From: Anaerolineae bacterium
Lineage (GTDB): Bacteria; Chloroflexota; Anaerolineae; Anaerolineales; Villigracilaceae
Direction of reading: 5' to 3'
Length of the DNA: 52,076 bases
Assembly (NCBI GenBank): GCA_018648685.1
Contig: JABGQT010000103.1
Span: 1 to 52,076, forward strand
In this document: piece after piece, positions 1 to 52,076 of the stretch
Layout of the letters: every line of letters begins with the position of its first letter
How positions within the stretch are numbered: position 1 is the stretch's first letter
Notes under the pieces: model-generated
What the model was told of the DNA's origin: nothing
What the model saw: only the letters and a program-made list of their open reading frames with translations
Databases searched by the model: none
Position numbers and translations under genes: made by a program

Positions 1-350
1 AAGCTGTGCGACTTGAACCGTTTAAGGTGTGCGACATGGTGCGTTTTATGCACACAGTAATCTTTGTCACATTTTTTTGGTCAACTCACTTCCCCCCTAT
101 CCTAATCTTGCTCTCAATTTATAAAAAGATGTTCACGATGCTATCAAATAATTGACAAACCGCTCAAACCAGTTAACACGAATTGTCCTGATAATTTGTT
201 GAAAATACACTTCGTCACACATCTATTGTGACACGCTTGGTCGCATTATGACATAGCACATCGTCGAATGTGACAAGTCGCACTAATTAAAACTTTCTCA
301 TAATGTTACTATTTCACTGTTGAACTATATGTAAATATCCGAATACACTT
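1..350. promoter_or_regulatory. Gene-free region upstream of the ArsR-type regulator, with repeated operator-like motifs
   Basis: No ORF was found here. The motif GTCACA or its complement TGTGAC occurs at 66-71, 214-219, 227-232 and 269-274. The middle two form an inverted repeat with a 7-nt spacer. GTGCGACTT at 6-14 is the reverse complement of AAGTCGCAC at 275-283, and a further GTGCGACA lies near 29-36. This density suggests binding sites for a dimeric regulator, possibly the ArsR-type protein that follows (inference). I could not assign a confident -35/-10 pair. Confidence 0.4.
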
Positions 351-704
351 ATGAACAAATCTCCTTTACTTCAAGAAGTTACAGAACTCCATGCTGGCAT
401 TTGCAATGGCCTGGCAGACCCCACACGAATTCTTATGCTTTACGCCCTCGTTGATGAACCACGTAACGTGAATGACCTAACAGAAACACTAAATCTCCCC
501 CAACCCACGACTTCACGGCACCTGAAAATACTGCGCCAACAAGGATTAGTGATTGGAGAACGTGAGGGGCTATACATTTATTACAGACTTGCAGATAAAC
601 GTATTATCGAAGCACTCGACTTGCTTCGTACTATTTTAAACGACAGGCTTACTTACCGAGCAAGCCTCGTAGAAAATCAAAACTCAAACCAAAAACAGGA
701 ATAA
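351..704 (+). CDS. ArsR/SmtB-family winged-helix transcriptional regulator
   Basis: A 117-residue DNA-binding protein with the ArsR layout. An N-terminal helix contains an ADPTRILML core at about residues 22-30. The recognition helix, at about 51-64, contains PTTSRHLKIL. The beta-wing, about 67-79, contains GEREGLYIYYRL. The usual metal-site ELCVCDL motif is replaced by NVNDL, and the only Cys is C18. Classic arsenic or zinc sensing and the two-Cys sulfide-sensor chemistry are therefore not obvious. It lies 2 nt upstream of the octaheme cytochrome gene and probably regulates that operon, perhaps itself included. Its effector is unknown. The start ATG is the only in-frame Met that keeps the whole fold. 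Confidence 0.9.
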   Translation: MNKSPLLQEVTELHAGICNGLADPTRILMLYALVDEPRNVNDLTETLNLPQPTTSRHLKILRQQGLVIGEREGLYIYYRLADKRIIEALDLLRTILNDRLTYRASLVENQNSNQKQE

Positions 705-706
705 AT

Positions 707-2149
707 ATGCGAAATAAAAAACGAGTTTGGATCATAGGCATAATTGTCACCCTTGCCGTCATTCTCATCCCGACCATCTATTTTCTACCCAAAGAAAATA
801 AACGTTCGGATGATCCCTGGGAAAATCTCCCCCTTCACCCTGTCCATACTGATCACACCGCCATTATCGAAGATCGCGGACCTTTCGAAACAGGACCCGA
901 TGTCACGAGAGTCTGTCTTGAATGCCATGAAAATTCCGCATCTGAGATGATGGCAACCGCTCACTGGACTTGGGAAAGCAAGCCCTACGATATCGAAGGG
1001 CGCGATGAGCCAGTGACTGTCGGTAAAAAAAACCAAATGAATAATTTCTGTATTGGTATTCAGTCCAACTGGTCGGGATGCACTTCCTGTCATGCCGGTT
1101 ATGGTTGGGATAGCGCAGATTATGACTTCTCTAATGAACAGAACGTAGACTGTCTCGCCTGCCACGATACCACCGGAACCTATGTCAAAAGCACATCCGG
1201 TTTACCTGCCGAAGGCGTGGATTTGCTGGATGTTGCCAAAAATGTCGGTATCCCCAGTCGTGAGAACTGCGGTAGCTGCCACTTCAAAGGCGGCGGCGGG
1301 AACGCTGTCAAACACGGCGACTTGGACGAAACACTCTACTACCCTCCCGACCGTGTTGATGTTCACATGGGAAAACACGATTTTCTCTGCACTGACTGCC
1401 ATAAAACAGAAGCACATTTAGTATCCGGACGTTCGATTTCCGTCAGCCTGGATACAGAAAATCAAATCGCCTGCACAGACTGCCATAGCGAAGAATTGCA
1501 CGAGGATGAGCGCATCAACGTCCACCTTGATTCTGTTGCTTGCCAAACCTGCCACATCCCCGAAGCAGCAACGCGTGATGCAACCAAAATGTACTGGGAC
1601 TGGTCTACTGCCGGAAACGATAGCATAGAAGAAAGCACACATGAATATCTCAAAATTAAGGGCAGTTTCGTCTACGAATCGGATTTTGTGCCTGAGTATC
1701 GTTGGTATAACGGAACAGCCGACCGCTACCTGATCGGCGACACGATGAATCCCGAAGAAGTGACTTCAATGAATTTGCCTTTGGGCGATATTAACGACAC
1801 TACAGCAAGGATTTTCCCCTTTAAAGTCCATCGTGGAAAACAGCCTTATGACACTGTTTATAACTACTTCCTCCAACCCAAGACCGTTGGCGAAGGCGGC
1901 TTCTGGACAGAATTTGACTGGGATCTAGCGCTCCGCTTAGGCTCTGAAGAAATAGATATGGCATATAGCGGAGAATATGACTTCGCAGAAACAGAAATGT
2001 TCTGGCCCACAACCCACATGGTTGCATCCGCTGACCAAGCCTTGACCTGTGGCTATTGTCATGGCGACGAAAGCCGCATGGATTGGGAAGCCCTTGGCTA
2101 TTACGGCGATCCCATTGATTGGGGTGGGCGTTTTAGTGCAAAGAGATAG
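707..2149 (+). CDS. Octaheme c-type cytochrome, tetrathionate reductase (OTR) family
   Basis: A 480-residue exported cytochrome anchored by an uncleaved N-terminal helix (about residues 6-26). Eight CXXCH heme sites start at C70, C125, C149, C188, C228, C256, C279 and C448. The segment at about 108-133 (KNQMNNFC followed by CTSCHAGYGW) resembles the family signature of octaheme tetrathionate reductase-like cytochromes, and in the characterised enzyme a Lys ligates the active-site heme. Family members reduce tetrathionate and, in vitro, nitrite or hydroxylamine, so the true substrate is open. The gene follows the ArsR gene by 2 nt with AGGAA as ribosome site. Downstream genes for an electron-donor-like fusion and sulfur transporters favour a sulfur oxyanion substrate (inference). 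Confidence 0.88.
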   Translation: MRNKKRVWIIGIIVTLAVILIPTIYFLPKENKRSDDPWENLPLHPVHTDHTAIIEDRGPFETGPDVTRVCLECHENSASEMMATAHWTWESKPYDIEGRDEPVTVGKKNQMNNFCIGIQSNWSGCTSCHAGYGWDSADYDFSNEQNVDCLACHDTTGTYVKSTSGLPAEGVDLLDVAKNVGIPSRENCGSCHFKGGGGNAVKHGDLDETLYYPPDRVDVHMGKHDFLCTDCHKTEAHLVSGRSISVSLDTENQIACTDCHSEELHEDERINVHLDSVACQTCHIPEAATRDATKMYWDWSTAGNDSIEESTHEYLKIKGSFVYESDFVPEYRWYNGTADRYLIGDTMNPEEVTSMNLPLGDINDTTARIFPFKVHRGKQPYDTVYNYFLQPKTVGEGGFWTEFDWDLALRLGSEEIDMAYSGEYDFAETEMFWPTTHMVASADQALTCGYCHGDESRMDWEALGYYGDPIDWGGRFSAKR

Positions 2150-2447
2150 AAACAACGCCAGTTCCTGAGCGTAAGGCGATAGCTTTTGAGCCTGTAGACA
2201 AAGGACGAATTATACAAGAACCGCCCTTCGACTACGTGCTTTTCTCCGAAAAGCCCTCCGCTCAGGGACTGGTAGATGCTCACAAACGTGAGCCAAGCCT
2301 ATCACGTGAGCGTTTCACACCTGAATTATCAGATGGAGTCCAACATCTCCAGATGTTGGGAAATCCCAAATCAAAATCTGGAGATTTTGAACTCCGTTTT
2401 ATAAAAAATAAAACTGAAATTTTGAGAAGAATCTATAAGGACAACAG
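2150..2447. repeat. Intergenic region with tandem perfect palindromes and a degenerate dispersed repeat
   Basis: This 298-bp gap has no convincing gene; a 71-codon frame across it looks like chance. Two perfect 20-bp palindromes lie in tandem. One is at 2340-2359 (CCAACATCT, CC, AGATGTTGG) and the other at 2371-2390 (TCAAAATCT, GG, AGATTTTGA). Their central ten bases are reverse complements of each other. Upstream, 2225-2267 holds a CCCTTCGACTAC...CTCAGGG type inverted repeat with an inserted hairpin at 2238-2254 (GCTTTTC/GAAAAGC). The palindromes may act as an operator, an mRNA processing site or a partial terminator between the two cytochrome genes. Confidence 0.6.
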
Positions 2448-5198
2448 ATGATGTCATCCAAGAATAAATCCAAAATATCCCGCTTGCGCTTTTTTAGCCT
2501 TTTGCTGGCGGCTGTTTTTTTGCTCATCGGCGTGAGCAGCGCCCTTGCAGAAGGGGGCGATCCACCTCCCGAAGAGCCGAAAACGCCCGAAAGCTCGCCC
2601 CTGCATCCCACTTTCCCTTTGCTGGATGAAAACGGCGAAAATGTGCTTGACACGGGCAATCCCGTTTCGACGATGAATACCTGCGGCGCCTGCCACGATG
2701 CCGAATTCATTGAAACGCACAGCTACCACGCCAACGCCGGTTTGGACGATATGGTTCCGGCTGGAGAAACGCCCACCGAACGTGCGTGGGATACTAGCCC
2801 GGGCTTTTTCGGAACATGGAACCCGATTGCCTACCGCTATCTTTCCCCCGCAGGCGACGAGCGTGCCGACTTGACCACGCCTGAGTGGATTATGCTTTTT
2901 GGTAGCCGACACCCCGGCGGCGGCCCGGCTGTTTACAGCCAGAGCGGCGAAATGCTGACCGAGCTTGCCTACAGCGCCAACTCGCTGGAAAGCAATATCG
3001 TCAACGCTGAAACGGGCGAATTAGAAAAATGGGATTGGGAAAAATCTGGTGTGGTCAAGATGAATTGTTTCCTTTGCCACATCCCCGAGCCAAATAATGA
3101 CGCTCGCAAAGCCGCCCTCACCAATGGCGATTTCAAATGGGCAAATACTGCCACTTTGCTCGGCACCGGCATTGTTGAAGAAGCCGGCGATGAGTTTACA
3201 TGGAACGAAGCCGCTTTCACCCAAGAGAAAGAATTGGTGCAGGAATTTGTTGCGATCCAAGACCCCGAAGACCCCAACTGTGGTGTCTGTCACGGTCTCG
3301 TACACGATAATGTCGAAGACCCGCTCGTGATGGATGGCTGTTCTCCCGAACGCTGGACAACCATCACCACCGGGCAGATCATCTCCTCGCAGCGTCTTTC
3401 TGACTCTGGCATGAACCTGGCAGATAAAGAAACACTCTCCCGCACTTGGGATGCGCACGCAGAACGTCAGCTCGAATGCACCGACTGCCACTACGCCCTC
3501 AATAATCCGCTTTATTATCAGGAAGGCAGCGCAACACGCCCAGAACATCTAATTTTTGACCCCCGCCGTCTTGAAGTTGGCGAATATCTCGAAAAACCGC
3601 TTCATCAATTTGCTCGTGGCGACAGTGCCCAGAGCATGGTCTCCCCAAACGTCAAAGACACCATGCGCACCTGCGTCGACTGCCACAGCACAGAAAGCAC
3701 GCACGATTGGCTGCCCTATAAAGACCGCCACATCAACGCCCTTAGCTGCGAATCTTGCCATATCCCCAAGCTCTACTCCTCCGCCAACGAGCAATACGAC
3801 TGGACAGTCATCGACATCAACGGCAATGCGCAAACCCAATGCCGTGGCGCAGAAGGCGATCCCGGCGTAAACACCCTGCTCACCGGATACGAACCCGTTC
3901 TTCTGCCCCGTGAAAATGCAGATGGATCAACAAAACTCGTCCCGCATAACCTGATAACCACCTGGTTTTGGGTCTATGGCGAAGATGAGCGCCCGGTTCC
4001 CCTCCGTGATTTGAAGTTGGTCTACCTCGAGAACGATAGCTATGCCCCCGATATTTTGGCAGCCTTCGACGCCAACGCAGACGGAATGCTCGACGATAGC
4101 GAATTGCTCATTGACAGCGAAGAAAAGAGCGCCCTCATCATCAAAGGTCTCGAAGCCCTCGGCTTGGATAATCCCCGCATCGCTGGCGAAATTCAACCTT
4201 ACAGCATCCATCACGATGTCGCCACCTCTGAGTGGGCAACCAACGACTGCCAAACCTGCCACAGCCAGAATACCCGCCTAACGCAAGAGATCGAACTCTC
4301 AGGCTACAGCCCCATCGGCGCAAAAGCAGATTTTGTCCCCGGCAGCAATGTTGTATTTGACGGCGAAATATACGAAAATGAAGATGGCGCCCTCTTCTAC
4401 AAACCTGCACCTGATAAAGAGAATCTCTACATCCTCGGCGCAGACAAAGTCAACTGGATAGACGCTTTCGGTCTCTGGGCATTCATCGGCGTTATCCTCG
4501 GCGTTGGATTACACGGTGGCTTGCGCATCTATGCTCACTATAAAAATCCGCCCCACGAAACAAAGACCAAACGTGTCTATATGTACAGCGTTTACGAACG
4601 CTTCTGGCATTGGCTCCAGACTGCCGCCATCGTCATCTTGCTTATCACGGGCATGATCATCCACAACCCCGATAGCTATATCCTCTTCAAATTTAGCGGC
4701 GTAGTTATCACCCACAATGTTGTTGCCACCATTCTCGCCGTCAACGCCGCCTTCTCCCTCTTCTATCACCTCGCAAGTGGCGAGATCAAACAATATATCC
4801 CCGAACCAAAAGGATTCTTCAACCAGATCCTTACACAAGGAACCTACTATATGAAGGGCATTTTCAAAGGTGAAGAACATCCCACCGAGAAAGACCCCGA
4901 ACATAAACTGAACCCGCTTCAGCAGGTCACCTACGACATGATCCTGAACGTCCTCCTGCCATTGCAAGGCATCACTGGCATCCTGATCTGGGGCGCACAA
5001 CGCTTTCCCAATCTAACCAATGCCCTCGGTGGACTGCCCTTCCTGGCACCCTTCCACACCCTAATAGCCTGGCTCTTTGCCTCCTTCATCGTGATGCACG
5101 TCTATCTCACCACCACCGGTCACACCCCGTTGGCAGGCATCGCATCCATGATCCATGGCTGGGATGATGTGGAAGTTCATAATCATGATGCTGAATAA
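2448..5198 (+). CDS. Heptaheme c-type cytochrome fused to a b-type cytochrome membrane domain
   Basis: A 916-residue two-part protein. A Sec-type signal covers about residues 12-34, with the AxA site ALA before E35. The exported part has seven CXXCH heme sites starting at C79, C207, C278, C344, C409, C434 and C601. Residues 541-552 form an EF-hand-like loop (D541, N543, D545, G546, D549, E552). From about 672 there are five predicted membrane helices. His residues in or near them (H721, H756, H774, H870, H884) could ligate b hemes, as in the cytochrome b subunits of formate dehydrogenase, hydrogenase or thiosulfate reductase. It probably oxidises quinol and passes electrons to the octaheme cytochrome upstream (inference). 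Either of two adjacent ATGs could start it. Confidence 0.85.
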   Translation: MMSSKNKSKISRLRFFSLLLAAVFLLIGVSSALAEGGDPPPEEPKTPESSPLHPTFPLLDENGENVLDTGNPVSTMNTCGACHDAEFIETHSYHANAGLDDMVPAGETPTERAWDTSPGFFGTWNPIAYRYLSPAGDERADLTTPEWIMLFGSRHPGGGPAVYSQSGEMLTELAYSANSLESNIVNAETGELEKWDWEKSGVVKMNCFLCHIPEPNNDARKAALTNGDFKWANTATLLGTGIVEEAGDEFTWNEAAFTQEKELVQEFVAIQDPEDPNCGVCHGLVHDNVEDPLVMDGCSPERWTTITTGQIISSQRLSDSGMNLADKETLSRTWDAHAERQLECTDCHYALNNPLYYQEGSATRPEHLIFDPRRLEVGEYLEKPLHQFARGDSAQSMVSPNVKDTMRTCVDCHSTESTHDWLPYKDRHINALSCESCHIPKLYSSANEQYDWTVIDINGNAQTQCRGAEGDPGVNTLLTGYEPVLLPRENADGSTKLVPHNLITTWFWVYGEDERPVPLRDLKLVYLENDSYAPDILAAFDANADGMLDDSELLIDSEEKSALIIKGLEALGLDNPRIAGEIQPYSIHHDVATSEWATNDCQTCHSQNTRLTQEIELSGYSPIGAKADFVPGSNVVFDGEIYENEDGALFYKPAPDKENLYILGADKVNWIDAFGLWAFIGVILGVGLHGGLRIYAHYKNPPHETKTKRVYMYSVYERFWHWLQTAAIVILLITGMIIHNPDSYILFKFSGVVITHNVVATILAVNAAFSLFYHLASGEIKQYIPEPKGFFNQILTQGTYYMKGIFKGEEHPTEKDPEHKLNPLQQVTYDMILNVLLPLQGITGILIWGAQRFPNLTNALGGLPFLAPFHTLIAWLFASFIVMHVYLTTTGHTPLAGIASMIHGWDDVEVHNHDAE

Positions 5199-5210
5199 GT
5201 GAAAAAAACC

Positions 5211-5286
5211 TTATCCACGAAGAACACGAAGCTACACAAAGAAAAGCTTTAAAACTTCGTGCCCTTCGTGTGACTTCGTAGATAAG
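5211..5286. repeat. Imperfect long hairpin repeat between the cytochrome fusion and YeeE genes
   Basis: The outer arms TTATCCACGAAG and CTTCGTAGATAA pair with one mismatch. An inner pair, AACACGAAG with CTTCGTGT, extends the stem over a loop containing AAAGCTTT. A related CACAGAG/CACAAAG-rich element lies at about 29771-29846, so this looks like a dispersed extragenic element. It may also trim or stabilise the mRNA. Confidence 0.55.
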
Positions 5287-5315
5287 AAAGCAATAACTAA
5301 AAAGGAATAAATCCT

Positions 5316-5885
5316 ATGACAACAGTAACTGAAACCCCATCAAAAGAGACCTTCATCAAACGCCTCTTCAATCGTCCGGCGAAAGAATACTGGAACGCCT
5401 ACACAGGCGGCACTCTACTCGGAATAGTCCTCTTCCTTTCCTATTTCATCACAGGAAACGGTCTCGGAGCCTCCGGTGGTCTCAGCCGCTTCGTTGCCTT
5501 CATTGAAGACATCGTAGCCCCCGGACATGTAGACCGTGTCCCCTACCTCATCAAAGTTGCGGGCGGCGAACTAAACGCCCTCGACAACTGGATCGTCATG
5601 GTCGCCATCGGCGCTATCGTCGGTGGCTTCATCTCCGGTCTACGTAATGGACGGGTCAAATGGGAAACCAATCGCGGACCCCAAATCACAGACAAACAAC
5701 GCTGGTTCTGGGCATTCGTCGGTGGCACCCTCTTCACCTACGGCGCACGCCTCGCTCGTGGATGCACATCCGGGCAGGCACTCTCTGGCGGCGCAACCCT
5801 TTCCGCTGGTAGCTGGGCAACCATGTTCGCCATCTTTGGTGGCGCATATCTTTTTGCCTACACTTTCCGCAAACTCTGGAACTAG
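5316..5885 (+). CDS. YeeE/YedE-family (DUF395) sulfur-compound transporter, first half
   Basis: A 189-residue membrane protein with about four helices (about residues 31-46, 92-108, 130-146, 166-182). The motif GARLARGCTSGQALSGG places C150 where this family has its conserved sulfur-relaying Cys. YeeE/YedE proteins import thiosulfate or related sulfur species. This protein carries one Cys-motif repeat, and the next gene, 9 nt downstream, carries the other. The pair therefore resembles a split version of the single-chain thiosulfate transporter. The order after the octaheme and membrane cytochrome genes suggests supply of substrate or export of product for sulfur respiration (inference). Confidence 0.88.
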   Translation: MTTVTETPSKETFIKRLFNRPAKEYWNAYTGGTLLGIVLFLSYFITGNGLGASGGLSRFVAFIEDIVAPGHVDRVPYLIKVAGGELNALDNWIVMVAIGAIVGGFISGLRNGRVKWETNRGPQITDKQRWFWAFVGGTLFTYGARLARGCTSGQALSGGATLSAGSWATMFAIFGGAYLFAYTFRKLWN

Positions 5886-5894
5886 GAGAAAATA

Positions 5895-7136
5895 ATGACT
5901 ACTTTTCCTCTCCCCCTAAATGTTATATTTCTTAAGGTTGGCGTTTACGCCATTTATCTCATCATCGGGATAGCCTTTGGCTACGTCCTCGAAAGCTCCG
6001 GCTTTAACAAATCAACCATCTTGGCAAAACAGTTTTACTTCAAAGACCTGACCGTCTTCAAAGTATTCTTCACCGCCATTGTCGCTGGGATGCTGCTCAT
6101 TTTCGGTGCAGCCGCATTTGGCTTATTGGATTACAACCTCATCTGGGTCAACCCCACTTACCTTTGGTCCGGGATAGTGGGCGGACTTGTGATGGGCGTG
6201 GGATTCATAATCGGCGGATTCTGCCCCGGAACATCTCTGACAGCCCTCGCAACCCTCAAAGTGGATGGTATCTTCTTTGTCGCTGGTGGTCTCTTCGGCA
6301 TCTTCGTCTTTAGCGAAACCATCGACGAAGCTCCCCATTTCTTCAATGGCAGCTACTTCGGTCGCCTGACCCTGATGGATCTCTTCGACCTTCCCACAGG
6401 CGTAGTCGCCCTGCTCGTCACCCTGATGGCACTCTTCATGTTCTGGGGCGGCGAAAAGCTTGAAGATATTTACGGCGGCAAAGATTCATCTAAAGCCCCC
6501 AAAGGTCGCTATATCGGTGCAGGCGTAGCTGTTCTCGGCGCTATCGGGCTTATCGCCATCGGGCAACCTACCAACGCCGACCGCTGGAACTGGATCGCAG
6601 ACGAACGCCAGGCACAACTGGACAACCGAGAAGTACAGATCGTTCCCGAAGAATTATTACACACCATGCACGATTCAAAATTGAATCTCGTGATGCTCGA
6701 TGTCCGTGAAGAAAAAGATTACAACCTCTTCCACATCACCGATGCTGACCACGTTCTCCCCGAAGAAATCCCCGGCATGATCAACGAATTCATCGCGCTG
6801 CCAGCCAACAGCCTCTTCGTCATCATGTCCAACGACGAAACCAGAGCCACCGAAGTCTGGAAATATATGGTCGCAGAAAGTGTGCCCAATGTATATATCC
6901 TCGAAGGCGGTCTCAACAACTGGGTAGATATCTATGCTACCCCTTACGAAAACGAATACTGTGCAGGTGAAAAAGAATCCCCTGCTGATGATGAGTTTAA
7001 ATACCTGCTCACCTCCGCTCTTGGCGATCACTGTCCTGCTGCGTATCCTCACCTCGAAGATCACGAGCATGTAGAATATGAACCAAAGATCAAAATGGAA
7101 CTCAAACGCGCCCCCTCCGCTGGCGGTTGTGGCTAG
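5895..7136 (+). CDS. YeeE/YedE-family transporter with rhodanese-like domain and C-terminal GGCG tail
   Basis: A 413-residue protein. The first 225 residues hold about six membrane helices and the motif GGFCPGTSL (C110), typical of the YeeE/YedE sulfur transporter fold. Residues about 248-345 form a rhodanese-like domain (VMLDVREEKDY, then ILEGGLNNW). The loop that should hold the catalytic Cys reads MSNDETR, with S312 in its place, so ordinary sulfurtransferase chemistry is doubtful. The tail has C356, C380 and a terminal AGGCG with C412. This recalls the Gly-rich Cys arm of SoxY, which carries bound sulfur; that resemblance is an observation, not proof of homology. It follows the other YeeE gene by 9 nt with AGGAG. 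Confidence 0.87.
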   Translation: MTTFPLPLNVIFLKVGVYAIYLIIGIAFGYVLESSGFNKSTILAKQFYFKDLTVFKVFFTAIVAGMLLIFGAAAFGLLDYNLIWVNPTYLWSGIVGGLVMGVGFIIGGFCPGTSLTALATLKVDGIFFVAGGLFGIFVFSETIDEAPHFFNGSYFGRLTLMDLFDLPTGVVALLVTLMALFMFWGGEKLEDIYGGKDSSKAPKGRYIGAGVAVLGAIGLIAIGQPTNADRWNWIADERQAQLDNREVQIVPEELLHTMHDSKLNLVMLDVREEKDYNLFHITDADHVLPEEIPGMINEFIALPANSLFVIMSNDETRATEVWKYMVAESVPNVYILEGGLNNWVDIYATPYENEYCAGEKESPADDEFKYLLTSALGDHCPAAYPHLEDHEHVEYEPKIKMELKRAPSAGGCG

Positions 7137-7180
7137 AAAAAAAGCACATATTTAGAAGATTATACAGATAAACAACAGAT

Positions 7181-7240
7181 ATCCGAAGTTTTGCGAAACA
7201 CTTCTAGCGAAGCGCAGAAGCAGAAACTTCGGATGTTTTA
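7181..7240 (+). terminator. Probable terminator of the sulfur-respiration operon
   Basis: ATCCGAAGTTT (7181-7191) pairs perfectly with AAACTTCGGAT (7224-7234), followed by GTTTTATTTA. An inner stem CTTCT/AGAAG sits in the loop. It lies 44 nt after the stop codon of the second YeeE gene. Confidence 0.7.
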
Positions 7241-7247
7241 TTTAATC

Positions 7248-7418
7248 GTAGGTCACGTTTTCAGCGTGACTTTTCTTGCTTATAGAAAAACTCTCAGCGA
7301 AGATTGAGTAGCCTGACAGCACCACCGTCAGGCGTATCGAAATCGTAGCGGGGCAATGTAGGTTACGGCATCAACGTGACCTTTTTAGTCGGCAAGTCAC
7401 ACTACAAGCGTGACCTAC
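7248..7418. repeat. Cluster of short hairpin repeats, including a dispersed element
   Basis: Three related units contain GTCAC...GTGAC pairs: 7252-7270 (GTCACG/CGTGAC), a degenerate copy near 7358-7381, and 7396-7414. Between them, 7296-7350 is a structured element (GCGAAGATTGAGTAG ... GTATCGAAATCGTAGCG) with an apical hairpin GCCTGAC/GTCAGGC. It recurs inverted at 34266-34311. Together with the terminators on each side, these fill the gene-free stretch 7137-7500. Confidence 0.65.
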
Positions 7419-7454
7419 AAAAAAGCGTCCGAGTTTTTGAAAAACTCGGACGCT
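7419..7454 (-). terminator. Intrinsic terminator of the EF-G-like gene
   Basis: AGCGTCCGAGTTTTT (7424-7438) and its exact complement (7440-7454) form a 15-bp stem around a single G at 7439. On the minus strand the stem is followed by a run of six T (7424-7419). It lies 46 nt beyond the stop codon. Confidence 0.88.
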
Positions 7455-7500
7455 GCTACTTCGGAACTTCTATCTATTCCCCACTTTCTACTCTCTAAAA

Positions 7501-9564
7501 CTATTCTTCTTCTTCATCAGATTGCGCAGCAGCGATCACACCATCTGCAACATGAGAAGGAACAACTTCGTAGCGGTCAAATACCATCTCAAAATAACCA
7601 CGTCCACCAGTTATGGAGCGTAATTGACTGGTATAACGAAGCATTTCAGCAAGAGGCACATCTGCGATCACAGTCGTCTGGCCGCGTTCGGCATCGGTGC
7701 CTTGCATACGTCCACGGCGAGTATTCAAATCACCAATTACGTCACCCATATTTGCATCAGGGACAGTGATACGCGCCTTCATAATTGGCTCATAAAGAAC
7801 GGGACCCGCATCCTTGACTGCCATTTTGAAAGCACCACGCGCAGCAGATTCAAAAGCAACAGGCTTCGAATCTACAGGATGCTCTTTCCCATCAAAAATG
7901 GAAACTTTGATATTTTGCATCGGGTATCCGGCAATTGCACCATCTTTCATCACACTTAGAATACCTTTACGAATCGCAGGCTCATAGGAATTGGAAATTG
8001 AGCCGCCGAAAACATCCCATGTCAATTCAAAATCTTCATCGGGATAATTTTCGATGGTCATATGAACTTCACCAAATTGACCTGAACCACCACTTTGTTT
8101 TTTATGACGATAAGATGCCGTTGCCTTTTTCGTAATGCCTTCACGATAAGGAATACGTGGCTCGATAGTTTCTAAGCCAACCTGCAATTTTGTATCTGCA
8201 CGGCGAATAGCAACATCAATATGCTGATTTCCCATCCCTTTTAGAATAGTTTGACGGGTAGCTTTTTCGTTATACCAATCTAGGGTCATATCTTCTTCGC
8301 AGAGACGTGTTAGTGTGGGAGAGATCTTTGCTGCATCAGCCTGTGTTTTAGGAACAATAGCTACGCGGAAAAGCCCTGTTGGATATTCAGGAACAGCTAA
8401 AGTTAGCGGATGCCCTTCTGTGCAGAAGGTATCACCCGTAGCTGTTTCACTCAATTTTGGCACGTTTGCGATATCACCTGCATGAACAACTTTGACGCTG
8501 ATCTGTTCTTTACCGCGCGGAATATTTACAGAACCAAATCGCTCTTCGATTTCTTTATTCTGATTCCAAACACGGCTATCACCAGCAATCGAGCCGGAAT
8601 AAATGCGGAAAAATGTCTGCTTTCCAACGAAAGGATCTGCTGTTGTTTTCCAAACATATGCTGCTAGAGCGGCAGTATTGGAAGCTGTTAACTCTTCATC
8701 TCCGCCTGCACCTTGAGCGGTAATTGCCGGGCGTTCAGCAGGAGAAGGCATAAGGCTAACTAATGCATCCAAAAGGGGACCAACCCCAAATTCGTTGCCT
8801 GTAGCAGAAACGAAAACGGGTACATAGTCTCCAGCCAGGAAAACTTTCTTTAAACCGCTGGCAATTTCGGCATCCGACAATTCTTCACCCTCGAAGTATT
8901 TTTCGAGCAAAGCATCATCACCTTCAGCAGCGGCTTCGATCAATTCCATCCGTGCTTCTTCAGCAGCATCAGCATATTCGGCAGGGATTTCTACAGCGGT
9001 CTTCCCATCGCCCTCATAAGCTTTATTACTCATCAGGTCGATAACACCTTTGAAATCGCCACGTTCGCCCCAAGGAAGTTGTACTCTGATAAGACGTGCT
9101 GCGGAGAACTCTTCCAGGGAGGTCATCACTTTTTTCAAGTTAGCGTTATCACGATCCATCTTGTTGACAACAACTGCGCGCGGCAAATTGAATTGGTCAC
9201 AATAACGCCAAGCGATCTCGGTACCAACTTCAACACCAGCCAAAGAATCGACCAAAACCAACGCACTATCTGAAACGCTGATGGCAGAAATTACTTCACC
9301 AACAAAGTCCGTATAGCCCGGGGCATCTAAAATATTGATCTTTGTCTTTTTGTGTTCAACAGGGAGAACGCTCGTATAAAGCGATAAAGATCGACGAATT
9401 TCTTCATCGTCAAAATCAGAGACAGTAGAGCCGTCTTCAACTTTCCCCATGCGCGTTATTGCGCCGCTAAAATGCAAAAATGATTCAGCCATCATCGTCT
9501 TGCCAGAACTGCCATGTCCGACTAAGGCAACATTACGAATAAACTCAGTGGTATATTCTTTCAT
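7501..9564 (-). CDS. fusA: Elongation factor G-like translational GTPase
   Basis: A five-domain EF-G family protein of 687 residues acting in ribosome translocation or a related ribosomal step. The P-loop is GHGSSGKT (residues 16-23) rather than the canonical GHxDAGKT. G3 is DAPGYTDF and G4 is NKMD. The C-terminal region SYEPAIRKGIL and RRGRMQGTD matches EF-G domains IV-V. The altered P-loop is typical of EF-G paralogues (EF-G-2/FusA2 type), so a canonical fusA may exist elsewhere. I placed the start at the ATG at 9564. GGAAGG lies 10 nt upstream, and the promoter at 9605-9633 puts transcription start downstream of the longer in-frame ATG at 9603. The protein ends in an acidic EEEE tail. Confidence 0.9.
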   Translation of the reverse strand: MKEYTTEFIRNVALVGHGSSGKTMMAESFLHFSGAITRMGKVEDGSTVSDFDDEEIRRSLSLYTSVLPVEHKKTKINILDAPGYTDFVGEVISAISVSDSALVLVDSLAGVEVGTEIAWRYCDQFNLPRAVVVNKMDRDNANLKKVMTSLEEFSAARLIRVQLPWGERGDFKGVIDLMSNKAYEGDGKTAVEIPAEYADAAEEARMELIEAAAEGDDALLEKYFEGEELSDAEIASGLKKVFLAGDYVPVFVSATGNEFGVGPLLDALVSLMPSPAERPAITAQGAGGDEELTASNTAALAAYVWKTTADPFVGKQTFFRIYSGSIAGDSRVWNQNKEIEERFGSVNIPRGKEQISVKVVHAGDIANVPKLSETATGDTFCTEGHPLTLAVPEYPTGLFRVAIVPKTQADAAKISPTLTRLCEEDMTLDWYNEKATRQTILKGMGNQHIDVAIRRADTKLQVGLETIEPRIPYREGITKKATASYRHKKQSGGSGQFGEVHMTIENYPDEDFELTWDVFGGSISNSYEPAIRKGILSVMKDGAIAGYPMQNIKVSIFDGKEHPVDSKPVAFESAARGAFKMAVKDAGPVLYEPIMKARITVPDANMGDVIGDLNTRRGRMQGTDAERGQTTVIADVPLAEMLRYTSQLRSITGGRGYFEMVFDRYEVVPSHVADGVIAAAQSDEEEE

Positions 9565-9604
9565 TGGTAAAAAACCTTCCTTTTTAGGGTAAACAGACCG
9601 CATG

Positions 9605-9633
9605 ATTGTACGAGAAGTCGGTTAAATTGTCAA
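9605..9633 (-). promoter_or_regulatory. Promoter of the EF-G-like gene
   Basis: On the minus strand, TTGACA (9633-9628) and TACAAT (9610-9605) are separated by exactly 17 nt. This is close to the housekeeping sigma consensus. The predicted start at about 9598 leaves a 34-nt leader before the ATG. Confidence 0.8.
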
Positions 9634-9731
9634 AGCCAAGTTGGGGGATTTTTAGCAATTCCCAAGGCAAGAAAAGCGGCGATAGCAAAAACGTTATCAC
9701 TGTTTTTTATCCTCAGACCAAAAACGCATCT

Positions 9732-10205
9732 CTATCTCTTAAAATACGGGAAAAGTTGAGCTACTTTTGCCTTATATTGCAGGTATTCCTCTCCAAAATG
9801 TGCAGCAAGATATTCCTCTTCTTCTCTAATGAATATTTTTAAAAGCAAGTAAAAGATAAAAGGCGTTCCAAGGAAAATCCATGAGGTAGAGAGAAGAGAT
9901 AAGCCAGGGATGATGAAAAATGTCCATGCTGCATAAATAGGATTGCGTGAATAGCGGAAGATTCCCTCTGTGATCAAAATCCCCTCCTTGAACTGAAGCG
10001 TCACCTGCCGAACGGCGATGATGAGCAAAGGGATGCCTAATGCCAGAAAAAAGCCTCCAAGCAGAAGCAAGTTAAAACGAGAAACGAAGCGGATGAAGAA
10101 AATATCGGGGAGATAGGCAGTCAACAAAGTCGCAAATCCGACATACAGAATCGTATAGAAAGCTAATTTTCCCCCAATCCCAAGAATCGATGCAGTGTGT
10201 TTCAT
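9732..10205 (-). CDS. Isoprenylcysteine/phospholipid methyltransferase-family integral membrane protein
   Basis: A 157-residue membrane protein with about four helices. The C-terminal signature GIFRYSRNPIYAAW, then IREEEEYL and FGEEYLQYKAKV, is characteristic of the ICMT/PEMT-like methyltransferase superfamily. Those proteins bind S-adenosylmethionine on the cytosolic side of the membrane and methylate lipids or lipidated substrates. The specific substrate cannot be told from sequence. It has a strong AGGAGG ribosome site 6 nt before the ATG. Its 5' end faces the amidohydrolase gene on the other strand, so the two may be divergently transcribed from 10206-10305. Confidence 0.8.
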   Translation of the reverse strand: MKHTASILGIGGKLAFYTILYVGFATLLTAYLPDIFFIRFVSRFNLLLLGGFFLALGIPLLIIAVRQVTLQFKEGILITEGIFRYSRNPIYAAWTFFIIPGLSLLSTSWIFLGTPFIFYLLLKIFIREEEEYLAAHFGEEYLQYKAKVAQLFPYFKR

Positions 10206-10250
10206 TTTAGCCTCCTGTTGTGGTTACGCGAAAAAACATCCTCGTCATCA

Positions 10251-10259
10251 TGGTAAAAT
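10251..10259 (+). promoter_or_regulatory. Extended -10 promoter element before the amidohydrolase gene
   Basis: TGGTAAAAT matches an extended -10 (TGnTAnAAT) and lies 47 nt before the chosen start codon. No good -35 was found. The same TGG-TAnAAT form occurs upstream of the ybaK-like gene (15708-15716). Confidence 0.4.
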
Positions 10260-10305
10260 TACAGACTTATTTTACCCCTATCTCTATTCAACATGGAGTT
10301 TCTCA

Positions 10306-12273
10306 ATGAAAAAAGCAGATGTACTTTTTAAGAACGCCATTGTTTTAACAATGGACGAAGAACTTCGGCAATATAACCCCGGTGCTGTGGCCGTGAGTGG
10401 AGACAGTATTGTGGCAGTTGGTGCCGAAAAAGACGTGCTCGCCAACTACGAAGCAGATGAAGTGATCGATGTTGGCGGCAAAATCCTGATGCCTGGCTTG
10501 GTCAACGCGCACACGCACGTTCCAATGACTCTCTTACGCGGCCTTGCCGACGACTTAAGGCTAGATGTTTGGCTGATGGGCTATATGATGCCCGTTGAAC
10601 GAGAATTTGTAACTCCCAAATTTGTACGTTTGGGAACGCAACTAGCTTGTGCTGAGTTAATTCGCAGTGGCGTAACTTCTTTTGCAGATATGTACTATTT
10701 TGAAGACCAAGTTGCAGAAGCCACCGCAGAAGCAGGGATGCGCGCCCTTTGCGCCCAATCTGTGATGAAATTCCCCACACCTGATGCCGACTCTTTTGAA
10801 GATGCCCTTGCGCTCACCCGCACATTTATTGAACGCTGGAAAAACCATCCCCTCATTGTGCCAGGCGTTGCTCCCCACGCACCTTACACCTGTACCCCGG
10901 AAATTTTGCAAGCTTGTGCTGCCTTAGCCGTTGAATTTGATGTTCCTATTCATACCCATTTAGCAGAAACAGCTTCTGAAGTAGAAAATATGCGCGAAGC
11001 AGAGGGTATTCCTGTAATCCCTTATGTAAAAAAGCAAAATCTCTTCGATGCAAAGATCCTCGCCGCGCATTGTGTCCACATCGATCTTGGCGAAATTCGC
11101 ACTTTATCACAAAGCGGCGCGGGCGTAGCACATAATCCCTCCTCGAATATGAAATTGGCTTCTGGCGTTGCCCCAGTCCAAAAAATGATCGACGAAAATG
11201 TCAATGTCGGAATCGGAACAGACGGCCCTGCCTCTAATAACGACTTGGATATGTTTGAGGAGATCCGCCTAGCCGCTTTTATCGCAAAAGGATTTAGTGG
11301 AGACCCCACCGCTATCCCTGCTGCTACAGCATTGACAATGGCAACCCGCTTGGGAGCAAATGCGCTTCACATCGGGGATTTGACTGGCTCATTGCAAGTA
11401 GACAAACGTGCTGACCTGATCTTGGTCGATATTTTCGGTTCCCATAACACCCCCCACTTCCGACGTGACCCAAATAATGCCTACGTTCAACTTGTTTACG
11501 CCGCAAAATCGACTGATGTAAGCGATGTGATGATCAACGGTAATTTTGTCATGCGCGAAAGAGAACTGCTAACCCTCAACGAAGCAGACCTAATGGAAAA
11601 AGCACAAGCTTACGCAATCAAAATTGACGACTTCCTCACCGAAAGAGAAGAATCTCTCCTTTCGAAATTGGTCGCGCTGGGAGGCTCAATGGAAGAAGAA
11701 TCCTTCGAGGTGCAAACAAAGGTCAAATTGACAGAGCAGGTTGATGTCAAGGCTGCGCTGTCAAATTCTGAACTCACCATTCTCCGCAAAAAACACTATC
11801 GGGAATATGATGCTTATTTCTCCTTTGAAGATCCCTCACAAGGACGCTTGCGCTATAGAGAAGACGAATTTATTGACGAAACAGGCAATGTGGAACAAGT
11901 CCGCGCTCGCTTAACGCTCATAGGGCAAGCAAATGAAGAAGAATTCAAAGACGATGTACTCCTCTCGAGAAGTCGTTACCTAGCACCAGCAACAAATTCA
12001 CTCCGATTTTATCGCGAGTATTTCAAACCCGTATCTGAAACGATCATACAAAAAGAACGAATCCGCTGGCTTGTCAAATATAAAGGAACAGAGTTCTATA
12101 TCAACTTTGACTCTTTCGACAAACCAGACTTGGGCAATTTCCTTGAAATCAAAACGCGCACCTGGAGTCTTAGAGACGCAAAGAAAAAAGCAAAGCTAAC
12201 ATCAGCGCTTTTGGAACAACTCAACCTTGGCGAACATGCAACGATCAAAGACGACTATATTGAGCTTGCTTGA
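10306..12273 (+). CDS. Amidohydrolase (MTA/SAH deaminase type) fused to a CYTH-like domain
   Basis: 655 residues in two parts. Residues 1-445 are an ATZ/TRZ-type amidohydrolase with metal ligands H69, H71 (NAHTH), H218 (HTHLAET), H255 (AHC) and D306 (GTDG), plus PHAPYTC around H191. Single-domain relatives deaminate 5'-methylthioadenosine or S-adenosylhomocysteine. Residues about 465-650 look like a CYTH domain. They alternate basic and acidic strand motifs (EVQTKVKL, RLRYRED, RARLTLIG, IRWLVKYKG, LEIKTRTW) that in this fold bind triphosphates and metal. Most amidohydrolases end near residue 430-450, so the extension is unusual. GGAG 8 nt upstream supports the ATG at 10306. The longer in-frame start would include an implausible N-terminus. 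Confidence 0.85.
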   Translation: MKKADVLFKNAIVLTMDEELRQYNPGAVAVSGDSIVAVGAEKDVLANYEADEVIDVGGKILMPGLVNAHTHVPMTLLRGLADDLRLDVWLMGYMMPVEREFVTPKFVRLGTQLACAELIRSGVTSFADMYYFEDQVAEATAEAGMRALCAQSVMKFPTPDADSFEDALALTRTFIERWKNHPLIVPGVAPHAPYTCTPEILQACAALAVEFDVPIHTHLAETASEVENMREAEGIPVIPYVKKQNLFDAKILAAHCVHIDLGEIRTLSQSGAGVAHNPSSNMKLASGVAPVQKMIDENVNVGIGTDGPASNNDLDMFEEIRLAAFIAKGFSGDPTAIPAATALTMATRLGANALHIGDLTGSLQVDKRADLILVDIFGSHNTPHFRRDPNNAYVQLVYAAKSTDVSDVMINGNFVMRERELLTLNEADLMEKAQAYAIKIDDFLTEREESLLSKLVALGGSMEEESFEVQTKVKLTEQVDVKAALSNSELTILRKKHYREYDAYFSFEDPSQGRLRYREDEFIDETGNVEQVRARLTLIGQANEEEFKDDVLLSRSRYLAPATNSLRFYREYFKPVSETIIQKERIRWLVKYKGTEFYINFDSFDKPDLGNFLEIKTRTWSLRDAKKKAKLTSALLEQLNLGEHATIKDDYIELA

Positions 12274-12303
12274 TTTTCAATACATTAGGAAAAGAGACCT
12301 TCT

Positions 12304-13518
12304 ATGAAAGACATCTTAAAAACTACGGCAAAATTCTTCGCGATTATCTTTGCAGCTCTATTTGTGATCACCTTTGTCGCAACGCTCTTTTTATATAACC
12401 TTGAAAAAAACGCCTTCGATCCCGAGACCTACAAAAAGGCACTAAAAAACGAAAGTATCTACGGACGACTCCCAGCAGTGATTGGTGATCAACTCGTCGC
12501 CACAATGGGCTTGGACCTATGCAAAGAAAACCTGATCGCCTGCGATGTAGAAAATCGAAGCGCAGCAGCAGAGGCATGTCTGGAAAACGCATTAGGAAAC
12601 GAAGCCTATATAGCACTCTCCAACAACGAGCGTCCTCCCTCTGAGGCAGAAAAAGAACGCTCTACCTTTTGCTTTGAAGAATATGGCTACCCAAAAGTAG
12701 AGAGCAACGAAAATAAACTCACCCCCTTATTAAAGAATCTGACGGCAAAAGACTGGGAACTCTTTCTCGAGGCTTTTATCCCGCCCGAAACGCTAAAGAC
12801 TCTCAGCGAAGAGACCATCGACCAAACCTTTGCTTTTTTCAATGGCAATACAGATTCTGCAAGTATCCCCTTGCATCATATTAAAGAAGCACTGCTCAGC
12901 GAAAAAGGCATAAACGCCGTCTTTATTCTTCTAGAAGCTCAACCACCTTGCTCTTTCACAGATCTAACAACTCTTATAAGTGGAGAAATCCCTTTTTGTA
13001 ACCCGCCAGAAGAAACACAGGGACTACTCAAACCGGTCATCGAAACACAAATAAAAATTGCCTTGGTAGCAATCCCTGACAATAAAACTTTCCTCGAAAA
13101 ATCATCTCTAAATAATGACTTTTTCGATCTCCAATCCCTGCGCGTCCTCATGCGCCTAAGTCCCTTGCTCCCAATACTATTCTTACTCCTTGTCACAATG
13201 CTTATGGTGCGCTCACTCAACACATGGCTTCGCTGGTGGGGAATCCCGCTTCTTGTGTCTGGCGGCATAAGCCTTGTAATGAGTCTGTTGACTGGACCTA
13301 TACTCCGCTCTGCCCTCAATGTAGTTTTCCTGAGCAGAACATCCATGCAAATTTCAGGTAGTGCGCTTGAATTGATTTACGATCTTATCCAAACGGTCAT
13401 GCACGGACTTATAGAAAATATTGCGCTCTATGCCCTAATTATCACCGTTATAGGATTAGCAATGACTATTGCTGCGGTATTTGCCAAGAGGACAGAAAAA
13501 TCAACAAAGGCAATTTGA
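12304..13518 (+). CDS. Conserved hypothetical membrane protein
   Basis: 404 residues, not recognised as a named family. One membrane helix lies at about residues 8-32, followed by a large soluble, probably extracytoplasmic domain (about 33-280) with several Cys. Three more helices lie at about 283-303, 310-333 and 370-394. This topology suggests an exported domain held between membrane anchors. The stop codon overlaps the start of the nitroreductase gene (TGATG), so the two are co-translated. No function is proposed. Confidence 0.75.
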   Translation: MKDILKTTAKFFAIIFAALFVITFVATLFLYNLEKNAFDPETYKKALKNESIYGRLPAVIGDQLVATMGLDLCKENLIACDVENRSAAAEACLENALGNEAYIALSNNERPPSEAEKERSTFCFEEYGYPKVESNENKLTPLLKNLTAKDWELFLEAFIPPETLKTLSEETIDQTFAFFNGNTDSASIPLHHIKEALLSEKGINAVFILLEAQPPCSFTDLTTLISGEIPFCNPPEETQGLLKPVIETQIKIALVAIPDNKTFLEKSSLNNDFFDLQSLRVLMRLSPLLPILFLLLVTMLMVRSLNTWLRWWGIPLLVSGGISLVMSLLTGPILRSALNVVFLSRTSMQISGSALELIYDLIQTVMHGLIENIALYALIITVIGLAMTIAAVFAKRTEKSTKAI

Positions 13519-14282
13519 TGAAAAATTCCACCCTAAACTTGATTCACGCTCACGGCTCCGTTCGCCGATACAAACCTGACCCTGTGCCTGCTCCCCTTGT
13601 GGAAACAATCGTTGCCGCCGGGCAGCGAGCATCCACATCCTCCAATATGCAAGTTTACAGCGTTATCGCCGTTACAGATGATACGAAACGCGCCCAAATA
13701 GCTCAGTTGGCAGGTGGACAAAAACACATCACCCAAGCTCCCCTCTTTCTGCTATGGTGCGCGGACCGTGCCCGCCTTGACCGCGTCTGTGAACTGCGCG
13801 GCTATAAACAAAATACAGAAACCCTCGAAAACTTCCTTGTTGCCGCAGCAGACGCAGCGATCGCTGCTCAAAATGCCGCCCTCGCCGCCGAATCGCTGGG
13901 ATTAGGCATCTGTTATATCGGCGCGATCCGCAACGACACCACCGCAGTGATTAAGTTACTCGATCTGCCCAAAGGCGTTTTCCCCATTACGGGCATGACC
14001 GTTGGCTATCCCGAGCAAGCACCGCTTATCCGCCCACGTCTTCCTCAAGAAGCCATTCTCCACTGGGAGAGCTATAATCACAATCAAGACGATGCTCTTC
14101 ACGCCTATGACCAGTCAATGATAGAAACGGGCATTTACAATAATCGTCAAATTCCTGTGTCAGGCAAAGAAGGCGAGACAGAATTCTACGGCTGGATGGA
14201 ACACACGGCTCGACGCGCAACAACACCAAAACGAGAAGAGATGCTCTCTATTGTTAAGAAACAAGGTTTTGGTATGAAATAA
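13518..14282 (+). CDS. NADPH-dependent nitroreductase-family oxidoreductase (NfsA/FRP type)
   Basis: 254 residues. The N-terminal HGSVRRYKPDPVP and AGQRASTSSNMQ match the FMN-phosphate binding segments of the nitroreductase fold. The central AAQNAALAAESLGLGICYIGAIRN is the typical core helix and strand. The long C-terminal part (about 180-254) fits the NfsA/FRP group that uses NADPH and reduces nitroaromatics, quinones or flavins. The exact substrate is unknown. The ATG at 13518 overlaps the preceding stop; a TTG one codon earlier is possible but less likely. A methyltransferase gene follows by 2 nt. Confidence 0.88.
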   Translation: MKNSTLNLIHAHGSVRRYKPDPVPAPLVETIVAAGQRASTSSNMQVYSVIAVTDDTKRAQIAQLAGGQKHITQAPLFLLWCADRARLDRVCELRGYKQNTETLENFLVAAADAAIAAQNAALAAESLGLGICYIGAIRNDTTAVIKLLDLPKGVFPITGMTVGYPEQAPLIRPRLPQEAILHWESYNHNQDDALHAYDQSMIETGIYNNRQIPVSGKEGETEFYGWMEHTARRATTPKREEMLSIVKKQGFGMK

Positions 14283-14284
14283 AT

Positions 14285-14932
14285 ATGTTAAAAATCAGTC
14301 GTGTTTCTCGTACAAAAGAAGAAGCCAGCCAAAATTATGACCGGCTCAGTCGCTTGTACGATCTCTTTGCCAGCAGCGAAAAGAAATTCACCGACTTTGG
14401 TTTAGAAATGCTTGCTGTGCAAAGCGGCGAATCCGTGCTTGAGATCGGCTTTGGTACAGGACACGCGCTCCTAAAATTAGCGCGGGCAGCACACCCGGCA
14501 ATCGTCAATGGCATCGATATTTCGAAGAAAATGCGCATAGTGGCAGAAAGGAAACTTAGACGCGCAGGGCTAAAAAATGCTATTCGCCTAAAAACGGGCG
14601 ATGCGGCAAAACTCCCTTACGATAATTTTCAATTCGATGCTATTTTTATCAGCTTTACACTGGAATTATTCGATACCCCCGAAATGCCTTTTGTCCTCCA
14701 AGAGTGCTACCGTGTTCTAAAACCCGGTGGAAGATTGGGAGTCGTGGCGCTAAAAAAAGAATGTCGTGCCATCCACGTTTATGAGTGGTTCCATGAGAAG
14801 ATGCCCACCTTTGTAGATTGCCGCCCTATTTACGCAAAAGAAAGCATTGAAGATGTGGGGTTTCAAATTACTAAAAACAAAAAGATGACAATGTGGGGGC
14901 TACCTGTTGACATTCTTCTCGCAAAAAAATAA
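14285..14932 (+). CDS. Class I SAM-dependent methyltransferase, UbiE-like
   Basis: 215 residues with the Rossmann methyltransferase signature. Motif I, VLEIGFGTGHALL, starts near residue 51. An acidic residue follows motif I in NGIDISKKM. Motif II/III is FDAIFISFTLELFD, and post-motif LKPGGRLGVVALKK closes the core. The N-terminal NYDRLSRLYDLFASSEKKF resembles UbiE/COQ5-type quinone or lipid methyltransferases. The substrate cannot be assigned. It is the last gene of a close set of three. Its ribosome site is weak, consistent with translational coupling to the nitroreductase gene. Confidence 0.85.
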   Translation: MLKISRVSRTKEEASQNYDRLSRLYDLFASSEKKFTDFGLEMLAVQSGESVLEIGFGTGHALLKLARAAHPAIVNGIDISKKMRIVAERKLRRAGLKNAIRLKTGDAAKLPYDNFQFDAIFISFTLELFDTPEMPFVLQECYRVLKPGGRLGVVALKKECRAIHVYEWFHEKMPTFVDCRPIYAKESIEDVGFQITKNKKMTMWGLPVDILLAKK

Positions 14933-14940
14933 TTTCTTAC

Positions 14941-14971
14941 AAAAAAATCCCCAACAAATTGTTGAGGATTT
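14941..14971 (-). terminator. Minus-strand terminator after the riboswitch-like array
   Basis: AAATCC and CAAC (14945-14955) pair with GTTG and GGATTT (14961-14971), with one mismatch. On the minus strand the stem runs into seven T (14947-14941). It would end a transcript coming from the array at 14988-15268, and it converges on the methyltransferase gene. Confidence 0.7.
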
Positions 14972-14987
14972 GCATCACGAAGGTGTA

Positions 14988-15268
14988 AACGCTCTTCGGG
15001 AGTTTGGCAATCTTAGCCACTTCAGAAAAAGTTCGGCTTTAGACCCATAACTTTGCGCCATCAACTTTCATTGATTTTACCTGTTCGGCAAGTTAGTCAT
15101 CTTTGCTATCAACTTCAAGAGCAACAACCCAGATACTAACTTTTGCGCTTCAAACTTTCGTTTGATTTGCCTTTTCGGCGGTCTTTTTCTCCTAGCCTTT
15201 CGACTTTAGAGACAGAGAGAAGACTCTGCTGTACAGACTTTCATCTGTATCGCTTTTTCGGAGCGTTA
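14988..15268 (-). ncRNA. Tandem array of three GEMM-like (cyclic-di-GMP-I) aptamers, apparently without a downstream gene
   Basis: Read on the minus strand, three units of about 95-100 nt repeat the same architecture, at roughly 15268-15172, 15182-15083 and 15092-14990. Each begins near CCGAA and has a GAAA tetraloop hairpin (ACAGAU/GUCUGU, CAAAC/GUUUG and AUCAAU/GUUGAU stems). The second and third then have GCGCAAAAG or GCGCAAAG and GGGUU or GGGUCUAAAG. Every unit closes near another CCGAA. These are the hallmarks of the GEMM/c-di-GMP-I aptamer (GGCAAA, GAAA loop, ACGCAAAG, GGGUC, GCCGAA). The third unit fits best and the first is degenerate. A terminator follows, then only an opposing gene. 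I could not run a covariance search. Confidence 0.55.
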
Positions 15269-15334
15269 CACTAAAATTATTGCACAAAAAACGCAAAAAG
15301 ACAAGTTAGTGAAATTTATCACGACGCCTTCATC

Positions 15335-15628
15335 TCAAAGTACTAAATCACCATATTCATCAGAGTGCCTGCGAATATAGGCATCCACAAACGAACAAAG
15401 GGGAATTACCTTATAACCTTTCTCGCGAGCATGATCCAACCCTGCGCAAACAATATGGCTACCAATCCCCCGCCCGCCCAGCTCTTGGGGAACTCCGGTG
15501 TGTGTAAAGCTAATTACGTCATCTCGAAGTCTATAGTCTAGCTCTGCGATTTTCCCTTCAAGGTGAATTTCAAAGCGATTTCTTTCCTGCAAATGGATAA
15601 CTTCTAACTTGTTGATCTTTTTGTTCAT
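15335..15628 (-). CDS. Small GNAT-like N-acetyltransferase (Acetyltransf_CG type)
   Basis: 97 residues, the usual length for the short single-domain GNAT family related to YjdJ. The acetyl-CoA phosphate loop is QELGGRGIGSHIV (about residues 49-60). LDHAREKGYKVIPLCSFVDAYIRRH closes the fold. These proteins bind acetyl-CoA and have no well-defined substrate. AAGGAGA lies upstream of the ATG. The minus-strand transcript could run on into the riboswitch-like array that begins about 65 nt beyond its stop codon. Confidence 0.88.
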   Translation of the reverse strand: MNKKINKLEVIHLQERNRFEIHLEGKIAELDYRLRDDVISFTHTGVPQELGGRGIGSHIVCAGLDHAREKGYKVIPLCSFVDAYIRRHSDEYGDLVL

Positions 15629-15707
15629 TTTGATCTCCTTTTCTCACACATACTATCTGAGAACATAAAAAATATCTAGCAAGTAACGGCTATTAGTTCT
15701 TTATTTT

Positions 15708-15716
15708 TGGTACAAT
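15708..15716 (+). promoter_or_regulatory. Extended -10 promoter element before the small ORF and ybaK
   Basis: TGGTACAAT is an extended -10 motif lying 34 nt before the small ORF start. The -35 region is poor, as is usual for extended -10 promoters. Confidence 0.45.
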
Positions 15717-15749
15717 CGCATTAGAATCCAGCAATAAGGAGAAGCAAGA

Positions 15750-15833
15750 ATGGAGTCAAAATATAACGCCAGCATAATCAGCAAAATCATATTCGCTCCT
15801 GACACAAAAGTCATACAAGGTGAAGAATTCTAA
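15750..15833 (+). CDS. Possible 27-residue leader peptide upstream of the ybaK-like gene
   Basis: A short frame begins with ATG 7 nt after AAGGAG, a strong ribosome site. It encodes 27 residues and ends in TAA directly before the ATG of the next gene (TAAATG). Its last codons contain AAGGTG, which probably serves as the next gene's ribosome site, so translation of the two would be coupled. I recognise no homolog. It may be a true small protein or only a coupling leader. Confidence 0.4.
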   Translation: MESKYNASIISKIIFAPDTKVIQGEEF

Positions 15834-16313
15834 ATGCTCAGCAAAAGCGCACAAAAAGTGCAAGATGCTCTCACAAAACTTGATAATGCTTACGAGGTGA
15901 TCGAGGCTGCTGAGAGCACACGCACTGCCGAAGAAGCCGCAGCCAGAGTAGGCTGCTCAGTAGGACAAATAGTAAAGTCGTTAGTATTTAAGGGGAAAAA
16001 GAGCGGGAAAGCGATTCTGATTTTGACAAGTGGCGCGAATCGAGTGGATGTTAAACGCATCGCTGCTTACGCCCAAGAGAAGATCGGACGCGCCGACCCA
16101 GATTTTGTCCGCGAGCGTACCGGATTCGCCATCGGCGGAATCCCTCCGCTTGGGCATCTTCATCCCATCGAAACATACGTGGATGAAGACTTGCTCAACT
16201 TCGAGGAAATTTGGGCGGCGGCTGGAACACCGAAGGCTGTATTTAAAATGCGCGCTAGTGAGTTAGAAAAAATGACTGGCGGCAAAATTATTCAGGTTAA
16301 ACAGGAGTTTTGA
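15834..16313 (+). CDS. YbaK/EbsC-family aminoacyl-tRNA deacylase
   Basis: 159 residues, the normal length for a stand-alone YbaK/ProX-like editing domain. Recognisable segments are TRTAEEAAARVGCSVGQIVKSLVFK, the ILTSGANRVD strand and AIGGIPPLGH. The last lines the pocket that hydrolyses mischarged Cys-tRNA(Pro) or similar. In this family a Lys (here in QIVKSLVFK) is the key residue. Its stop overlaps the start of the aminopeptidase gene, so the two are co-translated, although their functions are not obviously linked beyond protein quality control. Confidence 0.9.
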   Translation: MLSKSAQKVQDALTKLDNAYEVIEAAESTRTAEEAAARVGCSVGQIVKSLVFKGKKSGKAILILTSGANRVDVKRIAAYAQEKIGRADPDFVRERTGFAIGGIPPLGHLHPIETYVDEDLLNFEEIWAAAGTPKAVFKMRASELEKMTGGKIIQVKQEF

Positions 16314-17545
16314 TGAATAAAAACATGCTTGAAAAATATGCCGAAGTAATTGCGAAAGTAGGTTTGAACTTACAAGAAGGGCAACGCCTATTTATTGCCG
16401 CTGGATTGAACACAGCCCCCCTCGTACGCGAAGTGACGGCAAAAGCCTACGAAAACGGCGCGCCGCTGGTAACTGTTTTTTGGGACGATGAAGAATTAAA
16501 GAAAATTCGACACCAATACGCGCCACGAGACTCTTTTGAAGAGTTTCCAGAGTGGGTAGCCCGAGGCATTTTGGAAAACGCAGAGCGCGGCGACGCCTAC
16601 CTCTCAGTAACAGGATTAGACCCCGATCTGCTGGCGGGATTTGACCCCGAGCTGATTGCATTAGAATTAAAGACTCGTGCAAAACACTATAAACCTGCTC
16701 TGAATCTTATCTCCAACGGTGGGGTTCAATGGACAGTGGTTTGCCCGCCAACCCCAAAATGGGCTGAAAAAATTTTCCCTGACCTATCAGAGGAAGAAGC
16801 CGAAGAAAAACTCTGGGGCGTAATGGAGAAACTCTGCCGCCTAGATTATGATGACCCCGTCACTGCTTGGCAACAACATCTCTCAGATTTGAGCAAACGC
16901 CATGATTATTTGAACAAAATGCAATTCGAGACACTTCATTTTCGCGGTCCCGGTACTGACCTGAAAGTAGGGATGCCAAAATATCATGTTTGGAAAGGTG
17001 GCAGTGGCAAAACACAGGGCGGCGTAGATTTCACAGCCAATCTCCCGACAGAGGAAGTCTTTTCGGTGCCGCATAAAGATAGGGTTGAAGGCACTGTTCA
17101 CTCTACAAAACCACTCAATTATTTTGGCAACCTAATAGAAGATTTCAGCCTAACTTTTGAAAAAGGGCGCGTGGTTGATTTTAGCGCGAAAAAAGGCGAA
17201 GAAACGCTCAGGAAAATGCTCGAATCAGATGAAAACGCGAAACAACTTGGCGAGGTTGCCCTTGTTCCTTATTATTCCCCCATCTCAGAATCGGGTTTGA
17301 TCTTCTTCAACACACTCTACGATGAAAACGCCGCTTGCCATCTCGCGTTAGGCAGTGCCTATCGAATTAATATCAAAGATGGTGTCAAGATGTCGGATGA
17401 AGAATTGGATGCCGCCGGCGTAAATGATAGCTTGATTCACGTCGATTTTATGATCGGCTCCGATAAAGTTGATATTGACGGCATCACCCCTGATGGAAGC
17501 GTGATTCCGTTAATGAAAAAAGGTGCCTGGGCATTTGAAGTTTAG
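16313..17545 (+). CDS. M29-family (thermophilic, AmpS/PepS-like) aminopeptidase
   Basis: 410 residues, full length for the M29 dinuclear-metal aminopeptidases. These cytosolic enzymes remove N-terminal residues from peptides. Family segments seen are YAEVIAKVGLNLQEGQRLFI at the N-terminus and FHGPGT-like FRGPGTDLKVG. Further on are NLPTEEVFSVPHKDRVEGTV, then LGEVALVPYYSPI and NTLYDENAACHLALGSAY, which carry the metal-binding Glu, His and Asp residues. The ATG at 16313 follows AGGAG and overlaps the previous stop. A TTG codon just before it is less likely. Confidence 0.92.
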   Translation: MNKNMLEKYAEVIAKVGLNLQEGQRLFIAAGLNTAPLVREVTAKAYENGAPLVTVFWDDEELKKIRHQYAPRDSFEEFPEWVARGILENAERGDAYLSVTGLDPDLLAGFDPELIALELKTRAKHYKPALNLISNGGVQWTVVCPPTPKWAEKIFPDLSEEEAEEKLWGVMEKLCRLDYDDPVTAWQQHLSDLSKRHDYLNKMQFETLHFRGPGTDLKVGMPKYHVWKGGSGKTQGGVDFTANLPTEEVFSVPHKDRVEGTVHSTKPLNYFGNLIEDFSLTFEKGRVVDFSAKKGEETLRKMLESDENAKQLGEVALVPYYSPISESGLIFFNTLYDENAACHLALGSAYRINIKDGVKMSDEELDAAGVNDSLIHVDFMIGSDKVDIDGITPDGSVIPLMKKGAWAFEV

Positions 17546-17574
17546 CAACATATCCCTAAGAAAAGGAGAAAACA

Positions 17575-17826
17575 ATGAACGAAGAAAATACCCATAGAGA
17601 AGAATTTGAATTTAGCGGAGATAAACTGGTGTCCCAGATCAAAGAACTGATCAACGAAGGGAATATTCGTCGCATCATCATCAAAAGTGAAGAAGGGCGT
17701 GCATTGATCGACATTCCCCTTACCGTTGGTATTCTGGGAACCTTGGTTGCGCCACAATTGGCTGCTCTCGGTGCGATAGCCGCCTTGGTTAATCGCGGCA
17801 CGATCGTCGTTGAAAAAACTGAATAA
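17575..17826 (+). CDS. DUF4342-family small protein
   Basis: 83 residues. The arrangement EEFEFSGDKLVSQIKELINEGNIRRIIIK, then DIPLTVGI and a hydrophobic helix, matches the DUF4342 family. That family has no known function and is often found as short membrane-associated proteins in Gram-positive bacteria and Chloroflexota. AAAGGAG gives a strong ribosome site. A small two-helix membrane protein follows 11 nt downstream and may form a unit with it. Confidence 0.8.
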   Translation: MNEENTHREEFEFSGDKLVSQIKELINEGNIRRIIIKSEEGRALIDIPLTVGILGTLVAPQLAALGAIAALVNRGTIVVEKTE

Positions 17827-17837
17827 TGGAGTAAAAA

Positions 17838-18119
17838 ATGAAAAAGACATCTCTTTTGGTCAAGGGGATGCTTCTCTTTAATCTTTTGGTCCTCATTCTT
17901 ACAGTGGGCGATTTTCTCGCCCTGCACGACATCAGCAAAGATTATATAAGCAGCGAAAGATTAGAAGCTCTGGGCATCTCTGCCTCACTCCCCGCATGGA
18001 CGGCAGCAGAAGGAGAGTGGCAAATAGTCACGATCAGTTTTATTGCACGCTTTCTCTTTCTAGGACTAAATATTCTTTTACTTTGGACACTTTTGAAAAA
18101 AGAAAAAGCAGAGCAATAA
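17838..18119 (+). CDS. Small two-helix membrane protein, hypothetical
   Basis: 93 residues with two hydrophobic helices (about 7-29 and 64-85) joined by a short loop that contains the only Trp-rich stretch. No family is recognised. It has a good ribosome site (TGGAG) and lies 11 nt behind the DUF4342 gene, so it is probably co-transcribed with it. Confidence 0.7.
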   Translation: MKKTSLLVKGMLLFNLLVLILTVGDFLALHDISKDYISSERLEALGISASLPAWTAAEGEWQIVTISFIARFLFLGLNILLLWTLLKKEKAEQ

Positions 18120-18206
18120 TCCCTATCTGGCACTATTTGCTTTTCAATGCCAAAAATGTCATCATAGCTAATAACTTCCTCGCCAACTCATAAAGGAGCT
18201 AGTATC

Positions 18207-18992
18207 GTGAAAAAAAATATTTTGTTTATTCTTAGTGCCGCATTATTATTCACAATAGCTTGTATTTTGAGTGCGCCAGCACCGCCAACAGAAGCGCCAA
18301 ATGTAAATAGCTCGATCGCAACTTCAGTTGCCTTGACTTTAGCCGCAAGCGGACAAGCCCCTCCTGGAGCCACAATCCCAACACCCCTACCAACGATGAC
18401 CCAATCCATTCCTCCAACGGTAACCCTTACGCCCACCATCGCGTTAACTGCAACGCCCTCCGTACCAATGGCTAGCGTCAGCGTAAACACAAACTGCCGT
18501 ACAGGGCCTGGGAAAGTTTACGATTATATAGGAGCCCTAACCATCGGAGAAAAAGCGGAAGTTGTTGGAAAACACACATCAAGCAATTACTGGGTCATCA
18601 AAAACCCCAATGCTAATGGCAATTGTTGGCTCTGGGGTTATTATGCAACCGTTGCTGGAAATACAGCAAACCTTCAAGAATATATTGTGCCGCCTACGCC
18701 CACACCTTCAATTCCTATTGCGCCATCAAATTTAGCAGCAGCTACAGCTTGTGCAGGTGTAGCACCAAATTTCATGATTTCAGTTGATCTTATTTGGGCA
18801 GATAATTCCGATAACGAAACTGGTTTCAATTTATACATCCATGGCCTGATCTCATCTATATACCCTGCTGATCAAACGCAAGATGCCTTTGACTTCCCTG
18901 TTGGTAACGGTATTCCCGCTGATATTGGAATATCTGCCTATAATGGTACAGGAGAATCCGCCGTTCAGACAATACAGGTCGTTTGCCCATAA
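18207..18992 (+). CDS. Secreted or lipid-anchored protein with bacterial SH3-like and Fn3-like domains
   Basis: 261 residues, starting at GTG with AAGGAGC upstream. The signal region ends in a Cys at about residue 19 with a non-ideal lipobox (TIAC). A Pro/Thr-rich linker spans about 24-90. Residues about 90-150 resemble a bacterial SH3 domain (NTNCRTGPGKVYDYIG, EVVGKHTSSNYWVIKN, CWLWGYY), which often binds peptidoglycan. After a second TPTP linker, residues about 175-261 form an Fn3-like beta domain. The next gene carries a related C-terminal domain. The two are probably surface proteins of linked function. Confidence 0.75.
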   Translation: MKKNILFILSAALLFTIACILSAPAPPTEAPNVNSSIATSVALTLAASGQAPPGATIPTPLPTMTQSIPPTVTLTPTIALTATPSVPMASVSVNTNCRTGPGKVYDYIGALTIGEKAEVVGKHTSSNYWVIKNPNANGNCWLWGYYATVAGNTANLQEYIVPPTPTPSIPIAPSNLAAATACAGVAPNFMISVDLIWADNSDNETGFNLYIHGLISSIYPADQTQDAFDFPVGNGIPADIGISAYNGTGESAVQTIQVVCP

Positions 18993-18994
18993 TC

Positions 18995-19543
18995 ATGAAA
19001 AATTACAAAATTTTCTACAAAATAGTAGGTATCATACTCTTGTTCAGTCTAAGCTTAAGTGCCTGCAATATGCCAAGCACACCCCCGCCTGGATTATCCA
19101 TTGAAGAACAGGCGGGGACTCTCGCCGCGCAAACGATTGAAGCAGCCATAACGCAACGCCCGACGGAAACCCAAGTACCCGCAAATACGCCAACAAAGGC
19201 TCTGCCTCCCACCGCTGCAGTTACAGCAACAACTTCGCCAACGCCAACGGAGAATCCCGGTCTTCCTGCTGAGCCAAGTTTAAAAAAATACGACTTCTTC
19301 TGCTCATGGAATGGTGCCAATAATGATCTAGCCATCACGATTGAGTGGACAGATAAATCAAGCAACGAACTTGGCTTTATTATTCTCCGAAATGGTACAG
19401 AGATCGCAAATCTGATCCCAAATACAAGTCAATATACAGACACTTACGCCGTTGATACCAGCGTGGCAGTCAATTACGCCATCCAAGCCTATAATAATAG
19501 CGGTGCTTCAGGGCAGGTGACATTATCGGCGGCTTGTCAGTAG
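18995..19543 (+). CDS. Lipoprotein with Thr/Pro-rich linker and Fn3-like domain
   Basis: 182 residues from the ATG at 18995, 2 nt after the preceding stop codon. The signal peptide ends in a clear lipobox, LSAC. A helix (IEEQAGTLAAQTIEAAI) and a Thr/Pro-rich linker follow. The C-terminal part (about 100-182, with IEWTDKSSNELGFIILRNGTEI and YAIQAYNNSGASGQV) aligns by eye with the C-terminal domain of the gene before it. This points to a tandem duplication with loss of the SH3-like part. A TTG start upstream is possible but would spoil the signal peptide. Confidence 0.75.
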   Translation: MKNYKIFYKIVGIILLFSLSLSACNMPSTPPPGLSIEEQAGTLAAQTIEAAITQRPTETQVPANTPTKALPPTAAVTATTSPTPTENPGLPAEPSLKKYDFFCSWNGANNDLAITIEWTDKSSNELGFIILRNGTEIANLIPNTSQYTDTYAVDTSVAVNYAIQAYNNSGASGQVTLSAACQ

Positions 19544-19605
19544 AGATAAAATCCTCAATCACTATAAAAAGTATTTGGGGATTTTCTTATATCAAAAAAT
19601 TAAAT

Positions 19606-19734
19606 ATGATCGCCATCCGCCCGATGGTTTATCTGACGCTGACCTTCGACCATCACATTTTGGATGTAGCTATCACGAATTATTTTCTTGCGGAGATGGT
19701 TAAGGAATTAGAGCAGTGGGAGAAAAGTTTTTAG
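19606..19734 (+). pseudogene. Remnant of a 2-oxoacid dehydrogenase E2 acyltransferase, C-terminus only
   Basis: A 42-codon frame reads as the last stretch of a dihydrolipoamide acyltransferase catalytic domain: IRPMVYLTLTFDHHILD, then FLAEMVKELEQW. The catalytic motif normally reads DHRxLDG; here it is DHHILDV. No lipoyl, linker or N-terminal catalytic region precedes it; only lipoprotein sequence does. It is therefore best explained as a decayed 3' fragment left after a deletion or rearrangement. Confidence 0.65.
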
Positions 19735-19793
19735 CTTATAATGCTCTCTAATATCGCAGAATGCGATATATTCAACTTTTTTGGAAATGATAT

Positions 19794-20846
19794 ATGGCTC
19801 GCATTGAAAAAACTGTCTTCATTAGCTATCGACGCAAGGATATTTCTTGGGCCTTGGCTGTATATCAATACCTGACCGCAAAAAAATATGATGTGTTTTT
19901 TGATTTCACCAATATTTCAAGTGGGGATTTTGAGCAGAGCATTATTGGAAACATAAAAGCACGTGCTCATTTTATTTTGATTTTGACTCCATCTGCTCTA
20001 AATCGCTGTAGTAATGCTGATGATTGGTTGCGAAGAGAAATCGAAACAGCGATTGACGAAAAGCGAAACATTATTCCTTTGTTATTTGACGGGTTTAATT
20101 TCTCTTCTCCTGATACTATAGAAAAACTTTCAGGAAAATTGAGCAGCCTAAAAAAATATAATGGGCTTGAAATACCATATGCTTATTTTGGTGAAGCTAT
20201 GGAGAGATTGCATAGCAGATATCTTGCCATAGCTTTAGATACAGTATTACATCCTGTTCCCATTGAAGTCGGAAGAATTGCAAAAGAGCAGAAAGATGCT
20301 GCGGATAAAGCAGCTTTGTTTAATGGGATGATAAAAAAAAGAGGAACCGGTATAAGAAAAAGCTATAGATGGAAAAATTTATGGCGTTACAGAATCATAG
20401 GTTTTCTTTTGGTAGCATTTACTGTGGTTGTGATTGGTGGCATTAATCTTTTGTCTAATCAACTGGATTTGGCATCTTCATCTGTGACAAGTACGGCTGT
20501 CATTTTAGAAACAAATACGGTGTTTGTCGTGCCTAAAACATTTTCAGCTACACAGACACCAAGTATTGTAACAAAAACGCCCTTTGCAACGCCTACACCT
20601 GTAGCCTCTACAGTTACTTATATTGCCACTCCTATAGTTGGTGTTCCTCGAATTATTTACGTAGATCCTGATTATGTTGGGGCGGAAGAAGGAACTGAGG
20701 ATTATCCCTATAATACTTTAGAAGAAGGTCAAAGCTTTGCTCAGTCTTTACCCTATGGAGGGTGGATTTTTCTTAAATCAGACACATCTTGGGAAAAAAT
20801 ATATGTTAGTCCCGTTTTGCCAGGAGCAAGTGGTGGAAGTGATTAA
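19794..20846 (+). CDS. TIR-domain protein with one membrane helix and a short extracytoplasmic tail
   Basis: 350 residues. Residues about 5-150 are a TIR domain: FISYRRKDISWA, VFFDFTNISSGDF and DDWLRREIETAI. E82 lies where NAD-cleaving TIR proteins have their catalytic Glu. A juxtamembrane basic segment leads to one helix at about 200-220, then a Thr/Pro-rich spacer. Residues about 285-340 contain IIYVDPDYVGAEEGTEDYPYNTLEEGQSFA in part, resembling the first turn of a right-handed beta-helix (DUF1565-like), after which the protein ends. Whether it is an immune sensor, a toxin or a signalling receptor is unknown. The gene is visibly AT-richer than its neighbours. Confidence 0.82.
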   Translation: MARIEKTVFISYRRKDISWALAVYQYLTAKKYDVFFDFTNISSGDFEQSIIGNIKARAHFILILTPSALNRCSNADDWLRREIETAIDEKRNIIPLLFDGFNFSSPDTIEKLSGKLSSLKKYNGLEIPYAYFGEAMERLHSRYLAIALDTVLHPVPIEVGRIAKEQKDAADKAALFNGMIKKRGTGIRKSYRWKNLWRYRIIGFLLVAFTVVVIGGINLLSNQLDLASSSVTSTAVILETNTVFVVPKTFSATQTPSIVTKTPFATPTPVASTVTYIATPIVGVPRIIYVDPDYVGAEEGTEDYPYNTLEEGQSFAQSLPYGGWIFLKSDTSWEKIYVSPVLPGASGGSD

Positions 20847-20941
20847 TATTACTTCGTGTACTTGTGCAAATAATAGTGACTACCCCTTCCCAAAACACCC
20901 TCTCTCTGATAAACTATTGCCCACTTGAACGCTGAAACCTG

Positions 20942-20968
20942 CCTCGGCTCACAAACGCCGAGGTTTTT
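20942..20968 (+). terminator. Intrinsic terminator after the TIR gene
   Basis: CCTCGGC (20942-20948) pairs with GCCGAGG (20957-20963) across an 8-nt loop and is followed by TTTTT. It lies about 95 nt after the TIR stop codon. Confidence 0.8.
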
Positions 20969-21015
20969 GTGTGTTATATTGCAGTAGACAAGAAGAAAAG
21001 AACATTATTGCGTAA

Positions 21016-21106
21016 GGGCGACCCTCTAATGTTCTGGCGAAACATTGTTTTTTTGCTGAAATAATTATCAAGAGAAACTTTTCTTTCTCATCACAACGGG
21101 TCGCCC
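21016..21106. repeat. 91-bp cruciform repeat upstream of typA
   Basis: The outer arms GGGCGACCC (21016-21024) and GGGTCGCCC (21098-21106) are perfect inverted repeats. Inside are two smaller hairpins, AATGTT/AACATT (21028-21046) and GAGAAA/TTTCTC (21072-21089), giving a cloverleaf-like shape. No coding capacity was seen. It is probably a dispersed extragenic element and lies 17 nt before the typA start codon. Confidence 0.6.
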
Positions 21107-21123
21107 CTACTACCCTCTAAACT

Positions 21124-22980
21124 ATGAAAACTACCCGAACCGATCTTCGTAATATCGCCATCATCGCCCATGTCGATCATGGCAAAACCACCCTTGTAGA
21201 TGGCCTCCTCCGTCAGGCACATACCTTCCGCGAAAATCAGCAGGTTGCTGAGCGCGTCATGGATTCTAATGACCTCGAGCGCGAGCGTGGCATTACCATT
21301 CTCTCCAAGAGTACCGCCATCACCATCCCTGATCCCGAAACCAAAGAAGATGTAAAGATCAATATCGTCGACACCCCCGGCCATGCCGATTTTGGCGGCG
21401 AAGTTGAGCGTGTGCTCAATATGGTCGATGGCGTTCTGCTTCTCGTCGATGCCGCTGAAGGCCCCATGCCGCAAACCCGTTTTGTACTCAAAAAAGCCCT
21501 TCTGCTTGGTCATAAAGCGGTTGTTGTGATCAACAAAGTTGACCGAAAAGATGCAGATGTGGAACGTGTTCTTAACGAAACCTTTGACCTTTTTATCGAC
21601 TTGGGCGCAACAGAAGAACAAGCGGATTTTCCCGTCGTCTATGCTAAAGCGACCTCTGCTCAAGCAGGATTTTCGGTCGACCTTAGCCCAAACTTGCAAC
21701 CGCTATTTGAAACGATTCTGCGCCAGGTACCACCTCCCGTTGTGGATGCAGAGGCACCCTTACAGATGCTCGTTACCACACTTGGTTATGACGAATATCG
21801 CGGTGTAACAGCCGTTGGTCGTGTTTTCGCAGGGAAAATAGTTGCCAATCAAAAACTCGCCCGCCTAACAGCAGATGGGCAGAATCTGCCTGAGAAGGCA
21901 CGTTATTTATACACGCACGAGGGCCTTGATAAAGTTGAAGTCCCGGAAGCAAGTGCGGGCGAGATCATCTCGCTGGCAGGTTTGGAAGGCATCTCTATTG
22001 GCGAAACCCTTGCTGACCCTGAAAATCCCGTTGCTTTACCCACCATCCACGTTGAAAGACCGACCGTCCGCATGACTTTTGGTGTTAACACAGGCCCCTT
22101 TGCTGGTCGTGAAGGGCGCTGGGGCTCATCCCGCCGAATTCGTGAACGTCTCTTTGAAGAGCTGCGCACAAACGTCGCTTTGCGTGTTGATGAAACCGAT
22201 AGCGCTGAAAACTTCGTAGTCTCTGGGCGCGGTGAGTTGCATCTGGCAATTTTGATCGAAACCATGCGCCGCGAAGGCTATGAATTACAAGTCTCTCGCC
22301 CCGAAGTTATTTTCCGTGAGCGCGACGATGGCACAAAAGAAGAGCCTTATGAGAAGGTTTTTATTGAGAGTAGCCCTGAAACGATCGGTTCTGTGATCGA
22401 GATGCTTGGTAAACGACGTGGGCGCATGCTCGAAATGCAAGATGGTGGCGATGGTACTACACGCGTGACCTATGTTGTTCCTACACGTGGCTTGCTCGGG
22501 TTCCGCTACCAGTTTTTGACAGCCACACATGGCACAGGCATTATGAACACCAATTTTCACGGCTACGAAAAAATGGCTGGTCCGATGGAAACACGTCAAA
22601 CTGGTTCGCTCGTTGCCTGGGAAGCTGGGAAAACAACCGCTTTTGCATTGAAAAACGGTGAAGATCGCGGCTCGTTTTTCTTGGGCGCGGGAGTCGAAGT
22701 TTATGAAGGCATGGTCGTTGGTGAGCGTGTCAAAAACGAAGATTTGGATTTGAATGTTTGTAAAAAGAAGCATCTAACCAATATGCGTTCTTCCGGTGCC
22801 GATATGGAAATTCGCCTAACGCCGCCACGCATTATGAGCTTGGACGAGTGCATCGAATATCTTTCTGACGATGAGTTGCTTGAAGTAACCCCCGAATCAA
22901 TTCGCATCCGCAAAAGAATTTTGGACAGTACCAAACGCGGACGTGCGGCAAAACGTGCAAGAGAGGCATTAGGGAAATAA
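21124..22980 (+). CDS. typA: Translational GTPase TypA/BipA
   Basis: 618 residues, full length. G1 is AHVDHGKTT (residues 15-23), the switch region is [12 protein letters not shown]3 is DTPGHADF and G4 is NKVDR. The C-terminal region has the TypA-specific [33 protein letters not shown] and the [23 protein letters not shown] block. TypA is a ribosome-associated GTPase needed for ribosome assembly and stress responses, acting in the cytosol. No clear ribosome site precedes the ATG; the cruciform repeat ends just upstream. A strong terminator follows. Confidence 0.96.
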
Positions 22981-23000
22981 TTTTAGAAAATTGAGATTAA

Positions 23001-23029
23001 AAAGAGCGACTACTTGGTCGCTCTTTTTT
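23001..23029 (+). terminator. Intrinsic terminator of typA
   Basis: AAAGAGCGAC (23001-23010) pairs with GTCGCTCTTT (23017-23026) over a 6-nt loop, and the T run continues to 23029. It lies 20 nt after the stop codon. Confidence 0.9.
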
Positions 23030-23134
23030 GTTGTCATGAAAGAATTATCATAGGAAAAATAATTTAGGATAAAATCACTTAGAAAAACAAACGTACCAAG
23101 TATCGTAAAACACAAAAAAAATGGAGTCGCCGAT

Positions 23135-24100
23135 ATGAACCTTCGTGAAATGCTGCATAGCGTAAGCCGAACTTTTGCCATTTCAATAGAACGCCTGCCT
23201 GCCTCCCTGCGCGAGGCAGTCATGGTTTCCTATTTATTGTTACGCGTCTCAGATTGCCTCGAAGACAATGAAACACTAGCCACAGAACATAAGACCGAAC
23301 TGCTCCGTCTTTGGGTGCAGGTACTAGAAGGGGAAATGCCAATCACTTCGCTAACAAAGAAGATTGCACATCTGGACACAAGCGATCCCGAAGTTTATGT
23401 CGCACAGTCTGCTGACCAACTCCTCGATGCATTGCATCAACTTCCTGAAAAAATCCAGGAGATCATTATCAGCCATGTTATCCAATCCTCATTGGGGATG
23501 GCGCGCTGGCAAGAGCATGGCCCTATTGTAAATACAGAAGAAGAGATGGATGATTATATGTATCAAGTTGCGGGGCGTGTCGGCCATCTGCTAACCGATC
23601 TCTTTGGGTACTATTCCTCAGCTTTTCAGAAGAAAGAATCCGTAATGCGACCTCTGGCGCGCCATTTTGGGTTGGCATTACAAACAGTCAATATCATTCG
23701 TGGATTACGTAAAGATTATGAGCGAGGCTGGGTATTTGTCCCTCGTACTTTTTACGAGCCTCTGGGACTAACAAGAGACAGCCTCTTCGCGCAAGAGAAC
23801 ACGAATCGCGCTCTACAAGTGGTCAACCTCCTCGCCAACAAAGCAGAAACTCACTTGAAACATGGATTAGAATATATAATCACTATACCCCAGAGCCACC
23901 ATGGGATTCGACTGGCTTGCATGTGGCCGCTCTTTTTCGCAAAAAAAACCGTTGCCCTAAGTCGCGACAATATGAATGTGATCTTGAGTGGCGCAAAAAT
24001 TACGCGCGCTGATGTTCTCAGCATCGTCCGCCAGACCACACTTATGGGCTGGTCAAATCAATGGTTGAGAAACTACTATCAGCGTTTACAAAACATTTAA
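23135..24100 (+). CDS. Squalene/phytoene synthase-family protein
   Basis: 321 residues of the all-helical trans-isoprenoid head-to-head synthase fold. The first Asp-rich motif is SDCLEDN (D40, E43, D44). QVAGRVGHLLTDLFGYY matches the VAGxVG segment, and ALQTVNIIRG...GWVFVPRTFYEPLGL matches the second active-site helix. In that second motif, the normally conserved first Asp (NxxRD) is replaced by G190 while D194 is kept. Family members join two farnesyl or geranylgeranyl diphosphates to squalene or phytoene. The altered motif leaves activity uncertain. No other hopanoid or carotenoid gene is in the window. Confidence 0.85.
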   Translation: MNLREMLHSVSRTFAISIERLPASLREAVMVSYLLLRVSDCLEDNETLATEHKTELLRLWVQVLEGEMPITSLTKKIAHLDTSDPEVYVAQSADQLLDALHQLPEKIQEIIISHVIQSSLGMARWQEHGPIVNTEEEMDDYMYQVAGRVGHLLTDLFGYYSSAFQKKESVMRPLARHFGLALQTVNIIRGLRKDYERGWVFVPRTFYEPLGLTRDSLFAQENTNRALQVVNLLANKAETHLKHGLEYIITIPQSHHGIRLACMWPLFFAKKTVALSRDNMNVILSGAKITRADVLSIVRQTTLMGWSNQWLRNYYQRLQNI

Positions 24101-24141
24101 TCTGTCCATAAACATTATTCTAAAGGAATGTTTCTTAAAAA

Positions 24142-24933
24142 ATGAAAACAATCTATCAAGCACTCGCAGAAATTGAAGAAACTAATCAGATTGCTGCGCT
24201 CGCAACAATTGTGCGCAGCAAAGGCTCAACACCGCGTCATGGAACGAGCAAGATGCTCATTTACGCAGATGGGAATATTATCGGCACAGTCGGTGGCGGG
24301 GAATTGGAGAGACGCGTCCATGTAGCAGCACAGGAGGCCATGCAAGACGGCGAAGCCCGTTATCTTACCTATAATATGTCTGACCCGTCAAAAGGCGATC
24401 CCGGCATTTGCGGCGGGACAGTGGAGGTCTTTGTGGAGCCTATTTTGCCTAATCCTACCCTTCTATTAATTGGTGCCGGTCACGTTGGGAAAGCGGTTGC
24501 ATATTTAGCCAAATGGCTCGATTTTCATGTTGTCGTCGCCGAGGATAGAGCCGAGTTTTGCACACCGGAGCATATACCCGGTGGAGATGAGTATCTCCCT
24601 GTAGCAATGGATGAGATCACCGAGCATCTCAAAATTAACTCACAAACCTATATCGTCATGGCAACGCGCGGCGCGGATGTGGATGCTGTCGCATTGCCTG
24701 ATCTATTAGAGAGTGATGCTGCATATATCGGCGTAATTGGCTCAAAGCGACGCTGGTTAGCGGCAGCAAGTTTATTACAAGAGCGAGGCATCCCAGAAGA
24801 GAAATATGCCAAAGTTCACTCACCCATCGGTCTTGAAATTGAAGCCGAAACGCCAGAGGAGATCGCTGTCAGCATTATGGCAGAGGTTCTGATGATCCGA
24901 AACGGCGGAACGGGCGAGAAGATGAGTACCTAA
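24142..24933 (+). CDS. XdhC/CoxI-family molybdoenzyme accessory protein
   Basis: 263 residues. The N-terminal XdhC_CoxI part has IVRSKGSTPRHGTSKMLI and GTVGGGELE. The C-terminal Rossmann part has LLLIGAGHVGKAVAYLA and IGVIGSKRR. XdhC proteins bind the molybdenum cofactor, help add the sulfido ligand and insert it into xanthine dehydrogenase-type enzymes. No xanthine or CO dehydrogenase subunit is nearby, so its client must be encoded elsewhere. The Cys in the STPRHG loop found in some members is missing. AAGGAA lies 13 nt before the ATG. Confidence 0.9.
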   Translation: MKTIYQALAEIEETNQIAALATIVRSKGSTPRHGTSKMLIYADGNIIGTVGGGELERRVHVAAQEAMQDGEARYLTYNMSDPSKGDPGICGGTVEVFVEPILPNPTLLLIGAGHVGKAVAYLAKWLDFHVVVAEDRAEFCTPEHIPGGDEYLPVAMDEITEHLKINSQTYIVMATRGADVDAVALPDLLESDAAYIGVIGSKRRWLAAASLLQERGIPEEKYAKVHSPIGLEIEAETPEEIAVSIMAEVLMIRNGGTGEKMST

Positions 24934-24974
24934 TTCACAACCAAATTAGACAGAAAAACGTAGATTGAATACGC

Positions 24975-24980
24975 TATAAT
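24975..24980 (+). promoter_or_regulatory. Probable -10 box before the SPFH gene
   Basis: A perfect TATAAT lies 38 nt before the ATG, followed by a leader with AAGGAG. No matching -35 is present at the usual distance. Confidence 0.4.
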
Positions 24981-25017
24981 GTAGACGTTATTGTGATTTA
25001 TTCATAAGGAGAAAAAG

Positions 25018-26064
25018 ATGGCAAGAATTTTTGACGTAATTGAATATTCCGATGAAATGGACAACGAGCTTGTACATCGTTTCCCCGAATCTGGGATCGG
25101 TGACTATAGAATTGGCTCGCAAGTAATTGTACGCGAGTCGCAAAATGCTGTTTTCTTCCGCGATGGTCAGGCACTGGATAAATTTGGTCCTGGTCGCCAC
25201 ACGATCGCGACAGGGAATATCCCCAAAGTAATTGATTTCATAGGCAAAGCCTTCAACAACCGCACACCTTTCCCGGCAGAGGTTTATTTTGTCTCGATGA
25301 AAGAGTTTCCCGAACTAAAATGGGGCACGCCGCAACCGATTATCGTCCGTAATCCGGGCGTGGGTTTGGGTGTTGCGCTCCTGCAAGGTTTTGGCACTTA
25401 TTCCATTGAAGTCAGCGACCCGCAACAATTTGTAACCCAAGTAGTCGGCGCAAAAGCATCCTATATGATGGATGATATTGATGATCGTCTACGCACCATG
25501 TTGCTCTCCAAACTTGCTGACTTGCTCGGCGAAACAGGCGCAACAAACAGCGTGTTAGAAATGATCGGTCTGACCGAAGAACTCGGTGCAGGCGTGCGCG
25601 CAAAAGCCCAACCTGATTTTGCTGCCCTCGGTCTGACACTCAAATCTTTCTACATCGGCAACTTGAAACCCTCCTCCAAATCGGCGCAGGAATTGCGCGA
25701 TATGGGGATGCTCGATATGGCAACTTACACCCAGCTCCAAGCCGCAGATGCCATGCGTGACGCAGCCCAAAACGAAGGTGGCGGCGCAGGTCTCACCGCC
25801 GGTATTGGCGCGGGCATGGGCATCGGAAATTTGATGCAAAACGCCACATCTGGCGCAACTGCGAAACCACAACAACAAGCCGCTCCTGCTGCCGCAAGCG
25901 GTGGAATGCCTTCCGTCATGACTCCCGCCGAAGCCGCCGCAATTTTGAAAGTTTCTCAAGAAGATGTGATGGCAGCCATCACCGCTGGTGACTTGAAAGC
26001 AAAAAAACTCGGTAATGCCTATAGAATTAGCAAAGGTTCGCTGGAAAAATTCTTAAGCGAATAA
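25018..26064 (+). CDS. SPFH/band-7 domain protein with C-terminal excisionase-type helix-turn-helix
   Basis: 348 residues. Residues about 1-225 match the SPFH-domain group related to YdjI/virion core-like proteins (VIEYSDEMDNELVHRFPE, IGSQVIVRESQNAVFFRDGQ, FGPGRHTI). A Gly/Ala-rich spacer (about 255-300) follows. Residues 301-348 form a MerR/excisionase-type (HTH_17) domain, MTPAEAAAILKVSQEDVMAAI and RISKGSLEKFL. SPFH proteins organise membrane complexes, whereas HTH_17 domains usually bind DNA or protein. In this position other family members carry a zinc ribbon, so the swap is notable. AAGGAG is 8 nt before the ATG, and a terminator follows the gene. Confidence 0.85.
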   Translation: MARIFDVIEYSDEMDNELVHRFPESGIGDYRIGSQVIVRESQNAVFFRDGQALDKFGPGRHTIATGNIPKVIDFIGKAFNNRTPFPAEVYFVSMKEFPELKWGTPQPIIVRNPGVGLGVALLQGFGTYSIEVSDPQQFVTQVVGAKASYMMDDIDDRLRTMLLSKLADLLGETGATNSVLEMIGLTEELGAGVRAKAQPDFAALGLTLKSFYIGNLKPSSKSAQELRDMGMLDMATYTQLQAADAMRDAAQNEGGGAGLTAGIGAGMGIGNLMQNATSGATAKPQQQAAPAAASGGMPSVMTPAEAAAILKVSQEDVMAAITAGDLKAKKLGNAYRISKGSLEKFLSE

Positions 26065-26097
26065 GAACTGGGTTGAAAGTTTAAGGTTTAAAAGTTG

Positions 26098-26125
26098 AAG
26101 GACGCTCTGATGAGCGTCCTTTTTT
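26098..26125 (+). terminator. Intrinsic terminator of the SPFH gene
   Basis: AAGGACGCTC (26098-26107) and GAGCGTCCTT (26112-26121) enclose a TGAT loop, followed by further T residues to 26125. Confidence 0.9.
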
Positions 26126-26212
26126 ATTTGGGATGAAAAACCGCTTCGCCCTTGTTTTGGGTTGGGTACCGTTTAACGCCCATCTGCCCCTCCAACCTTC
26201 AATATTAAACCG

Positions 26213-27847
26213 TTATTCCAAATCCGCCAACACATTCGGCACAAAAGCCAAAATATCACCCGCCAAAAGGGATGCCGATACCCCGATCATCTCTGCCGCC
26301 GTTAGCCCCGCTTGCGCATGGATCCATGAACCGGCTACCGCTGATTGAAGCGCATCTAGCCCCTGCACACGAAGACCAACGATCAGCCCCGCCAAAACGT
26401 CGCCAGAGCCAGCACGCGCCAATGCGGGAGACGCAACAGGAAGAGTATAAGTCTCACCAGTTGGCGCAGCAATGACCGTAAACGCTCCTTTCAACACAAC
26501 AACATGCCCCCATTTCTGAGCATATTCTCGCGCAACTTCCAAGCGATTTCCCTGAATGTCGCCAATAGAAAGCCCTGTCATCTCTGCCATCTCACCAGGG
26601 TGTGGAGTCAAAACAGCCGTTTCAGGAATAAGCTCATGCCATTTTTCAATTTTGGCAAGCAATTTCAAACCATCTGCGTCAAAAACCAAAGGGGGCAATG
26701 CAAGTTCTTTTTTATATTCTTCTTTATTTTCACCATGAACAAAACCGATTCCTACGCTACTTTTCTTTGCGCCATTCTTCATCTTTAGCAAATTTTCGAT
26801 AAACTCGCGCGTTGTTTCTTCCATCCCAAAGCCAGGACCTATAAGAAGCGCAGTTGCTCTCTCGATATTTTCCAGAAGAACAGTCGCCGCATCTGCTGCA
26901 ACAACGCCCATTTTATGCGGGAGCAGTACCCAAGTCGCTTCGGGAAATTGTCCTGCCAATGTACTATGTAAAGCCGAAGGGATTGCCAATGTCACTAGTC
27001 CCGCGCCAATTCTATAAGCCGCTTTTCCAGCCAATAACGCCGCACCAGTATAATTAACCGATCCTGCTGCAATGAGAGCTGTGCCAAATGTCCCTTTATG
27101 CGCATCAAGTGGACGCTCCGGCAAAAGGGCAGAAACATAATCTTCATCAACGACAAAATTCTTAACCGCCACCCAATTGGGGACTTTGTCCGTCACGCCA
27201 ATATCAACGACAGCGATCTCGCCACAAATCTCGAAGGCGGGCAATTTCAGCAAGCCAAATTTGATAGCTGCCATCGTCGCAGTCACGTCAGCAGGGATGG
27301 TTTCAGCCGCGACATCACCAGTGTTGCTGTCCACACCAGAGGGACAATCTATGGCGACGATATAAGGTTCCCATCCCACACTTTCGAGGGCATCTCCCGC
27401 TGCTGCGAGTAAATCTGCTGCATTTTTGCGGAGCGGCAATTTTATACCAGTGCCCAGTAACCCATCGAGAAATACAGATTTTTCTTTTGCCAAAGCCCGA
27501 AGCTTTTCAAAATCTTTGTCGCTTTGAGAAAGAACGATCTCCCCACCCGCAATTTTGACGCGTTCGACGAGCAGATCATCTTTTACCTTGCGTTTGAAAA
27601 GATAGGCAGTCACATCCCAGCCTTCAGCGGCGAGCAAGTCGAGGGTTACGAGCGCATCCCCGCCGTTGTTGCCGGGACCAACGAGAGCTATTATCGTATT
27701 TCCGCTGCCCATACTATCAGGCAAATCGAGAATAATATCGGCGATTCCACGTCCTGCATTTTCCATTAATTGCGCGAAAGAAACCCCGCCAACTGCATCG
27801 GTTTGAACGTCGATATTCCGCATTTCTTCAACAGATATATATTTCAT
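26213..27847 (-). CDS. nnr: Bifunctional NAD(P)H-hydrate epimerase / ADP-dependent dehydratase (Nnr)
   Basis: 544 residues with both repair domains. Residues about 1-215 are the YjeF_N epimerase domain (GVSFAQLMENAGRG, LVGPGNNGGDALV, IDCPSGVDSNTGDV). Residues about 225-544 are the YjeF_C dehydratase domain, a ribokinase-like fold with AHKGTFGTALIAAGS, LTPHPGEMAEMTG and the anion-hole ARAGSGDVLAGLI. Together they return damaged NAD(P)HX to NAD(P)H using ADP. AAGGAC precedes the ATG. It is downstream of the AOR gene on the same strand, but a 99-bp gap with repeats separates them. Confidence 0.95.
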   Translation of the reverse strand: MKYISVEEMRNIDVQTDAVGGVSFAQLMENAGRGIADIILDLPDSMGSGNTIIALVGPGNNGGDALVTLDLLAAEGWDVTAYLFKRKVKDDLLVERVKIAGGEIVLSQSDKDFEKLRALAKEKSVFLDGLLGTGIKLPLRKNAADLLAAAGDALESVGWEPYIVAIDCPSGVDSNTGDVAAETIPADVTATMAAIKFGLLKLPAFEICGEIAVVDIGVTDKVPNWVAVKNFVVDEDYVSALLPERPLDAHKGTFGTALIAAGSVNYTGAALLAGKAAYRIGAGLVTLAIPSALHSTLAGQFPEATWVLLPHKMGVVAADAATVLLENIERATALLIGPGFGMEETTREFIENLLKMKNGAKKSSVGIGFVHGENKEEYKKELALPPLVFDADGLKLLAKIEKWHELIPETAVLTPHPGEMAEMTGLSIGDIQGNRLEVAREYAQKWGHVVVLKGAFTVIAAPTGETYTLPVASPALARAGSGDVLAGLIVGLRVQGLDALQSAVAGSWIHAQAGLTAAEMIGVSASLLAGDILAFVPNVLADLE

Positions 27848-27864
27848 GATTTATTGTCCTTGTT

Positions 27865-27923
27865 CCAACGCTCTGCGTTGGACTATAGTAGAGCAATTGC
27901 AACGCAGAGCATTGCAATTAGAA
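27865..27923. repeat. Paired short palindromes between nnr and the AOR gene
   Basis: CCAACGC/GCGTTGG (27865-27881) is a perfect hairpin. Just downstream, ATTGCAACGCAGAGCATTGCAAT is another, with ATTGCAA/TTGCAAT arms. Both contain the AACGCAGAG/CTCTGCGTT core in opposite orientations, as in REP-like extragenic elements. The pair fills most of the gap 27848-27946. Confidence 0.55.
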
Positions 27924-27946
27924 AAAAATGCTTTGTGTAAATCCTT

Positions 27947-29749
27947 CTACAGACTACCTAAATTTAATTCATCCATCTTCTCGCGCAGAGGCACACCATC
28001 CTCACCCCAACCACGGGCAATGTAGTAGGCAGCGAGCATCTCATCGAAAGGGATGATGTATCCTTCCGCGCCCCCGTTGGGGAGAGCTTTTAGCATGGGG
28101 GCGGGCAGACAATCATTGGCACCGAGCAAGCCCAAATTAAGGTTGATCCGGCGTTTGAGATTCCAGGCACGTTCGCCGGAGCGCATCAGCTCATCCAAAT
28201 CCCAGTCCAAACCACAGGCGGCGTTCACCAAATCCAAAACTGTTTCGGGCGGGACATTGGCAAAATGACAGAGTACAAGGGCGTTGCCGACCGTACGCCA
28301 ATCCTGATGACGGGCGACATTGGTAGCTTTTTCTGCACCTGCATGGCGGTCAAAATACTCAAGCCCGAGAGCATCATCGACCTGCCCAATGTCGGCAAGG
28401 AAATAATCGGATTGATTATGACAGCCTCCACGCGGCGAAGTAGCATAAACAAGCGCCATGCCCGATGCCCCGCGCGGATCGTGATAGGCAAGCTCCAAAC
28501 CGTTGACCTGCACAGCTTGAGATTTTGCATCAAATTGGCGAGCAAGAGCCAATGTGCCTTCGGCGAGTAACGCACCAAAACCTTCACGGCGTACCATTTG
28601 GTGCAAAAGCGTTTCGGCAGCTTCGGCGTTACCCCAAGAAAGCGCAAGCCCGCCCGTATCTTCGGTAGAAATAATGCCTTGCTCGAAAAGGCTATACGCA
28701 AGCCCGAGCACGCCGCTTGCCGAGATCACGTCCATGCCGTAGCGATCGCAAAGCTCGCCCATGCGGGTCGCAAAAAGGGCATCAGTCAACCCAAGATTAG
28801 GACCAAAACCGACCAAAGTTTCATATTCAGGTCCTTTGCGTTTCTCGCCGTCGCCTAAATCAACAACACGGCCACAAGCGATGACACAGCCATGACAAGC
28901 CTTTTTGCCGACCAAAATTGTCTCGGCGACGCTCGAACCAGAGACTTTTTCTGAGCCTTCAAGCGTACCCGCACTGAAATACTTTTTCGGCATTTCACCC
29001 AGATAATCGAGATACTCCGCCGCGCCCGCGGAGCCAAGATCGCTCATCACGCTCGTTAGTGCGTCATCTTTCAGCGCGCGGTTTGCCGCCATTCGTAATT
29101 TCTTATATTCATCTGGCTTTGCAAGCGGTATTTCCCCACGCCCCTGCACCGCTATCGCTTTGAGATTTTTCGCGCCCATCACCGCGCCCAAGCCCGTGCG
29201 TCCAGCCGCGCGTCCATGATCGCAAAAAATGCCCGCAAAAGGGATTTGATTTTCTCCCGCGATGCCAATCCCAAAAACTTTTGTAGATTTTGAGCCTGAT
29301 TCCGCTTTTATGGATTTCTGAATCTCATACGTATCCTGCTCCCAAAGATGGGCAGCCGCTCTTAATTCTGGCTTGCTTCCGTTTAATGAAAGGTAGAAAG
29401 GAGAATCGCTTTTTCCCGTTACCCATATCCCATCGTAGCCGCATTTGCGTAATTCGACACCCCACCCCCCCCCCACATTGGATTCCGCCCACAGGCGCGT
29501 GGCGGGAGATTTTCCGGTCACAACAAAACGTCCGGTGGCGGGACCAAATGTCCCCGTGAGCGGCCCGGTCAAAATCAGCAGCGGCGCATCCGCCGAAAGC
29601 GGATCAAGCTCGGCAGTCAGGCTATCATATAAAATCCGTGCGGCAAGGGAGGCAGCACCAAGATAATCGCGCTGCCATTCAGCGGGAATTTCGTAATTTT
29701 CGAAGCTTTGTTTGGAGAGATTGATTTTCAGGATTGGTTGCATGAGCAT
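27947..29749 (-). CDS. Aldehyde:ferredoxin oxidoreductase-family tungstoenzyme
   Basis: 600 residues covering the three AOR domains. The 4Fe-4S cluster ligands are C285, C288 and C292 (CHGCVIAC), with C494 (LVLCHFA) as the fourth. Pterin-binding segments include GRAAGRTGLGAVMGAKNLKA and LELAYHDPRGASGMAL. AOR-family enzymes hold tungsten in a bis-pterin cofactor and oxidise aldehydes to acids with ferredoxin in the cytosol. Assignment to a precise substrate class is not possible. The usual early motif with GGRG reads GAAS (residues 31-34). Codons 92-96 contain a run of ten G (29465-29474). An SCP2 gene lies upstream on the same strand. Confidence 0.9.
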   Translation of the reverse strand: MLMQPILKINLSKQSFENYEIPAEWQRDYLGAASLAARILYDSLTAELDPLSADAPLLILTGPLTGTFGPATGRFVVTGKSPATRLWAESNVGGGWGVELRKCGYDGIWVTGKSDSPFYLSLNGSKPELRAAAHLWEQDTYEIQKSIKAESGSKSTKVFGIGIAGENQIPFAGIFCDHGRAAGRTGLGAVMGAKNLKAIAVQGRGEIPLAKPDEYKKLRMAANRALKDDALTSVMSDLGSAGAAEYLDYLGEMPKKYFSAGTLEGSEKVSGSSVAETILVGKKACHGCVIACGRVVDLGDGEKRKGPEYETLVGFGPNLGLTDALFATRMGELCDRYGMDVISASGVLGLAYSLFEQGIISTEDTGGLALSWGNAEAAETLLHQMVRREGFGALLAEGTLALARQFDAKSQAVQVNGLELAYHDPRGASGMALVYATSPRGGCHNQSDYFLADIGQVDDALGLEYFDRHAGAEKATNVARHQDWRTVGNALVLCHFANVPPETVLDLVNAACGLDWDLDELMRSGERAWNLKRRINLNLGLLGANDCLPAPMLKALPNGGAEGYIIPFDEMLAAYYIARGWGEDGVPLREKMDELNLGSL

Positions 29750-29770
29750 TTAGTTCAAAAGTTTTGTCTC

Positions 29771-29846
29771 ACCACAGAGACACAAAGTTCACAAAGAATT
29801 TCTTAGTGAACACAGAGAAAAACTACGAGTTCTTCGTGCTTTTGTG
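29771..29846. repeat. Dispersed CACAGAG/CACAAAG-type repeat upstream of the AOR gene
   Basis: The stretch alternates ACCACAGAGACACAAAG, TTCACAAAGAA, TTCTTAGTGAACACAGAG and TTCTTCGTGCTTTTGTG. It can fold on itself (TTCACAAAGAA/TTCTTAGTGAA). It resembles the element at 5211-5286 in composition and layout. Confidence 0.5.
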
Positions 29847-29854
29847 ATAAAAAA

Positions 29855-30262
29855 TTATAAGGCTTTATCAGTCACTTCGCTGGCACAGCGAACAAAATCC
29901 AAAACAGTGGGAACGCTTCGCATCATGACTGCCATGTTGCCTTTTACGCCAAGTTTTCGGGTCAGCATCGCTTGCATGGGATCAAGATCACCCTGCAAAA
30001 CACGCAGAAAATTGGTGTAGGAGGCTTTGAGAATAAAGGCTGGTTTCTTCTCGCCAACTTCATCCCAAATGGCAACTTCACGGCATTTGCCATGCCAAAG
30101 GTCTATATAAAGAAGCATCTGCTTTTCAAGTCTGTCGTCCGCGTCAAGTTGGCAGAGCATATCGCCCTCCCATTTTTTTGCGACCTGGGCATATTTTTCG
30201 TCATTATTCAGCTTCTCTTTAAGAGATTCTAACCATTCTATACTGGGGAAAACAGCGCTCAT
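29855..30262 (-). CDS. SCP2 sterol-transfer-like domain protein
   Basis: 135 residues from the ATG at 30262, which has GGAGG 10 nt upstream; a longer in-frame start at 30292 has none. The pattern SIEWLESLKEKLNND, KWEGDMLCQLDAD, then PAFILKASYTNFLRVLQGDLDPMQAMLTRKLGVKGNM is the SCP2 fold. This fold makes a hydrophobic tunnel for lipids or acyl-CoA. Single-domain bacterial members have no assigned role. It lies about 105 nt upstream of the AOR-family gene on the same strand and may be co-expressed with it. Confidence 0.88.
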   Translation of the reverse strand: MSAVFPSIEWLESLKEKLNNDEKYAQVAKKWEGDMLCQLDADDRLEKQMLLYIDLWHGKCREVAIWDEVGEKKPAFILKASYTNFLRVLQGDLDPMQAMLTRKLGVKGNMAVMMRSVPTVLDFVRCASEVTDKAL

Positions 30263-30367
30263 TTTAGGGGTTCCTCCGAAATGTGGATACAAAGAGATTT
30301 TACCACTCAGAAACGATTATCAGATTAAAGCACAAGGTAAATTTTGGCTAAAAAATTATGCGCGCCC

Positions 30368-30396
30368 TTGCACAAATGATAAACTTCGTCTATTCT
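30368..30396 (+). promoter_or_regulatory. Probable promoter of the amino acid ABC transporter operon
   Basis: TTGCAC (30368-30373) and TATTCT (30391-30396) are 17 nt apart, a reasonable housekeeping promoter about 125 nt before the permease start codon. The rest of 30293-30503 shows nothing else clear. Confidence 0.45.
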
Positions 30397-30521
30397 TATT
30401 TGAGTGAAAAGTCGTTATTTGTCGCTAAGGAAACTTTCTGAAACAAATAACCATCCCACAAATCAACATTCATTCAAATAGTCTCGTAAAAAAAACAATA
30501 TATTTGGAGAAGGAAACACCT

Positions 30522-31367
30522 ATGGATAATAGCCTCCCCGTTTCAGACGAAAAAGCCAGCATGCAGCTCAAAGATATTTCATGGTGGTTCTTAGGACTTG
30601 TTCTAATTTTTGTTTGGGCAATTTACATTTTCCTGACCAAAGAAAACTATCAGGAAGCCTTCAACTTCATCAAAATAGGCATTCAAATCACCATCAAAAC
30701 TTCGCTGATAGCCTATGTCTTTGCTCTTATGCTTGGATTATTAGCTGGCTTGGGGCGCATATCAAAAAATCTTTTCTTCAATAATCTATCTCGTCTCTAT
30801 GTCGAATTGATACGCGGCATTCCCATGCTAGTACTCATTTTCTTCATTGCCCTTGTTGGCGTTCCAATGCTTGTTGATGGAATAAATGCCTTGGGTGTGT
30901 GGCTCACTACAATCGGGCTAGCTTCTATTGGAGAAACATTAAGCGGATTTGGCAATAAAGCCTTCACTATGAATGGGCGTGCTATTTTTGCGCTCTCCAT
31001 CACTTATGGCGCGTTTCTGGCAGAGATTTTCCGCGCAGGCATCCAATCAATCGGGCGCGGACAAATGGAAGCGGGACGCTCTTTGGGAATGAGCTACGGT
31101 CAAACGATGCGGCATATCATCCTCCCGCAAGCGGTGCGGAACGTACTCCCCGCGTTGGGCAATGATTTTGTCGCCATGGTAAAAGACTCATCGCTAGTGT
31201 CTGTTTTGGCGGTACGCGATATTACCCAAGTCTCACGTTTATATGCCGGAAGCACGTTTCGGTTCAGGGAAGCATACGTTACTGTATCCATTATGTATCT
31301 CACAATCACAGTTGTTCTCTCTCTCTTAGTCCAAGTTATGGAAAGGCGGTTACGTAAACATGACTGA
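30522..31367 (+). CDS. Polar amino acid ABC transporter permease (HisM/GlnP type)
   Basis: 281 residues from the ATG at 30522, chosen because GGAGAAGG ends 8 nt upstream. An earlier in-frame TTG lies before this ribosome site. About five or six membrane helices are seen. The EAA loop that contacts the ATPase reads [29 protein letters not shown] in part. The TIGR01726-like start [13 protein letters not shown] and [14 protein letters not shown] are typical of glutamine, glutamate or basic amino acid importers. The ATPase gene overlaps by 8 nt. No substrate-binding protein gene is adjacent, so specificity is unknown. Confidence 0.92.
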
Positions 31368-32106
31368 GTCACACGATATGATCGTTATTAAAGACCTATA
31401 TAAACATTTTGACAGCATTAAAGCACTCAATGGCGTTAATCTGACTGTCAAAAAAGGAAAAGTTATTGTCGTCATCGGGCCTAGCGGCTCGGGAAAATCG
31501 ACCATGCTCCGCTGCATCAATCACCTTGAAGTACCCACCAGTGGTGAAGTCTGGATCGATGGCAAACACCTAGGCAAAAAAGAAAAAGAACTCAATGCCA
31601 TACGTGCCGAAGTGGGCATGGTTTTCCAACTCTTCAATTTATTCCCCCATCTGACAGCATTAGAAAATGTGACCGTCGCCCAAAAAGTAGTGCGCGGTCG
31701 CTCTAAAGAAGAAGCCGAAGAAATTGCTATGAAACAACTTATCCGCGTGGGTATCCCGGAAAAAGCAGATGCTTACCCTACAAATCTTTCTGGTGGGCAA
31801 CAACAACGCGTTGCTATTGCGCGTTCTTTGGCGATGAATCCAAAAATCATGCTCTTCGATGAACCAACCAGTGCCCTCGACCCTGAAATGATTAAAGAAG
31901 TGCTAGACGTAATGCTCGACCTCGCCAAAGAAGGCATGACCATGGTCGTCGTCACACACGAGATGGGTTTTGCCCGCTCTGCCGCAGATGAAGTCCTCTT
32001 TATGGACGAAGGCCTCATCGTAGAACACACCACCCCGCATGACCTCTACAATAACCCCAAAGAAGAGCGCACAAAGCTCTTCTTATCGCAAATTTTGCAA
32101 CATTAG
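31360..32106 (+). CDS. Polar amino acid ABC transporter ATP-binding protein (GlnQ type)
   Basis: 248 residues with all ABC motifs. Walker A is GPSGSGKST (residues 40-48), the Q-loop is [16 protein letters not shown], the signature is LSGGQQQR, Walker B is [12 protein letters not shown] and the switch His is in VVTHEMGFA. The length and [10 protein letters not shown] segment are those of HisP/GlnQ proteins that drive uptake of polar amino acids. The start overlaps the permease end by 8 nt, so the two are coupled. Confidence 0.95.
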
Positions 32107-32130
32107 CCAAACTTTTTTATCGTTGCCCCC

Positions 32131-32227
32131 AGACCCGAAAGGTTTCAATCGCGCCTTAATTAGACCAGAATCTATGCTTCTAAAATCGTCTAATAAAAAA
32201 TGCGCTCTAATAAAACCTTTCGGGTCT
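32131..32227. repeat. 97-bp element with perfect 15-bp terminal inverted repeats
   Basis: AGACCCGAAAGGTTT (32131-32145) and its exact complement (32213-32227) flank an AT-rich centre. The centre contains further pairing (GCGCCTTAATTAGAC with GTCTAATAAAAAATGCGC, imperfect). It lies 24 nt after the ATPase stop codon and may also act as its transcript end. The shape matches a small non-coding repeat element. Confidence 0.65.
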
Positions 32228-32238
32228 CTTGTTAAAAC

Positions 32239-32278
32239 AAAGAGAAATGCCCGGCAATTGTCGGGCATTTCTCTTTTG
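32239..32278 (-). terminator. Terminator of the tRNA-Leu transcript, likely bidirectional
   Basis: AAAGAGAAATGCCCG and CGGGCATTTCTCTTT form a 15-bp perfect stem around an 8-nt loop (GCAATTGT). On the minus strand the stem runs into TTTGTTTT. On the plus strand TTTTGTG follows, so it may also stop readthrough from the ABC operon. Confidence 0.85.
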
Positions 32279-32363
<85 letters not shown>

Positions 32364-32376
32364 AAACGCAGAAGGT

Positions 32377-32404
32377 ATTATAATCAGCTTCTACACAATG
32401 TCAA
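32377..32404 (-). promoter_or_regulatory. Consensus promoter of tRNA-Leu
   Basis: On the minus strand, perfect TTGACA (32404-32399) and perfect TATAAT (32382-32377) are separated by 16 nt. The expected start lies about 7 nt before the tRNA 5' end. Confidence 0.85.
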
Positions 32405-32432
32405 GAAGATTTTCAATTTAGGAGAGAGATAG

Positions 32433-33443
32433 ATGACGACAATAGTCCTCGACGCAATGGGCTCAGATAATTATCCCGATGTAGATGTGCATGGTGCTGT
32501 AATGGCTGCACAGGAATACGACCTTGACCTGATCTTGGTCGGCGACGAAAAACAGATTCGAGAAAAAATAGAATCTCATTCGCAAAACAAAGACCTGCGC
32601 ATTCGCATTGTCCGCGCCCCCGAAATGCTGACCATGGACGATAAAAGCGACGACCTCGTCCGCAAGGCACGCCATAAAGATGCCCAAAACTCGATGGCCA
32701 TCGCCATTGACCTTGTCAAAAACGGCGAAGCAGATGCCTTTGTCACCGCTGGAAACACCGGCGCAGCGATGGTCACAGCTCTCTTCCGCCTAGGACGTTT
32801 GAAAGGCATTAATCGCCCCGCTCTCGCCCCCACTTTTCCCACCGAAACAGGAAAATGCCTCGTACTAGATATTGGCGCAAACCCAGATTGTAAACCTCGC
32901 AACCTTGTAGAGTTTGCCATTATGGGCAGTATCTATGTCGAAAAAGTATGGGGCGTGACCAAACCCAAAGTCGGGATTGTCTCTAACGGCGAGGAAGCAG
33001 GCAAAGGGTCAAGTTTGGTGCGCGAAACTTATCCCCTCCTGAAAGAATTGGATATTAATTTCACCGGCAACGTCGAGGGGAAAGGCGTTATCCGTGGCGA
33101 GGTAGATGTGGCGGTTACCGATGGTTTCACCGGCAATGTAATGCTAAAAACATCCGAAGCTGTAGCAACTTTGCTCATCAACAAGATCAAATTCGCAATA
33201 ATGAATGGTAATATCCTGACCAAAATTGGCGGGCTTTTACTAAAACCAGCATTGGGCGCAGTCAAAGAAGCTCTTGATCCCAGTGACGTAGGCGCAGCAC
33301 CGCTTTTAGGCGTAGATGGCTTAGTCTTCATCGGACATGGCAGTTCAGATTCAAGTGCGATCAAAAATGCAATTCGTGCTGCAAAAGAAGCCGTCGAAAC
33401 AGATGTATTGGCTTCGATGCGCGAGGCGATTGTAAAGAAATAA
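32433..33443 (+). CDS. plsX: Phosphate acyltransferase PlsX
   Basis: 336 residues, full length. Family segments include IVLDAMGSDNYPDVDVHGAV, VTAGNTGAAMVTALFRLGRLKG, LVLDIGANPDCKP and GVDGLVFIGHGSSDSSAIKNAI. PlsX makes acyl-phosphate from acyl-ACP, the first step of the PlsX-PlsY route of phospholipid synthesis, at the inner face of the membrane. AGGAGAG lies upstream of the ATG. The usual fabH/fabD or rpmF neighbours are absent. A PlsC-like gene near 51240 could act later in the same pathway. Confidence 0.96.
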   Translation: MTTIVLDAMGSDNYPDVDVHGAVMAAQEYDLDLILVGDEKQIREKIESHSQNKDLRIRIVRAPEMLTMDDKSDDLVRKARHKDAQNSMAIAIDLVKNGEADAFVTAGNTGAAMVTALFRLGRLKGINRPALAPTFPTETGKCLVLDIGANPDCKPRNLVEFAIMGSIYVEKVWGVTKPKVGIVSNGEEAGKGSSLVRETYPLLKELDINFTGNVEGKGVIRGEVDVAVTDGFTGNVMLKTSEAVATLLINKIKFAIMNGNILTKIGGLLLKPALGAVKEALDPSDVGAAPLLGVDGLVFIGHGSSDSSAIKNAIRAAKEAVETDVLASMREAIVKK

Positions 33444-33450
33444 TTTGCGC

Positions 33451-33509
33451 TGAGTGATAAGTGAGAAGTGAAAAAGAAATATGCCTCACTCATCACTCTT
33501 CACTTCTCA
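33451..33509. repeat. Hairpin after plsX made of GTGA-rich repeats
   Basis: TGAGAAGTGAA (33462-33472) is the exact complement of TTCACTTCTCA (33499-33509). The outer sequence also has GAGTGAT/ATCACTC-type pairing. A related GAGTGAGAAGTGAAAA string occurs at 34247-34264, so this is a dispersed repeat as well as a possible transcript end. Confidence 0.55.
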
Positions 33510-33546
33510 TTTTCCACTTTCAGAATAAAACGTAGGATAAACTCAA

Positions 33547-34239
33547 ATGAAAATTATCAGCAACGAAAAACTCATCAAACGTAACGCAAAAATTGGACAG
33601 GCAACAAGTCTTTCCTCTCTCGTTATTCTTGGCCTTGGGATGTATATCTCATTCCAAAAGCCAGAGCTATTCAATATATCTATTGGCGCGCTTTTGGTTG
33701 GATTCATCCTCTCACAAGTTGGCATTTATTTTGGCAATCGCTGGGGGCGCAGCCCGCGCCCAGACGAATTGCTTGACCAGGGTCTAAAAGGAATTCCTGG
33801 AGAATATACGCTCTACCACTATTCCAGCCCTGTACCTAATCTTTTAGTAGGCCCTGCCGGCATTTGGCTCCTACTTCCTTTTCATCAACATGGAACAATC
33901 ATCTACGATGGCAAAAAATGGAAAACAAAAGGTGGCGGTTTCACACAAAGCTACATGAAAGTTTTCGGACAAGAAAGCATGAGTCGCCCCGATCTTGATG
34001 CAGGCGCTTTTGCAGACAAACTCACGAAAGCGCTCAAAAAAGAAATGCCGGAAGAGCAAATTCCGCCCATTCAAGCAGCATTGGTTTTTACGAGCAAAAC
34101 CGTTGAAGTTGAAGCGGACGATGCCCCCGTACCTACTCTACACTTGAAAAAACTAAAACCCTTTATCCGCAAAATGGCGAAAGAAGCACCAATTACGGCT
34201 AAAGAGATTAAAGCGGTAAATGATGCGTTAAGTGCGTGA
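33547..34239 (+). CDS. Two-helix membrane protein with a possible NERD-like soluble domain, hypothetical
   Basis: 230 residues. Two membrane helices lie at about 20-38 and 45-65, then a soluble domain: GEYTLYHYSSPVPNLLVGPAGIWLLLPFHQHGTIIYDGKKWK, quoted here only as scattered features (conserved YHYSSPVPNLLVGPAGIW core). The strand-turn pattern recalls nuclease-related NERD-type folds, but the catalytic residues cannot be confirmed. The C-terminal part is Lys/Glu-rich. It lies between plsX and dinG, with no clear functional link to either. Confidence 0.6.
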   Translation: MKIISNEKLIKRNAKIGQATSLSSLVILGLGMYISFQKPELFNISIGALLVGFILSQVGIYFGNRWGRSPRPDELLDQGLKGIPGEYTLYHYSSPVPNLLVGPAGIWLLLPFHQHGTIIYDGKKWKTKGGGFTQSYMKVFGQESMSRPDLDAGAFADKLTKALKKEMPEEQIPPIQAALVFTSKTVEVEADDAPVPTLHLKKLKPFIRKMAKEAPITAKEIKAVNDALSA

Positions 34240-34265
34240 TGCTTGATGAGTGAGAAGTGAAAACT

Positions 34266-34311
34266 CGCTACGATTTCGATACGGCAAAAAGATGCCTACT
34301 CAATCTCCGCT
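34266..34311 (-). repeat. Second copy of the GATTGAGTAG...GTATCGAAATCGTAG dispersed element
   Basis: Read on the minus strand, AGCGGAGATTGAGTAG and GTATCGAAATCGTAGCG flank a small hairpin GGCA/TGCC. The flanks match those of 7296-7350 (plus strand) with one change, while the apical hairpin differs. It sits just upstream of dinG. Confidence 0.65.
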
Positions 34312-34357
34312 CAAGCATATTTTTACTGAATACTGACCACTAACTACTGGACTCCCC

Positions 34358-37141
34358 ATGACCACACTCGTTGCATTTGATCTTGAAACCACAGGCCTAA
34401 ACCCTAAAAGCGATGCTATTATCGAAATTGGCGCGATTCGTTTTAATGAAAAACGCGTTGAAGACGAATTCTCGATGCTCATCAACCCCGGGCGCAGCAT
34501 TCCGAGCTTTATCACGCAGTTGACCAATATCAGCAACGAAATGGTACGTGGCGCGCCGAATATCCACGATGTGCTTGGGGAGTTTGAAGCCTTTGTCGGA
34601 GATGCACCTGTCATCGGACACAACGTCCGTTTCGATCTGGGATTTGTGCAACAATATGATCTTCTGACACACAATATCGCCATTGATACTTACGAATTAG
34701 CGGCTGTAATGCTCCCTTCAGCGGGACGTTATAAATTAGGCGCACTCAGTCAATCTCTCGGTATCCCGCTTTTTAACGCCCATCGCGCACTCGACGATGC
34801 AAAGGCAACACAAGGCGTTTTTGCACGCCTTTTTGAGATGGCAGAAAATCTCCCCATTGAACTGATCGCCGAGATCGTTCGTCAGGGAGAGCCAATTGAC
34901 TGGGACGGGAATTGGGTCTTCCAGCAAATTTTACGTGCACAAGCTAAAGGCGGCATAAAAATAAAAGGGGCACAGAGAAATTTATTCCCTTCACGACAGG
35001 AGGAGAAACATGCTCCTCTGCAAGCTGTTTCTGACCCGATCATGCTCGACCCCGAAGAAGCCTCCTCTGTACTGGAATATGGCGGTGCTTTCTCAAAATA
35101 TTTTGAAAGTTATGAGTACCGCCCTGAACAAGTGGAAATGCTCCAGGTTGTTGCTGATTCTTTCTCCAATAGCCGACATTACCTAATCGAAGCCGGCACA
35201 GGCGTTGGAAAATCTTTTGCCTATCTTGTCCCTGCCGCAATGTGGGCGATACAGAATAATACACGCGTGGTGATCTCCACAAATACGATCAACTTGCAAG
35301 ACCAACTGATCAAAAAGGATATTCCGAATCTCGCTGCCGCTCTTGATATTGACTTGCGTGCCAGCGTAATGAAGGGACGCGGCAATTATCTTTGTCCGCG
35401 CCTTTTGAGCATCCTACGTCGAAGAGGCCCGAGCAATAAAGAAGAAATGCGCGTTCTTGCAAAAATCCTTGTTTGGCTACAAACAAATAAAAGCGGCGAT
35501 AAAGCCGAGATCAATTTAACAGGTCCCGACGAGCGCGCCATTTGGCGGCGAGTCTCCGCCGAAGATGATGCCTGCACGACAGAAACCTGTATGAAGCACA
35601 CTGGTGGAAGTTGTCCTTTTAACCAGGCAAAACAGGCCTCGCAATCGGCGCATATTTTGATCGTTAACCATGCTCTTTTGCTAGCTGATATTGCATCAGG
35701 CAGCCGCGTCTTGCCCGAGTATGAGTATTTGATTGTGGACGAGGCTCATCATCTCGAAAATGCAACCACGAGCGCGCTGAGTTTCATGGTCACTCCTTCG
35801 AATATGAATCGATTGATGCGCGAGCTTGGCGGATCCAAGTCGGGGGCGCTGGGTGCTCTTTTGGCGGAAGCAAGCCAAAATTTACGTCCGTCTGACCAAG
35901 CCCTTTTAACGCAAAAAGTGAAGAGGGCCACCGATCTCGCTTTTCGGGTGCAGGAGCAAGTTCGGGTATTTTTCAATACTATTGGAGAATTTGCCGAATA
36001 CCAGCGTGGCGATAAAGGCAATAATAATTATGCCTGGCAAGAGCGGGTTGTGCCTTCTACGCGCACCCTGCCCGTCTGGGAAGATGTAGAATTTACCTGG
36101 GAAGAGACAAATAGCACCATAAAACTTTTACTCAATTTGCTCAAGGAGCTTCATCAGGCATCTGCTGAGCTTTATGCCGACGGCGCAGATACGCTCGAAG
36201 ACGCAATGGGCAGCCTGAGCAATACCACCCGCCGTTTGATAGAGGTGCAGAGTAATCTCGATGGCATGATCATGGAACCTGCGCCCGAAACGGTTTATTG
36301 GGTGGAAATTCACCCCAAATATAATAAACTGACCCTGCAAGCCGCGCCGCTGCATGTTGGCGGGCTGATCGAGAAGCATATTTGGCATAAAAAAGAAAGC
36401 GTTATTCTCACGTCGGCAACGCTGACCACACACGGGACTTTCGACTATATGAAAAATGCGCTGGGCGCGATAGATGCCGAAACCCTTGCGCTGGGTTCTC
36501 CTTTTGATTATGAGAGTTCGACGCTGCTCTATATCCCCAGCGATATTCCAGAACCCAATCAACAGGGATATGCTGAAGCAATGGAGCGCGCCCTAACGCA
36601 GCTCGGAATCGCTGCTGGTGGACGCTTGCTCGCGTTATTTACATCGTATGCCCAACTCAAACGGACTTCGAAAGCGATCGCCCCCCCGCTCAAAAATCAG
36701 GGCATTGTCGTCTTTGAGCAGGGCGGCGGTGCATCGCCAAATTCTTTGCTGGAGAGCTTCAAAGAGAGCGAAGCGGCTGTTTTGCTCGGCACGCGCTCTT
36801 TCTGGGAAGGGGTAGATATCCCCGGCGATGATCTTTCTATCGTAGCGATTGCCAAAATCCCCTTTGGCGTGCCCTCTGACCCGCTAATCGCGGCACGTTC
36901 AGAACTTTATGAAAATGCTTTTCATGAATACTATCTCCCTGAGTCTATTCTCCAATTCAGGCAAGGATTTGGACGCCTGATCCGCTCCGCACAAGATCGC
37001 GGCGTGGTCGTTATTTTTGATAGGCGAGTCCAGACAAAACAATACGGGCGATTATTTATAGAATCCTTGCCCCAATGCACCACTAAAGTCGCGCCGCTGC
37101 ATGAGTTGGCGGAGGCGGCGAGTCAGTGGTTGGGAGTGTAA
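34358..37141 (+). CDS. dinG: DinG-type helicase with N-terminal DnaQ-like exonuclease domain
   Basis: 927 residues. Residues 1-165 are a DEDDh 3'-5' exonuclease domain (D8, E10, D93, H142, D146). The XPD/DinG-like helicase follows, with Walker A AGTGVGKS (279-286), four candidate iron-sulfur Cys (C346, C406, C411, C419), DEAHH (461-465) and C-terminal motifs LLALFTSY, GTRSFWEGVDIPG and QFRQGFGRLIRS. The exonuclease fusion is the arrangement known from Firmicutes DinG. Those Firmicutes proteins often lack the cluster Cys, whereas all four are present here. The role is repair or unwinding of DNA and DNA-RNA hybrids in the cytosol. Confidence 0.93.
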   Translation: MTTLVAFDLETTGLNPKSDAIIEIGAIRFNEKRVEDEFSMLINPGRSIPSFITQLTNISNEMVRGAPNIHDVLGEFEAFVGDAPVIGHNVRFDLGFVQQYDLLTHNIAIDTYELAAVMLPSAGRYKLGALSQSLGIPLFNAHRALDDAKATQGVFARLFEMAENLPIELIAEIVRQGEPIDWDGNWVFQQILRAQAKGGIKIKGAQRNLFPSRQEEKHAPLQAVSDPIMLDPEEASSVLEYGGAFSKYFESYEYRPEQVEMLQVVADSFSNSRHYLIEAGTGVGKSFAYLVPAAMWAIQNNTRVVISTNTINLQDQLIKKDIPNLAAALDIDLRASVMKGRGNYLCPRLLSILRRRGPSNKEEMRVLAKILVWLQTNKSGDKAEINLTGPDERAIWRRVSAEDDACTTETCMKHTGGSCPFNQAKQASQSAHILIVNHALLLADIASGSRVLPEYEYLIVDEAHHLENATTSALSFMVTPSNMNRLMRELGGSKSGALGALLAEASQNLRPSDQALLTQKVKRATDLAFRVQEQVRVFFNTIGEFAEYQRGDKGNNNYAWQERVVPSTRTLPVWEDVEFTWEETNSTIKLLLNLLKELHQASAELYADGADTLEDAMGSLSNTTRRLIEVQSNLDGMIMEPAPETVYWVEIHPKYNKLTLQAAPLHVGGLIEKHIWHKKESVILTSATLTTHGTFDYMKNALGAIDAETLALGSPFDYESSTLLYIPSDIPEPNQQGYAEAMERALTQLGIAAGGRLLALFTSYAQLKRTSKAIAPPLKNQGIVVFEQGGGASPNSLLESFKESEAAVLLGTRSFWEGVDIPGDDLSIVAIAKIPFGVPSDPLIAARSELYENAFHEYYLPESILQFRQGFGRLIRSAQDRGVVVIFDRRVQTKQYGRLFIESLPQCTTKVAPLHELAEAASQWLGV

Positions 37142-37173
37142 GGGCATAGTATGCAAACCATAGGGAAATATAA

Positions 37174-37911
37174 ATGAACCAAAACTCAAACCCAGATAAG
37201 GAAAAAGAAGATTTGTTTTGGTTAATTTCACAATTACAAGATTTTCACCTTGAATTCAGGTTGTTTTCAGAGTATTTAGAAAATCTTTCATCTTTTTTAG
37301 AAAAAACAAAAAGAGACCATGTGAAAAGTATTGATGAAATCAATGACAAAATAAAATCAGGAAAAATAACCCCACCACAAGACTCTGGGCAAATGCCACC
37401 AGAGTTAGAATATGACCACCATAAATTAAATCAAATATCGTCATTTGAAGATACTCTATTTACTTCATTTTTCATCGCTCTTTATTCATACTTCGAAGGC
37501 GAATTCACAAAACACTGCATAAAATTAGACAAACACACAAAAGAACTTGCCCAAAAAAAACAGGAAACCGTTCTTAGATTAGCTGACATAAGTAAAACCA
37601 AAGGGGTTATAAACAGAAATATGACGTTCTTGATAAAAGCTCGTCATATTAATTACTCCAAAAATGGTGTCAATAAGGACGAATGGGAAAGAATTATAAA
37701 TTTCAGCCTTTTAAGAAATGCAGTTGTACACAATCAAGGGGATATTTCAAGAAATAAAGATGTTCTAAAATTTGTAAACACACCAAATTCGAATTTGCTA
37801 AACAAAAACAATCATGTTGTCATTACAAAAGAGTTTTGCCTTAAAGCCCTTAAAACTATAGAAGTGTTTCTCGATTTAGTTATAGCGACACCTTCACGTT
37901 CTAATAAATAA
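37174..37911 (+). CDS. HEPN-like protein with RNAVVH motif, hypothetical
   Basis: 245 residues, largely helical and Lys-rich. The segment FSLLRNAVVHNQGD holds R181 and H186, an R-x4-H motif with Asn after Arg, which is the ribonuclease signature of HEPN domains. Nothing else was recognised. HEPN proteins with this motif serve as toxins or RNases in toxin-antitoxin and phage-defence systems, but many are merely RNA-binding. The gene and its surroundings (37142-37980) are clearly AT-richer than dinG and ffh, suggesting horizontal transfer. A small gene 76 nt downstream might be its partner, though that is only a possibility. Confidence 0.6.
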   Translation: MNQNSNPDKEKEDLFWLISQLQDFHLEFRLFSEYLENLSSFLEKTKRDHVKSIDEINDKIKSGKITPPQDSGQMPPELEYDHHKLNQISSFEDTLFTSFFIALYSYFEGEFTKHCIKLDKHTKELAQKKQETVLRLADISKTKGVINRNMTFLIKARHINYSKNGVNKDEWERIINFSLLRNAVVHNQGDISRNKDVLKFVNTPNSNLLNKNNHVVITKEFCLKALKTIEVFLDLVIATPSRSNK

Positions 37912-37987
37912 GCCCGAAACTCCGATTCAAAGTCTGAACGTGCTGCGTGATGCAATGAATAGCTAAGGCCACATTCTATTAACAAGT

Positions 37988-38242
37988 ATGCAAATCCTCC
38001 TCAAAAAACTCAAAAAACTAACCATCCAAAACGGCGACGGAATCTACGGAGACCTCACTATTGCCCTAAAAGATATTGACGCTATCTTGAGCACAAAAGA
38101 CATCGCTGAAAAGCAAAGAAACATCAAGCTCTTAATTGCTCCCACATCAAACCTGCAAGATTTATCTATAGATTGCGGCTGGGGAGAAGAGTTTTTACTA
38201 CTTGCTGATAAAATCGAGCAAGAATTACACTCTGAGCTTTAG
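37988..38242 (+). CDS. Small acidic-helical hypothetical protein
   Basis: 84 residues: an N-terminal amphipathic Lys/Leu helix (LLKKLKKL), then DGIYGDLTIALKDIDAIL, two further helices and GWGEEFLLLADKIEQEL. I cannot assign a family with confidence. The size would fit an antitoxin or immunity protein for the HEPN-like gene upstream, but no DNA-binding motif is seen and the base composition is closer to the host genes. No strong ribosome site is evident. Confidence 0.55.
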   Translation: MQILLKKLKKLTIQNGDGIYGDLTIALKDIDAILSTKDIAEKQRNIKLLIAPTSNLQDLSIDCGWGEEFLLLADKIEQELHSEL

Positions 38243-38275
38243 ATAAATGCCATATATCAGTTTTTAAGGAAAATC

Positions 38276-39088
38276 ATGGACCAAGACATTATCAATAAAA
38301 CCCTCGCCTTTTTTGCGGAATACATCACCCCCTACCTCACCGCAGATTATCAAGGGGAAGCTTTTCATCTTTTCGATACCATCCACTTTGCCGCGCTGGG
38401 TGCAATTCTACTCATAATATTGTTGCTCGCCATCTCGCGTGAAAAATTCAGTAAAAAAAACAAGGAAAATTTTCGCGACACTGCGGCAGCTATTCTACTT
38501 GTCAACGAAGTTGCCTGGCATCTCTGGGCATATTTCTATTCCGAGTGGACCATTCAAAAAATGCTCCCATTGCACGTTTGCAGCATCCTGATCTGGCTCA
38601 GCGCATGGATGCTCATCAAGAAAAGTTATCGCATTTACGAATTTGCCTATTTTCTTGGTATTGGCAGTGCGCTCCAAGCCCTACTCACGCCCGACATAGG
38701 CATCTACGGCTTTCCTCACTTCCGTTTCTTCCAAACCTTCATTTCACACGGTTTCATCATCATTGCCGCACTATACATGACTCTTGTCGAAGAAATGCGC
38801 CCCACATGGAAATCCCTCTTGCGCGTCTTCATCATCACCAATATCTACATGGTCGCCGTCTACTTCATTAACGCTTATATTGGCAGCAACTATCTCTATC
38901 TCAACCATAAGCCCGCCACCACCAGTATCCTCGATGTGCTCCCAGCATGGCCTCTTTATCTCCTCTACATGGAAGCACTGGGGATCGTCACCAGCATTAT
39001 CCTTTACATTCCCTTTGTCATCAAAGACTGGTCGGATAATCGCGGACTAAAAGAAGCGGGCACAGATCGCCTAGACGATATTCTTTAA
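38276..39088 (+). CDS. YwaF-family (TIGR02206) integral membrane protein
   Basis: 270 residues with about six or seven membrane helices. The family pattern is seen in FDTIHFAALGAILLI, NEVAWHLWAYFYSEWT, LPLHVCSILIWLSAW, GIGSALQALLTPDI with FPHFRFFQTFISHGF, and NYLYLNHKPATTSILDVLPAWPLYLLYMEALG. The role of TIGR02206/YwaF proteins is unknown. AAGGAAA lies before the ATG. It is followed by a 218-bp gap containing the ffh promoter. Confidence 0.88.
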   Translation: MDQDIINKTLAFFAEYITPYLTADYQGEAFHLFDTIHFAALGAILLIILLLAISREKFSKKNKENFRDTAAAILLVNEVAWHLWAYFYSEWTIQKMLPLHVCSILIWLSAWMLIKKSYRIYEFAYFLGIGSALQALLTPDIGIYGFPHFRFFQTFISHGFIIIAALYMTLVEEMRPTWKSLLRVFIITNIYMVAVYFINAYIGSNYLYLNHKPATTSILDVLPAWPLYLLYMEALGIVTSIILYIPFVIKDWSDNRGLKEAGTDRLDDIL

Positions 39089-39236
39089 AGGATGAAAAAC
39101 CGACACGCGCCTGATTTTCAGGTGATTCCGCTAAAGAACAATATCCCCGCACAAAAATCTGCGCGCTAAAACTCGCTAAAAAGGTCTCTTTTAGCTATAA
39201 AATTTTGCTTCCTTCATTATTAACGAAAAAAGTCCC

Positions 39237-39265
39237 TTGACCATCAAGCCTTTACGCGCTAAAAT
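39237..39265 (+). promoter_or_regulatory. Promoter of ffh
   Basis: TTGACC (39237-39242) and TAAAAT (39260-39265) are exactly 17 nt apart and end 41 nt before the TTG start codon. The rest of 39089-39306 has a small CCTG/CAGG hairpin near 39112-39123 that might end the previous transcript. Confidence 0.65.
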
Positions 39266-39306
39266 TCAACGGCTTTTTACTCAGGACAACAAACACAGGA
39301 AATATT

Positions 39307-40629
39307 TTGTTCGAAACACTCACAGGACGACTCAACGAAGTCTTTGACAAACTCAAACGTCGCGGCAAACTCTCTGCAGAAGATGTAGATAATGCCATGC
39401 GCGAAGTCCGCTTAGCCCTACTCGAAGCGGATGTGCATTACAGCGTCGTCAAAACCTTTGTCGCCAGCCTGCGTGAAAAAGCGACCGGAGCCGAAGTCAA
39501 TAAAGCGCTCAACCCCGGTCAACAGGTCATTAAAATCGTTAACGATGAGCTGATCGCCACGCTCGGCGACCCTGCTCCCCTTGATTTGAGCGGAGAAAAA
39601 CCACGCGTCATCATGCTCGTTGGGCTACAGGGCGCTGGAAAAACCACAGCCGCTGGTAAGTTAGCAAAACTTCTCCGGCAGCGTGGTGAGCGTGTCATGC
39701 TCGCAGCAGGCGATCCCTATCGCCCCGCAGCAGCGCAACAACTCCAGGCACTCGGCGAAAGAATCGACGTCCCCGTCTTTTGGGAAGAAGATCTAAAACC
39801 AGAAAAACTGGCAACAAAAGCCTTCAAACAAGCGAAAAAGGGCGGTTACACCGTTCTGATCATCGATACAGCCGGACGCTCCCAACTCGATGGCGAAATG
39901 ATGGATGAGCTACGAGCCGTAGCCAAGAACACCAACCCTGTCGAAACCCTGCTTGTCGTCGATTCGATGATCGGGCAGGAGGCATTGCCCATCGCCGAGG
40001 GCTTTCGGGATGCTATCCAGTTGACTGGCTTGATCCTGTCAAAGATGGACGGCGATGCTCGCGGGGGCGCAGCGATCTCCATCCGCTCCGTAACCGGCGT
40101 GCCGATCAAATTTATTGGTACCGGTGAAAAGTTGGATGCGCTAGAATCCTACGATCCCTCCCGTCTTTCATCCCGCATTTTGGGGATGGGAGATATGATC
40201 GGGCTGATCGAAAAAGCTGAAGCTGCCTTCGATGCCGAAACTGCCGAAAAACAAGCCAAAGACTTGATGGAAGGCAATTTCACGCTCGAAAGTTGGATGC
40301 AACAAATGCAGCAAGTCCGTAAAATGGGACCGCTCGGTCAAATTATGGATATGCTCCCCGGGCAAATGGGACAAGCCGCACGAGATGTTCCACCTGATGA
40401 AATGGAAGCACAGCTAAAACGCACAGAAGCTATACTTAGCTCGATGACCGTGCAAGAACGTAAAAACCCAAAGCTCCTGAACGCCAGCCGTCGCCGACGG
40501 ATAGCCGCTGGCTCAGGAAATACCGTGCAAGATGTCAATCGGCTTATGAAGCAGTTTCGCGAAACCAGCAAACTCTTCAAACAACTTCAAAAATCTGGGG
40601 GGCGTGGTCTCTCACGTCTCTTTGGTTAA
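39307..40629 (+). CDS. ffh: Signal recognition particle protein Ffh
   Basis: 440 residues. The N domain helix FETLTGRLNEVFDKL opens the protein. The G domain has GLQGAGKTT (106-114), DPYRPAAAQQL, DTAGR and KMDGDARGG. The Met-rich M domain (about 320-440) has MEGNFTLESWMQQMQQVRKMGPLGQIM and binds 4.5S RNA and signal peptides. Ffh with FtsY targets membrane proteins co-translationally. The start is TTG, 6 nt after AGGA; no internal ATG keeps the N domain. It heads the common ffh-rpsP-khpA-rimM cluster. Confidence 0.97.
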   Translation: MFETLTGRLNEVFDKLKRRGKLSAEDVDNAMREVRLALLEADVHYSVVKTFVASLREKATGAEVNKALNPGQQVIKIVNDELIATLGDPAPLDLSGEKPRVIMLVGLQGAGKTTAAGKLAKLLRQRGERVMLAAGDPYRPAAAQQLQALGERIDVPVFWEEDLKPEKLATKAFKQAKKGGYTVLIIDTAGRSQLDGEMMDELRAVAKNTNPVETLLVVDSMIGQEALPIAEGFRDAIQLTGLILSKMDGDARGGAAISIRSVTGVPIKFIGTGEKLDALESYDPSRLSSRILGMGDMIGLIEKAEAAFDAETAEKQAKDLMEGNFTLESWMQQMQQVRKMGPLGQIMDMLPGQMGQAARDVPPDEMEAQLKRTEAILSSMTVQERKNPKLLNASRRRRIAAGSGNTVQDVNRLMKQFRETSKLFKQLQKSGGRGLSRLFG

Positions 40630-40735
40630 GGATAAGAAAAGAATGAAAGAAACGCCCCCTTTAGCGTCCTCACTTTCGCTTCGAGTATTATCAATAAAAA
40701 ATAAAACTATCTAAATAATTTAGGAGAATAATCCA

Positions 40736-41080
40736 ATGGTTCGTATTCGTTTACGCCGCACAGGCATGAAAGGGCAAGCATCTTACCGCATCGTTGCCGC
40801 AGAAAAAGAAAAACCACGCGATGGGAAATTCCTTGAAATTTTGGGAACCTATAACCCCCGCACAGAACCTTCTACCGTTGAAGTCAAAGAAGATCGCATT
40901 TATGAGTGGTTGAAGAACGGTGCTCAACCCAGCGATTCTGTAAAACAGATTTTTGGCTATACAGGTGTTCTGGATCGCTATGAGCGCTTCAAAGCGGGCG
41001 AAGAAGTTGAAGTTTTGATGGCTGAATCCGCAAAGATGATGGAAGAACGCAACGTAAACCCCAGAACTCGCCGCGACTAA
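40736..41080 (+). CDS. rpsP: 30S ribosomal protein S16
   Basis: 114 residues. MVRIRLRRTGMKGQASYRIVAAE is quoted only in part here; VRIRLRRTG and FLEILGTYNP, then WLKNGAQPSDSVKQIF, are diagnostic for bS16. The last 30 or so residues are a polar extension beyond the usual 80-90-residue protein, common in some phyla. TTAGGAG precedes the ATG. The gene follows ffh by about 105 nt and is part of the SRP-ribosome maturation cluster. Confidence 0.97.
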   Translation: MVRIRLRRTGMKGQASYRIVAAEKEKPRDGKFLEILGTYNPRTEPSTVEVKEDRIYEWLKNGAQPSDSVKQIFGYTGVLDRYERFKAGEEVEVLMAESAKMMEERNVNPRTRRD

Positions 41081-41108
41081 GAAAACTCATTAAACTTAGA
41101 AATGACTC

Positions 41109-41208
41109 TGCGAGGAGAATGCCCTTACGACGACGTGTACTCCGCTAGGGGTAAGCAGTCTCCATGTCTGTCAAATAGATTGCTTCGTCGGATAATACTC
41201 TCCTCGCA
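41109..41208. repeat. Dispersed TGCGAGGAG repeat between rpsP and khpA
   Basis: TGCGAGGAGA (41109-41118) and TCTCCTCGCA (41199-41208) are perfect inverted arms around about 80 nt that includes CAGTCTCC and AGATTGCTTCGTCGG. A related copy in the opposite orientation lies at 44284-44375. This family of cruciform repeats splits the ffh-rimM operon without an ORF. Confidence 0.65.
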
Positions 41209-41238
41209 AAAGCATTGAAATTAGAAAGGGCACAGAAA

Positions 41239-41472
41239 ATGAAAGAATTAGTTGAATATATTGCCCGCTCATTGGTAGACAAACCGGAAGATGTCGATGT
41301 CCGTGAGTACACCTCTGGTAACCATGTAGATATCGAATTGAGCGTTGCCAAAGATGATATGGGGCGAGTTATCGGAAAACGCGGCAGGGTAGCAAACGCC
41401 ATGCGCGCCTTGCTCCGGGTAGCTGCAGAACGAGAAGGTAAACGAGCTTCTCTGGATGTAAGCGACCCCTAA
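41239..41472 (+). CDS. khpA: KH-domain RNA-binding protein KhpA
   Basis: 77 residues from the ATG at 41239; AAAGGG lies 8 nt upstream. The single KH domain carries the GxxG loop in RVIGKRGRVANAMRALLRVAA, preceded by VDIELSVAKDDMG. KhpA binds small RNAs and mRNAs and is regularly encoded between rpsP and rimM, exactly as here. Its stop overlaps the rimM start by one base (TAATG). Confidence 0.93.
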   Translation: MKELVEYIARSLVDKPEDVDVREYTSGNHVDIELSVAKDDMGRVIGKRGRVANAMRALLRVAAEREGKRASLDVSDP

Positions 41473-42035
41473 TGTCAGCCTCGCAACCTTCAAAAAATGT
41501 TTACACAGGCTCACCAAATTCACAAGGTGAGCCTGTATATTTAGCCGTTGGTTTACTGCGCCGCCCCCATGGTGTGCGCGGTGAGATCATGCTTGAGATC
41601 CAGACAGACCATCCCGAGCAATTTGTACCAGAAGCAATATTTTATGTTGGCGAAAAACGTCTTCCACTCACGATCAGATCAAGCCGCCCCCATAACCAAG
41701 GTATTCTTATCAGCTTTGAGGGTATCCACGACCGTGATGAGATCGGCAAACTCCGGAACCAACATCTTCTCGTAAATATCGCCGATCTACCTCCCCTCCC
41801 CGAGGGTAAATACTACGATTATCAGCTTATTGGGCTGGAAATTATAGAAAAAGCGTCAGGGAAAAATTTAGGAAATTTGAAAGAGATCATCAAAACAGGT
41901 GCGAATGATGTCTACCTGGTCAAACCTGAATCCGGAAAAGAGCTTCTGCTCCCGGACATTCCTGAAGTCATTCTTGATATTGATCTTGCTCAGTCCCAAA
42001 TGAGCGTTTTCCTGCTGGACGGTTTAGTGGAATAA
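41472..42035 (+). CDS. rimM: Ribosome maturation factor RimM
   Basis: 187 residues. The N-terminal RimM barrel has VGLLRRPHGVRGEIML and the PRC-barrel part has YYDYQLIGLEII, NDVYLVKPESGKELLLPDIPEVILDID. RimM assists 30S head assembly around S19. The N-terminal 20 residues are a polar extension ahead of the family start. trmD, which usually follows rimM, is missing here and dprA comes next, 10 nt after the stop codon. Confidence 0.95.
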   Translation: MSASQPSKNVYTGSPNSQGEPVYLAVGLLRRPHGVRGEIMLEIQTDHPEQFVPEAIFYVGEKRLPLTIRSSRPHNQGILISFEGIHDRDEIGKLRNQHLLVNIADLPPLPEGKYYDYQLIGLEIIEKASGKNLGNLKEIIKTGANDVYLVKPESGKELLLPDIPEVILDIDLAQSQMSVFLLDGLVE

Positions 42036-42045
42036 CACCTCAACA

Positions 42046-43152
42046 ATGAAAGAAAAATCTTACTGGATCGGCATCAACCTCGTCAAAGGCATTGGCGCAG
42101 TCCGCTTGCGGGCATTGCTCGATTTCTTTGGCGATGCAAAATCCGCCTGGGAAGCAACCCCCGCTGAACTTCATGAGGCTGGCCTTAGTAAGAAGATCGT
42201 TGAAAATTTCGTTGACACACGTAGCAAAGTAGATTTAGACGCTCTCTGGGACGAGATTTCCGCCAAGAATATCCGCGTAATGACATGGGATGATGCAGAC
42301 TATCCCGCCCGCCTGCGCGAAATATCTCAGCCTCCCCCAATTATTTATTTGCGTGGAGAAATTCTCGAAGAAGATGCCTGGGCAGTGGCTATTGTTGGCA
42401 CAAGGCGCGTAACATCTTACGGGAGACAAGTCACCGAAGAAGTCGCCTCTTTTCTCGCACAAAACGGTGTCACAATTGTCAGCGGACTCGCTCGCGGCGT
42501 AGACGGAATAGCCCACCAAGCCGCACTTAACTCAGGCGGACGCACCATTGCCGTACTCGGCTCAGGCGTAAATCGGATTTACCCATCCGAACATCGCAAT
42601 CTTGCACAACAAGTAGAAAAAGCGGGCGCGGTCATCAGCGATTACGCTCCTGACACACCACCGGAAGGCTCCAACTTCCCGCCGCGCAACAGGATCATCT
42701 CCGGGCTATCCATGGCAACGATCGTTATAGAAGCTGCGGAGACCAGCGGCGCGCTTATCACGGCCAACTTTGCCCTCGAGCAAGGAAGAGAAATATTTGC
42801 CTTACCTGGCAATATCTTTGCCCCACAGAGCAAAGGGCCAAATAAATTGATCCAAAAAGGAGCGCACCCGCTCCTGCGCCCACGTGATATTCTCGAAATT
42901 CTTGACCTGACGCGTATCACCGCGCATCGCAGCGCACAAAGAACCCTGCCCACAGATGCAACAGAAGTTCAGCTTCTTGGCTCCCTCTCACACGAGCCAG
43001 TGCATGTTGATGAAATCCGCGCAAAAACTGGCTTAGCAGTAGAGAAAGTTTCATCCACCCTGGTTATGATGGAACTCAAAGGCATGGTACGCCATGTCGG
43101 CGGGATGAATTATGTCGCCGCACACGAGATGCGGGGCGAATACGAAGCATAA
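42046..43152 (+). CDS. dprA: DNA-processing protein DprA
   Basis: 368 residues. A SAM-like N-terminal region (WIGINLVKGIGAVRLRALLDFFG) precedes the Rossmann-fold DprA core: VAIVGTRRVTSYGRQV, IVSGLARGVDGIAHQAAL, TIAVLGSGVNRIYPSEHRNLA and FPPRNRIISGLS. A small winged-helix C-terminal domain (about 300-360) ends the protein. DprA loads RecA on incoming single-stranded DNA during natural transformation. It lies tightly behind rimM. Confidence 0.95.
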   Translation: MKEKSYWIGINLVKGIGAVRLRALLDFFGDAKSAWEATPAELHEAGLSKKIVENFVDTRSKVDLDALWDEISAKNIRVMTWDDADYPARLREISQPPPIIYLRGEILEEDAWAVAIVGTRRVTSYGRQVTEEVASFLAQNGVTIVSGLARGVDGIAHQAALNSGGRTIAVLGSGVNRIYPSEHRNLAQQVEKAGAVISDYAPDTPPEGSNFPPRNRIISGLSMATIVIEAAETSGALITANFALEQGREIFALPGNIFAPQSKGPNKLIQKGAHPLLRPRDILEILDLTRITAHRSAQRTLPTDATEVQLLGSLSHEPVHVDEIRAKTGLAVEKVSSTLVMMELKGMVRHVGGMNYVAAHEMRGEYEA

Positions 43153-43169
43153 ATATCGGATAACAAACT

Positions 43170-44270
43170 ATGATACAAAACAATCACACATACGCAGTTA
43201 TCATGGCGGGTGGCGGCGGAACAAGGCTTTGGCCCCTGTCACGTCGTAAAACGCCCAAACAGGCTCTCAAGCTCATTGGAGAAGACACACTATTCCAATC
43301 TACAGTCAAACGTTTGGAGGGTTTCTTCCCACTGGAACATATTCTCGTTGTTACTGTAGCTGAGCAAGCAGAACTGCTCAAAGAGCAAGTTCCTGACTTA
43401 CCAGAAGAAAACTTTCTTCTGGAACCTGCTCCGCGTGGCACAGCTTCTGTCGTTGGTTTCGCTGCTACAGTTTTGCATCACCGCGACCCTGAAGCAGTCA
43501 TGGCTGTTTTTCCCGCCGATCATTTCATTCGCAATAGAGATCTTTTTTATCATTTATTAGAGACGGCGGTCAAAGTAACAGAAGAGAACTACCTCGTCAC
43601 GCTCGGCATTACGCCCACCTTCCCTGCAACGGGTTATGGATATATTCAGCGCGGTGAAAAATTACCCGAGAACTTCACTTATCCCGTTTATGAAGTTGCA
43701 CGCTTCAAAGAAAAACCGCAAAAGGAAGAAGCCTACGAAATGAGTGTTAAGGGTGGGTATTCCTGGAACTCCGGGATGTTCATTTGGCGGACGCAAACCA
43801 TCTTATCCGAGATAGATCGCCAAATGCCTGAGCTGAAATCCGTTTTGGATGAAATATCCGATTCGCTCGCAAGCCCCGAACTTGATACCATTATCCAAAA
43901 AGTGTGGATGCCCCTAAAGAGTGAAACCATTGATTACGGCATCATGGAAAATGCGAAGAAAGTTGCCGTTCTACCCGCCAGCGGCCTCGACTGGAGCGAC
44001 GTTGGCTCATGGGATTCCCTTTTCGATGTTGTCCTGCCTAATGACGCACATGGCAATATCATCTTGAATGGTGAACATATCGCAGAAAATACGCACGGCA
44101 CACTCGTTTATGGGAACGGTGAAAAACGGCTGATTGCCACCATTGGCGTGGACGATTTAGTGATCGTTGACAGCGACAATGTTTTGTTGATTGCGCAGCG
44201 TGACCAAGCACAAAATGTGCGTGAAATTGTTGAGAAACTCAAACTAGAAAAGAAGAAAGAATATCTCTAA
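43170..44270 (+). CDS. manC: Mannose-1-phosphate guanylyltransferase
   Basis: 366 residues, the single-domain length without the phosphomannose isomerase fusion. The nucleotide-binding loop is AGGGGTRLWPLSRRKTPKQ. Further hallmarks are FLLEPAPRGTASVVGFAA, FPADHFI, ATGYGYIQRGE, FKEKP, SWNSGMFIWR and SGLDWSDVGSW. It converts mannose-1-phosphate and GTP to GDP-mannose for surface glycans. It sits between dprA and topA with a dispersed repeat after it. Confidence 0.92.
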   Translation: MIQNNHTYAVIMAGGGGTRLWPLSRRKTPKQALKLIGEDTLFQSTVKRLEGFFPLEHILVVTVAEQAELLKEQVPDLPEENFLLEPAPRGTASVVGFAATVLHHRDPEAVMAVFPADHFIRNRDLFYHLLETAVKVTEENYLVTLGITPTFPATGYGYIQRGEKLPENFTYPVYEVARFKEKPQKEEAYEMSVKGGYSWNSGMFIWRTQTILSEIDRQMPELKSVLDEISDSLASPELDTIIQKVWMPLKSETIDYGIMENAKKVAVLPASGLDWSDVGSWDSLFDVVLPNDAHGNIILNGEHIAENTHGTLVYGNGEKRLIATIGVDDLVIVDSDNVLLIAQRDQAQNVREIVEKLKLEKKKEYL

Positions 44271-44283
44271 TTTCTCAGAATAT

Positions 44284-44375
44284 CATTGCGAGCCGATGCC
44301 TTTCGGCACGGCAATCTCCAAGAACAAAGTGGGAGACTGCCGCGTCGCACAAGCATGCTCCTCGCAGAGACATGA
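44284..44375. repeat. Second copy of the TGCGAGGAG dispersed element
   Basis: ATTGCGAGCC (about 44284) and GCTCCTCGCAGAG (about 44357-44370) form the outer arms. Inside are GCAATCTCC and GGAGACTGC and a small hairpin GCCGATGCC/GGCACGGC. Its reverse complement resembles 41109-41208, sharing CTCTGCGAGGAG, CAGTCTCC and AGATTGC. It separates manC from topA. Confidence 0.65.
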
Positions 44376-44408
44376 CTGAAAAGTATTGAATATCCGTAGG
44401 AGGAAGTT

Positions 44409-46715
44409 TTGGAAGCCTACTGCATGAAATGCAAGGAAAAACGAGAAGTATCTAACCCAGAAGCTATTTTTAACAAAAATAGCACGCCTGCCACGCGCGG
44501 CACCTGCCCGGAGTGTGGAACAGGTATGTATCGCATGGGAAAAACCCGCGCGCATGAGGGCATGACACCGCCGCCAAAAGCTGAGCGTAAAAAACGCACC
44601 GTCAAACGTAAAGGGAAATTGGTCATCGTTGAATCCCCTGCTAAAGCGCGCACTGTTGGACGCTTTTTAGGGCGTGGGTACACCGTAAAAGCCTCTGTGG
44701 GGCATATCCGCGACTTATTGCGCTCACAGCTTTCTGTGGATGTGGAAAATAACTTCGAACCCAAATACCGCGTCCCGAACGATAAACGCCCGATCATGAA
44801 AGAGTTGAAAAAACTCGCAAAAACGGCAAAAGAAGTCTATCTCGCCACCGATCTTGATCGTGAAGGCGAAGCAATTGCCTGGCACTTGATGGAAGCGGCT
44901 GAGATTGAGCCTGAAACCGCACGGCGTGTTGTTTTTCACGAGATCACAAAATCTGCAATTGATGAGTCTTTTGCATCTCCCCGCGAGATCAATATGGATT
45001 TGGTCAATGCCCAGCAGGGAAGACGCATTTTAGATAGACTTGTTGGTTACAGCATCAGCCCAATTCTCTGGGAGAAGGTACGCGGCAGACTCTCGGCGGG
45101 ACGTGTACAATCAGTTGCCTTGCGCATGATCGTTGAGCGAGAACGCGAAATTGAAGCCTTTGAATCTGTTGAGTATTGGTCTGTTGGAGCTGAATTAAAA
45201 CCAGAAGGATTGAAAAAAACTTTTGTTGCGAAATTAGCGAGAATTGGTAATGAAAAAGCTGAGCTACCGAGCGAGGAAGTGGTTAAATCGATCCTTGCAG
45301 ACATGGAAAGCGCTGCTTATACGATCAGTAAAATTAAGCGCGGCACACGTCGACGCAAAGCACCCGCTCCTTTTATTACATCCACCTTGCAACAAGATGC
45401 CTCCCGTCGTTTGGGTTTTACCGCCAAACGGACCATGGCAATTGCGCAGCAACTCTATGAAGGCATCGGCGGCTCTGGTTTGATCACCTATATGCGTACC
45501 GATTCGACGAATATCGCTAAATCGGCTGTTGAAGAGGCGCGCTCCTTTATCTCTGAGCGGTTTGGGGAAGAATACCTTCCTAAGTCGGCACCCAAGCATA
45601 AAACGCGTGCGAAGGGCGCACAGGAAGCCCACGAGGCTGTCCGTCCGACTTCTGCGATGCGAACACCCAAGAGCATCCAATCTGATCTGAATTCCAGTCA
45701 ATATAAGTTGTATAATTTAATTTGGCAGCGATTTATTGCATCTCAGATGTCCTCCGCTGTCTACGATACTTTAAAAGTTGACATCACCGGTGAAACAAAA
45801 GAAAACGAATATCTTTTGCGTGCGTCTGGCTCAGCAATTAACTTTGCAGGCTTCTTGGCTGTCTATGGAGACAAGAGAAATCTGAACAAAAAGAAAAGCG
45901 AAAATGGGGATGAAAACACGGATATTCCGGCAGGATTGGAAGAGGGACAAATCCAGGAATTGATACGGCTCATCCCGAAACAGCATTTTACACAACCACC
46001 ACCACGCTTTAGTGAAGCCTCTTTGGTGCAAATACTGGAGGAAAATGCGATTGGGCGACCTTCTACTTACGCACCGACCTTGTCAACTATTCAGGCACGA
46101 GGCTATGTGGAACGGATCGATAAAAGGCTGGAGCCAACAGAAACAGGCGAGATCGTTAACGACCTCCTGGTAAAACACTTCCCTGATATTGTCGATTTTG
46201 GCTTTACTGCCCGCATGGAAGGGCGTCTGGACAAGGTCGCAGAAGGCGAGGAAGAATGGGTAAATGTTATTCGAGATTTTTACGGTCCCTTCGCGAAAGA
46301 GCTTGAAGCCGCCAAGAAAGCGATCCCCACCACCAAACGTGAGCCTGAAAAGATCGGGCGTGCTTGTCCCCAATGCGGTCATGATCTAGTGATCCGTTTC
46401 GGACGTTTTGGCAAATTTATCTCTTGCAGTGATTTTCCCAAATGTCGCTATACAGAACCCTGGCTGGAAAAAATAGGCGTCACCTGCCCCGATGATGGCG
46501 GAAACCTTATCTTACGCAAAACGCGCAAGAAACGTATCTTCTACGGGTGTGCAAACTATCCTAACTGTGAGTTTACCTCGTGGAAACGCCCTATTTCTGA
46601 GCCTTGTCCCTCGTGTAAAGGATTATTAGTCATCTCAAAGAAAGATGAAGCACAATGTATAAAATGTGAAGAAAGTTTTCTTTTAGACGATATACAAAAA
46701 GAAAAAGAAGACTAA
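44409..46715 (+). CDS. topA: DNA topoisomerase I with N-terminal DUF5679-like zinc module
   Basis: 768 residues, starting at TTG with GGAGGAAG upstream. Residues 2-45 (YCMKCKEKREV, then ATRGTCPECGTGMYRMG) hold C5, C8, C33 and C36 and match the DUF5679 zinc-binding domain, here joined to TopA. The TOPRIM domain begins at about 69 (LVIVESPAKARTVGRFLG) and has TDLDREGEAIAWH. The catalytic Tyr lies in GLITYMRTDST. Three C-terminal zinc ribbons follow (CPQCG, CPDDGG, CPSCKG). The enzyme relaxes negative supercoils. No internal start keeps both the ribosome site and the complete TOPRIM domain, so the zinc module is part of the protein. Confidence 0.95.
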   Translation: MEAYCMKCKEKREVSNPEAIFNKNSTPATRGTCPECGTGMYRMGKTRAHEGMTPPPKAERKKRTVKRKGKLVIVESPAKARTVGRFLGRGYTVKASVGHIRDLLRSQLSVDVENNFEPKYRVPNDKRPIMKELKKLAKTAKEVYLATDLDREGEAIAWHLMEAAEIEPETARRVVFHEITKSAIDESFASPREINMDLVNAQQGRRILDRLVGYSISPILWEKVRGRLSAGRVQSVALRMIVEREREIEAFESVEYWSVGAELKPEGLKKTFVAKLARIGNEKAELPSEEVVKSILADMESAAYTISKIKRGTRRRKAPAPFITSTLQQDASRRLGFTAKRTMAIAQQLYEGIGGSGLITYMRTDSTNIAKSAVEEARSFISERFGEEYLPKSAPKHKTRAKGAQEAHEAVRPTSAMRTPKSIQSDLNSSQYKLYNLIWQRFIASQMSSAVYDTLKVDITGETKENEYLLRASGSAINFAGFLAVYGDKRNLNKKKSENGDENTDIPAGLEEGQIQELIRLIPKQHFTQPPPRFSEASLVQILEENAIGRPSTYAPTLSTIQARGYVERIDKRLEPTETGEIVNDLLVKHFPDIVDFGFTARMEGRLDKVAEGEEEWVNVIRDFYGPFAKELEAAKKAIPTTKREPEKIGRACPQCGHDLVIRFGRFGKFISCSDFPKCRYTEPWLEKIGVTCPDDGGNLILRKTRKKRIFYGCANYPNCEFTSWKRPISEPCPSCKGLLVISKKDEAQCIKCEESFLLDDIQKEKED

Positions 46716-46724
46716 AAGAAGATG

Positions 46725-46765
46725 AAAGCCCCTAAATCCCATTCGCGTATTTAGGGGCTTTCTTG
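46725..46765 (+). terminator. Intrinsic terminator of topA
   Basis: AAAGCCCCTAAAT (46725-46737) pairs perfectly with ATTTAGGGGCTTT (46749-46761) across an 11-nt loop, followed by CTTG. A perfect TATAAT at 46766-46771 directly after it may serve the next gene. Confidence 0.88.
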
Positions 46766-46810
46766 TATAATAACTTTATTATCGCTTATTTGTTCTGAGA
46801 GGAAATCACT

Positions 46811-47815
46811 ATGGACCTTGTAAACACACTCCTGGAAAAGTTGAAAAATCCCATGATTGCCGCAGTTGCAGCACTCGTTGTTGGTTTTTTCTTTGGATTG
46901 GTCTGGGGCTGGGGTATTCAACCCGTAGAATGGGTAGACGCATCCCCTGAGCTTCTAAACAAAGAGTATAAACGTGGCTATTTGCAAATGACCATTGATT
47001 CTTTTCTCGTCAACAGCGATGCAAATTTAGCACTACAACGTTGGCAAGGCATAGGAGAAGAAGCCTCACTGCTTCTCCAAGAAATAAGCACAGACCCCAA
47101 CACACAAAACAAATCTGCGGTAGATGCTTTCGCTTTATTGGTCAGCGCTAGCGTTCCTGCCGCTACCGCCCCAGTGGAAGTACCTGTCAGCGAAACATCG
47201 CCTGCAATGAGTTATGCGCTCATTGGGCTTGGCATTTTGGTTGTCGCAGCCGTTGGTTTCTTTGCTCTCCGCTTGTTGCGCCCCTCTATTTCCCAAACCG
47301 GCGAAGCCACCCCGGCTCAGCAAGCCGCGCAACTAAGCCAGGATGCACAACAAACAGATTATGCAGAGCTTGGCTTGGCAACACCCATTACTCAATCTAT
47401 GACGACCTATGTGCTAGGAGATGATCTCTACGACGAATCCTTCAGCATTGAATCCCAAAGTGGTGAATTTATGGGCGAATATGGTGTTGGTATTTCAGAC
47501 ACCATTGGTGTCGGAGATCCAAAAAAGGTCACTGCACTCGAAATTTGGCTCTTCGACAAAAATGACATCAAAACAGCCACCAAAGTTCTCATGTCTGAGC
47601 ATGCTTATAACGACCCTGCAATTCGTCAGAGATTAGAAGCCAAAGGCGAGTTAGTTGTTATCCAAACGCAAAAACCCGTCAGACTGGAAACAGAAACACT
47701 GCAACTACTTGTCACAGTCGCAGATTTGGAATACGGTACAGGCCCTCTGCCACCAAGCAGCTATTTTGACCGCACAACCCTGGAACTAGCCATTTGGCCT
47801 AAAAATAACGCATAA
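46811..47815 (+). CDS. Conserved membrane protein, hypothetical
   Basis: 334 residues with two membrane helices (about 14-36 and 133-154). The region between them (about 37-130) is helical and has a Pro/Val-rich stalk before the second helix. A Gln/Ala-rich linker leads to a cytoplasmic beta-rich domain (about 185-334) with EFMGEYGVGISDTIGVGDPKKVTALEIWLFDK as its core (quoted partially: GEYGVGISDTI, ALEIWLFDK). I recognise the pattern as typical of Anaerolineae-type hypothetical proteins, but no function is known. GAGGAAA lies 10 nt before the ATG, and a terminator follows. Confidence 0.75.
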   Translation: MDLVNTLLEKLKNPMIAAVAALVVGFFFGLVWGWGIQPVEWVDASPELLNKEYKRGYLQMTIDSFLVNSDANLALQRWQGIGEEASLLLQEISTDPNTQNKSAVDAFALLVSASVPAATAPVEVPVSETSPAMSYALIGLGILVVAAVGFFALRLLRPSISQTGEATPAQQAAQLSQDAQQTDYAELGLATPITQSMTTYVLGDDLYDESFSIESQSGEFMGEYGVGISDTIGVGDPKKVTALEIWLFDKNDIKTATKVLMSEHAYNDPAIRQRLEAKGELVVIQTQKPVRLETETLQLLVTVADLEYGTGPLPPSSYFDRTTLELAIWPKNNA

Positions 47816-47823
47816 ATAAACGC

Positions 47824-47860
47824 AAAGAGCCGAGATTTCAAAATTTCGGCTCTTTTTTTA
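47824..47860 (+). terminator. Intrinsic terminator after the membrane protein
   Basis: AAAGAGCCGA (47824-47833) and TCGGCTCTTT (47846-47855) form the stem, followed by more T residues. It may also catch transcripts from the opposite side. Confidence 0.9.
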
Positions 47861-47948
47861 GGATTTGGCGAATCACCCTGAATTTTAGCTTGCTTCCGTC
47901 AAATAGACATTTACACCTAACAGGCTGATACCATTAAATCAAAAATAT

Positions 47949-48422
47949 CTACTTGATCTTCAATATCTTGAACTTTAAAACTCCACCCGGAGATTCAGCT
48001 TCAACCACATCCCCTACACGGTGCTTTAGCAAGGCCCGCCCAATCGGGGATTCATTTGAAATCTTCCCATTACGCGGATCAGCTTCCTTCGCACCAACCA
48101 GATAATAAGTTTCGGCAGGGTAATCCCCTTCTTGAATGGTCACAGATGCCCCAACAGAGACAACATCTTTTGGTTTTCCATCATCTTCAATGATCACAGC
48201 ACTGCTAAGAATATATTTTAACTCCTGTATGCGTCCTTCGAGAAAGGCTTGATCTTCTTTCGCCTTGTGGTAGTCTGCGTTTTCAGACAAGTCTCCCATC
48301 TCGATTGCAGAGCGCAAACGTTTTGCTAACTCCTCACGTTTCGTTCCGACCATTTCGGCTAATTCTTCTTTTAGACGGGCATGACCTTCAGGGGTTAAAT
48401 AAGTTTCTTCTTGTTTCGACAT
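47949..48422 (-). CDS. greA: Transcription elongation factor GreA
   Basis: 157 residues, full length. The N-terminal coiled coil (YLTPEGHARLKEELAEMVGTKREEL, then AIEMGDLSENADYHKAKEDQAFLEGRI) carries the acidic tip (DLSENADY) that enters the RNA polymerase channel to trigger transcript cleavage. The C-terminal FKBP-like domain has ESPIGRALLKHRVGDVVEAESPGG. AAAGGAA precedes the ATG. It is expressed on the minus strand behind the dGTPase gene with a gap of 89 nt, so co-transcription is possible. Confidence 0.96.
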   Translation of the reverse strand: MSKQEETYLTPEGHARLKEELAEMVGTKREELAKRLRSAIEMGDLSENADYHKAKEDQAFLEGRIQELKYILSSAVIIEDDGKPKDVVSVGASVTIQEGDYPAETYYLVGAKEADPRNGKISNESPIGRALLKHRVGDVVEAESPGGVLKFKILKIK

Positions 48423-48511
48423 AAAAATTCCTTTTTTAATTGCAATATATATATCATCTCAAGGAGGCAATTATCTTGCAAGCACATTTGCTTTGCCCCC
48501 TAAGAAATCAT

Positions 48512-49663
48512 CTAGGGTTTAACGAAGGGATCAAAGAGCTTACGATGCTCATCCACTGCATACCGGTCTGTCATACCGGCAATATAATCGCAAGCTGTAC
48601 GCTCAAGCCCGCGTTCTTCGATCAAAGATTGAACATGAGCAGGTAAAATAGCCGGCTCATCTATATAAGCGTTGAAAAGGTCACTGATAACTCGCTCAGC
48701 CTTCACCGCCATCCGCACAACACGATAATGACGATAAAGCTTTGCGTACAGAAAATCTTTTAATTCTCGGTTACGACGGATCATATCTTCGCTGTGCCCT
48801 AACAAATTATGGGGCAATTTCTGAACAGCAAGTGGCGAATCTACATCGCTTTCCTTGATTCGCATATTTGTAGCCTGAACGACATCACTTACTTCTATCC
48901 CCACCAAATGACGGATCATTCGATGTCGAGATATATCATCCAAAATGGTATCACGCCAATTATAAGTTTCGGCGAGAATTTCCCACAACTCGATCCCCTC
49001 CAGTTGTGAAAGGGTAATCATCCCGGAGCGAAGACCATCGTCCAAGTCATGAGCAGTATAAGCCAGTTCATCCGCCACATTGGCAATTTGTGTTTCCAGA
49101 TTGCCTCGTAAATCAGGATCATAGCCCGATGCATCCGAAATATCATATTCTGATTCGTGCTTAACCATTCCTTCACGGACTTCCCAAGTCAAATTTAAAC
49201 CCGGAAAATCAGGATACCGTTCTTCGAGCTTTGTGACTATGCGCACAGACTGCTTATTATGGTCAAAGCCATTATGATCCTTCATCAACCGATTAAGAGC
49301 AACTTCACCTGAGTGTCCAAAGGCAGGATGCCCTAAATCGTGCGCCAAACAAATTGTTTCAGTCAGGTCTTCATTTCCGCCAAGTGCGCGCGCAATCGTA
49401 CGTCCAATTTGCGCAACTTCGAGAGTATGCGTCAGACGAGTACGAAAATAATCACCTTCATAATTGAAGAAAACCTGTGTCTTATACTCTAATCGCCGAA
49501 ACGCTGTCGTATGCAAAACACGATCTCTATCTCGCTGAAAAGCTGTTCTGTAAGCAGGTTCATTTCCAGAGTAGACACGCCCTTTTGAATCTTTGGCACG
49601 CATCCCATAAGGCGCAAGACTTTTCTCTTCAAGCTCTTCTAATTTCTGGCGATCGTAAAACAT
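48512..49663 (-). CDS. dGTPase-like HD-domain deoxynucleotide triphosphohydrolase
   Basis: 383 residues from the ATG at 49663, chosen because AGGAGAG lies just upstream. A further in-frame start at 49708 adds 15 residues with no ribosome site. The HD motif is formed by H79 (RLTHTLEVAQIGR), H108 and D109 (CLAHDLGHPAFGHSGE), with a later Asp in NVADELAYTAHDLDDGL. The N-terminal AFQRDRDRVLHTTAFRRLEYKTQVF is diagnostic of the dGTPase subfamily. It hydrolyses dNTPs to deoxynucleosides and triphosphate, controlling the nucleotide pool. Confidence 0.95.
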   Translation of the reverse strand: MFYDRQKLEELEEKSLAPYGMRAKDSKGRVYSGNEPAYRTAFQRDRDRVLHTTAFRRLEYKTQVFFNYEGDYFRTRLTHTLEVAQIGRTIARALGGNEDLTETICLAHDLGHPAFGHSGEVALNRLMKDHNGFDHNKQSVRIVTKLEERYPDFPGLNLTWEVREGMVKHESEYDISDASGYDPDLRGNLETQIANVADELAYTAHDLDDGLRSGMITLSQLEGIELWEILAETYNWRDTILDDISRHRMIRHLVGIEVSDVVQATNMRIKESDVDSPLAVQKLPHNLLGHSEDMIRRNRELKDFLYAKLYRHYRVVRMAVKAERVISDLFNAYIDEPAILPAHVQSLIEERGLERTACDYIAGMTDRYAVDEHRKLFDPFVKP

Positions 49664-49904
49664 TTTTCTCTCCTGCACAAAGCGTATAGACCATAAACGG
49701 GAGCACAAGGCTCCCGCTCCGAGTAGACTATATTCCTATTCTACCCTATGCGCTAATTTCGTCAAGCGAAACCAGTCATGCACTCATGTGTTAAATGCTG
49801 TAGTGGGCCTTGTTTTTAGAAAAAGTCTTTTACTAAATCCAAAGACAACCTATAATTGCCCCTGGTTCTTCTTTTTTCAATTATTTCTTCAAAAGGATTC
49901 TTTT

Positions 49905-51239
49905 ATGACACAAGAAAAAGCAGTAAATCGAGAACATCGAGCTTGGTATATGTACGATTTTGGCAATTCAGCTTATGCAGCCATTGTGCTTCTTGCAATC
50001 TACTCAGCTTACTTTAAAGACGGCGTTGTTGGTGGAGCAGAAGGCTCCCGTTTATGGGGTGTTTCGGTCGGCATTGCTATGCTCGTTGTCGCTATTATTT
50101 CTCCTATTTTGGGCACGATCGCAGATTTCTCAGCATCGAAAAAACGTTTTCTTTTTCTCTTTTCCTTCATTACTTGGGTATTTACCGCGCTACTCTTCTT
50201 TGTTGAAAAAGGCGATATATTCATCGGAATGCTTTTTTTCATTTTGGCAGAAATCGGCTATCGTGGCGGGCAAGTTTTTTATAACTCTCTGCTCCCCGAA
50301 ATTGCTTCCCCTGAAGAAATCGGTCGTGTTTCTGGCAATGGCTGGGCAATTGGCAACATCGGTGGCATCCTTGCCCTGCTTATCTTGCTCCCGCCAATTG
50401 TACTAATTAAAGGGACAACGCTTCCCGTGCGTTTGGCATTTCCAATTACAGCCCTATTCTTTGCCCTCTCCACCATTCCGGCATATAGGTGGATAAAAGA
50501 ACGCGCCAGCGCACAAAAATTACCCCTTGGAGAAAGTTATCCTACTCTGGGATTTAAACGCCTCGCCCGCACCATCAGGTCTGCTCGGCAGTTTAAAGAA
50601 TTTATCAAGTTTATGATCGCCTACTTGATCTATAACGATGGCATCCTCATGACCCTCAACTTTGCAGCCATCATCGGGGCAGTTCTCTATGGCATGGAGC
50701 AACAGCAAATAATTATCTTTATGATCATCGTGCAAATCACCAGCATCGGTGGCGCATATGGCTTTGCGGTAATTGGAGAAAAAGTTGGCTATAAACGCTC
50801 TCTTGTCTATGCACTTTTAGGCATGAGCGCAGCCATAATCTGGATGCTCTTCAATCAAACATTAATCGGTTTTTTCATTATTGGTGCCACAGCAGGCTTC
50901 ATGCTCACGGGTGTTCAATCGCTTAGCCGCACAATGGTAGGGGTATTTGCTCCTAAAGGACAAAGCGCAGAATTTTTCGGCTTATTTTCCGTTGTTGGAC
51001 GCACATCCTCATTCATTGGCCCAACAATCTACGGTTTTCTAGCTTTATGGGCTGCACGTTGGTTTGAGAATAATCGTGAGTTGGGCACTCTCTTAGCAGA
51101 ACAAGCTGGTCAAAAAGTAGCAATTGCCTCCATACTTATCTTCTTATTTACAGGTCTATTTTTACTTTTGCGTGTTAATGAGAAAAAAGCCGTCGAAGAT
51201 GCAAAAAAATACTCCTTAGAAAATGAGAACGGGGTCTAA
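49905..51239 (+). CDS. UMF1/Atg22-type MFS transporter
   Basis: 444 residues from the ATG at 49905, which has AAAAGGA 8 nt upstream. Starting at 49788 would add a Phe-rich tail with no ribosome site. About twelve membrane helices are seen. The N-terminal REHRAWYMYDFGNSAYAAIVLLAIYSAYFK region in part (WYMYDFGNSAYA) is the hallmark of the UMF1 family, as is the middle GYRGGQVFYNSLLPEIASPEEIGRVSGNGWAIG (GNGWAIGNIGG). These are related to yeast Atg22 vacuolar effluxers. Bacterial substrates are unknown. The PlsC-like gene begins directly at its stop codon. Confidence 0.92.
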   Translation: MTQEKAVNREHRAWYMYDFGNSAYAAIVLLAIYSAYFKDGVVGGAEGSRLWGVSVGIAMLVVAIISPILGTIADFSASKKRFLFLFSFITWVFTALLFFVEKGDIFIGMLFFILAEIGYRGGQVFYNSLLPEIASPEEIGRVSGNGWAIGNIGGILALLILLPPIVLIKGTTLPVRLAFPITALFFALSTIPAYRWIKERASAQKLPLGESYPTLGFKRLARTIRSARQFKEFIKFMIAYLIYNDGILMTLNFAAIIGAVLYGMEQQQIIIFMIIVQITSIGGAYGFAVIGEKVGYKRSLVYALLGMSAAIIWMLFNQTLIGFFIIGATAGFMLTGVQSLSRTMVGVFAPKGQSAEFFGLFSVVGRTSSFIGPTIYGFLALWAARWFENNRELGTLLAEQAGQKVAIASILIFLFTGLFLLLRVNEKKAVEDAKKYSLENENGV

Positions 51240-51992
51240 GTGTCCCCCGTTACACTAAAATATCCACGCCGAAAATATTTTCGTGCTTTTTTACATCAGC
51301 TTTCACGCCTTGCCTTTTGGCTGCTTGCAGATGTAGAAATTATTGGCACAGAAAACATCCCCAAAGATGAGCCTTTTTTAGTTGTAGGGAACCATTTTAG
51401 CTTTATTGACCCTGTCTGTTTTGTACGCATCTTCTCTTGGCGACTGGAGTTCGTTGGTGGGGCAGAAATGCCCCATGCACCAAATATCGTCAAGTTTATT
51501 CCGAAACTATGGGGATATTATCCGCTATATCGCGGTACCGGAGCGCGCGAATCTCTGCGAGCGGCGGAGGAGATACTCAAGGGTGGCGGCATATTGGGGA
51601 TTTTTCCTGAAGGTGGGAGTTGGGCAGAAATTTTACGCCCCCCACGCCCAGGGACCGCGTATCTGGCTTCTCGAACGGAAGCAAGCATATTACCGGTCGG
51701 TCTCGTGGGACTAAATGATGTCTTCCCGTTAAGGCTGGGGAAACGCGCAAAAATCAAATTCCAGATTGGCGCTCCTTTCCATCCTAAAAAAATAACTGGC
51801 CGCGGACGTGAGCGACGCAAGCAATTGGATGAATTGGGACATGAAATTATGCAAAAAATTGCTGAGTTATTGCCAGAGGGAAAACGCGGCAGCTACTCGG
51901 ATGACCCTGAAATCCGTGCAGCCGCAAAAGAGTTCGAAGCCTACCCTTGGGGCGATAAACTCGAGGGAGAGGTAGTTGGTGAAGTGCATTAG
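51240..51992 (+). CDS. 1-acyl-sn-glycerol-3-phosphate acyltransferase-family protein (PlsC-like)
   Basis: 250 residues. The first acyltransferase motif is NHFSFID with H52 and D57 (HX4D). Later motifs are GTGARESLR, IFPEGGSW and LPVGLVGL. These add an acyl chain to lysophosphatidic acid or related lipids at the inner membrane. The start is GTG immediately after the TAA of the transporter gene; the ribosome site is weak, suggesting translational coupling. It may act downstream of PlsX (gene at 32433) in phospholipid synthesis, although it could serve another acyl acceptor. A strong terminator follows. Confidence 0.9.
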   Translation: MSPVTLKYPRRKYFRAFLHQLSRLAFWLLADVEIIGTENIPKDEPFLVVGNHFSFIDPVCFVRIFSWRLEFVGGAEMPHAPNIVKFIPKLWGYYPLYRGTGARESLRAAEEILKGGGILGIFPEGGSWAEILRPPRPGTAYLASRTEASILPVGLVGLNDVFPLRLGKRAKIKFQIGAPFHPKKITGRGRERRKQLDELGHEIMQKIAELLPEGKRGSYSDDPEIRAAAKEFEAYPWGDKLEGEVVGEVH

Positions 51993-51997
51993 AACAT

Positions 51998-52030
51998 AAA
52001 AATCCCGCTTCAAAATGAAGCGGGATTTTT
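51998..52030 (+). terminator. Intrinsic terminator after the acyltransferase gene
   Basis: AAAAATCCCGCTTCA (51998-52012) pairs with TGAAGCGGGATTTTT (52016-52030) over AAA. It is near-symmetrical and also lies just past the 3' end of the minus-strand tRNA, so it probably works in both directions. Confidence 0.88.
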
Positions 52031-52076
52031 GGTAGGGCGAGTGGGGGTCGAACCCACAAGGTGTCTCCACCGACGG
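52030..52076 (-). tRNA. Partial class II tRNA (3' part), cut by the window edge; Leu or Tyr likely
   Basis: On the minus strand the visible 3' part has a long variable arm (GGTG-GAGA-CACC), a T arm GTGGG-TTCGACC-CCCAC, acceptor 3' strand TCGCCCT, discriminator A and an encoded CCA. The long variable arm points to tRNA-Leu, -Ser or -Tyr, and the A discriminator favours Leu or Tyr. The anticodon lies beyond the window. The tRNA-Leu at 32279 differs in not encoding its CCA. Confidence 0.85.

Follow-up and report, generated by a model that had tools for sequence, protein, structure and literature searches.

A conserved trio of c-di-GMP-I-type aptamers on one shared closing helix, a probable stand-alone noncoding RNA in Anaerolineales

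The window analyzed here is a whole stretch of 52,076 nucleotides from an Anaerolineae bacterium (contig JABGQT010000103.1, assembly GCA_018648685.1). Three c-di-GMP-I-type aptamers were found head to tail on its minus strand, at positions 14986-15271, between a GNAT gene and a convergent methyltransferase gene (Table 1). A preliminary description of this locus had proposed three minus-strand units with GAAA hairpins and had likened them to c-di-GMP-I aptamers; the units were confirmed, and their description as c-di-GMP-I-type was supported. The hairpins were seen in all three units, unit 3 was recognized by the Rfam model RF01051, and a whole-trio model scored 245.3 bits over 14986-15271, the window being among the ten sequences from which that model was built. 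The RF01051 search that had been suggested as a check was positive for unit 3 and marginal for unit 2 (30.5 bits in one search and 39.8 in another, over 15084-15181, with a gathering threshold of 35), and it left unit 1 unmatched; no match of unit 1 to any Rfam family was obtained up to E=10. Units 1 and 2 of the window, being weak or unrecognized by Rfam, may be poor binders, and the P3 elements of both are also diverged in the window's genus, as judged by eye. The 332-nt minus-strand stretch folded 5.4 standard deviations better than 100 shuffled sequences (z-score -5.4). The intrinsic terminator previously placed at 14941-14971 was borne out, and the next gene is indeed transcribed towards the array. 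Beyond what had been described, a promoter was predicted between the trio and the GNAT gene, from which the RNA would start at about position 15269, and a closing helix shared by the three units was recognized, as was the conservation of the array.

Table 1. Features of the aptamer trio and its surroundings in the window.
Feature	Positions	Strand	Remarks
GNAT protein (Acetyltransf_CG), upstream neighbor	15335..15628	-	judged outside the RNA gene
Sigma-70-type promoter, hexamers TTGTCT and AATAAT 17 nt apart, the latter preceded by TG	15276..15304	-	predicted
Closing helix, 5' arm AACGCTC	15261..15267	-	pairs with 14988-14994; present in the MFE fold
Unit 1 (5' aptamer-like unit)	15174..15264 (about)	-	position 20 = A; without Rfam match
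Unit 2 (middle)	15084..15181	-	RF01051 match; position 20 = G
Unit 3 (3' unit)	14995..15091	-	RF01051, 65.5 bits (gathering 35); position 20 = G
Closing helix, 3' arm GAGCGTT	14988..14994	-	partner of 15261-15267
Intrinsic terminator, stem 14945-14971 then T-rich tail	14938..14971	-	predicted pairing with unit 3 not above shuffles
Methyltransferase, convergent neighbor	14285..14932	+	judged outside the RNA gene

The RF01051 matches in 40 relatives often lay in tight runs, with the units overlapping by about 7 bases. Ten trios were aligned under a hand-written structure whose pairs were counted, and a model of 275 positions (R1) was built from them. A search of 301 sampled genomes from the order with R1 gave a single complete trio in each of 38, which belong to five families: 31 in the window's family (f1) and seven in f8, f9, f13 and f14. 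The threshold of 160 bits was set by us in the gap between 161.7 and 142.9, six of the 38 genomes had contributed to the ten-sequence building set, and the count is a lower bound, as longer or shorter variants occur among the sub-threshold genomes. The recurrence of the same anatomy in 38 genomes indicated more than chance, and its absence above the threshold from the other 263 indicated that the trio is not essential. Beyond the order, no trio was found in samples of the class (396 genomes, E 1e-40) or the phylum (400 genomes, E 1e-30) under these strict filters; at the thresholds used, the trios in both samples were confined to f1.

Furthermore, a collection of 84,980 species was scanned with an exact pattern derived from unit 3 and the closing arm only. 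It was matched in 45 contigs, all labeled as members of Chloroflexi, Chloroflexota or Anaerolineae, with Brevefilum fermentans and Anaerolinea thermophila MAGs among them, and every one of them bore a trio (42 whole, three cut by the contig end), though the pattern had demanded unit 3 only. No pattern match was found in viral contigs. Over the 301 genomes of the order, the pattern GCCARRCTNCCGAAGAG was matched in 48, some of the matches being apparently coding sequence. Two loci stay outside the set of 42 used below: L116, which has a long insert and scored 141.1 bits, and L042, which is truncated at the end of its contig. These 42 loci and 17 sequences from the 45 pattern contigs gave an alignment of 59 rows, of which one was a duplicate, leaving 58 distinct trios. 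An apparently degraded trio with one good unit remaining was observed in L051 (G005), in the window's own genus.

Under the whole-trio structure, 93.4% of the pair cells of the 58 distinct trios held standard pairs, a figure that leans towards the model because the alignment was fitted to it. Changes on both sides were found in 52 of the 70 pairs, with a mean of 36.3 after shuffling, and pairing fell to 20-37% when the partners were slid by one to three columns. The two-hairpin fold was backed by covariation in all three units, and one outer helix joining the two ends of the array encloses them all. Its four inner pairs were formed in 58 of 58 trios, with double changes in three of the four, and its types include GCATCC/GGATGC, CCACTC/GAGTGG and GCAC/GTGC; the outer three pairs are weaker, being unpaired in 30, 23 and 10 of the 58. 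At least three of the four inner closing pairs were present in the minimum free energy fold of 36 of the 42 trios. The junction CCGAnAA is used twice, flanking one unit on its 3' side and the following unit on its 5' side, so that the internal units seem to lack a P1 of their own. Column conservation was highest in the closing helix (0.95) and the binding cores (0.84-0.89). It was lower in the flanks, at 0.52-0.66; among the P3 loops it reached 0.78 in unit 1 (6 columns), 0.49 in unit 2 and 0.59 in unit 3.

A similar closing helix (GAGTG-type) was seen by eye on one unit (L180, G079) and on two units (L120, G143), and also on RNAs with longer inserts that may comprise further units (L116, L121, L043 in G036, L187 in G247). 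The number of units under the helix therefore seems to vary. For some units of L120, L116 and L042, RF03167 (c-di-GMP-I-GGC) gave a better match than RF01051, and one such match exceeded the RF03167 cut-off.

A sigma-70 match of at least 9/12 was found upstream of 41 of the 42 trios and in 16% of shuffled sequences, and for 28 of the 42 the -10 element ended exactly seven bases ahead of the CTC in the closing arm. Taken alone, the promoter of the window did not rise above local shuffles (one found, 1.1 expected). On the other side, a terminator-like hairpin scoring at least 17 followed 39 of the 42 trios (1.9% of shuffles), with weak scores only in L108, L112 and L115. A CAGGGATGAC-like terminator stem is common to many f1 loci and unrelated stems occupy this place in other genera; the spacer before the terminator also differs between genera. 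A functional role is conceivable for the CAGGGATGAC-like stem as well as for the P3 loop of unit 1.

The possibility that this terminator is a switch was weighed by the pairing between the 3' part of the aptamer and the terminator, a comparison limited to aptamers followed by a terminator, with ten truncated or otherwise compact-array loci and four more excluded. A z-score below -2 was reached by none of the 39 trios (mean +0.34, four below -1) and by 17 of the 32 non-trio aptamers of the fetched relatives (mean -2.26, 27 below -1), whereas the other 19 non-trio aptamers, lacking a terminator, gave none below -2. The window trio scored +0.7, and the single aptamers of its own genome -1.24 and -2.45. 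The longest perfect match between aptamer and terminator separated the classes poorly (means of 5.8 and 6.4). In an earlier test, duplex energies had fallen below z -2 for none of the 42 trios and for 8 of 14 gene-facing ends, but this control was unfair, as each of the six failing ends was the aptamer nearest the gene, whether the last of a series or a single one. Since strong competition with the aptamer is not seen in the trios, their terminator does not look like a switch, and this candidate was rejected. The opposite arrangement was observed in L044-L049 (G015, G016, G018, G022, G014, G005), where spaced c-di-GMP-I arrays, some of them in trio genomes, run in the order aptamer, terminator pairing with part of the aptamer, aptamer and gene.

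The neighbors of the trio were compared over the 42 loci. The nearest upstream ORF lies on the trio's strand in 36 of them. One BLASTP cluster, of HlyD type according to Pfam (one member), is found upstream in 22 loci, and another, RuvB (Pfam, one member), is found downstream in 22; beyond these two clusters the neighbors are mixed and change between genera. The next gene is convergent in 11 loci. As the preliminary description had stated for the window, where tandem aptamers appeared to face no regulated gene, no consistent downstream gene was found across the 42 loci; several aptamers are present, but neither a terminator-type expression platform nor a controlled gene was found with them. 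The ruvB-type genes carry a TATAAT six to seven bases ahead of the ATG in 20 of the 21 loci inspected, the 21st being masked at this place; a -10 box at this distance suggests that their mRNA is leaderless (L036, L037, part of L084-L106, L113). A leader of ruvB was rejected as the identity of the trio, as ruvB has its own promoter, past the trio's terminator.

Position 20 divided the units of the trio. The base before the P1b GC pair was read as what we take to be position 20 of Vc2, and A47 with G20 as what is presumably the conserved c-di-GMP-I pocket. A47 was kept in 173 of 174 units. Position 20 was A in 44 and G in 14 of the 58 first units, and A in 48 and G in 10 of the second units; in the third units it was G in 47, C in 8 and A in 3. 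The C was observed, for example, in L036, L097 and L100, the trios concerned having A/A or G/A at this position in units 1 and 2. In the non-trio aptamers of the same loci, position 20 was A in 6 of 52, a count made without ten truncated or otherwise compact-array loci and including one likely false match (L061); p-values computed on such counts ignore relatedness. The three sites therefore probably differ, as judged from these bases, and the contrast of units 1 and 2 with unit 3 looks like an old specialization. The preliminary description had taken the decay of the units from third to first to suggest duplication, which as a recent event was not supported, as the trio occurs in five families and its units 1 and 2 are systematically unlike unit 3.

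This base may bear on the ligand. A Ser-type GGDEF motif is presumably the signature of a cGAMP synthase, and none was found among the readable motifs of two genomes, 15 of the 45 matches being unreadable: G000 had 21 Asp in 28 matches (seven unreadable), and G016 had eight Asp and one Asn in 17 (eight unreadable). The A20 of most unit 1 and unit 2 copies is shared with the c-AMP-GMP (3',3'-cGAMP) variants of c-di-GMP-I. Sites of unequal affinity are the safer reading, and a cGAMP role is possible. In the accessible text of two papers, position 20 or a G20A change is tied to c-AMP-GMP binding (PMC9481103, PMC6274999).

The trio, its closing helix, the promoter and terminator anatomy, the conservation, the changing neighbors and the position-20 pattern are all supported by comparison of the sequences. 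With its own predicted promoter, a terminator that does not look like a switch and changing neighbors, the trio most plausibly represents a noncoding RNA in its own right, neither a 3'UTR nor a leader, and we consider it very probably a stand-alone RNA of three aptamers. An RNA of about 330 nt, whose transcription we infer, would start at its own predicted promoter, fold as three c-di-GMP-I-type aptamers on one shared closing helix (P1) and end at an intrinsic terminator without sign of regulation. Up to three ligands could be bound per molecule, and the binding of the cyclic dinucleotide would itself be the function. Unit 3 would be the high-affinity c-di-GMP site and units 1 and 2 would be weaker or differently tuned, so that the second messenger would be buffered or sequestered. 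Ligand binding is the simplest function remaining where no regulated gene, switchable terminator or clear seed was found, and the fact that the binding cores and the closing helix are the most conserved parts favors a c-di-GMP sponge or reservoir. The 28 GGDEF matches in the window's own genome also speak for it, whereas the high RNA abundance that a sponge would need counts against it. Taken as a whole, the statement that this is a stand-alone RNA acting by c-di-GMP sequestration or buffering is one towards which we lean without firm conviction. The decoy or sponge and the small RNA, both suggested earlier, still give the best readings.

A more specific form was also considered, a new class of stand-alone RNA receptor with three cyclic-dinucleotide sites of mixed specificities (one for c-di-GMP and two of cGAMP type or of low affinity) on a single P1, tuning the free messenger in trans. 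It is put forward tentatively, as possible but doubtful. If it were true, no earlier case would be known to us of an RNA that buffers a nucleotide signal and is conserved across families.

Sequestration competes chiefly with the idea of an RNA that regulates in trans or works with a protein. Here the ligand would expose or hide a seed or a protein-binding surface, and the RNA would target distant mRNAs or proteins. Its own predicted promoter and terminator and its conserved structure would suit such an RNA, the mixed identities at position 20 could provide its logic, and the P3 loop of unit 1 is fairly conserved. No conserved seed is evident, however, as the flanks, two of the three P3 loops and the genus-specific spacer before the terminator are variable; a protein partner would not show itself in this way. 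We regard this explanation as rather unlikely.

A role in cis was judged distinctly improbable. The trio would then be a riboswitch or a 3'UTR element of a neighbor (GNAT in the window, ruvB or others elsewhere), or an antisense riboswitch on the convergent gene. The prevalence of same-strand upstream ORFs and the recurrence of the ruvB-type cluster downstream favor this reading, and c-di-GMP riboswitches are described, in the part of the source available, as more inclined to an antisense arrangement than any other family (PMC9943018). Nevertheless, a predicted promoter separates the trio from the upstream gene, the promoter of ruvB lies past its terminator, this terminator does not compete with the aptamer and the neighbors change between genera. 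The antisense variant is further weakened by the convergent gene being next in just 11 of the 42 loci and by the predicted window transcript, which stops (stem end 14945) short of the end of the convergent gene at 14932. The 3'UTR of the GNAT gene, which the preliminary description had offered, was judged less likely and rejected: a promoter intervenes (strong only when the relatives are counted), the upstream genes elsewhere are other ones, and the nearest upstream ORFs are divergent in L109, L112 and L115. A decaying relic of a riboswitch with a lost gene is highly improbable. Units 1 and 2 of the window are weak and a seemingly degraded copy exists in G005 (L051), but selection on the unit as a whole is indicated by the compensatory changes over 58 sequences, by the conserved promoter and by the presence of one complete copy in each of 38 genomes out of 301.

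As a rule, the aptamer of a riboswitch belongs to a gene. A gene-less aptamer unit with its own promoter and terminator, as expected of a reservoir RNA, is what is predicted here from the sequence. The closest likeness is to merRNA of Bdellovibrio bacteriovorus, for which its authors proposed the role of a c-di-GMP reservoir inside the cell (Karunker et al., 2013; PMC3627812), and which is likewise a noncoding RNA with a c-di-GMP aptamer and no conserved ORF described downstream. According to the same text, merRNA has 445 nt and one riboswitch described, was shown to be massively expressed and was not found conserved beyond the Bdellovibrio lineage, whereas the trio has three units on one closing helix and is found in several Chloroflexota families; the two were compared by description. 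The trio would make the reservoir idea, so far held for one lineage, testable in a second one.

The trio also resembles the tandem c-di-GMP-I riboswitches, with two or three aptamers in a row, of which 347 doublets and 12 triplets are reported in the available part of PMC9481103. Bc3-5 of Bacillus thuringiensis lies in the 5'UTR of cspABCDE and, as described in the accessible part of PMC4759541, consists of units that are full riboswitches, every one equipped with an expression platform. These arrays are treated in those texts as gene control; the trio differs in its CCGAnAA linkers and its single closing helix, with no platform or consistent gene seen. The units share with RF01051 and RF03167 their architecture, the GNRA hairpin, A47 and the CCGA 3' flank, and depart from both in that a separate P1 seems to be missing from the internal units and A20 predominates in units 1 and 2. 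Earlier work had already established the aptamer class, its arrangement in tandem and a single c-di-GMP RNA without a gene. No recognized description of the trio was found in the literature searched, mostly without subscription papers and without bioRxiv preprints, and within that literature three things are new: a stand-alone trio that is conserved and built on one P1 common to its units, the occurrence of this trio in several families of the order, and the split at position 20 between its units. If a conserved gene consists almost wholly of aptamers, bacteria would also use aptamers as free receptors. Caution is likewise advised with c-di-GMP-I matches scored as antisense or orphan riboswitches, some of which may be stand-alone RNAs.

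Additionally, two further c-di-GMP-I aptamers were found in the window's own genome (L117, 6313-6401, plus strand; L118, 5535-5627, minus strand). Each is followed 120-125 bases on by a similar ORF, of 185 and 186 aa, which looks exported by eye. In the window itself, an adjacent pair of ORFs (261 and 186 aa) at 18207-19543 on the plus strand appeared, also by eye, to be lipoprotein-like, with Pro/Thr-rich linkers.
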